Of a stretch of 64,000 bases of DNA, positions 1-64,000 are shown one piece after another. The first letter of the stretch is position 1. Each line of letters begins with the position of its first letter. The stretch lies in NCBI RefSeq assembly GCF_000020145.1, contig NC_010644.1, positions 1,364,001 to 1,428,000 on the forward strand, read 5' to 3'. Below the pieces are notes generated by a model. That model saw nothing but the letters and a program-made list of their open reading frames with translations. It searched no databases and had not been told where the DNA came from. This DNA comes from Elusimicrobium minutum Pei191. Lineage in GTDB: Bacteria; Elusimicrobiota; Elusimicrobia; Elusimicrobiales; Elusimicrobiaceae. A program made the position numbers and the translations under genes.

Positions 1-661
1 AAAGCGTAAGAAGATATTGTATGGCTTCTAAAGTTTTGCCTTCTTTACCTATAACTATGGCCGGATGGTCGCAGTCAAAGGTTAATAAAATTCTTTGCTG
101 GGCCGAGTCCCACCAAACGTTAAGGTTCTCCGTTTTAATACCCATTTGCTCAAGCATTTTAAAAAGCATTTCCTTTCCTTCTGCCATAGGAGCTTTAAGG
201 TTTTCGGGTATAACGGCGTTTTGTATGGCCTGGGAAGGAAGCAGCTGCGCTTCGTTTTCTTTAGGCGCTTTAGGCTCGGTAGAAACAGGTCTTTGTTTTC
301 TTATTTTATCTTTTCTGCCGAAGTTCTTCTTGCCGCCTCTGTTATTAGAAGTTTTTTTATTTACTCTGCTGCCTTCGGGGTCGCGTTTAAAGTCATCTTC
401 TTTTTTTCTATTGTTATTTCTTTTGTTAAAACCGCCTCTTTTTTTAGGAACGTCCATATAAATCTGAGCGTCTAAATTGCCGCCCCAGCGTTTTTGCCTT
501 ATTTCAACAACTGCGGGTTTAGCGCCTATTCCCCAAAAACCTTTTGTGGGGCGAGCGAGTACGGATACTTCAACCTGATCTCTTCTTAAACCTATTTCTT
601 TTAAACCGTTGTTTATTGCGGTGTCAACGTCTTTTGCTTCTATTTTAATTTTTTTTGGCAT
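1..661 (-). CDS. jag: Jag/KhpB (SpoIIIJ-associated) RNA-binding protein, 3' end outside window
   Basis: Partial gene; about 220 codons are visible and the C-terminus runs off the left edge. It starts at ATG 661 with an AGAGGAAAA ribosome site. Residues 1-55 form a Jag_N domain (KKIKIEAKDVDTAI, then GFWGIGAKPA). A long basic, Asn/Arg/Lys-rich linker follows, then a KH domain with the loop motif GKEGKTLEAIQYL. The R3H domain normally found at the C-terminus should lie beyond the window. It sits 20 bases downstream of yidC in the usual rpmH-rnpA-yidD-yidC-jag order. Family members bind RNA and influence cell division and envelope growth; the partner here is unknown. Confidence 0.88.
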   Translation of the reverse strand, partial: MPKKIKIEAKDVDTAINNGLKEIGLRRDQVEVSVLARPTKGFWGIGAKPAVVEIRQKRWGGNLDAQIYMDVPKKRGGFNKRNNNRKKEDDFKRDPEGSRVNKKTSNNRGGKKNFGRKDKIRKQRPVSTEPKAPKENEAQLLPSQAIQNAVIPENLKAPMAEGKEMLFKMLEQMGIKTENLNVWWDSAQQRILLTFDCDHPAIVIGKEGKTLEAIQYLLTL

Positions 662-681
662 AAAATTTTCCTCTTTTTATA

Positions 682-2277
682 TTAAGCTTTTGCCATTTTT
701 CTTTTCATGTAAAGCTGAATACCTAAACTTATAATACTGTTTGTTAACCAATACAAAACCAAGCCCGCCGGGAAGTTAATAAACACAAACGTAAATATTA
801 CCGGCATCCACTTAAGCATTGCCGTTTGCGTCGGATCGCTGCCTACGGGAGCTGTAATTCTTTGCTGAATAAACATTACGCCGCCCATAACTATAGGCAG
901 AACATAAAAAGGATCTTTAGCGGACAAGTCCGTAATCCACCAAACAAACCCGGCGCCGTGAAGTTCCCATGATGTTCTAAATGCGTTAAAAAGCGCAATG
1001 AATATAGGAAGCTGTATAAGCAGCGGCAAGCAACCCATAAAAGGATTAAATTTATGCTTTTTATAAAGAGCAAGCATAGCTTGTTGCTGCGCGGTCTGGT
1101 CATTTTTATATCTTTCCTGAATGCTTTTCATTTCCGGCTGGATTTTTTGCATTACCATAGAAGACTTGTGCTGCATAATGGTAAGCCTTAACATGGTAAT
1201 TTGGAATAATACGGCAAGTATTATTATGGCTACGCCGTAGTTGCCGGTAAACCTGTACAATGTTTCTAACACCCAACGCACCATTTTCCCAAGCGCTCCA
1301 AAGAACCCGAACTCAATTGATTTGTCCAAACTATAAGGCATTGTCTGGAATGTTTTGTAGTCTTTAGGCCCGAAATAGAAATCAGACTGTAAAACCGTTT
1401 TAGATTTCGGAGGTAAAGACATTGCCGGCACCGTAATTTTAAGCATGGGGCCTTCCACTTTGGCTTTACCTAATAAACCAAAAAACCTCGGGTGCGAATC
1501 AACAATAACTTTCTCTGTTTCCAATAAACCCGATTTCCAATTTTGCGGGATTAAAACCGCAAGAAAATATCTGTTATTAAGGCCGGCCCAAATCCAATTG
1601 CCGTCCTTAACGGAATCTTCAATTTTTTCTTTACTTCTATTATGAAAGGTTGGAAATTTTTTCCCTTCTTCTTGCGTAATGTAAACAGCTTTCATTTCGC
1701 GGCTGTTGTCGCTTTTTTCACTTTCAACAGTACCTATACCGGGGCCGAAGTTAAAGTAAAACTGGTCCAGTGTTTGTTCTTTTGTACTTCTGTTTTCTAT
1801 TGAAAGGGATAAATTATTTATACCATCATCATTAAAGGTATAAGTTTTGTTTATCCTTATATAACCTTCTTCGACAGTAAAGGTTATACTGTTCTCCGTT
1901 CTGCCGGCTTCTTTAAAGGTAAGCCTCGGAAAGGTTGTGTAAAAACCTTCCTCAGTATAAGGCGTTAAATTAACGTCTCCTACGCAGTCTTTAAAAATAT
2001 AATCTTTAATGCCCGCGCCTTTTGACGTGAATTTAATATCGGCCACTTTGGTTGAGAAATCATAAAACTTTTCTTCAACTTGTTTATCGGAAGGGGTTAA
2101 TGCGGTTTTTGTAATTGATGAATTGCTTTTGGTAGCGGTTACTGCTTGTTCTGCAACTAAGGAGGCTTCTTGCTTTGCTTTAGCTTCCTGCGCTTTTGGC
2201 AAAGCATAGAATTGCTGGTACATTAATAGCGCTATAAAAAACACTAAAAATGCCATTAAAAATTTCTTATTTTCCAT
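682..2277 (-). CDS. yidC: Membrane protein insertase YidC (Gram-negative type)
   Basis: The 531-residue protein has an N-terminal transmembrane anchor (residues 5-22), a large periplasmic beta-sandwich domain (about 60-320) and the conserved five-helix insertase core at the C-terminus (about 345-525, including NPFMGCLPLLIQLPIF and FPAGLVLYW). It inserts and folds inner-membrane proteins, alone or with SecYEG. Length is close to E. coli YidC (548). The hydrophilic-groove Arg of the family (R366 in E. coli) aligns with Gln359, and an Arg appears five residues later (R364) where E. coli has Pro. It is cotranscribed with yidD and jag. Confidence 0.96.
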   Translation of the reverse strand: MENKKFLMAFLVFFIALLMYQQFYALPKAQEAKAKQEASLVAEQAVTATKSNSSITKTALTPSDKQVEEKFYDFSTKVADIKFTSKGAGIKDYIFKDCVGDVNLTPYTEEGFYTTFPRLTFKEAGRTENSITFTVEEGYIRINKTYTFNDDGINNLSLSIENRSTKEQTLDQFYFNFGPGIGTVESEKSDNSREMKAVYITQEEGKKFPTFHNRSKEKIEDSVKDGNWIWAGLNNRYFLAVLIPQNWKSGLLETEKVIVDSHPRFFGLLGKAKVEGPMLKITVPAMSLPPKSKTVLQSDFYFGPKDYKTFQTMPYSLDKSIEFGFFGALGKMVRWVLETLYRFTGNYGVAIIILAVLFQITMLRLTIMQHKSSMVMQKIQPEMKSIQERYKNDQTAQQQAMLALYKKHKFNPFMGCLPLLIQLPIFIALFNAFRTSWELHGAGFVWWITDLSAKDPFYVLPIVMGGVMFIQQRITAPVGSDPTQTAMLKWMPVIFTFVFINFPAGLVLYWLTNSIISLGIQLYMKRKMAKA

Positions 2278-2334
2278 AAATCCTCTCTCACATGGAGTAG
2301 CTATTCCTTAAAAGAGGTTTTAGGCTTAATTTAA

Positions 2335-2568
2335 TTAAGGCACAGGATCATATCCGCCCGCGTGTAAAGGATGGCATTTAAGCAGCCTTTTCACCGTCAG
2401 ATATGATCCTTTTAAAAGCCCATATTTCAAAATAGCTTCCTTTGAATATTGCGTGCACGACGGGTAAAAACGGCAAGCCGCCGGGCCCAACAAAGGACGA
2501 ACACAAATTTTAAATGCGTCTAATAAGAACACAGCCGTCTTTTTAGCTATTACAGAAATATTTTTCAT
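2335..2568 (-). CDS. yidD: Membrane protein insertion efficiency factor YidD
   Basis: This 77-residue protein carries the family signature [14 protein letters not shown] and a terminal [12 protein letters not shown]. YidD is a small inner-membrane-associated protein that assists YidC-dependent insertion. It lies between rnpA and yidC, the usual place. The ending is compact, with no basic C-terminal extension. Identification rests on the motif and the gene order. Confidence 0.95.
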
Positions 2569-2592
2569 TTAAAACTCTTTCTACTTTAAATA

Positions 2593-3027
2593 TTAAAAGT
2601 CTTGAGTTTTTAAAATACCGGCCTTTTGCCAGAGTTCAAAAACAACCTTACAGGTTGTATGAAAATTTATTAAATTACCGCTCTCACGCGGGCTTATTAT
2701 AAACGCCACGCCGTGATTTATCTTATACTTATTAAGCCTAAAAACCTCTCTAAGAAGTCTTTTTGTGCGGTTTCTAAGGGGCGCATGCCCCAACTTTCTT
2801 GATACTGCTATCGCCATTTTGGGTAATTTATCATCACCCAAATTTGGCCTGTACCACAAAACAAGTCCGCCGTGCGTAACCTTTTTCCCGTTCTTAAAAA
2901 TATCCTCAAAATCTCTTTTGAGATGTAAACGGAAGTTCCTGGTAAGGCCGTAATGAGAAACATCCTTATTTTGCAATAAGGTTTTTTCTTCCCTTGGCTC
3001 TGCGTGCGCTGAGCACTTTTTTGCCAC
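2593..3027 (-). CDS. rnpA: Ribonuclease P protein component
   Basis: Protein subunit of RNase P, which trims tRNA 5' ends together with the RnpB RNA. The core runs from [18 protein letters not shown] to the C-terminus and contains the family signature [13 protein letters not shown]. The start is uncertain. The GTG at 3027 gives 144 residues and has GGAG seven bases upstream, which overlaps rpmH by 62 bases. A TTG at 2976 would give 127 residues and overlap by 11 bases. No in-frame ATG lies between. Either choice places the start inside the ribosomal protein gene, unlike the separate genes of E. coli. Confidence 0.92.
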
Positions 3028-3103
3028 CGGGGGTCTCCATTCTTGCTCTAAAGCCTATGCTTTTAGCTCTTCTTCTTTTATTTGGTCTGTATGTAGGTAA
3101 CAT
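2966..3103 (-). CDS. rpmH: 50S ribosomal protein L34
   Basis: A 45-codon gene. The translation starts [18 protein letters not shown], continues [18 protein letters not shown] and ends KGRKNLIAK with a TAA at 2966-2968. This is the full L34 signature and the normal length (44-47 residues). It is first in the rpmH-rnpA-yidD-yidC-jag cluster. Its last 62 bases are also read in another frame as the start of rnpA. dnaA, often found upstream of rpmH, is absent here. Confidence 0.96.
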
Positions 3104-3113
3104 AGTGATATTA

Positions 3114-3317
3114 TTATACTATATTATTTAGCCTGTTTATTTTTTGCCGCGGGGCAGGGTATTTTGCGTTGGGGGCAAAAGTTTTTTGAAGCTGATTTAG
3201 CCTCTGACGGCAAAACATACAAAACATTATACTTACTTTTTTAAAGAATTTTGCTATTCTTACGTCTTTACTTTGTAAAGGTTTTTTGCAGTCCGGACAC
3301 TGGACAAAAGAGCGCAT
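3114..3317 (-). CDS. Doubtful small ORF with two Cys pairs
   Basis: A 67-codon open frame upstream of rpmH. It contains CPDC near the N-terminus and CMFC about 25 residues later, which could form a zinc ribbon, and a basic C-terminus. There is no clear ribosome site before the ATG. The frame also fills the region where promoters for rpmH and the divergent DksA-like gene are expected. It may be a small zinc-ribbon gene or chance; I lean towards chance. Confidence 0.22.
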
Positions 3318-3359
3318 ATTATGCTAGATTAGACGGATATAAATTTTACAGGAGAAGTT

Positions 3360-4136
3360 ATGGCCAAAACAATTAAGAAAGCAGCCCCTAAAAAACCGGC
3401 CGCAAAAAAAACGATTAAAAAAACCGCCGTAAAAAAAACGGCTGCAAAAATCACCGCTAAAAAAACTAATTTAAAAAAAGTTGTTAAACAAGTAAGAAAA
3501 CAAATAAAAAAAGATATAAGAAAAACCGCGGGGAAAGCGGCCAAACTTAAAAAAGCCGTGGGTAAAGAAAAAAGAGCATTGAAACAGGTTAAAAAAAATG
3601 TCACAAAAAAAACCGCCGCGATAAAAAAACAAGTTGCGCATAAAGCAAAAAAAGCGGAGAGAGCCGCTTCCAAAAAAATAGAAAAAACCTTAAACCCGGT
3701 AAAAAAATCTTTTGCAGCGCAAAAAAAGAAAATAGAACCGAAGGTTAACCATATTCTTGAAAAAGCGAAACAAGCGTCCCTCAAAGCGGAGGAACTTACC
3801 GCTGAAGAACTTAAACAAATAAAAAAGCATTTAATAGAACTTCACCAGGACGCCACGGAAAGGCTTAAAACAAAAAAAGAAATGGAAATGCCGGAAGCTG
3901 AAGTAGGCGACCCTATTGATACCGCTACGCAAAGTTTAGATAAAGAAATTTTATTTGAACAGACCGACAATTCCCATACGCAAATAGACCAGATAGAAAG
4001 CGCTTTGAGGAAAATTGACAAAGGTATTTACGGCAAATGCGAAAACTGCCGCCAATTATTGCCTAAAAAAAGAATCAAGGCTCTTCCTTTCGCCAGATAC
4101 TGCGTTGTATGCCAAAGTTCTAAAGAAGGTTTTTAA
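3360..4136 (+). CDS. DksA/TraR-type zinc-finger regulator with long histone-H1-like basic N-terminus
   Basis: 258 residues. Residues 1-130 are almost pure Lys/Ala/Thr/Val with repeated AAKKT and KKTA units, resembling histone H1, Hc1 or AlgP tails. Residues 140-200 form an acidic coiled coil whose tip carries DPIDTA (184-189), matching the DxxDxA tip that DksA inserts into the RNA polymerase secondary channel. A C4 zinc finger follows: C227-x2-C230 and C248-x2-C251. The SD is CAGGAGAAGTT. It is monocistronic with a strong terminator after it. Inference: a polymerase-binding regulator that also contacts DNA or RNA through the tail. Confidence 0.85.
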   Translation: MAKTIKKAAPKKPAAKKTIKKTAVKKTAAKITAKKTNLKKVVKQVRKQIKKDIRKTAGKAAKLKKAVGKEKRALKQVKKNVTKKTAAIKKQVAHKAKKAERAASKKIEKTLNPVKKSFAAQKKKIEPKVNHILEKAKQASLKAEELTAEELKQIKKHLIELHQDATERLKTKKEMEMPEAEVGDPIDTATQSLDKEILFEQTDNSHTQIDQIESALRKIDKGIYGKCENCRQLLPKKRIKALPFARYCVVCQSSKEGF

Positions 4137-4144
4137 CAACCGAT

Positions 4145-4178
4145 AAAAAAGCCCGCTCAACCGAGCGGGCTTTTTTTT
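4145..4178. terminator. Bidirectional intrinsic terminator
   Basis: Perfect 8-bp stem gcccgctc/gagcgggc (4151-4158 and 4163-4170) with a 4-base loop. It is flanked by six A on the left and eight T on the right, so it can end the DksA-like gene (+) and the converging peptidase gene (-). Confidence 0.93.
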
Positions 4179-4182
4179 ATTT

Positions 4183-6228
4183 CTATTTAACCCCGAAGTT
4201 CTTTAAAAACGCTTTGTTATTATAAGGTCTTCCCAAAAACTTTTCAACCATTTCGTTCGGCTCCTCTGTAAGGCCCGGCGTATAAATATATTTTCTTAAT
4301 TTTAAGCCCAGCTCTTTATTATCAAGGCCTTGCTTTTCAAATTCGGAAAATATATCGTCCGCTATAACTAATGACCATGCGTAAACATAATACCCCACAT
4401 CGTATGGGTCGGTAAGCGACATTATGTGCGCAAAATTTGCCTGCGGATATGTGCCCTCTGTCATGGGAATCAAATAAATCTGTTTTATAAGTTTTTCATA
4501 AACACCCGTAGTATCTACATGTTTATTTGATTTGTGGTATTTATAATCCAATTGGCCTTGAAAGTTTTGCCTCAGCATAGGCAAAGCCACGCCCGCGTGT
4601 TTACTTTTTATAAGACTGTCAATCATCTCGTTAGGAAGAGACTCGCCCGTTTTATAATGTTTAGATATTTTTTTAAGAGTATCTTTATTCCAGGCCCAAT
4701 TTTCCAAAAGCTGGGAATGCGTTTCAATATAATCCCAGGTAATATTGTCACCTCCTAAGGAAGCGTATTTAGGATGCGTAAGCGACATTTGCAAAACATG
4801 TCCGAATTCGTGAAATAATGTTTCCACTTCGCTGTGCGTTAATAGAGAAGGAATGCCGTTGCCCGGCGGGTTTAAATTAGAAGCTATTACCACAGACGGC
4901 GTTTGATACTGCCCGTTTTCCAATAAAAAGCCGTCAATAAAACTCCAGCACGCGGCGTGCGTGTATTTACCGTCGCGCGGGTAAAGGTCCATATAAAAAT
5001 TGGAAATATGCGCGCCTGTTTTAGCATCTTTAATTTTGTAAACCAAAACGTCTTCATGCCAAACGGGCAAATCCACGCGCTCAAAAACCAGGCCAAAAAG
5101 CCCTCCGAATATTTCAAACATTCCTTTTATTACCGTATCGGTCATAAAATATTCTTTTATTTTCTCATGGTCGACATTATAATAAAGCTTTTTATATAAA
5201 TTTGTGTAATACGGCGCGTCCCAAAGATAAAAACCGTCTGTCTTATAACCGGCTTCTTTATCTTTTAAGGCCTTATATTCTTTTAATTCTTTTTTACCTA
5301 TGGGCCTGAGGTTTTTTTCAATACCGGATAAAAACTTTTTTAAAGTTTTTTCGTCTTTAGCCATACGGTCCTCAAGAACGTATTGCGGGTGGTCTTTATA
5401 GCCAAGCAGTCTTGAAGTTATCGAACGCTGCGCCAAAACTGTTTCTAAAAGACCCACATTTTCAAGCCCGCCTCTATTTGCAAATTTTATTTGAAGCGCT
5501 TTGCGCGCCTCGGCGTTTTTGGCGTTTGCCATAAAAGGGTTATAATCCGGATACTTTAAAGTAACAATATATTTACCGTCTTTTGTTTTATTAAGCCTGT
5601 TAATGTAAACGTCGCTCATACCGTCAAGTTCTTCTCTTGTAAGTTCAAGGCTGTCCGTATTTTGCATAAGGTTAACGTTATACTTGGTAATGTTTTCCAT
5701 TTTCGAAGAAGTTAAATCCGCATATACTTTGGCCGCTTCCCCTTCAAGCTCGGCTCCGGCTCTTTTAAATTTGGCAAGCCAAAAAGCTAAAAGGCGTTCC
5801 TCCTCATTACCAAGTTTAGGATTTAAAGAAGAGAATTCTTTTAAAGCGCCATAAATATCTTTTCTTGCCAGAATAGAGGCTTTAAACTGGCTTCCTTTTG
5901 ATTCAAGTTTAGCCGCCGCCTCACGCACGTCCTCGTCTTTATGAAAATAAGTAAGCAAAGACAAAGCTTTGGGAACATACCAATAATCCGTATAAGCGCG
6001 CTCAAAAGCTAAAAGCGTGTTTTCAAAGGTTCTTTGTTCTTTAGGCACGGATAAAACAGCCGCGATATTTTTTTCAAACCGTTCGGAAGCCTGCTTTTCT
6101 AAAAGCATAATCTCCGCCGGGGTATAATCAAACCTTAAAGCGCCGTCTTTAAACATTTTATCCATACTTTCTCCAAAAACAAATGCAGCCGCAAAAAAAC
6201 TGTTTAATATAATTATTGTTTTTTTCAT
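4183..6228 (-). CDS. Exported M3-family zinc oligopeptidase (Dcp/OpdA-like)
   Basis: A 681-residue zinc metallopeptidase of family M3. The zinc motif HEFGH is at 473-477, and the third ligand Glu lies about 25 residues later in DYIETHSQLLENW (E502). Length matches E. coli Dcp or oligopeptidase A (about 680). The first 20 residues (KKTIIILNSFFAAAFVFG) look like a signal peptide, so it probably cleaves short peptides in the periplasm, as expected of a peptide or amino-acid fermenter. It lies 10 bases downstream of pgm. Dcp and OpdA cannot be separated by eye. Confidence 0.92.
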   Translation of the reverse strand: MKKTIIILNSFFAAAFVFGESMDKMFKDGALRFDYTPAEIMLLEKQASERFEKNIAAVLSVPKEQRTFENTLLAFERAYTDYWYVPKALSLLTYFHKDEDVREAAAKLESKGSQFKASILARKDIYGALKEFSSLNPKLGNEEERLLAFWLAKFKRAGAELEGEAAKVYADLTSSKMENITKYNVNLMQNTDSLELTREELDGMSDVYINRLNKTKDGKYIVTLKYPDYNPFMANAKNAEARKALQIKFANRGGLENVGLLETVLAQRSITSRLLGYKDHPQYVLEDRMAKDEKTLKKFLSGIEKNLRPIGKKELKEYKALKDKEAGYKTDGFYLWDAPYYTNLYKKLYYNVDHEKIKEYFMTDTVIKGMFEIFGGLFGLVFERVDLPVWHEDVLVYKIKDAKTGAHISNFYMDLYPRDGKYTHAACWSFIDGFLLENGQYQTPSVVIASNLNPPGNGIPSLLTHSEVETLFHEFGHVLQMSLTHPKYASLGGDNITWDYIETHSQLLENWAWNKDTLKKISKHYKTGESLPNEMIDSLIKSKHAGVALPMLRQNFQGQLDYKYHKSNKHVDTTGVYEKLIKQIYLIPMTEGTYPQANFAHIMSLTDPYDVGYYVYAWSLVIADDIFSEFEKQGLDNKELGLKLRKYIYTPGLTEEPNEMVEKFLGRPYNNKAFLKNFGVK

Positions 6229-6238
6229 AATAATTCCG

Positions 6239-7795
6239 TTAACTTAATTTTATGCCCAAAGCGGCGGAACCTTCTTTTACAATTTTAAGCATTTGCTCTT
6301 CGCTGATAAAGCTTTCGCAATAAAATTTAATAATGTTTTCCGTTCCGCTGGGACGCACCAAAAACCAAGAGTTTTGAAGATAAATTTTAATACCGTCGGT
6401 ATCTCTTACCTTTTCAACCTTCTCCCCCGCTACTTCGGTGACAGAAGCAACATCAGTCGCTTTTAGGGATTTAACTTTGGCTTTGGTTTCATCGTCCGTA
6501 GGTATATCTACGCGGGTATAATAAGAAACACCGTATTTTTTTGTAATTTCTTTATATAAATAAGCTATATCCGCGTTTTTAGACATAATTTCCAATAATA
6601 GAAGCACGGCGAAAATACCGTCTTTTTCGGTAGTCCAGCCGCTTTTAGACATGCCCGCGCTTTCCTCGCCGCAAAGTATATATTTGCCGTCTTTTATGCC
6701 TTGCACAAAATATTTGAAACCAACGTTTTGCTCGTCAATTTCAACGCCCGCGGACTTCGCAATAAAGTCAAGTAAATGAGTGGTGCCCAGGGTTCTCCCT
6801 ATATATTTATCAAAGTTAGATTTATTTTTTGATATCAAATATTCAGCCATAACGCAAAGAGCGTGGTTGGGGTTTATAAGCCCGCCTTCTTTTGTTGCGC
6901 AGCCAAAGCGGTCGGCGTCCGGGTCGCTGGCGCCCGCGAAATCATATTCACCCGCGGCTACAATATCAATAAGCGGCTTCATCGGGTACTGGGACGATGG
7001 ATCCATTCTCGTTTTGCCGTCGTGGTCAAGCGGTATGAAATAAAAAGTAGGGTCAATTGTTTCATTAACAATTGTAAGGTTATCAAGTTTATATTTCTCT
7101 TTTATGGCTTTATAGAAAGGAAGGCTTGTTCCTCCCATGGGATGTATGGCCGCTTTTAAACCTTTTTCTTTAATAGCATCAAAATCAATAACTTTGGCAA
7201 GTTCGGTTATATATGGGGTTATAACGTCCTCTTCTTTAATTAAACCGCTTTGTTTGGCTTCTTCTAAGCCAATTTCTTTAATTTCAGAAGGCGTAGCCAT
7301 AAAATAATTGGCGTATTCCTCAATTTTAGAAGTTACGGACGAGTCCGCCGGCCCGCCGTTTGAAGGATTATATTTAAGGCCCATATCCTGCGGAGGATTA
7401 TGACTTGCCGTACCGTTTAAACAAGCGCAAGCGCGGCCCAAAAGTATTTCCATTGAAAAGACAGGCGTGGGCAAAGGTATGGACGGCAAAATAACATCAA
7501 TTCCGTTAGCCGCCAAAATGCACGCGCATATTTCGGACACGGTTTTAGACATAAGCCTTGTATCGCCTCCCACAAGCACTGGACCTTTAATACCGTCTTC
7601 TTTATGCATTTTTGCCACGGCCTGGGCTATCGCTTTGGCGTGCAGAGCGCAAAACCCTTTGCCCAGTTCGCCTCTGTGTCCCGAAGTGCCGAATTTAACT
7701 TTTGCCAAGCTTCCGGAAGGGTTAAAAAATTCTTTTTTTAATAACTCCATATCTATTGTTTTTACCGGTAGCTTCCCCGCGTTTATGTCAGCCAT
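6239..7795 (-). CDS. pgm: Phosphoglucomutase (alpha-D-phosphohexomutase family)
   Basis: The 518-residue enzyme interconverts glucose 1-phosphate and glucose 6-phosphate. All four active-site segments are present: GTSGHRG near the N-terminus, the phosphoserine loop TASHNPPQDMG, the metal loop DPDADRFG and the sugar loop GEESAG, with a phosphate-binding RPSGTENIIKFY at the C-terminus. The NPP and YNPSNGGPAD pattern is that of E. coli Pgm rather than GlmM or ManB. The SD is GGGGAGGAAG. A separate glmM lies at 58133, supporting a glucose role here. Confidence 0.92.
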   Translation of the reverse strand: MADINAGKLPVKTIDMELLKKEFFNPSGSLAKVKFGTSGHRGELGKGFCALHAKAIAQAVAKMHKEDGIKGPVLVGGDTRLMSKTVSEICACILAANGIDVILPSIPLPTPVFSMEILLGRACACLNGTASHNPPQDMGLKYNPSNGGPADSSVTSKIEEYANYFMATPSEIKEIGLEEAKQSGLIKEEDVITPYITELAKVIDFDAIKEKGLKAAIHPMGGTSLPFYKAIKEKYKLDNLTIVNETIDPTFYFIPLDHDGKTRMDPSSQYPMKPLIDIVAAGEYDFAGASDPDADRFGCATKEGGLINPNHALCVMAEYLISKNKSNFDKYIGRTLGTTHLLDFIAKSAGVEIDEQNVGFKYFVQGIKDGKYILCGEESAGMSKSGWTTEKDGIFAVLLLLEIMSKNADIAYLYKEITKKYGVSYYTRVDIPTDDETKAKVKSLKATDVASVTEVAGEKVEKVRDTDGIKIYLQNSWFLVRPSGTENIIKFYCESFISEEQMLKIVKEGSAALGIKLS

Positions 7796-7823
7796 AACTT
7801 CCTCCCCTGTGTAATTGTTTAAA

Positions 7824-7853
7824 CTGATAACCTTTTTATGATATTATTATAAT
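7824..7853 (+). promoter_or_regulatory. Probable sigma-70 promoter of the outer-membrane protein gene
   Basis: CTGATA (7824-7829) and TATAAT (7848-7853) are separated by 18 bases. They lie 35 bases upstream of an ATG with a clear AAAGGAGC ribosome site, in the gap between two divergent genes. Confidence 0.45.
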
Positions 7854-7887
7854 ATATAAAAAATTGAAAAGAACAAAGGAGCTATAA

Positions 7888-8610
7888 ATGAAAAAACTAT
7901 TACCGGTTTTTCTTCTCGTTTTTGCGGCGTCGGCAGCGTTCGCGAATTTTGACAGTGATTTTAGAAATAATTTGGGCGGCAAAACATCGCACGATATTAA
8001 ACAGTACGCCGGAGACCTGGGCTTGCTTATCGGCATGAGCGACTTTCATGACGGAAGAGCGGCATCCTTCCCCGGTTTTGATGTGGGTATTTCAGCTAAC
8101 ATAGTAAAACCCGACAACGCCATTGACGACGCGGCCGATAACGATTATAAATGGGCGCCTGTGGTTTACGCTAACGCGCAGTTACCCATACTTGGCCTTA
8201 ATGTGGCGGCCAGAGGCACCTCTTTCGACGGACTTTCATCTCTGGGCGGCGGCGTAAGATGGAGTTTGGTGGGAAGCTCTATTTTGCCATTATTTCCGGA
8301 CATAACAGCAAGCTTTTTTTATGACAGAATGGGATCTGACTATTTTAACGCCAACCACTTTTCCGCCTCTATAAGCGCATCCGTAAAAGTACTGATGTTA
8401 GAACCTTATGCCGGCTACGGTTATGACTATACAGACCTTAAAGTTAAAGACACCGGTACCAATTTTGACGGCAATTCTTACAGCAAAGACGGTTCCAGGT
8501 TTACCTTGGGTCTTAACGTAAGCCCAATACCTTTCTTTTATTTTTACGGCGCTTACGTATTCGCGGGCGACAGCTCAGGTATGCAGGCAGGTTTAGGCGC
8601 AAGGTTTTAA
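7888..8610 (+). CDS. Predicted outer-membrane beta-barrel protein
   Basis: 240 residues with a clean signal peptide (KKLLPVFLLVFAASAAFA, cleavage near residue 19). The rest is a run of short alternating strands with Gly and aromatic residues (GLGVNVAARG-like and YAGYGYDYTDLKV segments). The last residues are GLGARF, ending in the Phe favoured by the BAM machinery. Predicted to be a small barrel of 8-10 strands. I cannot assign a function. SD AAAGGAGC; a strong hairpin follows it. Confidence 0.75.
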   Translation: MKKLLPVFLLVFAASAAFANFDSDFRNNLGGKTSHDIKQYAGDLGLLIGMSDFHDGRAASFPGFDVGISANIVKPDNAIDDAADNDYKWAPVVYANAQLPILGLNVAARGTSFDGLSSLGGGVRWSLVGSSILPLFPDITASFFYDRMGSDYFNANHFSASISASVKVLMLEPYAGYGYDYTDLKVKDTGTNFDGNSYSKDGSRFTLGLNVSPIPFFYFYGAYVFAGDSSGMQAGLGARF

Positions 8611-8615
8611 AACTT

Positions 8616-8640
8616 ACCCGCGGGGCAACGCCCCGCGGGT
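8616..8640. terminator. Very stable GC hairpin after the outer-membrane protein gene
   Basis: Perfect 11-bp stem acccgcggggc/gccccgcgggt with a 3-base loop, 6 bases after the stop codon. There is no T-tract on either side, so it may act as an mRNA-stabilising 3' hairpin or a weak terminator rather than a classic intrinsic terminator. Confidence 0.6.
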
Positions 8641-8697
8641 GTCTGTCTTAAAATATTAAGGTGTTTTCAGGCAGGCAAAAATTACGGGAGCATATTG

Positions 8698-9594
8698 ATG
8701 GACTTTAAAAAAGAATTAAAAGATTTTTTTGGCGATAATTGCCTTTTAGACGAACCTATGCACACGCATACCACTTACAAAACAGGCGGCATGGCGGAGG
8801 CCCTTGTTTACCCTAAAACCGTTGAGGATTGGAGTTTTATTTTAAAACTCGCCAACGTTAATGATTTACCTTTCAGAGTGCTGGGGTTCGGTTCAAACGT
8901 TATAGTAAGCGACAGGGGGTTAAAAGGGATAACGGCCTCAACCAAAAGAATGACTGAGGTTACAATAACAGACACCGCGCTTAAAGCGGAAGCGGGCCTT
9001 GCCTTGGATAAAGCCATAGAAATCGCCGTGGACAGCGGTTTAGCAGGTATGGAAAAAATGTCAGGCATACCGGGCAGTATAGGCGGCGCGGTAAAAATGA
9101 ACGCCGGCGCTTTCGGACAGGAAACTTTTGACAAGCTTGATTATTTTGAAATTATAAACCGTGAAGGCCGCCCGTCAATAATACAGAAAGAGGATTTGCA
9201 GTACGGCTACCGCTGCGTTGCGGGTATAGAGGATTTTATAGTAATATCGGCCGCGTTTGAATTAAAAAAAGATAATTTTAAACAGCTTATTGAATCAAGA
9301 AATTTAATTTTAAGTAAACGCGCTTTAAACCAGCCGCTTGATTTGCCTTCCGCGGGCAGCGTTTTTAAACGCCCTGCGGGTGATTACGCATCGCGCCTTA
9401 TTGACGAGGCCGGGTTAAGGGGTCTTAGCATAGGCGGGGCGAAAGTTTCCGAAAAACACGCCGGTTTTATAGTTAACTTTAACGCCGCCTCTTCGCAGGA
9501 TATTAAAAACTTAATCGATGAAGTACAAAGAATAGTTAAAGAAAAAACAGGCGTAAAATTAGAGCTTGAGCAAATTTTATGGGGGGATTTTTAA
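8698..9594 (+). CDS. murB: UDP-N-acetylenolpyruvoylglucosamine reductase
   Basis: FAD enzyme that reduces enolpyruvyl-UDP-GlcNAc to UDP-MurNAc for peptidoglycan. 298 residues from the ATG at 8698, which has GGGAG seven bases upstream; an adjacent TTG at 8695 is less likely. Visible family segments are the FAD loops LGFGSNVIVSDRG and GIPGSIGGAVKMNAGAFG, the GYR of QYGYRCVAG, the SAGSVFKRP segment with the catalytic Ser, and the C-terminal Glu region LELEQILWG. Length fits the shorter type-II MurB. It ends 1 base before the hypA start. Confidence 0.95.
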   Translation: MDFKKELKDFFGDNCLLDEPMHTHTTYKTGGMAEALVYPKTVEDWSFILKLANVNDLPFRVLGFGSNVIVSDRGLKGITASTKRMTEVTITDTALKAEAGLALDKAIEIAVDSGLAGMEKMSGIPGSIGGAVKMNAGAFGQETFDKLDYFEIINREGRPSIIQKEDLQYGYRCVAGIEDFIVISAAFELKKDNFKQLIESRNLILSKRALNQPLDLPSAGSVFKRPAGDYASRLIDEAGLRGLSIGGAKVSEKHAGFIVNFNAASSQDIKNLIDEVQRIVKEKTGVKLELEQILWGDF

Positions 9595-9595
9595 T

Positions 9596-10000
9596 ATGCA
9601 TGAATGGGCGTTAAGCGACAGTATAGCAAAGGCCGCCTTGGCCATAAAAAACGAGCAGAATCTCAAAGAAATAACCTCAATAACAGTAGTGCTGGGTGAG
9701 GTGCAGGATATTCACGCGGGCGTTTTTAAGGAAATTTTTGACGAAGTAAAGTTACAGCATGCGGGCGTTGAAAAAGCGGAACTTAAAATAGAAACTGAAA
9801 AAGGTTTCTTTAAATGCAATAACTGCAAAACCGAATTCGGTTTTGAGCGGGAAAAACTACCACATGAAACAGCGGAAGACATCCACTTCGTGCCGGAAAC
9901 GCTGCGCCTCTATATCAACTGCCCTAAATGCAAAAGTTCCGACTTTAACATTATAAAAGGCCGCGGGCTTTATATTAAAGAAATTGAAGGGGATAAATAA
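9596..10000 (+). CDS. hypA: [NiFe]-hydrogenase nickel chaperone HypA (archaeal-type spacing)
   Basis: The true start is the ATG at 9596, because HypA must begin Met-His-Glu to bind nickel (here MHEWALSDSI); GGGGGGA lies 8 bases upstream, inside the end of murB. 134 residues. The zinc site is C74-x2-C77 and C109-x2-C112. The 31-residue gap between the pairs is longer than in E. coli HypA (about 13) and resembles the archaeal Thermococcus protein, from memory. It delivers nickel to the hydrogenase large subunit. The next gene starts at the base after its stop codon, so the two are coupled. Confidence 0.92.
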   Translation: MHEWALSDSIAKAALAIKNEQNLKEITSITVVLGEVQDIHAGVFKEIFDEVKLQHAGVEKAELKIETEKGFFKCNNCKTEFGFEREKLPHETAEDIHFVPETLRLYINCPKCKSSDFNIIKGRGLYIKEIEGDK

Positions 10001-10738
10001 ATGAAAGACTTAAATATTGACCCTAGAGTATATTCAATAGCTCCGCGTTTAAGCAAAATAAAAAAAATTATAGCCGTAACAGGTTTTAAAGGAGGCGTTG
10101 GCAAATCAACGGTTTCCTGCCTGCTGGCTTTAGCGCTTGCCGAGCGCGGTTTAAGAACAGGCCTTGCCGACTTGGATTTTGCGGGCGCAAGCTGCCACGC
10201 CATTTTAGGCGTTAAACCGGGGCCTAAAAGTTTATTCCCCAAAGAAATCGAAGGCCTTTTACCTCCTGATATTGAAGGGGTTAAATTTATGTCGCTTTCT
10301 TATTTTACCCAATCACGCGCCGTGCATTTAAGAGGCGCTGACATAACTAATACCATAATAGAACTTTTGGCCGTTACTAACTGGGGCGAATTGGATTTTT
10401 TGGTTTTGGATATGCCGCCGGGCCTTTCAGACACCGCTTTAGATATTATGCGCTATATACCGCAGGCCAAGCTTATCTGTGTAGTAACGCCAAGCGTACT
10501 TTCACAAAACTTGGCGGCGTCTGCTTTACAGTTTTCAAAATACGCCGGAATAGAAACGGCGGGTATAGTTAAAAACCTTTTAACGGACAACTCCCCGCAC
10601 ATAGATTTCGCTAATTTTAAGACCCTCGTGGAATTAAAAACTGATGAAAATTTTGAAAATAATATCGGCGACATTAAAAAACTAAAAAATACCGATATTT
10701 TCAGAAATTTAGAATTAGCGGTTGAAAAATTGGTTTAA
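10001..10738 (+). CDS. MinD/Mrp-family ATPase, likely HypA partner (HypB-AT-like)
   Basis: 245 residues. Deviant Walker A GFKGGVGKST near residues 28-37, switch I region GLADLDFAGASCH, and Walker B region FLVLDMPPGLSDTAL. These are typical of Mrp/NBP35/MinD ATPases. It directly abuts hypA. In Thermococcus an ATPase of this family (HypB-AT) binds HypA and boosts nickel binding, so I infer the same job here in place of the usual GTPase HypB. The alternative is an iron-sulfur carrier of the ApbC type; the CxxC typical of ApbC is not evident. Confidence 0.8.
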   Translation: MKDLNIDPRVYSIAPRLSKIKKIIAVTGFKGGVGKSTVSCLLALALAERGLRTGLADLDFAGASCHAILGVKPGPKSLFPKEIEGLLPPDIEGVKFMSLSYFTQSRAVHLRGADITNTIIELLAVTNWGELDFLVLDMPPGLSDTALDIMRYIPQAKLICVVTPSVLSQNLAASALQFSKYAGIETAGIVKNLLTDNSPHIDFANFKTLVELKTDENFENNIGDIKKLKNTDIFRNLELAVEKLV

Positions 10739-10820
10739 AAGGCTATCCTATTAACATATTGCGGTTTACAGTGCAACTTGCAAACAAAAAAGGTAAAATA
10801 TGTAGAAATAAGGAGATTTT

Positions 10821-11399
10821 ATGAAAAAACTAACCGTAGTAATATGCGCTTTATTAATATTAACATCTGCGGCTTTCGCGCAAAAAACGGCGAAATCCAC
10901 ACAAAACGCTTATACCACTATGGGCTTTTATTATACTTTTGTGGTTAATATGCATGAAGCGGGCACAAGGCAGGAAAAGGTTTATAACCCGATGAATGTT
11001 TTAATGGTTAACCAAACCGGCACAATTTTATTTAAAAAATCTGAATATGAAGATTTAAAAAACAGATTCCAAAAAGCCAGGACCAATACGAGATATGTTT
11101 ACGTGTCCGACCTTATAAACTTAGATCTGAGCCAACTTGGCCAGGGCAAATTTTATAATATGAACGATACGGAAGACAGATTTAAAACTAACGGCAAATA
11201 TTATCTGTTTAATGTTCCTATGCAGCCCGCCACGCAAAGAACAGCGAAGCAAGTAATCCAAGTTCCCGCCATTTTTACAGACTCTAAAGCTAAAAAAGAG
11301 TTTAAAGCTAAATTCGGAGAAGAACCTAATGCGGAATTACAGCATTTTCTTAAGCAAAATCTTTCTGACCCCGACTTTAAAGCTTTACTGGGACAATAA
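10821..11399 (+). CDS. Secreted protein of unknown function
   Basis: 192 residues with a signal peptide (KKLTVVICALLILTSAAFA, then QKT). The mature part is hydrophilic with no Cys and no motif I recognise. The C-terminal half carries a charged stretch (TDSKAKKEFKAKFGEEP). SD AAGGAGATTTT. It stands alone after the hypA operon and is closed by a strong terminator. It could be periplasmic or surface-exposed; I assign no function. Confidence 0.6.
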   Translation: MKKLTVVICALLILTSAAFAQKTAKSTQNAYTTMGFYYTFVVNMHEAGTRQEKVYNPMNVLMVNQTGTILFKKSEYEDLKNRFQKARTNTRYVYVSDLINLDLSQLGQGKFYNMNDTEDRFKTNGKYYLFNVPMQPATQRTAKQVIQVPAIFTDSKAKKEFKAKFGEEPNAELQHFLKQNLSDPDFKALLGQ

Positions 11400-11410
11400 T
11401 TAAAATAATA

Positions 11411-11443
11411 AAAAAGCGGCGGTTTAAAAACCGCCGCTTTTTT
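11411..11443. terminator. Bidirectional intrinsic terminator
   Basis: GC stem gcggcggtt/aaccgccgc flanked by A and T tracts. It lies between the secreted-protein gene (+) and the converging flippase gene (-). Confidence 0.92.
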
Positions 11444-11470
11444 ATTGCTCTTAAAAATATACTTTAGCAT

Positions 11471-12958
11471 TTAAATATATTTTTTATATTTGCCGCGCGC
11501 TAAGTAAGCAAGTAAAGCAAAACAAACAACATAAATTGAACCGCAAATAAAAATCCTTAAAAAAAGCATATCAATAAATTTTGCCGCCGCAATACTCGGC
11601 GCAAGTGAAACAAGCCCAAAAACCAAAACAGAAAGCATAAGAAAAATTGTTTTTTTATGGCTTATAAAATTTAAATATTTAGACAAAAACACAGGCGCTA
11701 AACAAAGCCAAAAAACATTGCCCCAGAAAAAAGCTACCGGGTACCCCAGCGGGCCTATTTGGCGCATACAAATTAAAATAAGCGCCGCGAAAACAACCGC
11801 GTTAATAAACTGGTATTTAAAAAATTCTTTTAATCTGCGTTCGGCAGAGGCTAAATTTCTGTGTAAATACACGGGCAGTAAAAGTATTATACTGGGCATG
11901 AAAAAAGAAACAAACAAACTTGTCTGTCTCACGTTTTCGGAACTGAAGCTGCCCCTTTTGAAAAACAAAGTTACTATATCATATGAAAACGCCGCCGTAA
12001 AAACCGCCACAGGCGTCATAATAAGCAAAAGGACAGTGAGGTTTTGGTAAAAATAATCAGCCAGGTTTTTGGTGTTTTTCTCGGTAGAAAGCTCGTTAAA
12101 TTTGATTCTTGTTACGGCGGTTATGCGGTTGGTAATAATTTCCGTAGGGGAATCAAAAATCTGTTTAGCGTAGTTAAGCGCGCTTAACACGCCCGAGCCA
12201 AACCCCGTCATTAAAAACAATGGCAAAAAAGAGTTAATTAAAACAAGTATTTCCCCGCCTAAAGAGCCTAAGCTGTTTTTTATAAAATTCTTATCAACAG
12301 ATTCCAAAGAAGGCGTTATTTTCCAGTCAAGTTTAACAAACATTATTAAAACACAGGCCGCGCTTTGTATAAACTGCGCGGCTATAAAACCGCACAGCAT
12401 AGCGGCTACGCCCAAAGTTTTATGAAAGCAAAGTAAAAGCAGCAAGGGCAAAGCGGCGTTAAGCGGGCTTAAATAAGCTATGCCGAATATTCTGTGACGT
12501 TCCAAAATATTAATTAAAAGCTGCGTAAGCAGTAAAAAAGCGAAATAAATTAAAGCCAGAACAAACAGGCTTTCCGCCGCGGGGGTGATAATATTAAAGC
12601 GTGAAATTAAATTAAGCCAAAACCCGGGCGTAACTCCCCCAAAAACAATAAAAATAAACCCAGCCGCGATATAAAAATATATAAACAAATTTAAAAATTT
12701 AATTTCACTTTCTTTACTTTGTTTAGCAATATAAGAAGCATGGGGAATAACCACATTGGTATTGTAAGAAAGGGCCAGGTTTGAGCCTATGCCCGCCGCC
12801 ATAATAAGGTAAAAATAAATATCCGTGCCGTAATAAGCGCCGAAGAGAAAGGCTATTATAATACTGTTTATAAAAGAAAGCAATTTCCATACGCAGCTGC
12901 ACGCAACGCTTACCACAGCGCCTTTCCTATACGAATATTCATTAAAAAGTCTTTTCAT
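11471..12958 (-). CDS. MurJ/MviN-like lipid flippase (MOP superfamily)
   Basis: 495 residues, almost entirely hydrophobic with about 13-14 predicted membrane helices. The segment LFFKRGSFSSENVRQTS matches the MurJ/MviN signature (FxRGxF followed by an acidic helix start). Relatives flip lipid II or polysaccharide-linked undecaprenyl lipids across the inner membrane. It may be the cell's MurJ or a paralogue for exported glycans. It starts at ATG 12958 without a Shine-Dalgarno, 7 bases after a TATAAT. Confidence 0.82.
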   Translation of the reverse strand: MKRLFNEYSYRKGAVVSVACSCVWKLLSFINSIIIAFLFGAYYGTDIYFYLIMAAGIGSNLALSYNTNVVIPHASYIAKQSKESEIKFLNLFIYFYIAAGFIFIVFGGVTPGFWLNLISRFNIITPAAESLFVLALIYFAFLLLTQLLINILERHRIFGIAYLSPLNAALPLLLLLCFHKTLGVAAMLCGFIAAQFIQSAACVLIMFVKLDWKITPSLESVDKNFIKNSLGSLGGEILVLINSFLPLFLMTGFGSGVLSALNYAKQIFDSPTEIITNRITAVTRIKFNELSTEKNTKNLADYFYQNLTVLLLIMTPVAVFTAAFSYDIVTLFFKRGSFSSENVRQTSLFVSFFMPSIILLLPVYLHRNLASAERRLKEFFKYQFINAVVFAALILICMRQIGPLGYPVAFFWGNVFWLCLAPVFLSKYLNFISHKKTIFLMLSVLVFGLVSLAPSIAAAKFIDMLFLRIFICGSIYVVCFALLAYLARGKYKKYI

Positions 12959-12965
12959 ATTTGAT

Positions 12966-12971
12966 ATTATA
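12966..12971 (-). promoter_or_regulatory. -10 box giving a probable leaderless start for the flippase gene
   Basis: TATAAT on the minus strand, separated by 7 bases (ATCAAAT) from ATG 12958. There is no purine-rich ribosome site, so the transcript would begin at or next to the start codon. Confidence 0.5.
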
Positions 12972-13006
12972 TTAATTAATTACTATTTTTAACGGAAACA
13001 ACTAAA

Positions 13007-14425
13007 ATGACACAATTTGAACCTGTAATAGGCCTTGAAATACATTTGCAGTTAAACACAAACAGCAAACTTTTTTGTTCCTGCCCCAGCGGCATGGCGG
13101 ATAACCCCATTCCAAACTCGGCGGTATGCCCCGTATGTACGGCTCAGCCGGGCACATTGCCCGTTCTTAATAAAGGTGCTGTGGAACTCGCGGTAAAAGC
13201 CGCTTTGGCTTTAAATCTTGAAATAAATAAAATATCTTTATTTGACCGCAAAAATTATTTTTACCCCGACCTTCCCAAAGGCTACCAGATAACGCAGCTT
13301 TTTAAACCGATATCCGAACACGGTTGGCTTGAAGTAAACGGCCGTAAAGTAGGCATTACAAGGGCGCATATGGAAGAGGACGCCGGTAAATCAATACACC
13401 ACGCCTCTTACAGTTTGATTGACTGGAACCGCGCCGGAACCCCTCTTTTGGAAATAGTTTCCGAGCCTGAAATCCACAGCGCTGACGAAGCTTACGAATT
13501 TTTAACCAAGCTCAAAAGCAATGTTTCCTGGGTAGGCGCCTCCAACGCCGACATGGAAAAAGGCGAACTGAGAGTAGACGTTAATATTTCTCTCAGACCC
13601 GCGGGTATAAAAACCTTTGGAACAAAGGTTGAAATCAAAAACCTTAACTCATTTAAAGCCGTTCGTGACGCTATTAACGTTGAAATTGAAAGACAGACGG
13701 AAATGCTTAACGAGGGCAAAAAAATAAAGCAGGAAACGCTTCTTTTTGATAAAGAAAAAGGAGAAACCGTTTCCATGCGCTCTAAAGAAGACGCTTTAGA
13801 TTACAGATATTTCCCCGATCCGGACCTTCCGCCTTTAGTTTTGGCTGACGAATGGCTGGAAAGCGTTATAGCCTCCAGGCCGGAAATGCCTGCCCGGCGC
13901 AAAGAAAGATTTACAAAAGATTACGGCCTGTCGGACTATGACGCAGGCGTGCTTACAAGCGAACGCGCCCTTTCCGAATACTATGAAGACACCGTAAAAA
14001 CAGGCGCTAACCCTAAAAACGCAGCAAACTGGATAACCACGGACCTGCTTGGCGCCATAAACGCGGCAAAACTTGACATTAACGACTGCCCTGTAACGGC
14101 AAAACAGCTTGGGACTATAGTTACGCTTACAGATAGCGGCAAAATATCCCGCGCGCAGGCCAAAAAAGTTTTTGAACAGTGCTGGCAAACCAAAAAAGAT
14201 CCCGAAGTTATTGTAAAAGAACTTGGACTTGAACAAGTCTCCGACGAGAATCAGCTTGAAACATGGGCAAAAGAAGCTATTGCGGAAAACCCTAAAATAG
14301 TGTCTGACGTAAAAAGCGGCAACCCTAAAGCCATCGGCGCTCTTATAGGCAGCGTTATGAAAAAAAGCAAGGGTAAAGCTAACCCCGGGAAAATGAACGA
14401 AATCTTTGCAAAACTTTTACAATAA
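13007..14425 (+). CDS. gatB: Asp-tRNA(Asn)/Glu-tRNA(Gln) amidotransferase subunit B
   Basis: 472 residues, normal length. It activates misacylated Glu-tRNA(Gln) or Asp-tRNA(Asn) by phosphorylation for transamidation. The N-terminus FEPVIGLEIHLQLNTNSKLFC is diagnostic, followed by zinc-site cysteines CSCPSG and CPVCTAQPG, the AHMEEDAGKS motif and a C-terminal YqeY-like helical tail (about residues 325-472). gatA and gatC are not adjacent. The upstream ACGGAAACAAC is a weak ribosome site. Confidence 0.97.
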   Translation: MTQFEPVIGLEIHLQLNTNSKLFCSCPSGMADNPIPNSAVCPVCTAQPGTLPVLNKGAVELAVKAALALNLEINKISLFDRKNYFYPDLPKGYQITQLFKPISEHGWLEVNGRKVGITRAHMEEDAGKSIHHASYSLIDWNRAGTPLLEIVSEPEIHSADEAYEFLTKLKSNVSWVGASNADMEKGELRVDVNISLRPAGIKTFGTKVEIKNLNSFKAVRDAINVEIERQTEMLNEGKKIKQETLLFDKEKGETVSMRSKEDALDYRYFPDPDLPPLVLADEWLESVIASRPEMPARRKERFTKDYGLSDYDAGVLTSERALSEYYEDTVKTGANPKNAANWITTDLLGAINAAKLDINDCPVTAKQLGTIVTLTDSGKISRAQAKKVFEQCWQTKKDPEVIVKELGLEQVSDENQLETWAKEAIAENPKIVSDVKSGNPKAIGALIGSVMKKSKGKANPGKMNEIFAKLLQ

Positions 14426-14484
14426 ACACATAAAAGTTTTGTAAAATTACTTTATAGGAAACAAATATAGATAAGGAGACATAA

Positions 14485-15003
14485 ATGAAGAACTTAATTA
14501 AAATTGCAATGGTCGCATGCTTGGTATTAAGCATTGCCGCCTGCAGAAAAAACGTACAGAATGACGATATGTTAGCGGATGAAAACCTTTCCGCCCCTAC
14601 GACTGTAGATGTAGTCGTTGAAGAAACCCCCGTAATCATTGACGTGCAAAACACGGAAATCGCGTTACGCCAGGTTAACTTCGCGCTTGATAAATATAAT
14701 CTTTCCGACGCTGCTAAAAAAGTCTTAGCTGATAACGCCGCTTTAATCAAAACAAAAACGGCAAATGCCGCTTTTAACATTGTAGTTGAAGGCCACTGCG
14801 ATGAAAGAGGCACAATTTCTTACAACATCGCTCTCGGTGAAAAAAGAGCCAATGAAGTTAAGAATTACTATACAAGACTCGGCGTTCCCGCAAAGAACAT
14901 CGTTACCGTTTCTTACGGTGAAGAAAAGCCCCTCTGCTATGACGCTACAGAAAACTGCTACGCCAAAAACAGAAGAGCTGAAACAGTCTTAACAGTAAAA
15001 TAA
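14485..15003 (+). CDS. pal: Peptidoglycan-associated lipoprotein Pal
   Basis: 172 residues. Lipoprotein signal ending LSIAAC (Cys 20), then an OmpA-like domain with VEGHCDERGTISYNIALGEKRA, which contains the diaminopimelate-binding Asp/Arg region. The protein anchors the outer membrane to peptidoglycan and binds TolB. SD AAGGAGACATAA. It heads a pal-cpoB-tolB operon, an order reversed relative to the proteobacterial tolB-pal-cpoB; tolQ, tolR and tolA are not in the window. Confidence 0.93.
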   Translation: MKNLIKIAMVACLVLSIAACRKNVQNDDMLADENLSAPTTVDVVVEETPVIIDVQNTEIALRQVNFALDKYNLSDAAKKVLADNAALIKTKTANAAFNIVVEGHCDERGTISYNIALGEKRANEVKNYYTRLGVPAKNIVTVSYGEEKPLCYDATENCYAKNRRAETVLTVK

Positions 15004-15032
15004 ATTATTTTTAAAAAGGAGCCCGGACTTAT

Positions 15033-15722
15033 ATGAAAAATTTAACTAAAACATTTTTTATTTTAGCTTTGGGCTTCTTTTTTATGGGCTGTCTGGCAAG
15101 CGATAAAGACATGAGCGCCCTTAAAGAACAAATGGTTGAGCTTAACAGAGCTCTTGCCACAATGCAGGCCAACCAGGCTGATTTGGGCGCTAAGATGGAT
15201 GAGCTTTCCTCAGACATCAGCGTTAATAATGAAAACCTGCAGGAAACCAATTTACAATTAACCCGTTTATCCTCTAAGTTGGACGATTTGTCCATAGCCA
15301 CAACGGCCGTAGCGCAAATGCAGGCGGAAGCTTCTGCAAAAGCGGTAATACTTCCCACAACGGTTTTTGAAACGGCAAAAGTAAACCTTGACGACAAAAA
15401 GTATGACAGCGCCATTGAAGGTTTTAAATTATATATAGAAAAATTTCCCGAAGGCGAACTTGTGCAGGAAGCTTATAATTTAATAGGCGACGCGTACTTT
15501 GCTAAAAAAGAATATAAATCCGCCGCCATAGAATACGCCAATTTAATTAAAAAATACCCGAAAAGCAAAAAAACGCCTTCTTACAGACTTAAATATGCAA
15601 AATCCATTATTCCTTTAAATAAAAAGACTGAAGCAAAACAGTATTTGCAGTCTATTATACAGGATTATCCTAAATCATCCGAAGCTAAAGTAGCTCAAAG
15701 AGAACTCGGTAAATTAAAATGA
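15033..15722 (+). CDS. cpoB: Tol-Pal system coordinator CpoB/YbgF-like lipoprotein
   Basis: 229 residues. Signal ending FFFMGC suggests a lipoprotein (Cys 20), unlike soluble periplasmic E. coli CpoB. Residues 25-95 form a coiled coil (KEQMVELNRALATMQ, DELSSDISVNNENLQ) used for trimerisation. Residues 110-229 hold about three TPR units (DSAIEGFKLYIEKFPEG, AYFAKKEYKSAAIEYANL). CpoB ties peptidoglycan synthesis to outer-membrane constriction. Its stop overlaps the tolB start by 4 bases (ATGA). Confidence 0.9.
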   Translation: MKNLTKTFFILALGFFFMGCLASDKDMSALKEQMVELNRALATMQANQADLGAKMDELSSDISVNNENLQETNLQLTRLSSKLDDLSIATTAVAQMQAEASAKAVILPTTVFETAKVNLDDKKYDSAIEGFKLYIEKFPEGELVQEAYNLIGDAYFAKKEYKSAAIEYANLIKKYPKSKKTPSYRLKYAKSIIPLNKKTEAKQYLQSIIQDYPKSSEAKVAQRELGKLK

Positions 15723-17005
15723 AAAAAATAAAATTATTAATACTTGCCATGCTTTTAATATGCACGGCAGCAATATCTTACGCACAGTCAGACGTGTATA
15801 TAGGCATAGCATCCCGCGGGGGAAACGCGCTTCCAAAGCTTGGCATAGCCCAGTTTAAATATGACGAAGGCTCAAAAAAAGCCGCCGCGCAAGTACGCGA
15901 TATTATGCGCGCGGACTTAATGTTTAGCAGGCATTTTGACATAAGTGAAAAAGGCCCTAAAATAGATACAGCTAACATTGTAAAAACCCTTGAGGAATGG
16001 CAAAAAAACACTTTTTCCGAATTTGTTCTCTACGGCGAAGTATCCTCCGAAGGCGAGGATTTTATTATTAATATTTTTATTTATAACACTTCTGAAAAAA
16101 AGCCCGTTTTCGCCCGCAGTTACAGAGGCAAAGAAAACGCGCTTAGGCGTTTATCACACATAGCGAGCGACCAGGTTGTAAAAGAACTTACCGGAAAAAG
16201 AGGCATCGCCGACACTCGAATAGCTTTTGCCAATAGCGCCACGGGAAATAAAGAAATTTATATAGCGGACTACGACGGCGCTAACTTAAAAAAACTTACG
16301 ACTGACCGCTCCATAGCGCTTTTACCCCGCTGGTCTAAAGACGGCAAAATTTATTACACCTCTTACAGATATAAAAACCCGGACGTGTTTTCCATTGATT
16401 TAGCGGCGGGCAAAGTTTCGCCCGTGGCTATAACAAAAGGATTGGAACTTATAGGCGGCGTATCACCGGACGGACGTTCCATTATTTTAACCCGCTCCGG
16501 CGGCACAAACCCAAGCATTTTTGAAATAAATTTAGAAACGGGCAAAAGCGTGCAGTTAACAGATAAAGCGGGGGTGGACGGGTCCCCCTCATATTCGCCT
16601 GACGGCCGTTTTATAACATTTGTTTCAAACCGCTCGGGCAACCCGCAGATTTATGTTATGGATTTGCAAAACGGCTCAACAAGGCGCATAACCTCAAGTC
16701 TTAACTGGGCGGATACGCCCCAGTGGTCCCCAACCGGAGAATGGATTGTATTCGCGGGCAGAACAGCCGCCCAAAATCCTATAGACATATTTTTAGTTGA
16801 TATCACAGGTACGCAGATAAGGCAGCTTACGTCGGACTCGGCTAATAATGAGGACCCTACCTGGTCACCCGACGGCCGTTTTATTGCGTTTACAACCACC
16901 CGCAAAGGCCGCAGGCAGCTTTATGTAATGGACGCGGACGGCAGCGCTCCTCATTTACTGGCTGATATACCGGGCAACTCATACACTCCGCACTGGTCAA
17001 TGTAA
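15719..17005 (+). CDS. tolB: Tol-Pal translocation protein TolB
   Basis: 428 residues, as in E. coli (430). Signal peptide (KLLILAMLLICTAAISYA), an N-terminal alpha/beta domain to about residue 160, then a six-bladed propeller with repeated PxWSPDGRFIAF-type units (SPSYSPDGRFITF, PQWSPTGEW, PTWSPDGRFIAF). It is the periplasmic partner of Pal. Translationally coupled to cpoB. Confidence 0.96.
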   Translation: MKKIKLLILAMLLICTAAISYAQSDVYIGIASRGGNALPKLGIAQFKYDEGSKKAAAQVRDIMRADLMFSRHFDISEKGPKIDTANIVKTLEEWQKNTFSEFVLYGEVSSEGEDFIINIFIYNTSEKKPVFARSYRGKENALRRLSHIASDQVVKELTGKRGIADTRIAFANSATGNKEIYIADYDGANLKKLTTDRSIALLPRWSKDGKIYYTSYRYKNPDVFSIDLAAGKVSPVAITKGLELIGGVSPDGRSIILTRSGGTNPSIFEINLETGKSVQLTDKAGVDGSPSYSPDGRFITFVSNRSGNPQIYVMDLQNGSTRRITSSLNWADTPQWSPTGEWIVFAGRTAAQNPIDIFLVDITGTQIRQLTSDSANNEDPTWSPDGRFIAFTTTRKGRRQLYVMDADGSAPHLLADIPGNSYTPHWSM

Positions 17006-17018
17006 AATGTTAATTTTA

Positions 17019-17050
17019 AAAAGCCCCGATCTTTTGAGTGGGGCTTTTTT
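17019..17050 (+). terminator. Intrinsic terminator of the pal-cpoB-tolB operon
   Basis: Stem aagcccc/ggggctt with a 12-base loop followed by TTTTTT, about 15 bases after the tolB stop codon. Confidence 0.85.
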
Positions 17051-17242
17051 AATTCCCGATATATCAGCCAGTAAATGCATAGTTATTTAACCGCATTTAT
17101 ATTTGCCGGCATTTTAACTAACCCCACCGGGGTGCGGAAATTAGTAAAGTCCATGCTACCGCCTAAATACGGCACAATACAAATAAGAAGTTTAATAAAA
17201 CATAAAACGCAAAATTAAATAAGAATAATTTAATAACCAAAT
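17051..17242. other. Intergenic stretch without a recognisable gene
   Basis: About 190 bases between two terminators. It contains a short hairpin accccaccggggt near 17125 but no open frame with a ribosome site, no tRNA and no repeat that I can see. Confidence 0.5.
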
Positions 17243-17275
17243 AAAAAAGCCCTTCGGGTATATCCCGAAGGGCTT
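17243..17275 (-). terminator. Intrinsic terminator of the pilin gene
   Basis: Perfect 12-bp stem aagcccttcggg/cccgaagggctt with loop TATAT. On the minus strand it is followed by a T-tract (complement of 17243-17248). Confidence 0.93.
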
Positions 17276-17295
17276 AAAACTTTAATTAATACTGT

Positions 17296-17754
17296 TTAGT
17301 TAATATTAAGAGCTTTACAAATATTCGCATCACCCGTACCGACGGCACAGGTCCTGCTCGTGGTAGCGCCGTTTGTTAGAACAAACGCTATCGAGTATTG
17401 TTTGCTGCTGGCTGACCCTGTGGTCGTGCCTACCCTTCTGTAAGCGGTAATTGTAAGAGTTGTCGTAGGGCTGGCGGGCGTGGCAACATAGTCAAATTTT
17501 GACGTTGCTGTAGTAGCAGGCGGTTCAATATCTAAATTACCGGTAGCAGAAATATCAATACCGTTATATGTATTATTCATGAGGTAGAATCTGTTGGCTG
17601 CGTCTGATATTGCTTTAAGGTTGAGTAAAGCCTCCGCTGCGCGGGACTTTTCAACTGTTTTGGTATACTGGGGCAGCGCTATCGCGGCCAAGATACCAAT
17701 AATAAGAACTACAACGAGAAGTTCGATTAATGTGAAACCTTTATTATTTTTCAT
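17296..17754 (-). CDS. Orphan type IV pilin-like protein
   Basis: 152 residues. Short leader MKNNKG, cleavage before FTLIELLVVVLIIGILAAIALP (the class III prepilin signal with Glu5). A helix follows, then a Thr/Ala/Ser-rich beta domain with a C-terminal disulfide candidate, CAVGTGDANIC. No pilus assembly genes are nearby. Elusimicrobium genomes are known, as I recall, for many scattered pilin-like genes, and this fits. The SD AAAGGAGGT is ideal but lies inside a hairpin. Could be a pilus, pseudopilus or secreted product. Confidence 0.88.
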   Translation of the reverse strand: MKNNKGFTLIELLVVVLIIGILAAIALPQYTKTVEKSRAAEALLNLKAISDAANRFYLMNNTYNGIDISATGNLDIEPPATTATSKFDYVATPASPTTTLTITAYRRVGTTTGSASSKQYSIAFVLTNGATTSRTCAVGTGDANICKALNIN

Positions 17755-17758
17755 AAAT

Positions 17759-17779
17759 TAATACCTCCTTTAGGTATTA
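17759..17779 (-). promoter_or_regulatory. Hairpin covering the ribosome site of the pilin gene
   Basis: On the minus strand TAATACC and GGTATTA form a perfect 7-bp stem around loop TAAAGGA. The AAAGGAGGT Shine-Dalgarno spans loop and stem, 8 bases before ATG 17754. This could limit or regulate pilin translation. Confidence 0.5.
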
Positions 17780-17784
17780 CATAT

Positions 17785-17812
17785 AGTGTAACATTTTTAA
17801 ATATAAAATCAA
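17785..17812 (-). promoter_or_regulatory. Probable sigma-70 promoter of the pilin gene
   Basis: Minus strand TTGATT (17807-17812) and TACACT (17785-17790) with a 16-base spacer. The transcript would start around 17777, at the base of the ribosome-site hairpin. Confidence 0.5.
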
Positions 17813-17850
17813 CAGCGTTTATATTTCATGTTTTAGGGTATTTTTTTAAG

Positions 17851-17856
17851 TATAAT
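17851..17856 (+). promoter_or_regulatory. -10 box giving a probable leaderless start for the TlpA-like gene
   Basis: TATAAT followed by 6 bases (ATTAAT) and then ATG 17863, with no Shine-Dalgarno. Confidence 0.5.
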
Positions 17857-17862
17857 ATTAAT

Positions 17863-18330
17863 ATGAAAAAGAAATTATTAGTATTAGCGCTTGCTCTCGC
17901 CTTCGTAGGCGCGTGCAGCTTTACAGGACCGAAAGTTGCGTTTAATTTACCCAACATTAACGGTACGCAATTTGATTCAGCGGTAAACGCCAAAAAACAA
18001 CCTGTCTTTTTAGCTTTTATGGCGACATACTGCGGCTATTGCAAAATGTCAGTTCCTATGATTGTGGAACTCCAAAATAACTTTGGCTCTAAAGGGTTAA
18101 AAGTTGTAGGCGTGTTCTCTGACGGCTCCGCGGATGGCCCGGCGGCCTACGCAAAGGAATTCGGCATTAATTATGATGTTCTTTACCAGGGCGGCCAGCT
18201 TGCCCAGGAAGCCAAAGTTAACGGGGTACCTCACTTTGTGTTGTTAAATAAGAACCATCAAATCGTAAGAGTTTGGAGCGGCTACAGCCCAGACCATAAC
18301 TTTGCAGAAGAAATACAAAAAGTATTGTAA
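17863..18330 (+). CDS. TlpA/ResA-like thiol-disulfide oxidoreductase, probable lipoprotein
   Basis: 155 residues. Signal ending LAFVGAC suggests a lipid-anchored periplasmic protein (Cys 18). The thioredoxin fold shows the redox motif CGYC in ATYCGYCKMSVP and the cis-Pro segment GVPHFVLL. It would act in disulfide reduction, isomerisation or cytochrome/peroxide chemistry in the envelope. The neighbouring pilin on the opposite strand has a Cys pair, but a functional link is speculation. No ribosome site; probably leaderless. Confidence 0.87.
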   Translation: MKKKLLVLALALAFVGACSFTGPKVAFNLPNINGTQFDSAVNAKKQPVFLAFMATYCGYCKMSVPMIVELQNNFGSKGLKVVGVFSDGSADGPAAYAKEFGINYDVLYQGGQLAQEAKVNGVPHFVLLNKNHQIVRVWSGYSPDHNFAEEIQKVL

Positions 18331-18338
18331 TTTAAAAT

Positions 18339-18372
18339 AAAAAAAGCCCCGCTTAAAGCGGGGCTTTTTTTA
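18339..18372. terminator. Bidirectional intrinsic terminator
   Basis: Stem aaaagccccgct/agcggggctttt with long A and T flanks, between the TlpA-like gene (+) and the converging radical SAM gene (-). Confidence 0.93.
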
Positions 18373-18379
18373 TTAAAAG

Positions 18380-19660
18380 TTATAAAACATTTTCCATACA
18401 AAGGTAAATTTTACTTTTACTGAAACGTTCTTTTAAAAGCGGAATCATAAAATCGTAAACTTCCTTTCTGTCGCTTTCGCTGTATCTCATTTTACCGTCA
18501 AAAGCTAAAAAGAACTCCTCGTCAAGCATGGAAACGCCAGGATGCCTTGCTTCGGCTATTTTCTTTAAATCCCTGTTAAAACGCAACGTGCCGACGCTTA
18601 TCCAAGATATTTTGTCCGAAGGGATTTTGGCGGCTATTTTATCTATGGTTTTTTTATAATTTTCCTTCCAACCTTCATGTATTATAACGGGGTCAAAATG
18701 GAATGCCGTCTTAAACCCGGCGTTTACAACTTTTAAAGAGGCTTCTAGTCTTTCATCTAAAGACGGGGTTAAAAACTCCGTATTTTTTATAATATTTTGG
18801 GCGTTCACGCTCCAGGCAACAATAATGTTTTCAGCTCCGCCCGAAGCAAGTAAACCGCCAATATTAACACTTTTTGTTTTAAACTCAAAATCTAAATCCG
18901 GCCTGGTTTTAAAAAATCTAATTATCTCTTTAGAATAGCCTGTAATATGGTCAAAAACCAAAGAATCCGTAAACTCGCCGCTCCCTATACGGGGTTTATT
19001 AAAAGGGCCTTTTCTGGGGTTTGAGGCACCGATTTTGCTTAAAAAATCCCCTATATTAGCGGGTAAAATAACAGCGTGAAGGTTTTGGTATTCCTGCAAA
19101 AAGCAATAAGCGCACTCATACACGCAGCCAAACCCCAAATTAACCAAGTTATACCCGCAGCCGTAAGCGCCCCGGGTACATGGGCAAGGTTTTAAAAAAT
19201 CATATTTTTCGCGTATTATATAAAGCGTTTCAAGTCTTTTGGAATATTCCTTGCTGCCAACCTGCTTTCTTTGTTCAAGCACTTCATAACTCGCGTTGGG
19301 GAACATTTCTTTTACGCGTTTAGCTAAATCACTGTCCTTAACTTCGGTGTCCACATAAATATTTTTAGGGTAAAAAGCCAAGCCGCTTAAATCCGCTTTC
19401 GCGTAAGCGTCTAAATCAAGTTTAGGCAGATATATTGAGCTTAAAGGCATTTTAGCGCCGTTTTTGGGGTAACGTTTGGCTACTAATATTTTTTTGGCTT
19501 TATCAAAGGTAAGTTTCTCTTCAAACGGCAAAATAGTTTCCAAACTTCCGCCGCCGCGTTTATTAATTTCAAAAATAAGGCGCACAAGTTCACGCTGTTT
19601 ATTAACGCCAGTGTGCGGAAGCACTCTTGCCACGTGCGCCGTAATATCTTTAATTTCCAT
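18380..19660 (-). CDS. Radical SAM protein of the spore photoproduct lyase-like family
   Basis: 426 residues. The radical SAM cluster motif is C179-x3-C183-x2-C186 in GFGCVYECAYCFLQEY. The preceding KPCPCTRGAYGCGY and the following QNLHAV segment resemble spore photoproduct lyase (SplB) homologues. Later segments IGSGEFTDSL and WSVNAQNI match the SAM-barrel body of that group. The neighbours show no sporulation gene, so a UV-lesion repair role in a non-spore-former is possible but unproven. It overlaps the end of the aldo/keto reductase gene by 11 bases and closes the addB operon. Confidence 0.75.
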   Translation of the reverse strand: MEIKDITAHVARVLPHTGVNKQRELVRLIFEINKRGGGSLETILPFEEKLTFDKAKKILVAKRYPKNGAKMPLSSIYLPKLDLDAYAKADLSGLAFYPKNIYVDTEVKDSDLAKRVKEMFPNASYEVLEQRKQVGSKEYSKRLETLYIIREKYDFLKPCPCTRGAYGCGYNLVNLGFGCVYECAYCFLQEYQNLHAVILPANIGDFLSKIGASNPRKGPFNKPRIGSGEFTDSLVFDHITGYSKEIIRFFKTRPDLDFEFKTKSVNIGGLLASGGAENIIVAWSVNAQNIIKNTEFLTPSLDERLEASLKVVNAGFKTAFHFDPVIIHEGWKENYKKTIDKIAAKIPSDKISWISVGTLRFNRDLKKIAEARHPGVSMLDEEFFLAFDGKMRYSESDRKEVYDFMIPLLKERFSKSKIYLCMENVL

Positions 19661-20570
19661 TTAAAAAATCTAAATCTTCCTTAGTCAAATTTACTTCGGC
19701 GGCAAGCGCGTTTTGCTTAATTTGTTCTTTGGTTTTAGCACCCACAAGCGGAAAAATAAACGGGCGCTGCGCCATTACCCACGCTATAGCGGCCGCCGGC
19801 GTAGGCACATTATATTTTAAAGCCACCTCTTTAAATCTTCCGGCAACGGCTTGTGCTTTATTAAAGGCCTCGCCCCTGTAATACTGGTACATAAAACTTC
19901 TCGCGTCTGATTTGGGAAAAAAGGGCGCTTTATCATACTTACCGCTTAAAATGCCGCCCGCTAAAGAACCGTAAGCAAAAAAAGAAATATTATTTTTAGA
20001 GCAGTATTCAAAAACGTCATCCCCGTATTTTGTTTTTAAAAAAGAATATTCGTTTTGCACGCTGGCCACGGGACAGATTTTTGTAATTTCTTCCAACAAA
20101 TCAAGTTCCACATTGCAAACGCCTATATGTTTAATTTTACCGTGTTTTTTAAGCTTAAGAAGAGTTGAATATGTTTCCTCTAAAGAAACATTTATATCGG
20201 GCCAATGCGTTTGGTAAAGGTCAATATAATCAACGCCCAGCCTTTTTAAAGAATGCTCCACTTCAAAGATTATGCTGGCCTCGGTAAGATTTTTCTTTAT
20301 AACATCGCCCGGCCATAAAAGACCGCATTTTGTGGCTATAAAAACTTTATCGCGTTTTCCTTTTATCGCGCGGCCCACAAGTTCTTCGCTGTGTCCGTAC
20401 CCGTACACGGGCGCGGTGTCAATAATATTAAAACCGCTGTCAATGGCGGCCTCAAGCGCTTCTATTGAACTTTTATCTTCAACTCCGCCCCAATGGTTGC
20501 CGCCAATAGCCCAGGTACCCAAAGCAACGGGAAACAAATTTTCGCCTTGTGAAAACGCCCTTTTAACCAT
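19650..20570 (-). CDS. Aldo/keto reductase
   Basis: 306 residues from the ATG at 20570, which overlaps the preceding stop as TAATG and has GGGGGGA upstream; a TTG two codons earlier is less likely. The NADPH-dependent TIM barrel shows the catalytic set: Asp and Tyr in NIIDTAPVYGYGHSE, Lys in KVFIATKCG, and His in YQTHWPD. It reduces aldehydes or ketones; the substrate is unknown. The closest look is to the YajO/general-stress type rather than true aldose reductases. Confidence 0.88.
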   Translation of the reverse strand: MVKRAFSQGENLFPVALGTWAIGGNHWGGVEDKSSIEALEAAIDSGFNIIDTAPVYGYGHSEELVGRAIKGKRDKVFIATKCGLLWPGDVIKKNLTEASIIFEVEHSLKRLGVDYIDLYQTHWPDINVSLEETYSTLLKLKKHGKIKHIGVCNVELDLLEEITKICPVASVQNEYSFLKTKYGDDVFEYCSKNNISFFAYGSLAGGILSGKYDKAPFFPKSDARSFMYQYYRGEAFNKAQAVAGRFKEVALKYNVPTPAAAIAWVMAQRPFIFPLVGAKTKEQIKQNALAAEVNLTKEDLDFLNGN

Positions 20571-20944
20571 TACCAAAATCCCCCCTGCACCATAACGCAG
20601 GCGTGTGAAGTCGCTTTTAAACCGTTGTCTTTGGCTAATTGCTCAGCCTCTTTATTTTCGGCGCCGGGCTGGAACCAAACTTCCTTAACGCCCAGTTTAA
20701 CAGCCTCTTCCACCACGGCAACAGTTGCCGGCGGCGGAACAACCAAAATAACAAACTCAGGCTTTTGGGGTATTTCCCCAAGCGTTTTATAAATAGTTTG
20801 GCCCAAAATGGCACCGCCCCTTTTGCCTACAGCGTATACGTTTATTTTAGCGACGTGCAGGGTTTTATATATTTTGTGCCCGTATTTGGAAAGATCCTCA
20901 GAAACTCCCACCACGGCCACAACTTTATTTTTTAAATCAAGCAT
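20570..20944 (-). CDS. CoA-binding domain protein (YccU-like)
   Basis: 124 residues, a single Rossmann-type CoA-binding domain: VVAVVGVSEDLSKYGHKIY, then VILVVPPPATVAVVEEAV and VWFQPGAENKEA, all typical of the YccU/CoA_binding_2 family. Exact function is not known in any organism to my knowledge. It lies 6 bases after ybaB and overlaps the reductase start by 1 base. Confidence 0.88.
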   Translation of the reverse strand: MLDLKNKVVAVVGVSEDLSKYGHKIYKTLHVAKINVYAVGKRGGAILGQTIYKTLGEIPQKPEFVILVVPPPATVAVVEEAVKLGVKEVWFQPGAENKEAEQLAKDNGLKATSHACVMVQGGFW

Positions 20945-20950
20945 TTTAAA

Positions 20951-21244
20951 TTAAGCTTGCGGCGGATTAATACCCGCAAGCCCCCCCATTACCTGGGCGG
21001 CCATGGCTTGTGAATCGCGCGCGGCTTTATTAAAAACTTCTTTAAGTTCTGCCTCTATCTGCGCGTCTGTCAAATTAGCCAAAGACGCCATTATTTTAAT
21101 TTCCCTTACTTCTTGTGAACCGCTCATTACCATCTCAAAAACTTTGTTCGGGCTTTCTACTTTAACAATCATTCCGTCAAGTCTTTTTTTAATTTCAGTC
21201 ATCTGGCTTTTTAAAGCCCATAAATTTTTTAAATTATCAAACAT
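20951..21244 (-). CDS. ybaB: YbaB/EbfC-family nucleoid-associated protein
   Basis: 97 residues with the family core VKVESPNKVFEMVMSGSQEV and the helix LEAELKEVFNKAARDSQAM-like segment (residues 64-85). Binds DNA as a dimer. In many genomes ybaB lies between dnaX and recR; here it follows addA, another recombination gene. SD GGAGAGAAAC. Confidence 0.9.
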   Translation of the reverse strand: MFDNLKNLWALKSQMTEIKKRLDGMIVKVESPNKVFEMVMSGSQEVREIKIMASLANLTDAQIEAELKEVFNKAARDSQAMAAQVMGGLAGINPPQA

Positions 21245-21265
21245 AGTTTCTCTCCTAAATTCGGT

Positions 21266-24200
21266 TTACTTTATTATATAAAGTTGTGAAGTTCTTAAAA
21301 ACACCAAACCGCTTTTTACGCCTTCATTTCCCATTATCTTTTTAACAGCTCTTTTATAAGCGCCAAGCTGCAAGGCGTATTTGGAAGGGTCAGGCGTTTT
21401 ATCGGTTTTATAATCTAAAACAAAAATTTCGCCTTCTTGCTCAACTATTACATCCACCGTACCGCTTATTATTTTGCCTTCCTCAAAATAAGTAAAAGGC
21501 ATTTCCCTTGCGAGCACGCGCATAGAAGCAAGCTTTTTGCAAACTTCCGAAACGGTAAAATTATTTATTATTTCCGCCGCTTCTTTAATAATATCATTAT
21601 CTTCAATTTGCAAAGATGCCGCGGAAGCGGCCGTTTGTTCGGGCGTTATAACGGTTTTAAAATCATAGTTTTCCAACATTTTATGGCACAGCGTGCCAAG
21701 CAGCGCCGCATTATCGGAAGAGCCAGCAAAAACAGCCTCATGCTTATTTAAAGAACTGGGTGAAATAAACAGCGCCTCTTCCTTTATTTTTTCATAAATT
21801 TCGCTTCGTTTTGCCCAGCGGTTAAACCATTCGCCTGCGTTTTTTAAAACTCCGCCGTCTTCAGGCGTAAAATTTATTTTATAAATAAATTGATCCGGCT
21901 CCGCATACGGGAAATATTCTAACTGTAAAGGATGCGTAAGTTTGTCATTAGGCAGTTCTTTTACGGTAACAAGCTCGGGCCAAAGGCCCGCGTTTCGTAA
22001 ATGTCTGGCGGGCGTTTTTTTTGTTTCCGTATTATTGCCTAAAATAAAAAGTTTTTCCTTAGCTCTTGTAAGCGCCACGTATAAAATCCTGGCCTCTTCA
22101 CTTTTGCTGTGCCAAAGCTGCTGCACTTCTAAAAACGCCAAGTTGGCGTCCGCGTACGGGCCGGCTCTTAAGCCGTGCATATCATAAAACCATGAATAAG
22201 AATATTTATTCTGTTTAACGCTTTCTTGCCTAAACATATCAGCCAGGAAAACCACGGGAAATTCCAAACCCTTTGATTTATGTATTGTCATTACGCTTAC
22301 AGCACTTAAAAATTCGTCAGCGAGCGGGCTTTCCCCTTCACCCCTTGCCTGCCTTGCCAGGTCTTTAGAATTTGCCAAAAACTGGCCTAGGCTGTTAGCG
22401 TTTTCGTTCTGGTCGCCTGCGGCAAGCGCGGCAAATTTTTGTAAATTTGATATAGTTTGCTCACCGTTATAGGCTAATTGCGAAAGCTCCGCAAACATTG
22501 TGCTTGAAAGTATTTTTTCAACCAAAGCGCCCGTGCTTATACGCCCCACAAAACCTTTAAGCGTATTTAACGTTTTATAAAAACCGCCAAGCCGTTCGAA
22601 ACCCTTGGGCAGTTTTTTTGCGCTTATATCCGTAAATTTTTGTTTAAAAATTTGGTAAATTTCATCATCATTGAACCCGCCGAACGGACTTCTTAAAACG
22701 CCCGCTAAAGCGTTTTTGTCATATGGGTTGTCTAAAAGAGAGAGCAGGTTTAAAATATCCGTAATTTCCTGGGCGGTATAAAAATTTTTATCTTCCTCAA
22801 CAGTGTATTTTACGCCGTATCTTTTAAGCGCTTCGGTAAAAATATTAAAAGCGTTTGAGGTGCGCATAAGCACGGCAATGTCTTTATATTGCAAAACGGA
22901 ACCGTTTGAAAGTTTTAATTTGCCCGCGTTCTCGGCTATCCATTTTGCCGTGAATTCAGCCTGGTTATGGCGGTAATCATCCGCGCTTTGCGGTTGTTCT
23001 GAAGATATAATAACGTCTTTAACCGCGTCTTTATCGCAAGGCGCGCCATCTTTAGCGTTTATTGGGACATATTTAGCCTGGAAGCCGGGGCGCTCCTCAA
23101 TTAATTTAAACCCGGCGCAGTTAACAAAATCTATTATTTGGGCATCGCTTCTAAAGTTAGTTTGCAGATAACAAATCATGCCGCCCTGTTTTAAAATAAG
23201 CTCCGTAAACAACTGGTAAGCCGTGATATCCGCCCCTCTAAAACGATAGATAGATTGTTTGGGGTCGCCCACCACAAACAGCTTGCCGGGAGCAAGTTTA
23301 ATTTCATTCCAAACTTTGGCGGCGGATTTTTCCTCTTCCGCTAAAAATAAAAGCAATTCACCCTGTACAGGGTCAGTGTCTTGGAATTCATCTATAAAAA
23401 TTATTTCAAACTGTTTTTTAAGCGCGCTTCTTACAATTAAATTATTTTTAAGAAGCGTTCTTGTTTTAACAAGAAGGTCGTCAAAAGATATAAGCCCCTG
23501 CGCCTCAAAAGTATCTCTGGCATTATTAACAAAAGGGGAAACAAGGCTAAAAGCATCGGCTATAAGCATTTGTCTGTCCGGATATAAACTTCTTGCAAAA
23601 TCAACTATGCGTACCGCAGTTTCAAAATTTTCATCATCCCATCCTTTGGCCTGGTCGGAGGAGGAAAGTTTTTCAGGCCCGGGATTTTCCGTTTTTTGGA
23701 ATTTGCCCTCCTTAAATGCGAAAGCCGCTTCCTGCAAAATAATTGAGGCCGAAGCAAGCGCCCGTTCAATCTTGCGGCTTTTACCGCCGGGTGGAAGAAA
23801 AACGCAAGACATTTGCTCCGCTATTTTGGCGTTTTCAAAACAAACGCCGCTTAAAACTTTAGCGTGCGACATGGGGTGGTAGGCGTCTATTTTACCGCCC
23901 GCCATATCAAAAGCGTAATTATAAAGGTCTTCTAAATTTATTTCTTTTAAAACACGTTTCCAAATTTCTTCTTTAGGCCCGCCGCCGCCAAGTTCTTCCT
24001 CAAGCCATTTGTTCCAAAGCCTTTTAAAAACGGTTTCCCTTCTCTGTCCTTCGTCAACAACTGCGGAAGGCGATATGCCCGCTTCCACAGGGTACGCTTT
24101 TAAAATATATGAACAAAAACCGTGTATGGTGCTTATAAAACCGCGTTCCAAAAATTCCAGCACGCGCTGCGCGCGGATAATAATTTCTTCTTTAGATAAA

Positions 24201-24490
24201 TGGGCCAAAAGTTCAAGCGTGATTTTGTCTTTTTGCGTTACGGATAAACATTCTTTAATAATTTTTTGAAGCTGTGCGGATAAACGTATTTTAATTTCGG
24301 CGGCGGCTTTTTCGGTAAAAGTAAGCGCCACAATACGTTCAACCGAAATGTTTTTTACAATCATTAAATAGCAAAGGCGGCTTATTAAAAGCGTGGTTTT
24401 ACCTGTGCCCGCACCCGCCTCAACAACAATGTTGCGGTCAGTAACGGTGGAGGCTTCGTAACGGGTTTGCAGATCTGTAATTTTAGTCAT
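21266..24490 (-). CDS. addA: Helicase-nuclease AddA subunit (UvrD/RecB-like)
   Basis: 1074 residues from ATG 24490 (GAGGGG seven bases upstream, start overlaps the addB stop by 8 bases). SF1A helicase motifs in order: Walker A EAGAGTGKTTLL (about 24-35), IFIDEFQDTDPVQGELL, FVVGDPKQSIYRFRGADI, MTIHKSKGLEFPVVFL and LYVALTRAKEKLFILG. The C-terminal PD-(D/E)XK nuclease shows VDVIVEQEGEIFVLDYKTDKT-like residues. With AddB it resects double-strand breaks at Chi-like sites. Somewhat shorter than Bacillus AddA. Confidence 0.93.
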   Translation of the reverse strand: MTKITDLQTRYEASTVTDRNIVVEAGAGTGKTTLLISRLCYLMIVKNISVERIVALTFTEKAAAEIKIRLSAQLQKIIKECLSVTQKDKITLELLAHLSKEEIIIRAQRVLEFLERGFISTIHGFCSYILKAYPVEAGISPSAVVDEGQRRETVFKRLWNKWLEEELGGGGPKEEIWKRVLKEINLEDLYNYAFDMAGGKIDAYHPMSHAKVLSGVCFENAKIAEQMSCVFLPPGGKSRKIERALASASIILQEAAFAFKEGKFQKTENPGPEKLSSSDQAKGWDDENFETAVRIVDFARSLYPDRQMLIADAFSLVSPFVNNARDTFEAQGLISFDDLLVKTRTLLKNNLIVRSALKKQFEIIFIDEFQDTDPVQGELLLFLAEEEKSAAKVWNEIKLAPGKLFVVGDPKQSIYRFRGADITAYQLFTELILKQGGMICYLQTNFRSDAQIIDFVNCAGFKLIEERPGFQAKYVPINAKDGAPCDKDAVKDVIISSEQPQSADDYRHNQAEFTAKWIAENAGKLKLSNGSVLQYKDIAVLMRTSNAFNIFTEALKRYGVKYTVEEDKNFYTAQEITDILNLLSLLDNPYDKNALAGVLRSPFGGFNDDEIYQIFKQKFTDISAKKLPKGFERLGGFYKTLNTLKGFVGRISTGALVEKILSSTMFAELSQLAYNGEQTISNLQKFAALAAGDQNENANSLGQFLANSKDLARQARGEGESPLADEFLSAVSVMTIHKSKGLEFPVVFLADMFRQESVKQNKYSYSWFYDMHGLRAGPYADANLAFLEVQQLWHSKSEEARILYVALTRAKEKLFILGNNTETKKTPARHLRNAGLWPELVTVKELPNDKLTHPLQLEYFPYAEPDQFIYKINFTPEDGGVLKNAGEWFNRWAKRSEIYEKIKEEALFISPSSLNKHEAVFAGSSDNAALLGTLCHKMLENYDFKTVITPEQTAASAASLQIEDNDIIKEAAEIINNFTVSEVCKKLASMRVLAREMPFTYFEEGKIISGTVDVIVEQEGEIFVLDYKTDKTPDPSKYALQLGAYKRAVKKIMGNEGVKSGLVFLRTSQLYIIK

Positions 24491-27467
24491 CTTTAAACCC
24501 CTCAAGCTCTTTATAAAAATCACTGCTGCGGGAACGCATTAAAGAAGCAGCCGAGCCTTTCCTGCACACATTAGCGAACGTGCAGTATTTGCAGTTATTT
24601 TCCCCTTCATTAATAAAAAATTTGCCGTGTTTAATAAAACCTGTAAGCAGTTTTATAAAATTATCAAATTTATCTTTTATTAAATCAAACTCCGCGGACG
24701 TAAGCTCACGCCTGAAGTAGCCATCTTCAATATTTAAAAAAGAAAAACTTGTATTATTCATTTCCTCAAACTCTTTTAAGGCGGAGGCCAAAATCCAGTA
24801 AATAACAGGTTGTAAATATTTTTTATTAAAGATAACTTTTTTAAGGTCCTTTACCGAACGCTGCGAGGTTTTATAATCAATAATTCTGTATTCTTTGCCC
24901 CGCCTGTCTATACGGTCAATATAGCCGTGCAGTTTAATTTCCTCGCCCGCAAAATCATGCTTTGCCGCCGCGGCAGCCTCAAACATAACAGGAGCAAAAC
25001 CTTCCATACTTTCAACGTCTTTTTTAACAAATTCCTGCAAAGCGGCAGCCATTTTTTCCGTAATAACCTGCCATACCACGGGGTAAAGACCAAACTCTTT
25101 GTAGCGCTCAAAAGACATTTCCAAAGCCATAATTTTTTCAAGGGCGGCTAAGGCGGAATCCATAGAAATTTCCCTGTCAATTTCTGTGTAAACACGCTGT
25201 AATATTTTGTGATAAATAGTGCCTTTAATGTTTGAGGCTATGGCGTCACGCTTTAAAATATCGGCTTCTTCATCTAACCCTAATGCTTTTATAAAGAAGA
25301 AACGCATGGGGCACTCAGCCAAATTTTGAAGAGCGCTCGCGGAAAACCCTTTTTTGGAAAGACTACTAAAAATTTCATCCCCGTAATTTACAATGCCGTC
25401 GTAAGCGCCCAAAGAGGAACGCGCGGACATAGCTTTTGCCGCATTATAATAAGAGGCCAAAGCATCCCAATCAAAACCCGCCGCTTTAATATTTTCCTCA
25501 ACAGAGGGGAAGGAAAATATTTTAGTAAGCATTTCTTTCGAGTTTAAAAATTCCTGCGGAGTTTGAAAATATTTTTCAAGCTCGCGCCTGCTTATATTTG
25601 TAATATTTTTTTCAAGTTCAATACCCGCGGCGCGGCAGACTTCGGTCAAGTATAAAGAAGGAACTACGGCTTTGCCTTCTTCGTCAGAACGTTGAAAGGA
25701 AAGGAAAAGCTTTTCCCTTGCGGAGGAAAGAGTAAAATAATAAAAAAGTTTTTCTTCCTCAAAACGGTCAAGCTTTTGGCCTATCCAAAAACCCTGTACG
25801 TCGCGAAGAGTACGGCGAAATTTATCCCTAAGCAACGGGTCCTCGCGCACAATTTGCGGGAAAACTTTTTCATTAACACCAAGGAGTATCACAACCTTAA
25901 AGTGCTGGCCCCTTAAACCCATAACGTCGCCTGCGGTTACACCCAGTTCGGAGTTTTGTACTTTGCCTACAGACTGTTCTTTTAACGCCTCGTTAAGCTC
26001 TTCTAAAAATTCTTTTTCTTTGGCGGATTCGCGTACTAATGAAAACTGGTTTATTTGTATGATAGTGTCAACAATAGTATTAAAAACGGTTTTTTCGCCT
26101 TCCGTTAAAATATTGGCGTCAACAAAATCTTCAAGTATTTTAACGGCATGCTTGCTTAAAACATCCCAAGGGTAAGGCTTATTAAAAAAGCCGAGCTGCG
26201 TTCCTAAATTTGTAAGGAAAGATAAAAATGACGAGTCATAAGCGGGGTCTTTTTTATTTATCAAATTTTCCCACTGCTCAAGCCCTCTTTCAACTAAAGA
26301 ATTCTGCGCCAGCGCGCGCCAGTTGTTTTTAACGGCAAAATACTGGCTTTTTATAACGGACAAAACATCTTCCCTATAAAAACCGTTATGGGCCAAATTA
26401 AGCAAATTAAAACAGAATATACCCAAAGGATGTGAAAGCAGCCCAAACTCTAAAGAAGTATTTAACGGAATTTTGTTTTGCTCAAAAATATTTATTAAAT
26501 TGTTTTTGTAAGGCTCCAAAACTCTTGCGCAAAGTGCTATTTCGGAAAATTTGTAGCCGTTATTTTCAGTTAATTCCAAAATTGTTTTGGCCGCGGCAAA
26601 AAGCTCCCCGTTAACTCCGGAGGCGCTTATTATTCTTATATTTTTGTTTTCCGCCTCGCCGGAGATCAAATGGTTAAAAAGAGCGTCTTCTGCGGCGCCC
26701 AAAACTCCCGGGGCTGGTTCAAGTTCAACGGTTTCTTTGGACATGCCCAAAATATTGCTTTCAAAAAATTTAGAGGTAAATTTATATGCCTGCGTTTTTC
26801 TGTATGGGAAAAACATTATTGTTTTATAATTTTGGCGCACAGCGTTAAAAATTTCAAGCTGGGTGCCGGTAAAATCATAAAAACCGTAAAAAATTACGGC
26901 TTTAAAAGAGGAAAGGAATTTAGAAGCCGGAATATTTTCAACAACGCTTTCAAAGTATTCTTTATAAGAACGCATGCCCGGCACGGAAGAAAGCGCCCGC
27001 TGGTACCTTTCATAAGTATCAGCCAAAGCAGACATGTATTCATTATCCTCTTTTGCGCCGAACGCGCCTTCCGCCGCATGCTCTTTAAGCGTGGCGGGCA
27101 CTATAAGCGCGTCAGCCATGTCTCGCAAAGTAGACTTTAAGGCAGAAATATAGACTCTTTTAACAAGGCCGTTTTCGCCGACAATATTTTTAAGTATAAA
27201 ATTTTGCAAATGCTGCGCGCTTAAAAGCTTTTTTGTGTTTGGGGCAGTAAACTCAGCGTCTATTTTAGCGCTGAGAGCCGAGAACTTCATAAAAGAAATA
27301 TTGGCCGTGGAGCCGTAATTTTCGGTTAAAAAGATTTGCAAATAGCGCGACAGGCGGGAAGATGGCGTTAAAACAAGTACCTTTTCTAAAGGGTTTTGTT
27401 TGATTCCAGCCACAACTTCCTTTAAAGCGCCTTCAAGCGCGCCGTAAGAACCGTATATCAACTTCAT
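24483..27467 (-). CDS. addB: Helicase-nuclease AddB subunit
   Basis: 994 residues. The N-terminal helicase-like part has a degenerate Walker A (LVLTPSSRLSRYL), so it probably does not hydrolyse ATP. A C-terminal nuclease with GYIDRIDRRGKEYRIIDYKT is stapled by four Cys: one in LAECPMRFFF and three in CKYCTFANVC, the 4Fe-4S pattern of AddB. It starts the addB-addA operon, divergent from sixA with only 24 bases between the two ATGs. Confidence 0.9.
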   Translation of the reverse strand: MKLIYGSYGALEGALKEVVAGIKQNPLEKVLVLTPSSRLSRYLQIFLTENYGSTANISFMKFSALSAKIDAEFTAPNTKKLLSAQHLQNFILKNIVGENGLVKRVYISALKSTLRDMADALIVPATLKEHAAEGAFGAKEDNEYMSALADTYERYQRALSSVPGMRSYKEYFESVVENIPASKFLSSFKAVIFYGFYDFTGTQLEIFNAVRQNYKTIMFFPYRKTQAYKFTSKFFESNILGMSKETVELEPAPGVLGAAEDALFNHLISGEAENKNIRIISASGVNGELFAAAKTILELTENNGYKFSEIALCARVLEPYKNNLINIFEQNKIPLNTSLEFGLLSHPLGIFCFNLLNLAHNGFYREDVLSVIKSQYFAVKNNWRALAQNSLVERGLEQWENLINKKDPAYDSSFLSFLTNLGTQLGFFNKPYPWDVLSKHAVKILEDFVDANILTEGEKTVFNTIVDTIIQINQFSLVRESAKEKEFLEELNEALKEQSVGKVQNSELGVTAGDVMGLRGQHFKVVILLGVNEKVFPQIVREDPLLRDKFRRTLRDVQGFWIGQKLDRFEEEKLFYYFTLSSAREKLFLSFQRSDEEGKAVVPSLYLTEVCRAAGIELEKNITNISRRELEKYFQTPQEFLNSKEMLTKIFSFPSVEENIKAAGFDWDALASYYNAAKAMSARSSLGAYDGIVNYGDEIFSSLSKKGFSASALQNLAECPMRFFFIKALGLDEEADILKRDAIASNIKGTIYHKILQRVYTEIDREISMDSALAALEKIMALEMSFERYKEFGLYPVVWQVITEKMAAALQEFVKKDVESMEGFAPVMFEAAAAAKHDFAGEEIKLHGYIDRIDRRGKEYRIIDYKTSQRSVKDLKKVIFNKKYLQPVIYWILASALKEFEEMNNTSFSFLNIEDGYFRRELTSAEFDLIKDKFDNFIKLLTGFIKHGKFFINEGENNCKYCTFANVCRKGSAASLMRSRSSDFYKELEGFKDD

Positions 27468-27479
27468 ATCATAATGATA

Positions 27480-27485
27480 TATAAT
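27480..27485 (+). promoter_or_regulatory. -10 box giving a probable leaderless start for sixA
   Basis: TATAAT with 6 bases before ATG 27492 and no ribosome site. The 24-base gap to the divergent addB ATG leaves room for only very short leaders on both sides. Confidence 0.5.
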
Positions 27486-27491
27486 TTAAAC

Positions 27492-27971
27492 ATGACAAGT
27501 ATAATTTTTATGAGACATTCCTACGCGTTGGACGCTTTAGAAAGCGGCGCTAAAACAGACGCGGGGCGCGTACTTTCCACAAAAGGAATAACCGCGGCCG
27601 AACAAGCGTCCAAAGCGCTTGAACTAAGAGGGGTAAAACCTGTTAAAATATTATCAAGCACCTTAAAAAGAGCTATACAAACGGCCGAAATAACGTCTAA
27701 ACACTTTAACGTGCCAGTTAAGCAAAATATAGAACTTAACGGCGGCCTGCCGACTACAAAATATTGGCAGTTTATAAAAGAAAACTCCGTAGAAAATAAA
27801 ACAATTATCGTTATAAGCCACAACCCCGATATAAGCGTGCTTATAAGCGCGCTGGCAAATGAACATATTTCCTTAGCTCCGGCCGAATTTGCCGTTATAA
27901 GCTTTGAGGAAAATTTTTCGAAAGCCATTCTTGAACCTATTGTAAAAGAGGATTTAAATGACGTCCGTTAA
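27492..27971 (+). CDS. sixA: Phosphohistidine phosphatase SixA-like protein
   Basis: 159 residues from ATG 27492. Histidine phosphatase fold with the catalytic RH in IFMRHSYALD, second Arg in SSTLKRAIQTAE, and second His in VISHNPDIS. E. coli SixA (161 residues) dephosphorylates phosphohistidine on ArcB and the nitrogen PTS; the substrate here is unknown. It overlaps uppP by 14 bases, so translation is coupled. Confidence 0.87.
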   Translation: MTSIIFMRHSYALDALESGAKTDAGRVLSTKGITAAEQASKALELRGVKPVKILSSTLKRAIQTAEITSKHFNVPVKQNIELNGGLPTTKYWQFIKENSVENKTIIVISHNPDISVLISALANEHISLAPAEFAVISFEENFSKAILEPIVKEDLNDVR

Positions 27972-28734
27972 CGCTGTTCTTTTAGGCCTTGTCCAGGCCG
28001 CGGGCGAGTTTTTGCCCATATCAAGCTCCGCCCATCTTGTGCTTATGCCATGGCTTTTAGGCATGGAATACCAGGGACTTACTTATGATATTTTCCTTCA
28101 CCTGGCTACATTAATAGCCGTGCTTATTTATTTTAGGAAAGAATGGTTTACCATTATAAAAGACGGCCTTACAAAACCTAAAACAGAGGAAGGCAAAATA
28201 CTATGGCTTTTAGTCTTAGGCACTATACCCGCCGCAATTTGCGGCGTATTGTTTGAGGATTGGATTGAAACGGTGTTCCGCTCCCCTTTCGTTATAGCGG
28301 CCGCGCTTATAGTGTTTGCCGTTATACTCCATTTGGCTGATAAAAGAGCCGGGCAAAAAGATGTGGCTTTAAACGTAAAAACAGTTCTTATTATAGGCTG
28401 CGCGCAGGCACTGGCTTTAATGCCCGGTGTTTCACGCTCGGGCATAACAATAACGGCGGCTTTGTTTTTGGGATTTTCAAGAGCAGAAAGCGCTAAAATA
28501 TCTTTCCTTCTTTCAACGCCTATTATAGCGGGCGCGGCAGTATTAAAACTTAAAGATATTAATCCCGCGGATATCAACGCCGCTTTTATAGCCGGCTTTT
28601 TAACGGCGGCAATTTTCGGCTGGTTATTTATTAAATTTTTAATGAATTACGTGCAGAAACACAACTTTAATATTTTTGTGGTTTACAGAATAGCGTTAGG
28701 CGTTATAATTATTATAACAGCTTTAATGAAATAG
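27958..28734 (+). CDS. uppP: Undecaprenyl-diphosphatase UppP/BacA
   Basis: 258 residues with about 8 membrane helices. Active-site segments GEFLPISSSAHLVL and MPGVSRSGITI are intact. The first Glu of the E. coli pair (VEGLTEF) is Gln here (VQAAGEF), seen in other members. It recycles undecaprenyl phosphate for peptidoglycan and glycan export, matching the other wall genes in the window. Confidence 0.95.
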   Translation: MTSVNAVLLGLVQAAGEFLPISSSAHLVLMPWLLGMEYQGLTYDIFLHLATLIAVLIYFRKEWFTIIKDGLTKPKTEEGKILWLLVLGTIPAAICGVLFEDWIETVFRSPFVIAAALIVFAVILHLADKRAGQKDVALNVKTVLIIGCAQALALMPGVSRSGITITAALFLGFSRAESAKISFLLSTPIIAGAAVLKLKDINPADINAAFIAGFLTAAIFGWLFIKFLMNYVQKHNFNIFVVYRIALGVIIIITALMK

Positions 28735-28783
28735 CTTTTTAAAGCTTTAAAAAAAAACTTTTTTTAGAAAAGATACACATAAA

Positions 28784-28816
28784 ATACCCCGAGGTTCGCG
28801 CCCGGGGTTTCTTTTG
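28784..28816 (+). terminator. Possible intrinsic terminator after uppP
   Basis: Stem accccg-gg/cc-cggggt (28786-28808, one bulged base) followed by TTTCTTTTG. The same bases could instead form the base of the longer RNA fold described at 28784-28936. Confidence 0.5.
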
Positions 28817-28936
28817 TTTAAAAGCTTCGCTTTGTGATTTTCCCCAACAATAAAGACCAACGCCTCCGCAGCAGAAAGGCGGAGGCGTTGTGAAATCAGT
28901 GGGCTATCCATATCAAAACTTACGCAGAGGTGGTAT
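28784..28936 (+). ncRNA. Candidate structured RNA, rod-like with central bubble (6S-like?)
   Basis: About 155 bases with no credible gene. Ends pair: 28784-28790 with 28929-28936 (one bulge), 28798-28800 with 28923-28925, and 28812-28816 with 28914-28918. Then comes a large open region holding a small AAAGC/GCTTT hairpin, a helix TGATTT/AAATCA (28835-28840 and 28893-28898), and a perfect 12-bp apical stem (28858-28869 and 28879-28890). Size and closing stem, bubble and apical stem layout resemble 6S RNA, but I see no decisive sequence signature. Strand and ends are uncertain, and the 5' part may simply be a terminator. Confidence 0.33.
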
Positions 28937-28944
28937 ACTCCCAT

Positions 28945-28975
28945 AAAAAAACGCTTTTAAAAAAAGCGTTTTTTT
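28945..28975. terminator. Bidirectional intrinsic terminator
   Basis: Stem aacgctttt/aaaagcgtt with seven A on the left and seven T on the right. It ends pth on the minus strand and anything transcribed rightward after uppP. Confidence 0.88.
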
Positions 28976-29537
28976 ATTTGTTAAATTTGTTCATTGCTCG
29001 CTCAAGTCCGTCTTTAACGCAGCTCTCTGCCGCCTCAACCGCGGCTTCTATACTCTCATTTAAAAGTTTTTCGTCCGATTTCGAAAATTTAGATAAAACA
29101 TAATCGGCCGAGTCAAACCGCTCTGGCTTTGGGCCCACGCCAAAACGCAGCCTGGGGATATCCTGCGTACCAAAAAGTTCAATGATATTTTTCATGCCGT
29201 TTTGACCGCCGGCGGAACCGTCTTTCCTTATTCTGACAGCGCCTAAATTAATACTTATATCATCAAAACAAACTAAAATTTCCTGCGGTTTGATTTTATA
29301 AAATCCGGCAAGATGGGTTACCATCCTGCCGGATAAATTCATAAACGTCAAAGGTTTTGCTAAAAAAACATCCTGACCGCCGATAGTGGTTTTAACATAT
29401 TCACCCAGATTTTTATAAGCGTTGAAATTTACGCCCAGCTTTACAGCCAGGTTATCAACAATCATAAAACCCGCATTATGCCTTGTTACGGCATATTGGG
29501 GGCCCGGATTACCAAGCCCCACTATCAACTTAATCAT
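28974..29537 (-). CDS. pth: Peptidyl-tRNA hydrolase
   Basis: 187 residues. It releases tRNA from dropped-off peptidyl-tRNA. N-terminal VGLGNPGPQYAVTRHNAGF contains the catalytic His, followed by KPLTFMNLSG and the FDDISINLGAVRIRKDGSAGGQNG segment. Last gene of the glmU-prs-rplY-pth operon known from Bacillus; only 3 bases from rplY. Confidence 0.96.
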   Translation of the reverse strand: MIKLIVGLGNPGPQYAVTRHNAGFMIVDNLAVKLGVNFNAYKNLGEYVKTTIGGQDVFLAKPLTFMNLSGRMVTHLAGFYKIKPQEILVCFDDISINLGAVRIRKDGSAGGQNGMKNIIELFGTQDIPRLRFGVGPKPERFDSADYVLSKFSKSDEKLLNESIEAAVEAAESCVKDGLERAMNKFNK

Positions 29538-29540
29538 TAA

Positions 29541-30200
29541 TTATTTTTTATCCTTTGCTAAAGCGCCGTCTTCATCTTTTTTACCTTTTGTTGAAGAACT
29601 TTCAGGCTGAACCGCTGTGTCAGCAGGCGCGGCGACTGTTTCTTCTTCTCTAGGTACCATTAAGTGAACAATAGCTCTTTCCGGATCACCCAAGACTTCA
29701 ATATCTTTAGAAAGCGAAAGATCCGAAATGTGGATAGCTTTGTGAATTGTCAAAGCGGAGATGTCTACAGCGATTTCGTGCGGTATTGCCGTAGGCAGCG
29801 CTCTTATCGCGACTTCTCTTAAAACTTGGTTGATTAAAGCGCCGTAAATCTTAACGTCGGCAGATTCGCCGGTAAGTTTAAGAGGAACGACAACGTCAAT
29901 CTTTTCTTTAAGTGAAATTCTTTGAAAGTCGACATGGTTGGGAGTATCTTTAACAACATGATACTGAACTTCTTTAATAATTGCGGTTTCCTTCCCTGCA
30001 GGGGTGGAAAGCGTAACTACTGAGTTCGAACCGGCTTTGAGAATTGCCTTAAGATCTTTTTCCGTAATAGAAACGCTTATAGGTTCTTTTTGTCCGCCAT
30101 ATATTACGGCAGGCACTTTTTTTTCTGCTCTGATTGCGCTAAGGACGCCCTTTACTCCGGCCTTTTCCCTTAATTCAACATTAACTTTAATTTCTTCCAT
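29541..30200 (-). CDS. rplY: 50S ribosomal protein L25 (Ctc type)
   Basis: 219 residues, the long bacterial form with the 5S-RNA-binding L25 domain (1-90; VPAVIYGGQKEPISVSI) and a C-terminal TL5 domain (about 95-185; LTGESADVKIYGALINQ, LPTAIPHEIAVDISAL). A low-complexity tail follows. SD GAGGAAG. Adjacent to pth as in many bacteria. Confidence 0.95.
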   Translation of the reverse strand: MEEIKVNVELREKAGVKGVLSAIRAEKKVPAVIYGGQKEPISVSITEKDLKAILKAGSNSVVTLSTPAGKETAIIKEVQYHVVKDTPNHVDFQRISLKEKIDVVVPLKLTGESADVKIYGALINQVLREVAIRALPTAIPHEIAVDISALTIHKAIHISDLSLSKDIEVLGDPERAIVHLMVPREEETVAAPADTAVQPESSSTKGKKDEDGALAKDKK

Positions 30201-30232
30201 TTTTTACTTCCTCACTTGTCTTTTATTAAAAT

Positions 30233-31183
30233 TTATTTAAACATATCGCTTATTGACATGCCGTCATGATTACGTCTGATAGCCTCAGCCAGCAAATAGG
30301 AAATTGAAAGCACCTCAACCTTGGGGCCAAGGTTCCTGTTCGCGGGTAAAGAATCGGTAATAATCAGTTTTTCAATGGGTGAATTGTTTATTTTATCCAC
30401 GCCGTTTCTTGATAAAATGCCGTGTGAGCAGGCCGCGTAAACATGGGCGGCGCCGTTTTCTTTAAGTTTGTTTGAAACCACGGCAAGAGTACCCGCCGTA
30501 TCAGCTATATCATCAAAAATTATGCAAGTTTTATCTTTAACGTCGCCAATAATGTTATACACTACGGCCTCGTTGGCTTTTGGGCGTCTTTTATCAATAA
30601 TAACAAGTCCCGCGTCCATACGCGCGGCAAACTTTCTTGCCCTTTCAACGCCGCCGACATCGGGCGACACTACTACTAAAGACTCACTCTTTTTAAAATC
30701 TTTAAAATAATCAACAAAAACGTGCCTTGCTCTTAAATGGTCAACAGGAATATCAAAGAAACCCTGTATCTGCCCGGCGTGAAGATCCACCGTCATAAGG
30801 CGGTCCGCACCGGCTTCGGTAATTAAATTGCTTACAAGTTTAGCCGTTATCGGAACACGGGGAGCGGCCTTTCTGTCCGCCCTGGCGTAACCGTAATAAG
30901 GAATTACAGCCGTAATTTTGCCCGCGCTGGCTCTTTTAAAAGCGTCAATCATAATAAGCAGTTCCATAAGGTTTTCATTAACAGGGGTGCAGGTGCTTTG
31001 CACAATGTAGCAGTCATGCCCGCGCACGCTTTCCAATACCTGTGCATCAACTTCGCCGTCGGCAAATCTTTCAACGTGGGCTTTGCCCATTTCAATATTC
31101 AAATGTCTGCAAATATCAACAGTCAATTGTCTATTGGAATTTCCTGAAAAAACCTTTAAGTCACCGTTTACTGTTTTAATCAT
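30233..31183 (-). CDS. prs: Ribose-phosphate pyrophosphokinase
   Basis: 316 residues, standard length. Makes PRPP from ribose 5-phosphate and ATP. Segments seen: FSGNSNRQLT, RFADGEVDAQV, the catalytic flexible loop with Lys/Arg in IDKRRPKANE, and the PRPP loop IIFDDIADTAGTL. The start overlaps the glmU stop by 4 bases (ATGA). Confidence 0.97.
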   Translation of the reverse strand: MIKTVNGDLKVFSGNSNRQLTVDICRHLNIEMGKAHVERFADGEVDAQVLESVRGHDCYIVQSTCTPVNENLMELLIMIDAFKRASAGKITAVIPYYGYARADRKAAPRVPITAKLVSNLITEAGADRLMTVDLHAGQIQGFFDIPVDHLRARHVFVDYFKDFKKSESLVVVSPDVGGVERARKFAARMDAGLVIIDKRRPKANEAVVYNIIGDVKDKTCIIFDDIADTAGTLAVVSNKLKENGAAHVYAACSHGILSRNGVDKINNSPIEKLIITDSLPANRNLGPKVEVLSISYLLAEAIRRNHDGMSISDMFK

Positions 31184-32634
31184 TTTTTGATTTTTCCTCT
31201 GTTTTTTAATACAACCTGGCGGGCCCTTGCTATAGCCAGAGCGCCTTCCTCAATATCGTCAGTTATTGTCGATCCCGCACCTGTTTTAGAGTTTTTACCA
31301 AGTTTAACCGGCGCAACTAAGTTTGTATTAGAGCCTAAGAAAACATTATCTCCGATAATGGTTTTATGCTTGTTAACGCCGTCATAGTTACAGGTTATCG
31401 TACCGGCGCCCACGTTAACTTTTTGCCCCATTTCGGTATCGCCGATATAGCTTAAATGGTTAACTTTTGAGCCTTCACCTATAACCGCATTTTTTGTTTC
31501 TGAGAAATTACCTACTTTCGCTTTTTCTTTCAACACGCTGTTCTTTCGCAAATGAGCGTAAGGCCCTACTTCCGCCTTAGGCCCCACAACTGCGCTTTCT
31601 ATATAAGAACCCGCTTTTATCTTCGCGCCCGGTTCAATAACGGAGTCCGTTATAAAACAATTAGGTTCAATGATAACTCCGGCGGATATTTTGGTTTTTC
31701 CGTAAATAAAATTGTTAGGGTAAATAACAGCGTCCGCTTCTATTGCAACAGCGTTGTCTATATCAACGCTTTCAGGCCTGTAAATAGTTACTCCGCTTTC
31801 TAAAAGAGCGGCTACTTTCCTGGCTCTCATAATATTTTCAGCCTCGGCCAGCTGGCTTTTGCTGTTAACGCCCAAAGCCTGGGTATTATCTTCGGTATTA
31901 AACGCGGTAACTTTTAAATTTTTTTGTTTAATAAAGGCTATACAATCGGTAAGATAGTATTCTTTTTTAGGGCCCTGCGGCGTCATTTTTTTAAGAGCGT
32001 CGCCCAAAGCTTTTATATCAAAGGCATAAATGCCCGAATTAATTTCGTCAATTAATTTTTGGTCCTCGTCGGCGCTTGTTTCTTCAACAATAGCTTCAAA
32101 ATTGCCTTTGCCGTCCCTTATAATACGTCCATAGCCGAAAGGATCTTCCAAATTTACGCTGAGTACGCTGCAAGATGACTTGGTTTTAATAAAATTTTTA
32201 TACATATCCCCAAGAGTTTCATGCTTAATTAAAGGGGCGTCGCCCGAAAGTATTATTACGTGTTTATATTTTTTAAGGAAATTAAAAGAATCTTTTACCG
32301 CCGTACCCGAGCCGTTTAAAATACGCTGAAGGGTAAAAACAACTTTGGAGTTTATTCCCCAATAGGGCAGTTGCTCTTTAACCATATTTTGCATAAGCGC
32401 GGCTTCATGACCTGTTAAAACACCTATAGCGGCGGGCCCTAATTTCTGCGCGGTTTGCATAATGTGCGCCAGCATGGGTTTATTTGCCACTTGGTGTAAA
32501 GGTTTTGGCAAAGAAGAATGCATTCTTGTGCCCTTGCCGCCGGCAAGGACCAAAACGCAAAGGTTTTTGTTGGTTTTTACAGAGTGTGAGGGTACTGCTT
32601 TTTTATTTGTTTTTCTTGAGGTTCCGGCTACCAT
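31180..32634 (-). CDS. glmU: Bifunctional N-acetylglucosamine-1-phosphate uridyltransferase / GlcN-1-P acetyltransferase
   Basis: 484 residues. Catalyses the last two steps to UDP-GlcNAc. Nucleotidyltransferase domain with LAGGKGTRMHSSLPKPLH, then a left-handed beta-helix of hexapeptide repeats (about 265-460) with AHLRKNSVLKEKAKVGNF and YDGVNKHKT. Compared with E. coli (456) it carries about 25 extra basic N-terminal residues before CVLVLAGG; the AGAGTAGGT ribosome site supports this start. glmM and glmS, the preceding steps, are at 58133 and 55527. Confidence 0.96.
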   Translation of the reverse strand: MVAGTSRKTNKKAVPSHSVKTNKNLCVLVLAGGKGTRMHSSLPKPLHQVANKPMLAHIMQTAQKLGPAAIGVLTGHEAALMQNMVKEQLPYWGINSKVVFTLQRILNGSGTAVKDSFNFLKKYKHVIILSGDAPLIKHETLGDMYKNFIKTKSSCSVLSVNLEDPFGYGRIIRDGKGNFEAIVEETSADEDQKLIDEINSGIYAFDIKALGDALKKMTPQGPKKEYYLTDCIAFIKQKNLKVTAFNTEDNTQALGVNSKSQLAEAENIMRARKVAALLESGVTIYRPESVDIDNAVAIEADAVIYPNNFIYGKTKISAGVIIEPNCFITDSVIEPGAKIKAGSYIESAVVGPKAEVGPYAHLRKNSVLKEKAKVGNFSETKNAVIGEGSKVNHLSYIGDTEMGQKVNVGAGTITCNYDGVNKHKTIIGDNVFLGSNTNLVAPVKLGKNSKTGAGSTITDDIEEGALAIARARQVVLKNRGKIKK

Positions 32635-32677
32635 TGTTTTACCTACTCTTGCCTAGAATTAAATTTCAGATATATCT

Positions 32678-32683
32678 ATTATA
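32678..32683 (-). promoter_or_regulatory. Possible -10 box of the glmU-prs-rplY-pth operon
   Basis: Minus-strand TATAAT about 44 bases upstream of the glmU ATG, preceded by an AT-rich stretch. No good -35 element is visible. Confidence 0.35.
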
Positions 32684-32717
32684 TCATAATTGGAATGCTT
32701 GGTGGCGCATATTTAAA

Positions 32718-33947
32718 TTACAGCATTTCCCCTATACAAACACCGTCTTTAAAAGATATTATTTTTACTTTAACCAAACTGCCCGCTTTGGCCTTGCCTT
32801 TAAAATCAACACGGACAAAATTGCCCGCCACGCCTGTATTAAACTCCCCCTTTTTACGTTCGACAAGAGTTTCAAGCGTTTGCCCTTTTTGTAAAGCGGC
32901 AAATTCACAGCGGAGAGTAAAGTCAAGCTCTCTTAATTTATCGGAACGTTTTTTTATTTCAACAGGGTTTAACTGCGGCAAATTTGCCGCCTTTGTGCCG
33001 GGCCTTACTGAATAACTGAAAACATGCAAACCGTTAAGCGCGACTTCTTTTATAAAATTATAGGATTTTTCAAATTCTTCTTCCGTTTCAACCGGGTAAC
33101 CGGCTATAATATCGGCGTATATACCGATACCGGGAAACATTGCCTTTATTTCACCGATACGTTTTGCGTAATCTTTAGTTAAATATCTGCGGTTCATATC
33201 TTTTAAAACAAGGTCCGATCCGCTTTGCAAAGGAATATGGAAATAGTTGCAAAATTTGCTTCCCCCTTCTTTAGCGGCGGCAAGCAGGCTGTCCGTAACA
33301 GTGTTTAATTCTATTGACGAAAATCTTATTCGGTATTCCCCTTCAATTTTAAAAATTTCTTTTAAAAGCACAGCCAGGTCCGCGCCTGTCTGCGGGCAAA
33401 GATAATTACCTATATTAATACCCGTTAAAACAATTTCTTTAAACCCCTTGGAAATTAACTCTTTTATTTCATTAACAGTTGAGGGAATAGGTTTGGAAAG
33501 TTTTTTGTTGCGGGCAAAAGGTATTATGCAGTAAGAGCAAAAATTATCACACCCGTCTTGTATTTTTATAAAAGCGCGGCTGCGGCCCTCATTGCCGCTT
33601 ACTGCCCAAAAATCGTCGTCCGTATCAAAAAGAGTTTTGGCGATATTATGCTTGTTAATTATTTCAGCCGAGGGTAAATTTTGTTTTATTTTTCCCTCAT
33701 GGGCAGCGGCGTAACAGCCTGTTAAAATAAGCCTGGCCATGGGATTTCGGTTTGTTATACGGCGGGCAAGCTTTTCAACGTCGCTGTCCGCTTTGGCGGT
33801 AACGGTGCAGGTGTTAAGAAGGCAAATATCCGCAGTTTCAAAAGCGTCCGTAAAACTGCAGCCTTGTTTTAAAAACTCTTCCCTCAGCGCTTGCGATTCC
33901 ACCTGGTTAACACGGCAGCCGAAGGTTTTTATAAAAACTTTTTTCAC
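32718..33947 (-). CDS. mtaB: tRNA t6A37 methylthiotransferase MtaB
   Basis: 409 residues, MiaB-like radical SAM family. N-terminal UPF0004 domain with the three cluster cysteines in FGCRVNQVES, NTCTVTAKAD and LTGCYAAAHEG; radical SAM motif C-x3-C-x2-C in QDGCDNFCSYCIIPFARN; short TRAM-like C-terminal domain. TFGCRVNQ and CTVTAKAD point to MtaB rather than MiaB or RimO. Starts at GTG 33947 with AAGGAAAT upstream, 16 bases after rsmE. Confidence 0.92.
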   Translation of the reverse strand: MKKVFIKTFGCRVNQVESQALREEFLKQGCSFTDAFETADICLLNTCTVTAKADSDVEKLARRITNRNPMARLILTGCYAAAHEGKIKQNLPSAEIINKHNIAKTLFDTDDDFWAVSGNEGRSRAFIKIQDGCDNFCSYCIIPFARNKKLSKPIPSTVNEIKELISKGFKEIVLTGINIGNYLCPQTGADLAVLLKEIFKIEGEYRIRFSSIELNTVTDSLLAAAKEGGSKFCNYFHIPLQSGSDLVLKDMNRRYLTKDYAKRIGEIKAMFPGIGIYADIIAGYPVETEEEFEKSYNFIKEVALNGLHVFSYSVRPGTKAANLPQLNPVEIKKRSDKLRELDFTLRCEFAALQKGQTLETLVERKKGEFNTGVAGNFVRVDFKGKAKAGSLVKVKIISFKDGVCIGEML

Positions 33948-33963
33948 TTGAATTTCCTTAAAA

Positions 33964-34656
33964 TTACTGTAAAGCTATTGCCGCGGCGGCGATGGCGGCG
34001 GTTTCGGCCCTCATTATATTAACACCCAAAGTGACCAAAACGGCGCCTTGTAAAACAGCCTCTTCAACTTCGCGCGGGCTAAAACCGCCCGCCGGGCCTA
34101 TAAATATTTTTATAGCCTTTTCTTCCCCTTTAACAGCGGATGAGAGGGAAACGGAATTTTCCTTTTCATACGCTATTATTGTTTTACCGGGTATTTTTAG
34201 AGCTTGCTCAAATTTTTGGGGGGCTAATAAGCGCGGGACAAAAGCGGTTTCACACTGTTTAACGGCGGCAATAATAATTTGCTCCCACCTTTCTTTTTTA
34301 TTTTCCCACTTTTTTAAAATGTCATGCTCGGTACGCTCGGTAATAACAGGTAAAAAAGAACTTACGCCAAGCTGTGTACATTTATCTAAAATCTCTTCCG
34401 TTTTGCTTTTATCAACAGGGGCAAAACAAAGCGTTAAATTATAAGGCAAAGGCCTTAGCGCTATTTCGGAAATCACAGAGCCTACCACGATATCTTTGGC
34501 GACTTCTTTTATAACGGCGTTAAACTTTTTGCCGCGGCCGTCAAATATTTTAATATTGTCCCCTTCGGCCGCGCGCATTACGCAAAACAGGTGTTTGGCT
34601 TCATCACCGGTAATTAAAAAGCGCTCACCGGTTATTTCCGCTATGTACTGTGGCAT
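33964..34656 (-). CDS. rsmE: 16S rRNA m3U1498 methyltransferase RsmE
   Basis: 230 residues from ATG 34656 (GGAGA ten bases upstream); a TTG three codons earlier is also open. N-terminal PUA-like domain (QYIAEITGERFLITGDEAKH), C-terminal SPOUT knot with FIGPAGGFSPREVEEA and LGVNIMRAETAAIAA. The usual GPEGG is GPAGG here. Overlaps the upstream gene by 16 bases. Sits in a dnaJ...rsmE-mtaB operon. Confidence 0.93.
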   Translation of the reverse strand: MPQYIAEITGERFLITGDEAKHLFCVMRAAEGDNIKIFDGRGKKFNAVIKEVAKDIVVGSVISEIALRPLPYNLTLCFAPVDKSKTEEILDKCTQLGVSSFLPVITERTEHDILKKWENKKERWEQIIIAAVKQCETAFVPRLLAPQKFEQALKIPGKTIIAYEKENSVSLSSAVKGEEKAIKIFIGPAGGFSPREVEEAVLQGAVLVTLGVNIMRAETAAIAAAAIALQ

Positions 34657-35126
34657 GCTGGGCAAATCTCCTTCAAATCTTTATCGGCTAAACCTTTAAG
34701 CAAAACTTTGTGTCCGCTGTGTTTAAGTATGGCGTATCTGGCGGTTTCATATAATTGGGCGTATCCTTCCTGGAAAAAAAATGACGTAGGCGCCACATGG
34801 TATCCACCCCTGTCATAATGTACGCTTATACAAACCCCACCGGACTTTTCACACTCATCATGTTCTAAATCCATAAGATACTCGGCCACCTTTTTATCAT
34901 TTAAAATAAGGCACACGTGGTCATACTGTTCAAAAAGCAAATCCCGGTTGGATATTTTATAATTTAACTGCATATAATCACCCTGCAAAAGAGAACGCGG
35001 ATCAACGGGAGCAAGCTCCAGATAGAAAGTTTGTCCGCGGGCAAGCATTATTTCTTTTTTAAACACATTATAAGCCAATACGGACAAAATAATAAGAGTT
35101 AAAAGGAAAAATATTTTAGCGCGCAT
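34641..35126 (-). CDS. GDYXXLXY-domain membrane-anchored protein
   Basis: 161 residues from the second ATG (35126), seven bases after GAGG; an ATG two codons upstream lies too close to that site. One N-terminal membrane helix (AKIFFLLTLIILSVLAYNVF), then a periplasmic domain with the family motif LQGDYMQLNY. It always appears, as I recall, next to DUF2157 and DUF4401 genes, as it does here. Function unknown. Overlaps the DUF4401 end by 11 bases. Confidence 0.85.
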   Translation of the reverse strand: MRAKIFFLLTLIILSVLAYNVFKKEIMLARGQTFYLELAPVDPRSLLQGDYMQLNYKISNRDLLFEQYDHVCLILNDKKVAEYLMDLEHDECEKSGGVCISVHYDRGGYHVAPTSFFFQEGYAQLYETARYAILKHSGHKVLLKGLADKDLKEICPACHST

Positions 35127-36174
35127 AACCATACCTCTTTAAAAGCTCCCTTAAAGCGAGCAAAACAAGCCCGCTTACAAGAAGTAAAACAGACTTAGCA
35201 AGCAGCGTAATATGCAGGCTGTAGTATAAGTAAGCTATACCGCCGCAAAGAATTATATAAGAAAGTATTTTTATTTTTAAATCACTAAAATAAAAGCCTA
35301 AAACTAAAAGAGCCAAAGCGTAAATAACAGGCAAATTAAAAGGTAAAGAAAAAATTAATAAAACGGGAAGAATTAAAGCCGTTTTTTTATTAAGATTGCC
35401 TTTTAAATAAGCGTCCAGCGCGAACATGACTGACAAAAACAGAATCAAAATAATCTTATATACGTTTAACATTACCGCACTGTAAGACATATAGGCCGAA
35501 TATGCTTTATAAACAATAAATATATTACAAACCGCAGGTATAGCCATAGATAAAACCATGGCCCAGGCTATAGGGTAATAGTCCTTTTTTCTTAGGAAAA
35601 AGCAAAAAAAGCCTATGATAAAAGATAAAAGCATAACAAAATTAGAGCTAAACCAAATTCCGCCGAAAGCAAACATTTTTAAATAAACAAAAATCATAAA
35701 TGTAAATACTGATATAAACCTGTCGGCCGCGCTGTCAAAAAACTTATAAGGAACCGCCGCTAGAAAAAAACATGTTATCATGCCTACGTCAACTATTATA
35801 TAAGAACGGTGCCTTTCAAAATGAGTCAGAATTCCGAACAAAATGCATCCCTTGCCAAAAAGTATGGCGGCAAGCAAAAGCTGGTCCACAAAAAAACGGG
35901 GCCCCGGGCTAAGGTTTTTAACAGTGAGTTTAGCGGCTACAGCGCAAACCATTACTATAAGACCTAAAGCCGCAAAAGCAAAACCCTGGCTTCTTGAAAA
36001 AACTAAAACGGTTGTAAGCGCTAAAAAGAAAAATATTGCGGAAACAAAAGCCCCTATACCAAGTATTATCTTTATAATTAAGGATAAATTTTGCTTATCT
36101 GAAGATAATACAAGCTTAGCGGCCTCTTTATTTTCAGGTTTTATTTTTTCTAAAACAGTATCTTTATTTATCAT
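35116..36174 (-). CDS. DUF4401-family polytopic membrane protein
   Basis: 352 residues. Cytoplasmic N-terminus (about 35 residues) then roughly 10 membrane helices with little between them. Motif-poor, but position between DUF2157 and GDYXXLXY genes and the helix pattern fit DUF4401. Function unknown. Overlaps the DUF2157 end by 11 bases. Confidence 0.75.
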   Translation of the reverse strand: MINKDTVLEKIKPENKEAAKLVLSSDKQNLSLIIKIILGIGAFVSAIFFFLALTTVLVFSRSQGFAFAALGLIVMVCAVAAKLTVKNLSPGPRFFVDQLLLAAILFGKGCILFGILTHFERHRSYIIVDVGMITCFFLAAVPYKFFDSAADRFISVFTFMIFVYLKMFAFGGIWFSSNFVMLLSFIIGFFCFFLRKKDYYPIAWAMVLSMAIPAVCNIFIVYKAYSAYMSYSAVMLNVYKIILILFLSVMFALDAYLKGNLNKKTALILPVLLIFSLPFNLPVIYALALLVLGFYFSDLKIKILSYIILCGGIAYLYYSLHITLLAKSVLLLVSGLVLLALRELLKRYGYAR

Positions 36175-37102
36175 CAGCTACCGCCTTGCCTTTTATGTGT
36201 TTAGTTAAATAAACCAAAGCGTAACCTAAACCGGCTGACAAAAGCAGCCCCGTTATGGCCCAGGCTAAATAATAGTCCCTTAAAAAATATTTTTGTAAAT
36301 TAATAAAGATAACAAAACCCGCGCCTAAAAAGGATATGCCTATAAAATAAATGTCTTGTCTTTTAAAATAATGATACAAGCTGTTAACAGTAAGCCATGA
36401 TATAAGGATTAAAGAATAATAGGAAGTTAAAGGTTTAAACGAGCAGGAAAAAATTAAAAAACCGGTAAGAAATGTATTTACCACATAATAGAAATATGCT
36501 TCTTGTTTAAAATGCTTAAACGGAATTTCGGACAAAGCAAGAAATGAAAAATTAACTGTAAAAACCGCAAAAACCAAGCTTTTATAAGAAAAAATTGCAT
36601 ACCGCAGCATATCAAATGGGAATAAAAACAAAGTTGTGTTTATAATAACAGCAAACAACAGCCATATTGACGTTTTGTTAGCCGTTAAAGCCAGCGGAAA
36701 AATCAAAGCCGCCCAAGTTGCAAATAACTGCCAGGCGTCTGCGCCCGTTTGGTATATCTGCCCGAACAAAGCGCAAAAAGCGCCTATTAAAAAACAAACC
36801 GCGAAAGCAAACGCCTGCCCCGAAGCCTTGTTAAAACCTTTAATCACAACTCCTGCCGCGGACAATAGTATTAATAAAGCGCAAGCGCCAAATTTAACAA
36901 ACTTTGGTATGGCAAACCAATTATAAGCGAAAAGAAAAATCACTCCCGCTAAGAATAAAACCGCGCTTAAAAACAGCAAACCCCGGCCCAGCAAGGTTTT
37001 CCAATCCGTCGGGCATGCCTGTTCAAGCAAAGCCGTATAATCCTTATAACTTATAAGGCTTTTATCATAAAGAGCGCCTAATTTTTCTTTTATATCTTTC
37101 AT
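36164..37102 (-). CDS. DUF2157-family polytopic membrane protein
   Basis: 312 residues. N-terminal helix-turn region (LGALYDKSLISYKDYTAL) followed by about 9 membrane helices; GLLFLSAVLFLAGVIFLFAYNW marks DUF2157. Start codon overlaps the dnaJ stop (TAATG). First of a three-gene unknown membrane module inserted in a chaperone/RNA-modification operon. Confidence 0.8.
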   Translation of the reverse strand: MKDIKEKLGALYDKSLISYKDYTALLEQACPTDWKTLLGRGLLFLSAVLFLAGVIFLFAYNWFAIPKFVKFGACALLILLSAAGVVIKGFNKASGQAFAFAVCFLIGAFCALFGQIYQTGADAWQLFATWAALIFPLALTANKTSIWLLFAVIINTTLFLFPFDMLRYAIFSYKSLVFAVFTVNFSFLALSEIPFKHFKQEAYFYYVVNTFLTGFLIFSCSFKPLTSYYSLILISWLTVNSLYHYFKRQDIYFIGISFLGAGFVIFINLQKYFLRDYYLAWAITGLLLSAGLGYALVYLTKHIKGKAVADDK

Positions 37103-38217
37103 TATTTATTAAAAACCTTTTCTAAAAAACTTTTTTTGCTTTCGGAATCTTCTTTCTCAAATTCCTCCAAAAGCTCTTTTTGTTTTTTGGAAAGTTTTTT
37201 AGGAACTTCTATTATTGCTATAACTTTTAAATCGCCAAAACCTCTTTTAGCGATTTTTGGCATACCCTGGTCTTTAATTGTATATATAGTACCATACTGG
37301 GTGCCTTTTTCTATGGTTAAACCCAACTCTTCCTTTAATATATTCGGGACTTTAATTTTGCCACCCATAGCCGCCGTGGCGAAACTTACGGGCATTTCAA
37401 GAATAAGGTCGTCCTCGTTTCTCTCAAATATTTTATGTTTTTTGACAGTTACCTCAATATACAAATCACCGTAACCGCCGCCTTTACTTCCGATGTCCCC
37501 CCCGTCGCTCACACGCAAAGTCATGCCGCTTCTTATACCCGCGGGTATTTTTACCGTAATAGTTTTTTTAACTTTTTCTTTACCTGAACCGGAACATTTT
37601 TTGCAAGGATGCTCGGTAATAGAGCCTTGGCCTCCGCAATCGGGGCAGGTTTGTCTCATGCTAAAAAAGCCTTGGTTAAACTGCACAACGCCGCTTCCTC
37701 CGCAGGTAGAGCAGGTTTTAAGTTTAGAGCCTTTTTCCGCGCCGCTGCCTTGACACTCGGAACAATTGTCCATATGGCTGTAGTTAAGAGGGAAATCCAA
37801 ACCCGAAAATGCTTCTTCCAGAGTGATATTAACATCCATCTTCAAATCACTGCCGCGTTGGGGGGAATTTCTTCTTGCCTTACCGCCGCCGAAACTGCCG
37901 CCGAACATATCTCCGAAAACAGAACTGAAAATATCATTAATATCGGTAAAACCGCCGCCCTGGAAACCGCCGCCGAAGCCTCCGTTATTTAATCCATCAT
38001 GGCCGTAATTATCATATACCTGTTTTTTCTGCGGGTCTGAAAGAATGGAAAAAGCCTCGTTAACTTCTTTAAACCTTTCTTCCGCTTCTTTATTGCCCGG
38101 GTTACGGTCAGGATGATATTTCATTGCCATACGTCTGTAAGATGATTTTATTTCAACAGATGTCGCGTTTCTTGTTACTTCTAAAATTTTGTAATAGTCT
38201 TCCTTCTGCTTAGCCAT
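37102..38217 (-). CDS. dnaJ: Chaperone DnaJ
   Basis: 371 residues, full-length type I DnaJ. J domain with HPD in [10 protein letters not shown] (about 35), Gly/Phe-rich linker ([12 protein letters not shown]), four zinc repeats [24 protein letters not shown] and CKKCSGSG, and the C-terminal client-binding domain. Stimulates DnaK. dnaK and grpE are not adjacent. SD AGAGGAG. Confidence 0.97.
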
Positions 38218-38343
38218 ATACTCCTCTTAAAATAAACTTCCGCCCGTGTGCGGGCGTAGTATAAAAAATTTTAGGTGTTTATAATTGCCGTGCCAAGAAC
38301 AAGAAAGTTCTGTTTGCGGCTGGGTCTGCTGTATAAAACAACT

Positions 38344-38387
38344 GCAAAAAATTCCGCGCGTTACCGTTAATTACGGTAACGCCGCGG
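38344..38387 (-). terminator. Intrinsic terminator of the second pilin gene
   Basis: 10-bp stem gcgttaccgt/acggtaacgc with a 5-base loop, extended by ccgc/gcgg past one bulge. On the minus strand it is followed by a T-rich run (complement of 38345-38353). Confidence 0.85.
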
Positions 38388-38393
38388 CTAAAA

Positions 38394-38870
38394 CTACGGC
38401 AAATTGTAAATTTTTGTTTGCCCTGTCACAAGCATGCCGCCCAAAGAAACGCAAACTCTTTGCCCTTTAGACACATTTGACGCGCTCGTAACGTTACACC
38501 TTTTTGTTTGGTTCTGGAAGTTAAGAACAAGCTGAATATGTTCCAAATCCACGGTTTTAACTTCCGATGTTGTTAACTCCAAAGCAAATTTATTGAAGTC
38601 AAGCTTGTTATTATCCGTACCGCTGATTGTGGCTGACGGGAATTGAACGTCTAACAATTTAAAGTTTTTTGTAAACGCGCCGCTGGGGCTTTCAGCCGAG
38701 TATCTTAACTGCGCCGCATACACCATTTGCATCGCATCATAAGCCTTTTTGGCAAGCCCGGAATCTACGGTGTCAATATATTTAGGCAAGGCTATCGCCG
38801 CTAAAACGGCTACAATAACCATAACAATTAATATTTCTATTAAAGTAAACGCTTTTTTATTAATCTTCAT
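38394..38870 (-). CDS. Orphan type IV pilin-like protein
   Basis: 158 residues. Leader MKINKKA then FTLIEILIVMVIVAVLAAIALP; the residue before the cut is Ala instead of the usual Gly. C-terminal domain has two Cys (KRCNV and RVCVS) that could form a disulfide. Its start overlaps the end of the aminotransferase gene by 11 bases, so it is probably the last gene of that operon. No assembly genes nearby. Confidence 0.87.
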   Translation of the reverse strand: MKINKKAFTLIEILIVMVIVAVLAAIALPKYIDTVDSGLAKKAYDAMQMVYAAQLRYSAESPSGAFTKNFKLLDVQFPSATISGTDNNKLDFNKFALELTTSEVKTVDLEHIQLVLNFQNQTKRCNVTSASNVSKGQRVCVSLGGMLVTGQTKIYNLP

Positions 38871-39981
38871 AGAAACCCCTTATAACTTTGCAAACTCTTT
38901 CCACCTGCGCTTCAGTCATTTCGGGAAACATGGGTATGGAAAGAACTTTTTGCGCGGCCATTTCCGAATTAGGAAAATCTTCCGCCTTTATTTTTAGATT
39001 TTTATAAACAGGCTGTTTGTAGAGAGGCACGGGATAGTAAACCGCACAGCCTATATTATGCCTTTTTAAATGCTCCATAAGATCATCGCGCCTGTCCGCC
39101 GCTATGGTAAAAACATAAAAGGACTGGCTTGAACCCGCGGGCGCTTCGGGGGGCAAAACTATGGGAAGCCCTTTTAAGCCTTCCGCATAAAGATTAGCAA
39201 CATATTTTCTGTCTTCCGTCCATTGTTTTAAATGGCGCATTTTAACTCTTAAAATAGCGGCTTGCACTTCGTCCATTCTTAAGGTTGAGCCTTCATAATC
39301 ATATTCGTACGTTTTACCTTTTGAACGTCCGCTGTGGCGCAAACTTTTACATTTTTCGTACACTTCTTCATCATTAGTAGTTATAGCGCCGGCGTCACCG
39401 CATGCGCCTAAATTTTTGCTCGGGTAAAAACTGAAAGCGCCCGCGTCGCCTATGCTGCCTGTTTTAAGGCCGTCGCTTTCGGCGAGATGGCTTTGGGCGC
39501 AGTCCTCAACAACTTTTAAATCGTGTTCTTTAGCTATACGCATAATTTCCGCCATATTGGCAGGGTAACCGTAAAGGTGAACGGGTAAAATAGCTTTAGT
39601 ATGTTTTGTGATTTTACGCTCTATTTCTTTAGGATCAATGTTATAAGTAAGCGGGTCAATATCGGCAAAAACAAATTTAGCACCCGTTAAGGAAACAGAC
39701 GTTGTTGTAGCCACAAAAGTAAAAGGCGTTGTTATAACTTCGTCCCCTTTTCCTATCCCCAAAGCGCCTAACGCTATTTGGATAGCGCTTGCGCCGCTTG
39801 AACAGGAAACCGCGTATTTAACGCCCATCATTTCGGCAAATTCTTTTTCAAATGCCTCCGTTTCCGGCCCCAAAAGCCACTTCATTGAATTTAAAGCTTT
39901 AACCGCAGCTTCGTTTATTTCGTTTTTTAAGCTGTCATGCTGCATTTGCAAATTAAACAGCGGCACCATTTCTTCTGCCAT
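38860..39981 (-). CDS. DegT/DnrJ/EryC1/StrS-family sugar aminotransferase
   Basis: 373 residues. PLP enzyme of the sugar aminotransferase group: the PLP Lys lies in FYPSKNLGACGDAGAI and the DCAQSH segment precedes it. Such enzymes make amino sugars for surface glycans. The two glycosyltransferases at 43815-45862 might use its product, but they are 4 kb away on the other strand. It lies 5 bases after the MgtC-like gene. Confidence 0.9.
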   Translation of the reverse strand: MAEEMVPLFNLQMQHDSLKNEINEAAVKALNSMKWLLGPETEAFEKEFAEMMGVKYAVSCSSGASAIQIALGALGIGKGDEVITTPFTFVATTTSVSLTGAKFVFADIDPLTYNIDPKEIERKITKHTKAILPVHLYGYPANMAEIMRIAKEHDLKVVEDCAQSHLAESDGLKTGSIGDAGAFSFYPSKNLGACGDAGAITTNDEEVYEKCKSLRHSGRSKGKTYEYDYEGSTLRMDEVQAAILRVKMRHLKQWTEDRKYVANLYAEGLKGLPIVLPPEAPAGSSQSFYVFTIAADRRDDLMEHLKRHNIGCAVYYPVPLYKQPVYKNLKIKAEDFPNSEMAAQKVLSIPMFPEMTEAQVERVCKVIRGFYED

Positions 39982-39986
39982 ATATT

Positions 39987-40619
39987 TTACCTCGTCAGTT
40001 CTTTTATTCCGGGCATAACAAATAAGTCTTTTGCTATCCTTTCAAATTCCGGCCCTGTAACGGCCGCTACTATTCTAACAACAAAAAGTCCGTTTTCTTT
40101 TAAAATCGTACGTGTCTTTATTTCAACATTATGTTTGGCCATTGTGCTTGATATTGTATCAACCACAGACCAGGAAGGTTCGCAAACAACGTGAATAGTT
40201 TCGTATTTTTTAATACGTTCAAGCACTCCCAAAGATTTCCTAAACACAAGCTGCACCACAAGCACAAGTCCGGCCGCTGAGGCACCTAAAATATAATTAC
40301 CAAAACCTATAGCCATACCCACGGCGGCCACCAGCCATACGCAGGCGGCGGTAGTAAGCCCGGATACTTTATTTCCTTCCCTTAAAATAGCCCCGGCGCC
40401 CAGGAAACCGACACCGGTTATTATTTGCGCGGCTATACGGCCCGGGTCGCCCACACCCATCATTTTGACGGATAAAATCGTAAACAATGTTGAGCCCAAA
40501 CAAATAAGACTGTTTGTGGTAAAACCGGCAGGTTTTTCATTATATTGGCGCTCAAGCCCTATAATACCGCCCAAAACAAGTGATATCAATAACCTTTCAA
40601 GAAGAACTATTTCATCCAT
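39987..40619 (-). CDS. MgtC/SapB-family membrane protein
   Basis: 210 residues. Four to five N-terminal helices with the family core GGIIGLERQYNEKPAG and GFLGAGAILREGNKVSGLTTAA, followed by a cytoplasmic ACT-like C-terminal domain (about 140-210). MgtC proteins modulate magnesium adaptation and, in some bacteria, ATP synthase. It overlaps the DUF1646 gene by 8 bases. Confidence 0.92.
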   Translation of the reverse strand: MDEIVLLERLLISLVLGGIIGLERQYNEKPAGFTTNSLICLGSTLFTILSVKMMGVGDPGRIAAQIITGVGFLGAGAILREGNKVSGLTTAACVWLVAAVGMAIGFGNYILGASAAGLVLVVQLVFRKSLGVLERIKKYETIHVVCEPSWSVVDTISSTMAKHNVEIKTRTILKENGLFVVRIVAAVTGPEFERIAKDLFVMPGIKELTR

Positions 40620-41664
40620 GTGGTAACACCGCCATCATTATAATAAAATAAGCAACCATTGCAGCAACACCGTAAGGCAACCCGACTTTAGCCCATTCAC
40701 TGCTTTTAATCTTAAGTTTAGAAGCGCAAATAATATTTGGGATATTCCCTGGTATTAAAAGCCCCCCCGCCAAAACAAGCCCCATTGTTAAAAATATAAT
40801 TTTATGTACGGCCATTTCAGGCACAATTTCAATGGCGGCCAGCGTGGCATTATCTAATACGGCCGATATTGAGTTTGCCCAATAAATCAAATAACCCGAT
40901 AACTTGAATATAGTTATTTCCGCCAGCGGTTTCAACCCTTGTCCCAAAAAAACTAAAGCCGCAACAAACAAATACACCTTTAAAGCCCTTACGGTCATGC
41001 TTTTAACCGTTTCGGAAGGCGCCGCGTCCTTTTTTAATTTCAAAGAGGGCCTTTTCTGTTTAACAAAACCCGCCAATACGGAAAAAACTATAACCCCGGG
41101 TATTACCCATACGCCTAAAATCCTGAAAAGAAAAAAGAAATCGGCGTAATGCGGAGGGCCTTTAAGTTTTGATATTGTAATTGTAGCAAGCGGCTCGCCT
41201 ATCGGAGTGAGTACCGCGCCAAGCCCTATCGCGAAACATGAAAACACAATAAATTTTACTTTAGTTTCCTGCGTTAAGCCCAAAGTACGCGCTATTTCGG
41301 ACAGAATTACAGCCGCTACTATAGCGGTAATAACGCTTGAAAACAAACCCAAAACCAAAGCCGTTAAAAACAAAATGGGACGCAACCCCGTTTTGCGTGA
41401 AACAGTTAAAATGACCCCTCTGAAACGTTTTTGCGTTAATTTAAAAATAATACCTAAAACAAAAACCGCCAAAGTAATAAAAACAGGGTCCTTAAAGGCG
41501 TCAACCGTAAGATGCCAGCTCCATTGGCCTGAAACGGACACCGCGGACAAACCCGCAACAAACAAAAAAAGTTCAAGGTTTTCTTCTACCTTACTTACCG
41601 TAAGCGGTAATATAAGCACCGCAAACACAATTAAAGAAAGTAATGCCGCAACCGTAATAGCCAT
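40612..41664 (-). CDS. DUF1646-family membrane protein (putative cation transporter)
   Basis: 350 residues with about 9-10 membrane helices. FAIGLGAVLTPIGEPLATI and IPGNIPNIICASKLKIKSSEW are recognisable DUF1646 segments, related in look to ion-transporter (NhaD-like) folds. Substrate unknown; the MgtC neighbour hints at cation handling. It starts at ATG 41664 without a ribosome site, 9 bases after TATAAT. Confidence 0.83.
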   Translation of the reverse strand: MAITVAALLSLIVFAVLILPLTVSKVEENLELFLFVAGLSAVSVSGQWSWHLTVDAFKDPVFITLAVFVLGIIFKLTQKRFRGVILTVSRKTGLRPILFLTALVLGLFSSVITAIVAAVILSEIARTLGLTQETKVKFIVFSCFAIGLGAVLTPIGEPLATITISKLKGPPHYADFFFLFRILGVWVIPGVIVFSVLAGFVKQKRPSLKLKKDAAPSETVKSMTVRALKVYLFVAALVFLGQGLKPLAEITIFKLSGYLIYWANSISAVLDNATLAAIEIVPEMAVHKIIFLTMGLVLAGGLLIPGNIPNIICASKLKIKSSEWAKVGLPYGVAAMVAYFIIMMAVLPHG

Positions 41665-41673
41665 ATAAATATC

Positions 41674-41679
41674 ATTATA
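41674..41679 (-). promoter_or_regulatory. -10 box for a probable leaderless start of the DUF1646 gene
   Basis: Minus-strand TGGTATAAT (extended -10 TGnTATAAT) followed by 9 bases and ATG 41664; no Shine-Dalgarno. Confidence 0.5.
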
Positions 41680-41738
41680 CCATTAATGACGGCTTATATT
41701 TTTGCCGCGGGTAGAACATATCCTTTGTTAAAAATTGA

Positions 41739-41744
41739 TATTAT
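41739..41744 (+). promoter_or_regulatory. -10-like box for a probable leaderless start of the antiporter gene
   Basis: TATTAT followed by TAAATT and ATG 41751, with no Shine-Dalgarno. It diverges from the DUF1646 promoter in the same 86-base gap. Confidence 0.42.
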
Positions 41745-41750
41745 TAAATT

Positions 41751-43058
41751 ATGATAGTAAATTTAACATCGGCAATTTTTATAATAGCACTTATATTAGT
41801 TATGGGGCAGGTTTTTTCCGCCCTTTTTGACAAAACCCGCATACCGGATATTTTGCCGCTTATTCTTTTCGGCATATTTTTATGCCCCGTGTTTAATATT
41901 GTTTCTTTAGACTTATTCGGGCAAATGGGCAAAGTTTTTACCGAAATTGTGCTTATTATCGTTATGTTCCAGACAGGAACGTCCTTTAGAATATCCGATT
42001 TAAGGGACTCTTTTTTGCAAGGTTCTATCCTAACTGTTATATGTATGGCAGCGGTCGGAGCGGCGGTATATTTAGCAGCATTTTACGCGCTGCGCCTTCC
42101 GCCCATATATTCGCTTATCATGGCTTTGATTGTGGCGGACAATTCTTTAGTGGTAATAATGCCGCTTTTGTCAAAATTAAAAATAAGCGGCGAAACTAAA
42201 GCCATATTAACACTGGAAACCACGCTTCAAAGCGTACTTATAGTAGTAATAGTACTCGCATTAATAAGTATGGCTAAAGAAGAGGACGTCACAAGCCATA
42301 TTATACTTACCAAAGTTCTTTACTCATTTTTAATGGCTGCGCTTATAAGCGTTATTTGCGGTGTTTTTTGGAGCGCGATACTTAATAAAGTAAGAAGGCT
42401 TGAAAACTCCATGACATTAACGCTTGCTTTTATTTTAATAGTTTACAGTGCGTGCTCGGCAGCGGGGTCGGAAGGGGCTTTCGGCGTCCTTATTTTCGGT
42501 TTTGTTATAGGAAATATAAGAGTAATACAAAAGTTATGGATGAGCAAAGTTTTAACGGAAGCCAATTCCTTTAAAGGTTATGAAAAAAACTTTTTTGCCG
42601 AAATAGAATACGCTTTAAGAACACTTTTCTTTGTATATATGGGCATGTCCATGTATTTACAAAACACGTATTTTATATTATGCGGACTTTTTATAGTTTT
42701 ATTAAAGTTCGGCATAAGGGCGGTTGTTGTTAACTACACCTTAAGTAAACATATTACAAGAACGGATTGCGCCATAGCCGCGGCCCTTTGCCCCAGCGGG
42801 CTTGTGGCGGCTGTACTTGCAGCAACGGCAAGCCAGCAGCTTGGGGGAACGAACGGTATACAAGATACCGTTTACTCGGTAATATTTTTCTCTTTGATAC
42901 TGACATCCTTATTTTCTTTTGTTATTGAAAAAGAATACACAAGGCCTATTACTGATTTTATTTTTTCAAGACACAATGAAGATATTAAAGAGGAACCGCC
43001 ATCAGACAAACCTTCTGATGAACCTGCCCCCGAACAAAATAAACATGCCGGGGTATGA
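41751..43058 (+). CDS. Cation/proton antiporter-like membrane protein (CPA superfamily)
   Basis: 435 residues, about 12-13 membrane helices and a short charged, Pro/Glu-rich cytoplasmic tail. Helix pattern and LIVADNSLVVIMPLLSKL match CPA1/NhaP-type exchangers. The residues that usually bind the ion are changed: the TDP-like motif reads ADN and the ND pair of helix 5-6 reads QS (LETTLQSV). It may carry a different ion or work differently. No TrkA-N domain. Confidence 0.78.
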   Translation: MIVNLTSAIFIIALILVMGQVFSALFDKTRIPDILPLILFGIFLCPVFNIVSLDLFGQMGKVFTEIVLIIVMFQTGTSFRISDLRDSFLQGSILTVICMAAVGAAVYLAAFYALRLPPIYSLIMALIVADNSLVVIMPLLSKLKISGETKAILTLETTLQSVLIVVIVLALISMAKEEDVTSHIILTKVLYSFLMAALISVICGVFWSAILNKVRRLENSMTLTLAFILIVYSACSAAGSEGAFGVLIFGFVIGNIRVIQKLWMSKVLTEANSFKGYEKNFFAEIEYALRTLFFVYMGMSMYLQNTYFILCGLFIVLLKFGIRAVVVNYTLSKHITRTDCAIAAALCPSGLVAAVLAATASQQLGGTNGIQDTVYSVIFFSLILTSLFSFVIEKEYTRPITDFIFSRHNEDIKEEPPSDKPSDEPAPEQNKHAGV

Positions 43059-43078
43059 GCAAAATATCGCTTTTACAA

Positions 43079-43108
43079 ATAAAAAAACCTTCTTTTAAGA
43101 AGGTTTTT
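43079..43108. terminator. Bidirectional intrinsic terminator
   Basis: Stem aaccttct/agaaggtt flanked by A and T tracts between the antiporter gene (+) and rdgB (-). Confidence 0.88.
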
Positions 43109-43112
43109 TCAT

Positions 43113-43706
43113 TTATTTTATTTTTTTGCTTATTTTTTCAAAAGCTTTGCGGCGATGGCTTATTTTATTTTTTTCATCAAGCGTAAGTTCGGCTAAAGTT
43201 TTACTTTTACCTTTAACTATAAAAAGAGGATCGTAGCCGAAACCGTTTTCCCCCCTGTAACCAAAGCCTATAAGTCCGCCCAGAACGCCTTCGGCAAGTT
43301 CATACTCCCCCTCAGGTGTGGCAAGACAGGCAACGGTTTTAAAACGCGCCGTTCTCTGGCCTAGGAATAAGCCGTCTAAAGAATCTAACAGTTTGCGGTT
43401 GTTTTCGTCAGGATCGCAGTATTCGCCGGCGTATCTTGCGCTTCTTACGCCCGGTTCCCCGTTAAGAGCGTCAACCTCCAGGCCGGTATCGTCGGCTAAA
43501 GCGGCTATGCCAGCCTGGCGGGCGGCTTCACGGGCTTTTAAAATAGCGTTTTCTTCTAATGTTTTTCCGGTTTCCTCAGGCATTCTCAAGTCAGGAAAGT
43601 CGCCAAGAGTTAAATACTCAATCTCTTTATTTCCTATGTTTTTGGGCAAAATACATTTGAGTTCTTTTGCTTTTTGCTCATTTCCTGTAGCCAACAGTAT
43701 TTTCAT
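43113..43706 (-). CDS. rdgB: XTP/dITP diphosphatase (RdgB/HAM1)
   Basis: 197 residues, the E. coli length. Hydrolyses non-canonical purine triphosphates. ATGNEQKAKELK at the start, EETGKTLEENAILKAR, ALADDTGLEVDALNGEPGV with the catalytic Asp, FGYDPLF and SHRRKAF all match. Stands alone between two convergent/divergent neighbours. Confidence 0.96.
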   Translation of the reverse strand: MKILLATGNEQKAKELKCILPKNIGNKEIEYLTLGDFPDLRMPEETGKTLEENAILKAREAARQAGIAALADDTGLEVDALNGEPGVRSARYAGEYCDPDENNRKLLDSLDGLFLGQRTARFKTVACLATPEGEYELAEGVLGGLIGFGYRGENGFGYDPLFIVKGKSKTLAELTLDEKNKISHRRKAFEKISKKIK

Positions 43707-43802
43707 TTAAAGACTCCTGTTAAATCCTTTATAGAATTCTAATATATGCTTCTATAGCGCCGCAAGGGCCAAAAGGCCTAAGAAAGACATAGGACTAAAA
43801 TG

Positions 43803-43808
43803 TATAAT
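43803..43808 (+). promoter_or_regulatory. -10 box giving a probable leaderless start for the GT4 gene
   Basis: TATAAT, then 6 bases, then ATG 43815. An ATG at 43800 in the same frame overlaps the -10 box and so is unlikely to be in the transcript. Confidence 0.5.
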
Positions 43809-43814
43809 AAAAGA

Positions 43815-44867
43815 ATGCGGATTTTAATTGTAATACCAACATTGGAAATGGGCGGCGCGGAAAAAACGGCTTTATACCAAGCTGTCGGACTTAAGGAAAG
43901 AGGGCATGATGTTACTGTCTTAACTTTATATAACAGACCCGGCTTCTATACCTTGCCGCGGGATGTTAAACGAATAAACCTTAATATAGAAACAAAAAAA
44001 GATTTTTTAAGCCTGCTTAAAAATTTTTTTATATTAAGAAAAGCCATAAAAACCTCCGGAGCCGAGGTTGTTATAAGCAATATGTCGGCCCCGCCCGTAA
44101 CAGCGGCATGGACGCTGGGAATAAAAACAATTTTTGCAGAGCATACTTATTTTGATACGCAGTCTTTAAGTTTTAACAAAAAACTTGCTTTAAATAAGGC
44201 GGATTATGTTGTTTTCCTATCGGAAAGCGATATCAGCGCTTTCAAAGCCGCTAATTTTAAAAGCAAACCGGTTATTATATATAACCCCGCCGTAAAACCG
44301 ATTGATATGCATAATAAAAAACCCGCTTTTTTTAAACCCGCAAACAATGCCGCGGCCGCAGGCCGCTTTGATTATGTTAAAGGATTTGATATTCTTATAG
44401 ATTCCTGGGCTATTGTTGTAAAAGAGTTCCCGGACTGGCACCTTTCAATAATAGGCGAAGGCCCGCAAAAAGAAATTTTGGCAAGGCAGATAAAATCACT
44501 GGGGCTTGAACAAAATATAACCCTATGCCAAAGGCTGGAAAATTTGGCAAATGTTTATAAATATGCCGATTTATTTGTATTATCTTCAAGAAGGGAGGGC
44601 TTTCCCCTCGCTTTGTGTGAAGCAATGTCTTGGGGAACGCCATGCGCGGCTTTTAACTGCCCAAACGGCCCGGATGTTATTATAAAAGACGGCATTGACG
44701 GGTTAATTATTAAAAATTTTACGGCAAAAGGCCTTGCTGAAGGAATAATCAGCCTTTTAAAAAACCCTGAAAAACGGGCCGAATTTGCCAAAAACGCCGC
44801 TAGAATAACGCAAAAATTCAGCATAGAAAAATATATTGACAAGTATGAGGCTTTATGCCAAAAGTAA
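43815..44867 (+). CDS. Family 4 glycosyltransferase (GT-B)
   Basis: 350 residues starting MRILIVIPTLEMGGAEKTA. Two Rossmann domains; the donor-site EX7E region is SSRREGFPLALCEAM. Retaining transferase using a nucleotide sugar, probably for a surface polysaccharide. Resembles GalNAc/Gal transferases such as PglA/PglH by eye. Start chosen at 43815 because the earlier ATG lies in the promoter. Overlaps the next gene by 13 bases. Confidence 0.87.
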   Translation: MRILIVIPTLEMGGAEKTALYQAVGLKERGHDVTVLTLYNRPGFYTLPRDVKRINLNIETKKDFLSLLKNFFILRKAIKTSGAEVVISNMSAPPVTAAWTLGIKTIFAEHTYFDTQSLSFNKKLALNKADYVVFLSESDISAFKAANFKSKPVIIYNPAVKPIDMHNKKPAFFKPANNAAAAGRFDYVKGFDILIDSWAIVVKEFPDWHLSIIGEGPQKEILARQIKSLGLEQNITLCQRLENLANVYKYADLFVLSSRREGFPLALCEAMSWGTPCAAFNCPNGPDVIIKDGIDGLIIKNFTAKGLAEGIISLLKNPEKRAEFAKNAARITQKFSIEKYIDKYEALCQK

Positions 44868-45862
44868 GTATTATAATACCTGTTTATAACTTAGAAAATT
44901 ATCTTCCACAATGCCTGCAATCGGTAGAACAGCAGACTTTGGAAGATATAGAAGCGCTTGTGGTTGATAACGCCAGCACGGACAACAGCGCTGAAATAAT
45001 AAAACAATTTGCCGCTTTAAACTCCAAAATAAGAATTTTACACTGTAAAACAAAAGGCGCCGCTAACGCCAGAAACTGCGCCCTTAAAGAAGCCTCCGGT
45101 GAATACTTATTCTTTTTAGACGGAGACGATTGGCTTACCCCGCAATGTCTTGCCGCTTTATATAAAGAAGCTAAAGCAAATGACGCAGATGTTACTGTTT
45201 GCGACAACGCCCTTTATACAGAAACAACCAATTTAATGTCTTTCCCGCAGGAAAATATGTTTTTTTCAGCCCCTAAGCTTGAAACTTTAAAAGAAAAAAG
45301 CCTTCTGTTAAAAGCCCCGTTTACAGCATATTCCTGCGCGGGCAAACTTATAAGAAGAAGCTTTTTTGAGAAAAATAGCCTGTCTTTCCCTTCAGAAATG
45401 CCCCGGGGCGACGACTGGCCCGTTTCCATGAAAATCACCGTGCTTGCCAACAGAATAAAACTTGTGCCCAATGAATACTATTTTTACAGAGTTGGCAGAC
45501 AAAACGCCGAAAGCGCAAATCTGAGCGCTTTTAACTCTTACATTTACGCTTCCAGGCTGAATTATAAATTTTTAAAAGAAGCGGACGCCTACGAAACTTT
45601 TGCCCCGCAGTTTGAATATTTAAGAATGTATTACATTTTGTCTTTTATGGCTTTGCATAAACTTGATAAAGAGCAAAAAGCCGCGCTTTTAACACTTCGT
45701 AAAGATATTTTATCAATACCGCTTTCGGTGTTTGAAGGGCGCGAACTTAAATTTAAACTGTCTTTTTTAGGTTTAAAAATTTGTATATTATGTAAAATCA
45801 CTTTATACGCGGATATGATAAATTTTATATATGCGCGTTTAAAAGGTAAAAAAATATCATAA
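44855..45862 (+). CDS. Family 2 glycosyltransferase (GT-A)
   Basis: 335 residues. VSIIIPVYNLENYLPQCL opens the GT-A fold; DNASTDNS and the metal-binding FLDGDDWL follow. The C-terminal third is helical and basic with a hydrophobic stretch, suggesting membrane association. Coupled to the GT4 gene, so the two probably act on the same glycan. Confidence 0.88.
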   Translation: MPKVSIIIPVYNLENYLPQCLQSVEQQTLEDIEALVVDNASTDNSAEIIKQFAALNSKIRILHCKTKGAANARNCALKEASGEYLFFLDGDDWLTPQCLAALYKEAKANDADVTVCDNALYTETTNLMSFPQENMFFSAPKLETLKEKSLLLKAPFTAYSCAGKLIRRSFFEKNSLSFPSEMPRGDDWPVSMKITVLANRIKLVPNEYYFYRVGRQNAESANLSAFNSYIYASRLNYKFLKEADAYETFAPQFEYLRMYYILSFMALHKLDKEQKAALLTLRKDILSIPLSVFEGRELKFKLSFLGLKICILCKITLYADMINFIYARLKGKKIS

Positions 45863-45895
45863 AATAAATAAAGAAGGTAAAGGAGATTATTTTTT

Positions 45896-46579
45896 ATGAC
45901 CAATTGGACACAACTAGTTAATTCAATAACGCCCGCGGCAAAAACGCTTGGAACAGAGTTTATTACGATATTATGGCATATAGGATTAGCAGTGCTCGCG
46001 CTTATATTGGGTTTGTATCTTTCGCGCTTTGTTAACACCTATGTTAAAAAAGTTTTAAATAAAATTGATTTTGACAATAGAACATCCAAAATAGGCATTA
46101 ACGAAATGTGCGTTCGCTTCGGCTTTGGCAAAAGCCCGACGTATATTTTAGCTTTTATTTTATCTTGGGTTGTAATGATTATAGCCATTATTTACGCGGC
46201 GAAAGCTTTAAATTTAAACGAAGTGCAGGTGCTTTTGGAAAAGTTTCTCGCTTTCTTACCTAAACTTTTTGTTTCAATACTTATCCTTTTCGGAGGTTTG
46301 ATATTCGGCAAGTTTTTGGGTAATATTATTGAAAACTCCTCTAAGGCCAACAACTTAAGCGGCGGTTTTATAGTGGCAAGAGGCGTCGACGCTTTTATAG
46401 TTCTTTTCTCAGCTTTACTGGCTTTGGAAAATCTGGGCATGGCCACAAGGCTGGTAAACAATGTTATTTTGGTTTTGCTTGCCTCAATGGGCCTCGCTTT
46501 TGGTATAGCGGTAGGTTTAGGCTCTAAAGATATAGTAGCTGAATTTCTTAAAAAAACTTTTGATAAAAATAAAAAATAA
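45896..46579 (+). CDS. Mechanosensitive-channel-type TM-helix repeat protein
   Basis: 227 residues with about five membrane helices. LAFLPKLFVSILILFGGLIFGKFLG and FGIAVGLGSKDIVAEFL are typical of the conserved TM-helix repeat (PF05552) found near MscS channels. The beta domain of full MscS is missing, so it is a pore-only or accessory form. AGGAGATTATTTTT precedes the ATG. Confidence 0.8.
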   Translation: MTNWTQLVNSITPAAKTLGTEFITILWHIGLAVLALILGLYLSRFVNTYVKKVLNKIDFDNRTSKIGINEMCVRFGFGKSPTYILAFILSWVVMIIAIIYAAKALNLNEVQVLLEKFLAFLPKLFVSILILFGGLIFGKFLGNIIENSSKANNLSGGFIVARGVDAFIVLFSALLALENLGMATRLVNNVILVLLASMGLAFGIAVGLGSKDIVAEFLKKTFDKNKK

Positions 46580-46590
46580 AACTTAGCTAT

Positions 46591-46626
46591 AAAAAAAGCC
46601 CCTGCTTTACGGCAGGGGCTTTTTTA
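46591..46626 (+). terminator. Intrinsic terminator
   Basis: Stem aaaaaagcccctgc/gcaggggctttttt with a 6-base loop, after the TM-helix gene. The A-rich left flank allows use in both directions. Confidence 0.9.
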
Positions 46627-46781
46627 TTAAATATTATCTGTACGGACCGTCGAATACAGGAAATTGTTTAGTATATCCGCCACGAAAACGGCAAGCGGCG
46701 ATTGTAAAAAACAAAAAGTAAAATTACCGCTACGGAAAAAATAAAAAAAGGTATACAAATAAAGGTACTTATACCCTGCAA

Positions 46782-48335
46782 TTATATATGTCTTGATCTG
46801 GGTTTTTCATCCATGGGCTGGATATTACTTAAGGCTGACCAAAATTCGTCTATAGACTGTATGCGTTGGTTGGGATCTTCTTTTAAAGCGGCTTCTAAAA
46901 GAGCGTCCAGTTCCTCAGGTATAAAAGGAACCAACTTTGAAGGCGGCACAATTTTTTTATTTGCTATGTCAAAACCGGCAACGCTCCACGGTACCTGGCC
47001 TACAAGCGCCTCATACAAGCAAACGCCTAAGGAGTAAATGTCAGACTGCTTTTTCATAAAACCTTTTTGCTGTTCCGGCGCCATATACGCGGGGGTTCCG
47101 GCAACGGTTCTTGCGCCGTTGTCCCCCTCAACAACTTTTTTAGCGACGCCAAAATCCATGACTTTGGCAGTTGCTTCGGTAATCATAATGTTACCCGGTT
47201 TCAAATCACAGTGGATAATATCCTGCGCGTGGGCGTAATGAAGCCCCCGGCAAACCGCCTCAAATATTCCTTTGGCTTCGGAAAAAGGAATAAAACCGTC
47301 AATATCAAGTCTTGTTTCAAGCGTTTGCCCGTCCACATATTCAAAAACGAGATACAAACTGTTTTCAGATTCTATAACAGTATAAATTTCAACAATATTA
47401 GGGTGCCTCAAAAGGGCTACCATTCTAGCTTCCGATAAAAATTGTTCTCTTACATAATTACTGCGCACAAGCTCAGGCTTAACGCGTTTAACTGCGCAAC
47501 GGCGCTTTAGCACTTTGTCATACGCCTCATATACCTTACCCATGCCGCCTTCGCCTATTTGGCGTATAAAATGATATTGCTCTTTAATATCCACTTTACG
47601 GGCGCCGGTTTTTTTAACCGGGCCGGAATATCTTACATAAACAAAAATACAAATGGCCGATAAAACTAAAATAAAATAAATTAACCACCATCGTATGTTA
47701 TTAAGTTTTTGCTTTGTGCGCGCGTCAACCTTAGGTCTTTGGGCTGTTTGTGTTTGCGCAGGAGCGGAAACCTGCTGCGTTTTAGCGGGCTCCGCTTTAA
47801 CGGCAACAGGCGGGGCTGAAACTTCATTTGCCGCGGCGGTATCAATTAACTGCTTTATATATTTAGCTTTAGTTGAGTTGGAATTAATTTTTAAAGATTT
47901 CTCTATGTCAATAGAGGCTTTTTCATATTCGCCTTTTTTATAATAAGCGCCCGCTCTTATGGTATATCCCCTGGAGTCGGAGGGAAAAGCGCCCATAAAT
48001 TCACTGGCTCTGTAAATGCAGTAGTCCCACTCGCCAAGCCCTTCATAAGCCTGGGCTAAAATTAAATTAAATCTTGGACTTTCTTTACCTGAAGCTATTA
48101 AAGAGTTTACCCTGGCTATTGCGTACTGATATTGTTTATTGCGTATAAGAACGGTAAGATCGGACATTTCCTGGTCTACATTTATTTTATTAACAGGCAA
48201 AACGCCCAAAGATTCTGATTGTGAAAAAGCACCCCCCACCTGCAAAGGCACATCAACCGCAGGTCTCGTTTGGGAATAAACTAAACCTGTCGTGGTAAAT
48301 ATCATTAATAATAAAAGATATATCCTTTTATACAT
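46782..48335 (-). CDS. Transmembrane Ser/Thr protein kinase with extracytoplasmic TPR domain
   Basis: 517 residues from ATG 48335. Signal or anchor (YKRIYLLLLMIFTTTGLVYS), two to three TPR-like repeats (60-155), a Pro/Ala/Gln-rich linker, a membrane helix (216-234), then a Hanks-type kinase facing the cytoplasm: Gly loop GEGGMGKVYEA, Lys283 in CAVKRVK, catalytic HCDLKPGN (375-382) and DFG (394-396). The usual HRD Arg is Cys, making it a non-RD kinase. Topology suggests periplasmic sensing of the envelope. Short leader without ribosome site. Confidence 0.9.
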   Translation of the reverse strand: MYKRIYLLLLMIFTTTGLVYSQTRPAVDVPLQVGGAFSQSESLGVLPVNKINVDQEMSDLTVLIRNKQYQYAIARVNSLIASGKESPRFNLILAQAYEGLGEWDYCIYRASEFMGAFPSDSRGYTIRAGAYYKKGEYEKASIDIEKSLKINSNSTKAKYIKQLIDTAAANEVSAPPVAVKAEPAKTQQVSAPAQTQTAQRPKVDARTKQKLNNIRWWLIYFILVLSAICIFVYVRYSGPVKKTGARKVDIKEQYHFIRQIGEGGMGKVYEAYDKVLKRRCAVKRVKPELVRSNYVREQFLSEARMVALLRHPNIVEIYTVIESENSLYLVFEYVDGQTLETRLDIDGFIPFSEAKGIFEAVCRGLHYAHAQDIIHCDLKPGNIMITEATAKVMDFGVAKKVVEGDNGARTVAGTPAYMAPEQQKGFMKKQSDIYSLGVCLYEALVGQVPWSVAGFDIANKKIVPPSKLVPFIPEELDALLEAALKEDPNQRIQSIDEFWSALSNIQPMDEKPRSRHI

Positions 48336-48347
48336 AGTATATTTGAT

Positions 48348-48353
48348 ATTATA
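48348..48353 (-). promoter_or_regulatory. -10 box of the kinase gene
   Basis: Minus-strand TATAAT 12 bases before ATG 48335, predicting a leader of about 5 bases and no room for a ribosome site. Confidence 0.45.
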
Positions 48354-48431
48354 ATAAATATTAGCTGTTCGGCAAGAGATTTTATCTGTTAACAACTGTG
48401 GCAAAAACGCGTAAGCGGCCTGCGTAAATAG

Positions 48432-48437
48432 TATAAT
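48432..48437 (+). promoter_or_regulatory. -10 box giving a probable leaderless start for lolC
   Basis: TATAAT, 7 bases (AGTAAAT), then ATG 48445; no Shine-Dalgarno. Confidence 0.52.
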
Positions 48438-48444
48438 AGTAAAT

Positions 48445-49674
48445 ATGAGATTTGAACTTTTTGTTGCAAAACGCTATCTGAATTCCAAACGCAAAGGTCT
48501 TTTTGCGTTAATAACCACAATTATAGGCATAGCCGGCGTAACGGTAGGCGTAGCCGCGCTTATTACCACTCTTGCGGTTATGACGGGCTTTCAAACCGAT
48601 ATTAAAGAAAAGGTTATCGGTGCGCAAAGCCATATTCTTATTTTCGGGCATATGACGGAAGCCGTTTACCAGGATAAAATTAAAAAGATTGAGCAATTAC
48701 CCCTAGTTTATGCAGCGGCGCCTAATATTTTCGGACAAGGTATAATTACCCATAACGGCAGTTCTTTGGCTATAGTTCTCCGTGGGCTTGAACCGGAAAT
48801 GGAAGATAAAGTAAACCGCCTTAACAGTTCTTTTGAGGAGGGTTCTTATGTTGCGCCTTTAAGAGAGGGCGAAACTTCGGCCCCGGCGCCTTTGGTTTTA
48901 GGCACGGAGCTTGCCAATTCCTTAAACCTTGAAGTAGGCGACGATGTTGTTTTAATCTCACCATCATCAATATCCACAAGCGCGGGCATGGTTCCTAAAA
49001 TGAAAAAGTTTAGGATTTCAGGCACGATAAAAACCGGATATTATGAATTTGACCGCACAATGGGCTACACTACGCTTGAGCATGCGAGTGAGTTTTTAAA
49101 TTTACAAAAGGGCGCCACGGGTATATCCATACGTCTTAAAAATATTGATAACGCCGAAAAAGCCGCAAAACTTATACGTCCTATTATGGGCAACGGTTTT
49201 AGTATACGCACATTCGCGCAGTTAAACGGCACCTTATACGCCGCGCTTAAATTAGAAAAAACTATGATGTTTATCATCCTTTCCTTAATTATTTTAGTGG
49301 CATCGCTTAACATAGCGTCAAATTTAATCCTTTTAGGCACGGAGAAATTAAAAGATATCGGCATTTTACGTGCCATGGGCGCCAGCCCAGCCAGCATAAG
49401 AAAAATCTTTATCTACGAAGGTCTTATGATAGGCACGGCAGGCATTGTGTGCGGCGTTATACTGGCTATGATTTTATGCTGGATTATCGCTACGTTTAAT
49501 ATTGTACAGTTGCCGGGGGATATTTATTACCTTACAAAAGTGCCTGTAAGAATAAGTTTAACGGACATTCTGTCTGTAGTAGCGGGCAGCTATTTACTTT
49601 GCTTTTTAGCGGCGGTTTACCCGGCTGTAAGAGCTTCTAAAGTTAACCCGACGGACGCGATAAGGTACGGATAA
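48445..49674 (+). CDS. lolC: Lipoprotein-releasing ABC transporter permease (LolC/LolE type)
   Basis: 409 residues. One N-terminal helix, a periplasmic MacB-core domain (about 55-265), then three C-terminal FtsX helices. FVAKRYLNSKRKG at the start and LGILRAMGASPASIRKIF-type coupling helix are diagnostic. Extracts lipoproteins from the inner membrane for LolA. Only one permease is present, so it may form a homodimer (LolF-like). One base from lolD. Confidence 0.92.
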   Translation: MRFELFVAKRYLNSKRKGLFALITTIIGIAGVTVGVAALITTLAVMTGFQTDIKEKVIGAQSHILIFGHMTEAVYQDKIKKIEQLPLVYAAAPNIFGQGIITHNGSSLAIVLRGLEPEMEDKVNRLNSSFEEGSYVAPLREGETSAPAPLVLGTELANSLNLEVGDDVVLISPSSISTSAGMVPKMKKFRISGTIKTGYYEFDRTMGYTTLEHASEFLNLQKGATGISIRLKNIDNAEKAAKLIRPIMGNGFSIRTFAQLNGTLYAALKLEKTMMFIILSLIILVASLNIASNLILLGTEKLKDIGILRAMGASPASIRKIFIYEGLMIGTAGIVCGVILAMILCWIIATFNIVQLPGDIYYLTKVPVRISLTDILSVVAGSYLLCFLAAVYPAVRASKVNPTDAIRYG

Positions 49675-49675
49675 T

Positions 49676-50341
49676 ATGAAGATTTTAGAAATTAAAAATT
49701 TAACCAAAATATACGGACAGGGCACCGAAAACCTGAAAGTCCTTGATGATGTTTCTTTGGAAGTAAATAAAGGGGATTTTATTGTTCTTTTAGGCCCGAG
49801 CGGCAGCGGGAAAAGCACGCTTTTAAATATGATAGCAATGCTTGACACCCCTACTGAAGGCAGCATAATCTTTGAAGGTAAAGAGCTTACTAAACTAAAC
49901 GAAAAACAAAAATCCGCCTTAAGATTAAAAAGAATGGGATTTGTTTTTCAGTTTGATGGGCTTTTGCCGGACTTTACCCTTCTTGAAAACGTTAATATGC
50001 CTTACATAATGGCGGGTAAAAAAACCGATACCAAAGCTAAAGAGCTTTTAAAAAACTTTGGCCTTGAGAATATGGAAAATAAGCTTCCTTCCGCGTTAAG
50101 CGGTGGTGAAAAACAGCGCGGCAGTATTGCGCGCGCGCTTCGCAACAACCCCGCCCTTATTTTGGCCGATGAACCTACCGGCAACCTCGACGCGCATAAA
50201 AAAGTTTATGTTTTTGAGGACTTTGCCAAATTAGCCAAACAGGGTATCACGGTTATAATGGTAACTCACGACTTAAACGCCGTTGATTACGCTGATATCG
50301 TTTACTCATTAGAAAACAATAAACTTGTAAAAACAAAATAA
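49676..50341 (+). CDS. lolD: Lipoprotein-releasing ABC transporter ATPase LolD
   Basis: 221 residues. Walker A GPSGSGKST, Q-loop FVFQFDGLLPDFTLLEN, signature LSGGEKQRGSIARAL, Walker B ILADEPTGNLD and H-loop VTHD. MacB/LolD-type subunit. Cotranscribed with the permease. Confidence 0.93.
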   Translation: MKILEIKNLTKIYGQGTENLKVLDDVSLEVNKGDFIVLLGPSGSGKSTLLNMIAMLDTPTEGSIIFEGKELTKLNEKQKSALRLKRMGFVFQFDGLLPDFTLLENVNMPYIMAGKKTDTKAKELLKNFGLENMENKLPSALSGGEKQRGSIARALRNNPALILADEPTGNLDAHKKVYVFEDFAKLAKQGITVIMVTHDLNAVDYADIVYSLENNKLVKTK

Positions 50342-50360
50342 CTTTATGTTTTAAAAAATA

Positions 50361-50392
50361 AAAAACCCCGGGTTTTAAACTCGGGGTTTTTT
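50361..50392 (+). terminator. Intrinsic terminator of lolC-lolD
   Basis: Stem aaaaaccccg/cggggttttt, with an inner gttt/aaac extension, followed by T-rich sequence. Confidence 0.9.
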
Positions 50393-50525
50393 ATTAAGAA
50401 CTGTTTTCTATTATAAAAAAGTCCTACAAAAAGTCCTTATAACGTTTAGGTCTTTAGACCCTTGCCGCAGGCTTAATAAAATAAGAAAATTTATACATAC
50501 AAAATAAAAGAAAAAAGAGGAAAAT

Positions 50526-51281
50526 ATGAGAAAATTAATTAAAACAACAGCATTTATATTAGCCGCTGTATTAACCGCATCCTGCGTTTTTGCGGGTAAC
50601 TTTAAAGACGCGTGCGACCTGGTTGCCCAAGGCCGCGTAAAAGAATCTATAAAAATAACCGATATCGCTTACCAAGACGAAAGCGGCTTTTTCTATTTAA
50701 ATAAAGATGAGAACGGCAATACTTTACTTCATTGCGCCCAGGACGGGCACACAGCCTCATGGCTTTCAACGATTATACGAACAAAAGTTGAAAAGGCTAA
50801 CCCATACCAGCCTTTAGGCGACAACAATTACAGAATACAAAGAATATCTGATATCAGCAAAAGCCTTATAAGCGCGACACGCAATAAAAAAGGCCTCTCC
50901 GCCTTTGAACAGGCCGTGGTAAAAGGCAAAACAGAAGTAGCATTGGAATATGCGTTATCAGAAAACAACCCCGCGTTTGCATTAGCAAGGCTTGCCAATA
51001 AAACGTCTGTATCTAAAAACACTTTGCAAACAGTTCTGGGCAAATACAGATCTTCACTTCCGTTAGATGAAAATAAAAAATTATCCGCTTCTATAAAAAA
51101 CCCGGAGTTAAAAAAAATCTTTCAAAATGAAGAACAAACAGCTTTAGATAATACTTTCTCAAAAAAGTTTGAAAGATTTGCAGGTACAGTAAAAGAAAAA
51201 ATTAAAGAAAGGGTGGCGGCTCACGCCAGATGGCAAAGAGAACTTGACGAATTAGGCGTATACACAGGCCCGAAATATTAA
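50526..51281 (+). CDS. Secreted ankyrin-repeat-like protein
   Basis: 251 residues. Signal peptide (KLIKTTAFILAAVLTASCVFA, cut before GNF). Two ankyrin-like units can be read: NKDENGNTLLHCAQDGH and NKKGLSAFEQAVVKGKTE. The C-terminal part is a charged helix. Probably periplasmic protein-protein contact; target unknown. SD AGAGGAAAAT. Closed by its own terminator. Confidence 0.65.
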   Translation: MRKLIKTTAFILAAVLTASCVFAGNFKDACDLVAQGRVKESIKITDIAYQDESGFFYLNKDENGNTLLHCAQDGHTASWLSTIIRTKVEKANPYQPLGDNNYRIQRISDISKSLISATRNKKGLSAFEQAVVKGKTEVALEYALSENNPAFALARLANKTSVSKNTLQTVLGKYRSSLPLDENKKLSASIKNPELKKIFQNEEQTALDNTFSKKFERFAGTVKEKIKERVAAHARWQRELDELGVYTGPKY

Positions 51282-51290
51282 ACAAATATA

Positions 51291-51319
51291 AAACCCCCGC
51301 TTTAAAGCGGGGGTTTTTA
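51291..51319 (+). terminator. Intrinsic terminator
   Basis: Stem aaacccccgctt/aagcgggggttt followed by TT, directly after the ankyrin-like gene. Confidence 0.9.
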
Positions 51320-51528
51320 TTATATTTTTTTAAAAACTTTAATTTATAAAGTTCAGTTTAAATAAAAATCATTAGGCAAATAAAACACGCGTTAACGTAT
51401 GGAGGCGAGTTATTTTACTCAAACCTGCATTTTTTAATTTGCGGCAGTAAAAAAACGGCGTAATACTCATCTTGGCAGCTAAAAACGGTAAAACCTGTAT
51501 TTTTATAACTTGCTCATAGCAACACGAC
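51320..51528. other. Intergenic stretch without a recognisable gene
   Basis: About 210 bases between two terminators. AT-rich with scattered short inverted repeats; no open frame with a ribosome site, no tRNA. Confidence 0.5.
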
Positions 51529-51562
51529 AAAAAAGCTCCGCTAAAACAGCGGAGCTTTTTTA
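51529..51562. terminator. Intrinsic terminator of the hydrolase operon
   Basis: Perfect stem aaaaaagctccgct/agcggagctttttt with a 5-base loop, just after the minus-strand hydrolase stop. Confidence 0.92.
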
Positions 51563-51573
51563 AATAAACTTAG

Positions 51574-52458
51574 TTACATGTTTTTAGTAAAAAATTGCGC
51601 CATTTTATATTTATATTCCTCTCCGCCCACTTCGGCGCCCTGGTTATGTTTCGCTCCGGGAATAATCCACAAATCCTTAGGTTCTTTAGCTTTTTTATAA
51701 AGGTAAGTGGCGTTAACCGCAGGCACAAGGCTGTCGTGTCTGCCGTGAATAATAAAAACAGGCCTTCCCGCCAAACCGTCTATATTATAAGCGGGGCTGT
51801 AAATCTGCGGGTCAAAACCTAAGCGCTTTCTCATAAAATATAGCACTAAGGGCATAACAGGAAAATAAGGAATTTTTTTATTAATCCACGCCCATCTGGC
51901 AGCCACACGGTTAAAAGAGTAGTATGCGGCTTCACTTAAAACACATTTAATTTCTTTATTCTTAGCGGCTACGTAAATAGCTACCGTGGCGCCCATGCTT
52001 ATGCCATATAACCCTATTGATTTACAAACGCTTGAGCGGGTTGATTTCATATAATCAATGGCGGCTTCTAAATCTTTGGTTTCCAAATATCCTATTGAGC
52101 TCACTTTGCCGCCGCTTTCGCCCATGGCCCTGAAATCAAAATATACAAGGTTAAAACCTAAATCGCGCAAATATACAGTGTTTTTTAAAATATCTCCGCG
52201 GTTTTGACCCCAACCGTGTAATAAAAAAATTGTTTTAGAACTTTCTTCATTCGGGATAAACCATCCTTTTATTTCAACCCCGTCCGCCGTTTTAAAGCGT
52301 ATGTTTTCAAAAGGGACCTTAAACTGGTCCGGAAAAATTATAAGCGGTTTCCTTTTATATGAAGGTTCCAAAATTTGAATGCTTTGCTTATAAATGCTGC
52401 GCACCGTCAGCGCGCACGCCAACAACAAAATAAGTATAACAATAAGTATTATATTCAT
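51574..52458 (-). CDS. Membrane-anchored alpha/beta hydrolase
   Basis: 294 residues. N-terminal membrane anchor (ILIVILILLLACALTV), then an alpha/beta hydrolase: oxyanion region FLLHGWGQN, nucleophile GISMGA, acid Asp in IIHGRHDSLVP and His in PGAKHNQGA. Similar to BAAT/FrsA-like serine hydrolases with no known substrate. It is 17 bases after the last CpaB-like gene; a TAAAAT six bases before its ATG could also give it its own start. Confidence 0.83.
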   Translation of the reverse strand: MNIILIVILILLLACALTVRSIYKQSIQILEPSYKRKPLIIFPDQFKVPFENIRFKTADGVEIKGWFIPNEESSKTIFLLHGWGQNRGDILKNTVYLRDLGFNLVYFDFRAMGESGGKVSSIGYLETKDLEAAIDYMKSTRSSVCKSIGLYGISMGATVAIYVAAKNKEIKCVLSEAAYYSFNRVAARWAWINKKIPYFPVMPLVLYFMRKRLGFDPQIYSPAYNIDGLAGRPVFIIHGRHDSLVPAVNATYLYKKAKEPKDLWIIPGAKHNQGAEVGGEEYKYKMAQFFTKNM

Positions 52459-52475
52459 ATAGTAATTTTATAATA

Positions 52476-53108
52476 TTAGGACTGCTTTGAGGGCCGCTCA
52501 CAGCATATTTCAACATGCAGCGCCTTAGAATTTTCAACAAAAAATAACTCCTGTGCGGTTTGCGGGTCAACCTCTAAAACAAAAGCCGTCTCCTCAGGAA
52601 CAGATTTCATGCTTACAATTCGTATATTTTTAAAACTGTTTATAAGGGTTTCTCCTCTATATATATTAATATCGGTTTTTGTATGGTCTCTCGGCACCGC
52701 TTGGTATGGCAAAACCAAACTGTAAAGCCTATACCCGATATCAGGAGCGGTAATAACAGGTTCGGCGGTTATTATATGTTTTGTCATCTGGCTGCCTTGT
52801 ACTATATCTACAAGAGCGTAACTCCCCAAGAGAAGCTGTATATCTCCGACCAAAAAAGCTCCTGGCTCATGCGCTATCATTTTTACCGGAGAAAGCAACC
52901 TCTGCGTAATAACAGTTCCTTTATTTATATCCTCAGCCGCCACAAATATATTTACGTGCTTTGTTTCATGCATGCGTTTCTTGTGGGCAAAAATGAAAAG
53001 TACGGCAAACATAATTAAAATTACAGACATTACAAGGAAAGCAAAAACTTTCGGGCTCATAGGCTGTTTAATATTTTCCGTTATATTTGTTGTGGGCATA
53101 TCACTCAC
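52476..53108 (-). CDS. CpaB/RcpC-like protein with SAF domain (third of three)
   Basis: 210 residues. Cytoplasmic N-terminus, one membrane helix (about 24-46), then a SAF domain (VNIFVAAEDINKGTVITQRLL...GSYALVDIVQGSQMT) and a C-terminal CpaB-type domain ending in a strand with ALHVEICCE. CpaB proteins help assemble Flp/Tad pili in the periplasm. Overlaps the preceding gene by 8 bases. No tad genes are seen. Confidence 0.78.
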   Translation of the reverse strand: MSDMPTTNITENIKQPMSPKVFAFLVMSVILIMFAVLFIFAHKKRMHETKHVNIFVAAEDINKGTVITQRLLSPVKMIAHEPGAFLVGDIQLLLGSYALVDIVQGSQMTKHIITAEPVITAPDIGYRLYSLVLPYQAVPRDHTKTDINIYRGETLINSFKNIRIVSMKSVPEETAFVLEVDPQTAQELFFVENSKALHVEICCERPSKQS

Positions 53109-53748
53109 CCTTCTTGGCTATAATATTTTTTGTTTGGGTAACGGAAATATTGTGAAGCCCTATATCCGTTTCAGCCCGTAACAAAACCTTTACAAAAGCG
53201 TCTTTCTTTTCCGTTAAAAACAAAAGTTGGGCATCCGCAGGGTCTGTTATTAAAAGCAACGAGTAAGCGCCGTTATTTTCCAAAACATCTTTAACCTCTA
53301 TATTTTGAAGAAGAGTAAAAACAACAGGCTCATTTAAATCGCCTATCTCCCTGTAGGTTCTTACAATTAAATCCACTCTCTCCCTGCTGCCGCCGTTAGA
53401 TAAAACCATATCCGCCGTTTGGATATCAACCGGAAGTATATAGTAACCCCAACCTTTATTTAATTCCGACGAAGAAGGTTTTTTATCTTTAAGCTTTAAG
53501 GAATTTTTTTTAATCTGCGTCCCTTTCGGTATATTTACCAAAGCCACCGCGCCTTCTATAAGCGCAATATCTTGTTCTGAAAAGAAAGCGTCCCTTTCCG
53601 CTATAGCGGGCACGGCGGTCGCGATATCTTGCCCTGTTATAACGCTAAGCGCGGGAATGTCATGCAAAGCGACAAAAACCTTAATAGGCTCCGAGTAGGA
53701 AAATAAAGCGCTAAAAAACAAAGCTGATAATAGAAGTATTTTTTTCAT
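53101..53748 (-). CDS. CpaB/RcpC-like exported protein with SAF domain (second of three)
   Basis: 215 residues. Signal peptide (KKILLLSALFFSALFSYS). SAF domain (IKVFVALHDIPALSVITGQDI...GAVALVNIPKGTQIKK), then a RcpC-type domain with GSRERVDLIVRT, FTLLQNIEVKDV and SLLITDPADAQLLFLT. It is built like CpaB but with a cleavable signal instead of an anchor. Shares its first base region with the stop of the gene before it. Confidence 0.78.
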   Translation of the reverse strand: MKKILLLSALFFSALFSYSEPIKVFVALHDIPALSVITGQDIATAVPAIAERDAFFSEQDIALIEGAVALVNIPKGTQIKKNSLKLKDKKPSSSELNKGWGYYILPVDIQTADMVLSNGGSRERVDLIVRTYREIGDLNEPVVFTLLQNIEVKDVLENNGAYSLLLITDPADAQLLFLTEKKDAFVKVLLRAETDIGLHNISVTQTKNIIAKKGE

Positions 53749-54269
53749 TATCTTCCCCCCAAAACTCTTTCATAAGAAGAAGATGCCGCGGCGGGCGGAT
53801 AAAGCTCTTTATCATTTACAATAATAATTTTATAATCCTCCGCTTTTAAGGAATTATATTTAAAACCTTTTGATTCGCTTGGTATTTTTAATGTAATAAA
53901 ATTCTCATTCTTGCCTGTTTGCACATTTTTTTCCGCTTCCACAAAAAGTACTTGCAGCCCGTAAGCTACCGTAACAACCGTTTCATGCGAATCATAATGA
54001 TTTTTATAAAAATATAATATATTTGCGGTGTCGCCGGGGACCACCAATTTAGCGGTAAAAGCATCCGTCTTCATTTTTACGGTTTTAGCCAAATCAATAC
54101 TTTGTGGGGGGTTGCTTTGCGCGGCATCAGCATCGGACGCCGAAGGGTTGTTTTGTGCGAAAGCCGTGTTTTGCACCAGCTCACTATCCGAGGGCGAGCC
54201 GCTGCTCTCTGCCAGCAACGAAGTTGTTAACAGAAACAAACATATTATTATAAATAAACATCTTTTCAT
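53748..54269 (-). CDS. CpaB C-terminal-domain-like exported protein (first of three)
   Basis: 173 residues. Signal peptide (KRCLFIIICLFLLTTSLLA), a Ser/Asn/Ala-rich spacer, then a RcpC-type domain (VVPGDTANILYFYKN, VAYGLQVLFVEAEKN, ENFITLKIPSES). The SAF domain is missing. First gene of a tight three-gene unit. Assignment rests on fold pattern and company. Confidence 0.62.
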   Translation of the reverse strand: MKRCLFIIICLFLLTTSLLAESSGSPSDSELVQNTAFAQNNPSASDADAAQSNPPQSIDLAKTVKMKTDAFTAKLVVPGDTANILYFYKNHYDSHETVVTVAYGLQVLFVEAEKNVQTGKNENFITLKIPSESKGFKYNSLKAEDYKIIIVNDKELYPPAAASSSYERVLGGR

Positions 54270-54317
54270 TTTTAACCCCTTTAAATACCTGGTTACTATT
54301 TAAGCTATAATTTTTTT

Positions 54318-55181
54318 TTAATTATTTAAAGTCTTTTTTATAGCCCGGCCTATATATTTATTTAAATCAGAAGCAAGCACACTGTAACTGCTTATATCTA
54401 AAGCGGCGTCTTCACCCGCCAGGCCGTGTATATAAACACCGCATACGGCGGCGCGTAAAGCGCTGCCAAAACTAAAGCCATTTTGTTTTCCTTCCTGCGC
54501 CCAAAACCCGGTTATAATACCCGCTAAAACGTCACCGGTGCCGGCTTTGGCAAGGGAGTCAGAACCCGTAGTATTTATAAAAACTTCGTTATTATAAACT
54601 ATTACAGTCTCTTTTCCTTTTAAAACGCATACACAATTATATCTGCGTGAAATTTCTTTAGCCGCGTTTTCCCTTTCTTTTTCACAAGGAGGCTCTTTAA
54701 GGCAAAGCAGCCTGGCCGCTTCTAAAGGATGCGGCGTAAAAACACAAGGTGTTTTAAAGGCCTGCGCATCCGCCCGCGTCAAAGCGTTAAGCCCGTCGCC
54801 GTCTAAAACAAAAGGTAATTTTAAATCATTAAGTAAAAAAGGAATGTATGCTGAAGCTTTTTCTTTACCAAGGCCGGGGCCTGCCAAAACCAAATCGATT
54901 TTATTTTTTAAAACGAATGAGGCTATTTCTTCTTTATCGCCGACGGGCAGAACAACAGCTTCGGGAACAGAGGTAAAAATAACGTCTTTTTCTTTTTCAG
55001 GCACCGCCGCCACAGCGTAACCCACACCCGCAGAAAGCGCCGCTTTTACAGCCAGAACGGCCGCGCCCATCATATTTTCACTCCCGCAAACGCAAAGCGC
55101 TTTACCGAACGTGCCTTTATTTGAATCCGCCGGGCGTTTGGGAAGAAACGCTTTCGCAATCTCTTTATTTATTATCTTCAT
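54318..55181 (-). CDS. nnrD: ADP/ATP-dependent NAD(P)H-hydrate dehydratase
   Basis: 287 residues, ribokinase-like dehydratase domain: TFGKALCVCGSENMMGAA, FTPHPLEAARLL, VLKGKETVIV and AGTGDVLAGIITGFW. Repairs hydrated NAD(P)H. The epimerase half (NnrE) found fused in E. coli is not present. Overlaps acpS by 17 bases. Confidence 0.93.
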   Translation of the reverse strand: MKIINKEIAKAFLPKRPADSNKGTFGKALCVCGSENMMGAAVLAVKAALSAGVGYAVAAVPEKEKDVIFTSVPEAVVLPVGDKEEIASFVLKNKIDLVLAGPGLGKEKASAYIPFLLNDLKLPFVLDGDGLNALTRADAQAFKTPCVFTPHPLEAARLLCLKEPPCEKERENAAKEISRRYNCVCVLKGKETVIVYNNEVFINTTGSDSLAKAGTGDVLAGIITGFWAQEGKQNGFSFGSALRAAVCGVYIHGLAGEDAALDISSYSVLASDLNKYIGRAIKKTLNN

Positions 55182-55527
55182 ATTCGGTTACCAGGGCAAC
55201 CGCTGTCGCGTAGTTCTTGGTGTGGGAAAGGGAGATGTTAATTTTAAAAGTTTCCGCTCTTTTATCATTAACCGTGACTTGCGGACTGCCGTCTGACAAG
55301 TTGCTCACTTCAATATCTTTTAAAGCCACGCCGCCAAAAGGCAGCGCTTTGTAAACCGCTTCTTTCGCGGCAAACCGTACGGCCAAGTGTTCATATTTAT
55401 TTTTTTTATTCAAACAGTATTCCAGTTCGGTTTTACTGAAAACACGTTCCAAAGCGGCGGAGTTTTTGGCAAATTCCGCTATGCGTTCAACTTCAACAAT
55501 ATCAGTACCTAACCCCGTTATTTTCAT
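55165..55527 (-). CDS. acpS: Holo-[acyl-carrier-protein] synthase
   Basis: 120 residues from ATG 55527, which shares one base with the glmS stop (TAATG). Transfers phosphopantetheine to ACP. GLGTDIVEVERIAE with the metal Asp, FAAKEAVYKAL with the metal Glu and INISLSHTKNYATAVAL match the family. Confidence 0.95.
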   Translation of the reverse strand: MKITGLGTDIVEVERIAEFAKNSAALERVFSKTELEYCLNKKNKYEHLAVRFAAKEAVYKALPFGGVALKDIEVSNLSDGSPQVTVNDKRAETFKINISLSHTKNYATAVALVTEYEDNK

Positions 55528-57371
55528 TATTCCACCGTTACGCTTTTGGCAAGGTTTCTGGGCTGGTCTATTTCGCACTTTCTTAAATCCGCTATATAAT
55601 AAGCGAAGAACTGTACAACCACGGCGTTTAAAATAGCGGTTAAAAAGCTGTTCGCTTCAGGTATTTTTACCAAAGCAAAAACTTTTTTGCCAAGTATCTC
55701 GGCGCCTTTTTTGTCCGTAACTGCAATTACTTTAGCGCCTCTGGCAGCTGTTTCCTCACAGGCGGAAAGCATTTTTTCAAACAAATTATCCTTTGGAGCC
55801 AAGACAAAAACAGGAACATGTGAATCAATAATGGCTATCGGCCCGTGTTTAATCTCCCCGCCGGGAAAGCCTTCCGCGTGCAGATAAGATATTTCTTTAA
55901 GTTTTAAAGCGCCTTCCAAAGCTATAGGATAATTTGCCGAACGGCCTAAAAACACAAAAGTTTTTTCTTTATAAATTTTCTTAGCTGTCTTTTTAACAGC
56001 TTCAGCCGTGTTTTTAATAGTGTTTTCCAAAAGTCTGGGTAAGGCAAAAAATTCTGTGCTGTATTTTTTAAATTGCGCCGAATTTAAAACACCCCTTTGG
56101 AAACCCAAAAACACCGCTAGACCGTAAAGGGCGGCAAGCTGACTTGTAAAAGCCTTAGTTGAAGCAACGCTTATTTCTAAACCGCAGCGTGTAAAAAAAG
56201 TATGGTCCGCCATACGCGTAAGAGTTGAACCTAAAACATTGCATATAGCCAAGGTTTTAAAACCAGCTTCTTTGGCTTTTTTCATAGCGGCTATGGTATC
56301 AGCCGTTTCGCCCGATTGGCTGACGGCTATGGCAAGCGTGCCCGGCGTGGAAGGAACAAAACGGTATTTATATTCAGACGCGTAATCAACTTCAACGGGT
56401 ATACCGCTGTATTCCTCAATAAAATATTTTGAGCAAAGCCCCGCGTGATAGGCGGTTCCGCAGGCTATTATTTGTATTTTTTTAATATTTTTAATTTGCT
56501 TGCCGCTCATGCCGAAAACGGAAGGCATATCCTCAACGCCGAAACGCAGCGTGTCGGCCACAGCGTCAGGCTGCTCGTAAATTTCTTTAAGCATAAAATG
56601 CTTATATCCGCCTTTTTCGGCCTGCGCGGTATTCCATTTTATCTGTGTTATCAGCGGCTTTTTTTCTTTACCGTTTTCATCATAAAAGCTTATGTTGTTT
56701 TGGCGGGCCACAACAATTTCATTATCTTCTAAAAAAACAACTTTATTTGTATGCTTTAAAAAAGCGGTGACGTCGGAAGCTAAAAAACTTTCCCCATCGC
56801 CTATGCCGGCCACAAGCGGGCTTTGCTTTCTTATGCCAACTATAATCCCGGGGGCACCCGTCCAAATTATGCCCACGGCAAAAGCGCCCGATATTTGTTT
56901 GGCGGTTTTTCTAACCGCTTCAAAAAGTTTTTGTTCGGCGGTTAAATTTTTAACGGTTTTTAAATTTTCTTCAAGCAAGTGGGCTATTACTTCAGTGTCG
57001 GTTTCGGATTTAAATTTATGGCCTTTCTTTTTTAAGTCTTCTTTCAAAGAAAGGTAATTTTCAATAATTCCGTTATGTACAACCGCTATGTTGCCGCCGC
57101 AATCGGTGTGCGGGTGCGAATTATTTTCACTGGGTTTTCCGTGCGTGGCCCAACGGGTGTGCCCCACGGCGCATAAAGAAGAAAGTTTGTTTTTTAAAAG
57201 GGAAGTTTCCAACTCTTTAACTTTGCCTACAGCGCGCAGCCTTTTAAGCTGCCCGTTTTCCAAAGCGGCTATACCGGCTGAATCATAACCCCTGTACTCA
57301 AGGTTTCTTAACCCTTCTATAATAATTTTTGAAGCAGCCTTCTTTCCCGTGTAGCCGATTATCCCGCACAT
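55527..57371 (-). CDS. glmS: Glutamine-fructose-6-phosphate aminotransferase
   Basis: 614 residues. Makes glucosamine 6-phosphate. N-terminal glutaminase with Cys2 nucleophile (MCGIIGYTG), GHTRWATHGKPS and HNGIIENY; C-terminal SIS isomerase domains with SQSGETADT and the terminal KSVTVE. No glmS ribozyme is apparent in the 29-base or smaller gaps around it. Part of the glmM-pdxJ-glmS run. Confidence 0.98.
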   Translation of the reverse strand: MCGIIGYTGKKAASKIIIEGLRNLEYRGYDSAGIAALENGQLKRLRAVGKVKELETSLLKNKLSSLCAVGHTRWATHGKPSENNSHPHTDCGGNIAVVHNGIIENYLSLKEDLKKKGHKFKSETDTEVIAHLLEENLKTVKNLTAEQKLFEAVRKTAKQISGAFAVGIIWTGAPGIIVGIRKQSPLVAGIGDGESFLASDVTAFLKHTNKVVFLEDNEIVVARQNNISFYDENGKEKKPLITQIKWNTAQAEKGGYKHFMLKEIYEQPDAVADTLRFGVEDMPSVFGMSGKQIKNIKKIQIIACGTAYHAGLCSKYFIEEYSGIPVEVDYASEYKYRFVPSTPGTLAIAVSQSGETADTIAAMKKAKEAGFKTLAICNVLGSTLTRMADHTFFTRCGLEISVASTKAFTSQLAALYGLAVFLGFQRGVLNSAQFKKYSTEFFALPRLLENTIKNTAEAVKKTAKKIYKEKTFVFLGRSANYPIALEGALKLKEISYLHAEGFPGGEIKHGPIAIIDSHVPVFVLAPKDNLFEKMLSACEETAARGAKVIAVTDKKGAEILGKKVFALVKIPEANSFLTAILNAVVVQFFAYYIADLRKCEIDQPRNLAKSVTVE

Positions 57372-57374
57372 AGT

Positions 57375-58103
57375 TTAATATCTCTCTTTAACAGCTTCCT
57401 GCATTTCCATAACAGCGGCCGCCAGGCCCGTAAAAACAGATTTAGCTATAATAGCAAAACCTATATTAAGGCATTCCATGGCCTCTAAGTTAGCCACGGG
57501 AACAACATTCTCATAGTTAAGTCCGTGCCCGCTATGCACCTCAAGGCCGAGCTCGGCGCCTAAAATTGAAGACATCGCCAAATCTTCCAATTCTTTATAT
57601 TGCTGTTTTTTTGTTTTAGCCTCGCTGTAAGGGCCGGTGCAAAGCTCAATAATCTGCGCGCCGGTTTTTTTAGCCAATCTTACCTCTTCAGCGGCCGGGT
57701 TTATAAACAAACTTACTTTAATCCCCTTAGCCTGAAGATTTGTTGTTATCTTTGAAATATTTTCAAAATTTTTTTTATTTAAATTAAGTCCGCCCCTTGT
57801 TGTAAGCTCGCCCTTAAATTCCGGAACCAAACATACGCTTGCGGGTTTATATTTTAAGGCGATATCTTGCATTTCTTTAGTGGCGGCGCATTCCAAATGG
57901 ATTTTACCGGGATAAGTTTTGCATAAATTTTCAATATCTTTATCTTTGATATGTCTTCTGTCGCCCCTTAAGTGGACTACTATAAACTCCGCCCCCATGC
58001 CAAGGCAAACTTTTGCCGCCGTTAGCGGATCGGGGAAATCAGCCCCGCGCGCGCTTCTTAAAGTAGCTACATGGTCAATATTTACGCCTAATTTTACTGT
58101 CAT
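57375..58103 (-). CDS. pdxJ: Pyridoxine 5'-phosphate synthase
   Basis: 242 residues, TIM barrel. LGVNIDHVATLRSARG, HLRGDRRHIKD with active-site residues, ELCTGPYSEA and HSGHGLNYENV are all diagnostic. DXP-dependent vitamin B6 synthesis. Three bases from glmS; pdxJ-acpS adjacency of proteobacteria is here interrupted by glmS. Confidence 0.97.
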   Translation of the reverse strand: MTVKLGVNIDHVATLRSARGADFPDPLTAAKVCLGMGAEFIVVHLRGDRRHIKDKDIENLCKTYPGKIHLECAATKEMQDIALKYKPASVCLVPEFKGELTTRGGLNLNKKNFENISKITTNLQAKGIKVSLFINPAAEEVRLAKKTGAQIIELCTGPYSEAKTKKQQYKELEDLAMSSILGAELGLEVHSGHGLNYENVVPVANLEAMECLNIGFAIIAKSVFTGLAAAVMEMQEAVKERY

Positions 58104-58132
58104 AGGTTACCCCTTAAGGTGCTTTTGCCTTC

Positions 58133-59467
58133 TTATTTTACCCTTTCTTTAAAATGCGTTTCAAGTTTAAAAGCTACGGAAGAAACAAGATCCTTATCCT
58201 CACCTTCAACCAAAATTCTAAGTTTAGGCTCCGTGCCGGAATAGCGCACTATAATGCGCCCCTTTCCTTTAAAATTTTCTTCAAGTTCTTTAGTTAAATC
58301 ATTAAAACCGTCAATCTCTTCCAGCGGAACTTTTTGGCTTACCTTTACCGCGCTTAAAACGGAAGGATATTTGCTCCATAAATCATGAAATACGCTCATT
58401 TTTTTACGTGATTCCAAAGCGCTGGCGGCGATTTGAAGAGCGGCCAAAATACCGTCCCCCGTGGGGCTTATTTCATTAAAAATAATATGTCCGGAAGTTT
58501 CGCCCCCTATGGTAAGGTTGTCTTTTTCAAGAGCTTCGGAAACATATTTGTCGCCCACGCCTGTAAGAATTGTTTCTATACCGTTGGCTTTTAAAAAGTT
58601 AATCATTCCCAAGTTAGCCATAATTGTAAGCACAATTTTACCGCTTTTTAATTTGCCTGCTTTTTTTAGTTCAACCGCCGACGCGCTTATAATATGATCG
58701 CCGTCAAGCTGTCTGCCTTTTTCATCAGATGCTATTACTCTGTCGCCGTCGCCGTCAAAACTAAATCCGCAAAAAGCACCGTTTAAAACAACTTCCTTTT
58801 GCATCGTTTCAGTATGCAACGCGCCGACATTATCATTTATATTTTTACCGTTGGGTTTGTTTGCCAAAACAACAAGGTCTGCCCCTAAGGCTTCAAACAC
58901 GCGCGGCGCTATTTTTGAAGTGGCTCCGTTGGCGCAGTCCAAAACTATTTTTACGCCTTTAAATAAGTTTTGGGGAACGGTATTAACTAAAAAATTTTGG
59001 TAGTCAAGCATTAGGGTTTCATCATATATAAATTCGCCGTCTGAGGAAGGACGTGTTGTTATTGAATCTAAAATAATTTCTATTTCCTCTTCCTCTTTTT
59101 CATTCATCTTTTTACCGTCATAATCAAAAAATTTAATACCGTTAAATTCAGCCGGATTATGGCTTGCGGAGATAACCGCGCCAAAATCAAACCCCAGCTT
59201 TTGCACAAGGCAGGAAACCGCCGGCGTTGGCGCGATACCTACGCTTACTACGGTAAAACCCGCGGCGTTAAGCCCTTTGGCTAAATAAGACATAAGCATA
59301 GGCCCTGACGCTCTGGAATCCTCCGCGACAAGCACTTTTTTCTTGAGATTTTTATTATTTTTAACGGCAAAAAGGCCCGCGGCATAACCCAGCTTTTCAA
59401 CAAACTCCTGCACCAAAGGAAATTCGCCCGCTACGGCTCTTACTCCGTCTGTACCAAAATATTTCAT
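58133..59467 (-). CDS. glmM: Phosphoglucosamine mutase
   Basis: 444 residues, E. coli length 445. FGTDGVRAVAGEFP, the phosphoserine loop ISASHNPAEFNG, metal loop DGDGDRVI, sugar loop GGETSGHII and C-terminal VRYSGTEPKLRI. Converts GlcN-6-P to GlcN-1-P between GlmS and GlmU. Confidence 0.97.
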   Translation of the reverse strand: MKYFGTDGVRAVAGEFPLVQEFVEKLGYAAGLFAVKNNKNLKKKVLVAEDSRASGPMLMSYLAKGLNAAGFTVVSVGIAPTPAVSCLVQKLGFDFGAVISASHNPAEFNGIKFFDYDGKKMNEKEEEEIEIILDSITTRPSSDGEFIYDETLMLDYQNFLVNTVPQNLFKGVKIVLDCANGATSKIAPRVFEALGADLVVLANKPNGKNINDNVGALHTETMQKEVVLNGAFCGFSFDGDGDRVIASDEKGRQLDGDHIISASAVELKKAGKLKSGKIVLTIMANLGMINFLKANGIETILTGVGDKYVSEALEKDNLTIGGETSGHIIFNEISPTGDGILAALQIAASALESRKKMSVFHDLWSKYPSVLSAVKVSQKVPLEEIDGFNDLTKELEENFKGKGRIIVRYSGTEPKLRILVEGEDKDLVSSVAFKLETHFKERVK

Positions 59468-59485
59468 AAAAACTCCTGTCCGTTT

Positions 59486-61381
59486 CTAACCTTCCTGTAC
59501 GCTTTCATCCATAGGCTGTATTTTTTGGGCTTCTTTCGCTTTTCTCATTTCTTCAAGCTTAAGTTTGTAAGCAGCCGGGTCTGTCAAAATTTCGTCAATC
59601 TCTTTAGCTTCAACAACCTCAATTTCTAAAAGCCTGTCAACAAGCACGTCTAAAGCCATTCTGTTTTTAACAAGAATATCTTTGGCTCTTTCATAAGAAC
59701 CTTTAACAAGCTGGCTTACTTCCTCGTCAATGCTTCTTAATAATTCTTCAGAATGCTTAGCCCTGCTTATATCACGGCCGAGAAAAACTTCATCCTCACC
59801 CGTATGAACGGAAATGGGCCCAAGTTTTTCACTCATGCCCAGCTCCGAAACCATACGCCTGGCGTAAGCGGTGGTTCTGGACAAGTCGTCATGCGCGCCT
59901 GTAGTAATTTCTTTAAAAACAATTTCTTCGGCCGCTCTGCCGCCGAGCAAAACGCAAAGCCTGTCCAAAATTTCGGATTTAGTGGTTAAAAATTTATCCT
60001 CCAAAGGAAGCTGCATTGTATAACCCAAAGCGGGCCCTCTGGGAATAACCGAAACTTTGTGCACGGGGTCGCTGTTGTCCGTTTTTTTAGCTATAACGGT
60101 GTGTCCCGCTTCATGATAAGCGATAATCCTTTTTTCTTTATTTGAAATAAGCCTGCTTCTTCTTTGCGGGCCCGCCATAACACGTTCAACGGCTTCTTCC
60201 AAATCGCTTTCAGTAACAGCTTCTTTATTAAAGCGGGCGGCCAAAATAGCGGCTTCGTTAACTACGTTAGCCAAATCAGCCCCTACAAAACCGGGTGTCC
60301 CTTTGGCGATATCTTTAAGCTTAACTGAAGGAGCAAGTTTTACTCTTTTAGAATGCACTGCCAAAATTTCTTCCCTTCCTTTCATGTCCGGGGCGGGAAC
60401 ATTTATATGCCTATCAAAACGGCCGGGGCGTATAAGCGCCGGGTCAAGCACGTCGGGTCTGTTGGTTGAAGCCATTAAAATAATGCCCTGTTTTGACTCA
60501 AAGCCGTCAAGCTCAATAAGAAGCTGGTTTAACGTCTGCTCTCTTTCGTCATGGCCGCCGCCGATACCGGCGCCTCGGCGTCTGCCCACAGCGTCAAGCT
60601 CGTCGATATACACAATAGCGGGCGCCATTTTTTTAGCTTTATCAAATAAATCCCTAACGCGTGAAGCGCCTACGCCTACAAACATTTCAACGAATTCCGA
60701 AGCTGACGCCGAGAAAAACGCGACCCCCGCTTCACCCGCAGTGGCTTTCGCGAGCAGAGTTTTACCAGTGCCCGGTGCGCCGTAAAGAAGCACGCCTTTG
60801 GGAAGCTTTCCGCCTAATTTCTGGAATTTTTTAGGATTTTTTAAAAATGTAATGGTGTCCTCAAGTTCTTCTTTCGCCTCATCGCAGCCGGCAACGTCTT
60901 TAAATGTAGTGCCGTCGGGGCTTCCAACCTGGAGTTTGGCTTTTGTATTGCCGAAGCTTAAAGGATTGCCTTTACCGCCGCCTTGTTGCGGGCGAATAAG
61001 CAAAAACCACCAGGCTAAAAAGAAAAGTAAAATAAAACCGACATTTCCCAAAACGCTGAAAATCCAGCTTTTATCCGTCTCGGCTTTAAACTTTATACCC
61101 TTTTTCATCAAGTCGGATACAAGATCTTTATCTTCCACTTTAACGGTTTGGAAATTAACAACCGAGTCTCCTTCTTTTACAACGCCTTTTATAAGTTCCG
61201 TGCCGATAACAAGGTTGCTTACCTCGGTCCTTTCAACCCTGGCCCTGAAATCGGAATAATCTAACGTAATTGTTTTTGATGTATCAGATCTGTTAAATAA
61301 AAAAATTGTAACGGCAAAAACAGCAATCCAAAAAAGAATTTGCTTAAGCGAAACAATGTTTGGATTCATTTTCTTTTTCAT
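59486..61381 (-). CDS. ftsH: ATP-dependent zinc metalloprotease FtsH
   Basis: 631 residues. Two N-terminal membrane helices (about 13-30 and 106-130) around a periplasmic domain, AAA domain with Walker A GAPGTGKT (201-208) and Walker B IVYIDELDAVG, then the zinc site HEAGH (423-427). Degrades membrane and short-lived soluble proteins. Overlaps hpt by 4 bases, an arrangement shared with Bacillus (hpt-ftsH). Confidence 0.98.
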   Translation of the reverse strand: MKKKMNPNIVSLKQILFWIAVFAVTIFLFNRSDTSKTITLDYSDFRARVERTEVSNLVIGTELIKGVVKEGDSVVNFQTVKVEDKDLVSDLMKKGIKFKAETDKSWIFSVLGNVGFILLFFLAWWFLLIRPQQGGGKGNPLSFGNTKAKLQVGSPDGTTFKDVAGCDEAKEELEDTITFLKNPKKFQKLGGKLPKGVLLYGAPGTGKTLLAKATAGEAGVAFFSASASEFVEMFVGVGASRVRDLFDKAKKMAPAIVYIDELDAVGRRRGAGIGGGHDEREQTLNQLLIELDGFESKQGIILMASTNRPDVLDPALIRPGRFDRHINVPAPDMKGREEILAVHSKRVKLAPSVKLKDIAKGTPGFVGADLANVVNEAAILAARFNKEAVTESDLEEAVERVMAGPQRRSRLISNKEKRIIAYHEAGHTVIAKKTDNSDPVHKVSVIPRGPALGYTMQLPLEDKFLTTKSEILDRLCVLLGGRAAEEIVFKEITTGAHDDLSRTTAYARRMVSELGMSEKLGPISVHTGEDEVFLGRDISRAKHSEELLRSIDEEVSQLVKGSYERAKDILVKNRMALDVLVDRLLEIEVVEAKEIDEILTDPAAYKLKLEEMRKAKEAQKIQPMDESVQEG

Positions 61382-61908
61382 TTTTGTTTATAAACTCCTA
61401 TATATGGTAAATTTCTGTAAAGTTCGTTATAATCAAGCCCGTAGCCTATAACAAACTCGTTGGGGATTTCAAAACCCCTGTATTTAACCGGAACGGTAAC
61501 CTTTCTGTTAGAAGGCTTGTCTAGCAAAGTGCATATTTCCACGCTTGCGGCGCCGCGGTTTCTAAGATTTTTTAACACATAATCTAAAGTTAAACCGGTA
61601 TCAACGATATCCTCAATTAAAATTACATGCCTGTCTTTAATAGTACCTCGAACGTCTAATAATATGCGCACTTCCCCCGTAGACTCCATTCCGCAGTAAG
61701 AGCTTAAACACATAAAATCAAGCGTACATTTTGTTTTTATATTTTTTAAAAGCTCACTGTAAAAAACTACGCAGCCGCGGAGCATTCCAACAAGTATAGG
61801 CTCTTTCCCGTTATAATCTTTGGTTATTTCAGCCCCAAGCTCCCGCACCCTGGCTTCAATATCGGCCTCAGGTATTAAAATACGCTCAACAGCACTTTCT
61901 AATGACAT
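61378..61908 (-). CDS. hpt: Hypoxanthine phosphoribosyltransferase
   Basis: 176 residues from ATG 61908 (GGAGG five bases upstream); the GTG one codon earlier is an alternative. PRPP loop VILIEDIVDTGLTLDYVL, purine-site segment GFEIPNEFVIGYGLDYNELYRNLP. Salvages hypoxanthine and guanine. First gene of the hpt-ftsH-glmM-pdxJ-glmS-acpS-nnrD run. Confidence 0.95.
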   Translation of the reverse strand: MSLESAVERILIPEADIEARVRELGAEITKDYNGKEPILVGMLRGCVVFYSELLKNIKTKCTLDFMCLSSYCGMESTGEVRILLDVRGTIKDRHVILIEDIVDTGLTLDYVLKNLRNRGAASVEICTLLDKPSNRKVTVPVKYRGFEIPNEFVIGYGLDYNELYRNLPYIGVYKQK

Positions 61909-61987
61909 CACATCCTCCGCGCCACATTTAAATATATATACATATTACAGGATACCTTTTTTTACACACTTCCTCAATAATAACTTT

Positions 61988-63361
61988 CTAAAACCTGTTT
62001 GTTATGCCAAGTTCAAAAGTATGTTTTTCAAATCCGCCGTTACGTATGTTTGACGTGGTTTTATTAAACGAATAGTTAAAAGTAGGCGTAAAGCCTAAAA
62101 TATTTATCTGCCTGTTAAGCAAACGCACGTCAATCCCGTAAGAATTTTCTATACGTTTTTTTATTTCATAACTAAAATCTTGAATCCAGCCTCTCTTTGT
62201 TTTTGAGGATGAATAAAAAGGCTCCGCATACAAAGATATGCCCAAGGGCAGCTCGGTTCCTAAACCTACTCCGTATCTGTAAATGTCACGGTCAGTCCAT
62301 CTGTTTTCGGTTCTTATAAAATTGGCCGAAGGCTTTAAAATAATATATGTTTTGGAGTTTATACCTATATAAAGCGAAGGCATTACTAAAACGCTGTGCC
62401 CGTCAAAATGTTTATGTATGTCCTGCTCATACTCATTTTTCTTTAAAGCGCCGCTTAACCCAATTCCCAGACGGCGGGTAAGGTCATAACTGAAATCCGC
62501 TATAGGGCCGTAGCTGTTTAAAAACCCTTTCCCGCCGTACCAAACACGCTCGGCCGAGGCGTATGCGCCCGCGCTTCCGCGCTTAAAATTATAAAGGGGG
62601 CCTGTGGAAAACGAAAGGGAATATATATCAAATTCTTTACCCGCAAAATCGGAAATGCCGCCGCTTAAAGTGCTTTTTAAACGCAGGCTTCTGTTTAGCC
62701 TTAAATAATTTTCTATACCCGCGTAGCCGCTAAGCCCTATGGAAGAACGCTTTTTTTCCAACTCTCTGCACATGGGGATAATCCAACCCCCGAAATCAAC
62801 TTCTATACATTCAATTTGAGCGCCCGAAACATTGTTAATATTATTTGTAGGCGCAATGCCCAAATTCAAATAATAATCCCACCTTTTGCGGTAGCGTATT
62901 TGGTAAAGAAAATAGCCTATTTTTTGTTTAACTTCCAAAGGTAAATCTCTTGAAGCCCACACCAGACGGAAATGATAATCCGCCTTTTCGTTGCGGCCTG
63001 TTTCAAAATATAAAAGGGCAAGTTCTAACCTTACGCGGGAAAGAGAAGGCTGGTTTCTGAGTATCCTTCTAAAAATCCACTCGGCTGTGGCAAAGTCTCT
63101 TTTTTGCATGCTTGCCATACCCAGCAAAAATTCAATCTGTGTTTTTTGTTCATTATTAAAAACTTTGGGAAACAACTCCAAAAGCAGGGTGACGGCCTCC
63201 TCCGTTTTCTTAGCGGAAACAAGTTCTTCGGCTTTCTCGATATTACGGTCCATAAGGTAAACGGGATCGTCAAACAAATATTGCGCGCGGGCCGTAGTAA
63301 GCAGAAAAAAACAAAAAAGCGCCGTAAAAAGGCGCTTTTTTGTTTTTTTGCCGGGAAACAT
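61988..63361 (-). CDS. Slam-like (DUF560) outer-membrane protein: TPR plus beta barrel
   Basis: 457 residues. Signal peptide (KKTKKRLFTALFCFFLLTTARA), TPR-type helices (about 35-150; RRILRNQPSLSRVRLELALL), the linker YFLYQIRYRKRWDYYLNLGIAPTNNINN, and a C-terminal barrel ending LGITNRF. Order and linker match Slam/DUF560 proteins that move surface lipoproteins across the outer membrane. Its substrate is not in view. A terminator-like hairpin lies within codons 7-17. No ribosome site; probably read with the upstream gene. Confidence 0.78.
   Translation of the reverse strand: MFPGKKTKKRLFTALFCFFLLTTARAQYLFDDPVYLMDRNIEKAEELVSAKKTEEAVTLLLELFPKVFNNEQKTQIEFLLGMASMQKRDFATAEWIFRRILRNQPSLSRVRLELALLYFETGRNEKADYHFRLVWASRDLPLEVKQKIGYFLYQIRYRKRWDYYLNLGIAPTNNINNVSGAQIECIEVDFGGWIIPMCRELEKKRSSIGLSGYAGIENYLRLNRSLRLKSTLSGGISDFAGKEFDIYSLSFSTGPLYNFKRGSAGAYASAERVWYGGKGFLNSYGPIADFSYDLTRRLGIGLSGALKKNEYEQDIHKHFDGHSVLVMPSLYIGINSKTYIILKPSANFIRTENRWTDRDIYRYGVGLGTELPLGISLYAEPFYSSSKTKRGWIQDFSYEIKKRIENSYGIDVRLLNRQINILGFTPTFNYSFNKTTSNIRNGGFEKHTFELGITNRF
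63304..63341 (-). terminator. Intrinsic terminator inside signal-peptide codons of the Slam-like gene
   Basis: Minus strand reads AAAAAAGCGCC (63331-63341), a 7-base loop, GGCGCTTTTTT (63313-63323), then G and TTTTTTT. It lies about 40 bases after the MntP-like stop codon, so it would end that gene while attenuating the Slam-like gene. Confidence 0.65.
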
Positions 63362-63380
63362 TATAATACCGCTTTTAAAA

Positions 63381-63956
63381 TTAATAATAAGTTAACAGAA
63401 TTCTTACCGCAAGAACTATCATTATAAGCCCTGCGATGGATTCAAATATTTTTGAAGATATTTTTTTAGATTCGGGTTTGCCTGTTAAAAAACCTATCAT
63501 TGACATTATCATTGATATGGCAAAAAGCGAAAACGCGGGCCAGAACAACTGATACTCAACGGCCATAACACACATGGCAAAACCTATCATTAAAGAATTA
63601 AGCGCCAGCAAAGCGCTTGTTTTCAAAAGTTTCGGATTCATGTCTTTGTCCGCCACGGAAAAGCTTGGGCTTTTTTCAACAGTCTCCATTAAAAGCCTTA
63701 TTCCTATAAGAAGGATAAAAGCAAACGCTATCCAGGCGCCTGCTATCCAAGTGTGCGGATATGGTTTCAATAAAGCCGCAAAACCGTAACCTACAAGGAA
63801 AAAAAGCACATGAAAAATGGAAAAAGATAATGATATCCTTAAAGACAAAGAACTTCTTACGTCATTATTTTGCGGCTTCATGGCTGACATATTGGCCATA
63901 ACCATATTATCAACACATAAACATATAAACATTATAAAGACTGCCCAAAATTCCAT
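63381..63956 (-). CDS. MntP-like membrane protein (manganese efflux family, altered site)
   Basis: 191 residues, six predicted helices. WIAFAFILLIGIRLLMET, IGFLTGK and the ending IFESIAGLIMIVLAVRILLTYY follow MntP (DUF204), with Asp16 in the first helix conserved. The second intramembrane Asp (D118 in E. coli, TSLDAMAVG) is Asn120 (LALNSLMIG). It could be a divergent exporter with another ion. SD AGAGAGGCAATT. The Slam-like gene begins 19 bases after it. Confidence 0.75.
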   Translation of the reverse strand: MEFWAVFIMFICLCVDNMVMANMSAMKPQNNDVRSSLSLRISLSFSIFHVLFFLVGYGFAALLKPYPHTWIAGAWIAFAFILLIGIRLLMETVEKSPSFSVADKDMNPKLLKTSALLALNSLMIGFAMCVMAVEYQLFWPAFSLFAISMIMSMIGFLTGKPESKKISSKIFESIAGLIMIVLAVRILLTYY

Positions 63957-64000
63957 AATTGCCTCTCTGTGTCACTTTAAAGTATCTACTTGCCATTGCA

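What the first reader, a model, noticed from the sequence alone, without database searches (positions are those of the whole stretch)
9596..10738. Archaeal-style HypA paired with a MinD/Mrp ATPase
HypA has its two Cys pairs 31 residues apart, near the archaeal Thermococcus spacing rather than the roughly 13 of E. coli, and is directly followed by a deviant-Walker ATPase. In Thermococcus such an ATPase (HypB-AT) partners HypA in nickel loading. This suggests horizontal acquisition or deep conservation of an archaeal nickel-delivery pair serving a hydrogenase elsewhere in the genome.
Basis: partly seen in the sequence, partly recalled or inferred. Interest (0 to 1): 0.6.

Follow-up and report, generated by a model that had tools for sequence, protein, structure and literature searches.

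The report
Archaeal-type nickel-loading pair in a bacterium
A gut bacterium appears to load nickel into its hydrogen-producing enzyme with a two-gene delivery pair of the kind described from the archaeon Thermococcus, and this pair, with a tell-tale histidine in HypA, occurs in many anaerobic bacteria and archaea in place of the usual GTPase HypB.

Summary
hypA (9596-10000) and an ATPase gene (10001-10738) abut; HypA's CXXC pairs are 31 residues apart. Both proteins match the Thermococcus kodakarensis HypA/HypB-AT complex best; the ATPase scores 192 bits to 3vx3 against 98 to Mrp, falls in the HypB-AT clade (support 100/100) and lacks the Fe-S CXXC. The genome (probably Elusimicrobium minutum Pei191) has no GTPase hypB but has hypC, D, E, F, one MBH-like [NiFe]-hydrogenase and its protease. 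The long linker carries the equivalent of Thermococcus His98, the nickel ligand recruited when HypB-AT binds. In my sample, 98 of 99 HypAs beside a HypB-AT have a 31-33-residue linker, and all 100 long-linker HypAs keep this His; HypAs without HypB-AT lack both. Only 2 of 50 HypB-AT genomes hold a clear GTPase HypB; 41 hold HypD. The pair is not a recent archaeal acquisition: it is old in Elusimicrobiales, in a bacterial clade nested among archaeal sequences; separate transfers occurred elsewhere. It is a new bacterial member of a known kind; the linker/His rule and broad bacterial range are the added value. Function is inferred, not assayed.

The parts
9596..10000 (+). hypA, nickel metallochaperone, archaeal (PRK03824/Thermococcus) type, 134 aa
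   Evidence: Pfam HypA 2.7e-24; NCBIfam NF003008 136.4 bits over cut-off 125; 3a43 1.8e-27; AF2 model best matches 5aun_A, TM 0.90
9596..9604 (+). MHE N-terminal nickel-binding motif
   Evidence: invariant in alignment A3
9815..9826 (+). first zinc CXXC (C74-C77)
   Evidence: invariant in A3; read from sequence
9884..9886 (+). His97 = Thermococcus His98, nickel ligand recruited on HypB-AT binding, inside the 31-residue linker
   Evidence: invariant in A3; present in 100 of 100 long-linker HypAs, absent from short-linker ones; role from PMC7055735
9920..9931 (+). second zinc CXXC (C109-C112)
   Evidence: invariant in A3
10001..10738 (+). ATPase-type HypB (HypB-AT), Mrp/MinD superfamily, 245 aa, no CXXC
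   Evidence: 3vx3 1.6e-55; tree 100/100 with HypB-AT; AF2 model top 12 PDB hits all Thermococcus HypB-AT
10088..10108 (+). deviant Walker A KGGVGKS of HypB-AT
   Evidence: invariant K-G-G-x-G-K in A2
8695..9594 (+). murB, directly upstream, probable co-transcribed gene (not part of the nickel function)
   Evidence: Pfam MurB_C 2.1e-31; same order murB-hypA-hypB-AT in the same-genus genome G079, L008

Best explanation
A two-gene nickel-insertion module, HypA plus ATPase-type HypB (HypB-AT). HypB-AT binds ATP as a dimer and docks two HypA molecules; docking swings HypA's zinc domain so that His97 joins the MHE N-terminus and makes a tight, roughly square-planar nickel site; ATP hydrolysis, stimulated by HypA, releases Ni-HypA, which gives nickel to the Fe(CN)2CO-loaded large subunit of the genome's single MBH-like [NiFe]-hydrogenase, after which the HycI-type protease trims the subunit. 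HypB-AT replaces the GTPase HypB. Shown here: gene pair, homology, ligand residues, predicted fold, absence of GTPase hypB, presence of hypCDEF, hydrogenase and protease. Inferred from Thermococcus: ATP-dependent docking, nickel site, release and delivery.
For: Sequence and fold closest to the Thermococcus HypAB complex. HypB-AT clade against Mrp 100/100. His97 and MHE invariant in long-linker HypAs; 98 of 99 HypAs beside HypB-AT have a 31-33 linker and the other has 42, while HypAs without it have 11-13 or other short forms. HypB-AT presence tracks [NiFe] large subunits in 341 Elusimicrobiota: 57 of 58 against 82 of 283, Fisher p 5e-25, not corrected for relatedness. No GTPase hypB in the own genome; over cut-off in 2 of 50 HypB-AT genomes elsewhere while HypD is over cut-off in 41 of 50. 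Own genome: hypC, D, E, hypF, large subunit with RVCGIC and DPCFSC best matching MBH 6cfw, HycI protease. Mechanism in Thermococcus: PMC7055735, PMC9164220.
Against: No biochemical test in any bacterium was found in the papers searched. The C-terminal fifth of the ATPase, beyond residue about 197, is not covered by the phmmer match to 3vx3, though the fold match spans it. The pair sits with murB, not with hyp or hydrogenase genes. Only monomer models were possible, so the HypA-HypB-AT contact was not modelled.
Confidence: 0.9

Rival explanations
1. The ATPase is an ApbC/Mrp/NUBPL iron-sulphur cluster carrier that happens to lie beside hypA.
For: Pfam names it NUBPL iron-transfer NTPase (2.8e-45) and NCBIfam's best hits are MrpORP and ApbC, though far below their cut-offs (127 of 450, 96 of 348 bits).
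Against: Score to HypB-AT twice that to Mrp; fold match E 1e-28 against 7e-16; tree split 100/100; no CXXC in the ATPase, and CXXC in only 1 of 102 relatives; hypA adjacency conserved across domains.
Confidence: 0.03
2. A recent horizontal acquisition of the pair by this genome from an archaeon.
For: HypA and ATPase resemble Thermococcus proteins; the HypA tree puts the Elusimicrobiales clade beside Thermococcus (SH-aLRT 88).
Against: Same pair and same murB neighbour in a same-genus genome; the order's sequences plus Verrucomicrobia form one clade (100/99) inside a bacterial clade (97/91); one Elusimicrobiota clade without L057 is not rejected (p-AU 0.44).
Confidence: 0.04
3. Ancestral (pre-domain) HypB-AT kept vertically in bacteria and archaea, with no interdomain transfer.
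For: Present in many phyla of both domains; deep branches are short and poorly resolved.
Against: All bacterial HypB-AT as one clade is rejected (p-AU 0.0009) and so is all Elusimicrobiota including L057 (p-AU 0.0011). Caveats: MAG binning errors, truncated sampling, model limits.
Confidence: 0.1

Closest known systems
Thermococcus kodakarensis HypA-HypB-AT complex, PDB 5aun/5auo/5aup, 3vx3, 3a43
   Same: Deviant Walker A ATPase of Mrp/MinD type without CXXC, paired with long-linker HypA, MHE and His98-equivalent ligands, fold TM about 0.9 for both
   Different: Bacterial; about 40% identity or less; linker 31 instead of 33; gene pair downstream of murB; serves a single MBH-like hydrogenase
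GTPase HypB (TIGR00073) with short-linker HypA, as in E. coli and H. pylori
   Same: Same step, nickel insertion with HypA before endoproteolysis
   Different: Different NTPase family (G3E GTPase); HypA linker 13 in H. pylori and no His98 equivalent in short linkers; absent from this genome
ApbC/Mrp/NUBPL Fe-S carriers
   Same: Same P-loop superfamily and general fold
   Different: CXXC Fe-S motif missing here, separate clade 100/100
CooC nickel ATPase of CO dehydrogenase (MinD/BioD class; PMC9164220)
   Same: Nickel-related MinD-class ATPase
   Different: Serves CO dehydrogenase; not compared by tree here

Membership tests
HypB-AT (ATPase-type HypB) | Closer to Thermococcus HypB-AT than to any Mrp/ApbC/MinD | tested here: met
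   192 vs 98 bits; clade 100/100; Foldseek top 12 all HypB-AT
HypB-AT (ATPase-type HypB) | Deviant Walker A KGGxGKS | tested here: met
   KGGVGKS at 10088-10108; invariant in A2
HypB-AT (ATPase-type HypB) | Partner hypA of the long-linker type | tested here: met
   abutting; 57 of 58 Elusimicrobiota; 99 HypAs
HypB-AT (ATPase-type HypB) | Replaces GTPase HypB in a genome with [NiFe]-hydrogenase and the other hyp genes | tested here: met
HypB-AT (ATPase-type HypB) | ATP-dependent complex with HypA and nanomolar nickel site | not testable with these tools
   needs purified proteins
HypA metallochaperone | MHE start and CXXC...CXXC zinc site | tested here: met
HypA of the HypB-AT type (NF003008/PRK03824) | Score over curated cut-off; long linker with His98 equivalent | tested here: met
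   136.4 vs 125 bits; His97
ApbC/Mrp Fe-S carrier | CXXC cluster-binding motif in the C-terminal half | tested here: not met
   no CXXC in the ATPase
ApbC/Mrp Fe-S carrier | NCBIfam equivalog score over cut-off | tested here: not met
   127 of 450 and 96 of 348 bits
GTPase HypB | TIGR00073 match in the genome | tested here: not met
   no match at E 0.001 in the own genome, positive controls ring

The most novel reading that the evidence does not exclude
HypA comes in two partner-specific builds readable from sequence: a long linker with the His98 ligand is locked to ATPase-type HypB, a short linker is not. The ATPase pair is a major nickel-insertion route in anaerobic bacteria as well as archaea and has spread between domains as a unit more than once, making the reported archaeal mechanism testable in a cultured bacterium.
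Probability: 0.65. Interest if true: 0.5.

Novelty: new member of a known kind. Interest (0 to 1): 0.42.

Why it matters
It indicates that a maturation route described from Thermococcus is used by a cultured mesophilic gut bacterium and by bins of about ten other bacterial phyla, where Pfam and NCBIfam currently lean towards naming the ATPase an iron-sulphur carrier. The linker/His rule would let annotators tell which HypB partner a HypA uses, and predicts which genomes make [NiFe]-hydrogenase without GTPase HypB.

Tried and rejected
ApbC/Mrp carrier: rejected by score, fold, tree and missing CXXC. Recent archaeal transfer into this genome: rejected by the order-wide vertical pattern and shared murB neighbour. 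Hidden GTPase hypB: TIGR00073 gave none; the PF02492 hit at C1:384102 is an Era-like GTPase. A neighbouring hydrogenase as a general rule: only 5 of 66 loci from genome contigs have a recognisable [NiFe] large subunit in the fetched flanks, so the pair is usually not seen in a hydrogenase operon. The primary papers on Thermococcus HypB-AT (Sasaki 2013, Watanabe 2015) were not available (the latter looked up); their content is taken from reviews.

Full report
What is there. The window is bases 1364001-1428000 of a single-contig genome of 1,643,562 bp; from memory this size is that of Elusimicrobium minutum Pei191, and the relatives found are Elusimicrobiota. hypA (9596-10000) and an ATPase gene (10001-10738) abut on the plus strand, with murB ending one base before hypA's start codon. 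A same-genus genome has the same murB-hypA-ATPase order.

HypA. It has MHE, CXXC at C74 and C109, and 31 residues between the pairs. It passes the NCBIfam model NF003008 and stays below the cut-offs of the general bacterial models; the nearest solved protein is Thermococcus HypA. The AlphaFold model (pLDDT 92.6) is closest to HypA as seen inside the Thermococcus HypAB-Ni complex (5aun_A, TM 0.90), more than to free HypA (0.75-0.77) or H. pylori HypA (0.65-0.67).

ATPase. The best solved match is Thermococcus HypB-AT (192 bits), then Mrp proteins at 98 bits. The model (pLDDT 92.1) has twelve Thermococcus HypB-AT chains as its first twelve PDB hits, TM up to 0.92, before Cfd1 and Mrp. With Mrp as outgroup the HypB-AT clade has support 100/100. 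It has no CXXC. Pfam and NCBIfam names that suggest an Fe-S carrier are therefore misleading here.

The rest of the system. hypC, hypD, hypE and hypF lie together at about C1:414.7-419.1 kb. One [NiFe] large subunit, C1:1229925-1231133, carries both nickel-binding Cys pairs (RVCGIC, DPCFSC) with a C-terminal tail after them; its best solved relative is the membrane-bound hydrogenase 6cfw_L, and a HycI-type protease, NuoB-like small subunit and antiporter subunits adjoin it. No GTPase hypB was found.

The linker rule. In 99 HypAs with a HypB-AT in the same locus the linker is 31-33 residues in 98 and 42 in one (a Thermoproteales bin, L122); in HypAs of Elusimicrobiota loci without HypB-AT it is 11-13, once 21, or lacks a second clean pair. 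The one long-linker HypA without an adjacent HypB-AT, in G186, belongs to a genome with HypB-AT on another contig. A His lies exactly 12 residues before the second CXXC in all 100 long-linker HypAs and at that place in none of the short ones. In Thermococcus this is His98, which moves to the MHE terminus when HypB-AT binds and completes a nanomolar nickel site (PMC7055735). The linker is therefore not a loose spacing trait: it carries a ligand used with this partner. The sequences are related to each other, a few loci are duplicates from two collections, and the loci were found through HypB-AT, so the counts are not independent; the contrast set is small.

Distribution and origin. In 341 Elusimicrobiota genomes, 58 have HypB-AT at over 140 bits, 57 of them with a [NiFe] large subunit (82 of 283 for the rest). 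In 50 of these genomes GTPase HypB is over cut-off in 2 and HypD in 41; of the 14 control genomes, the same number (four) pass the HypB and the HypD cut-offs. The tree places E. minutum in an Elusimicrobia plus Verrucomicrobia clade (100/99) inside a bacterial clade (97/91); holding all bacteria together is rejected (p-AU 0.0009), as is holding all Elusimicrobiota together (0.0011), because L057/G339 falls among WOR-3 and ANME sequences. So the pair is old in Elusimicrobiales and interdomain transfer occurred in the family; a direction from archaea is suggested by the nesting but the deep branches are weak. The HypA tree has few columns but shows similar groups.

Verdict. This is a bacterial HypA/HypB-AT pair: known mechanism, and a host range wider than the papers I could search describe. 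Whether the bacterial range has been noted in papers not held here I cannot tell.

Noticed in passing
G293 (L044 5663-6013), G331 (L045), G338 (L046), G245 (L048), G327 (L054) and similar: Roughly fifty other Elusimicrobiota genomes have a HypA without HypB-AT, mostly with [NiFe] large subunits and, in the loci read, short-linker HypA next to hypF/hypC/hypD, yet no GTPase HypB passes its cut-off in any of 341 genomes. How they load nickel without a HypB is unexplained.
   Followed up: partly
L037 4563-4976 and L038 4713-5057 (G339): One Elusimicrobiota genome carries both HypA builds: a long-linker HypA with HypB-AT and a short-linker HypA near hypF; its pair groups with WOR-3 and ANME, an independent acquisition.
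   Followed up: partly
L039 4550-5624 and 10654-13298 (G106): In this f2-family relative the pair lies within about 6 kb of a group 3-like hydrogenase whose large subunit best matches Thermococcales sulfhydrogenase models, with a maturation protease beside it.
   Followed up: no
L122 5794-7000: A Thermoproteales bin has a HypA with a 42-residue linker (His kept, as MHMVP) beside a very divergent HypB-AT-like ATPase (160 bits).
   Followed up: no
window 8615-8641: Strong terminator-like hairpin (12 pairs, 10 G-C) just upstream of murB, possibly separating the murB-hypA-hypB-AT transcription unit from the gene before it.
   Followed up: no
window 11471-12958 (-): MurJ-like flippase downstream on the other strand; a similar gene is also downstream in the same-genus genome (L008 19-1551), so a small cell-wall gene neighbourhood frames the pair.
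   Followed up: no
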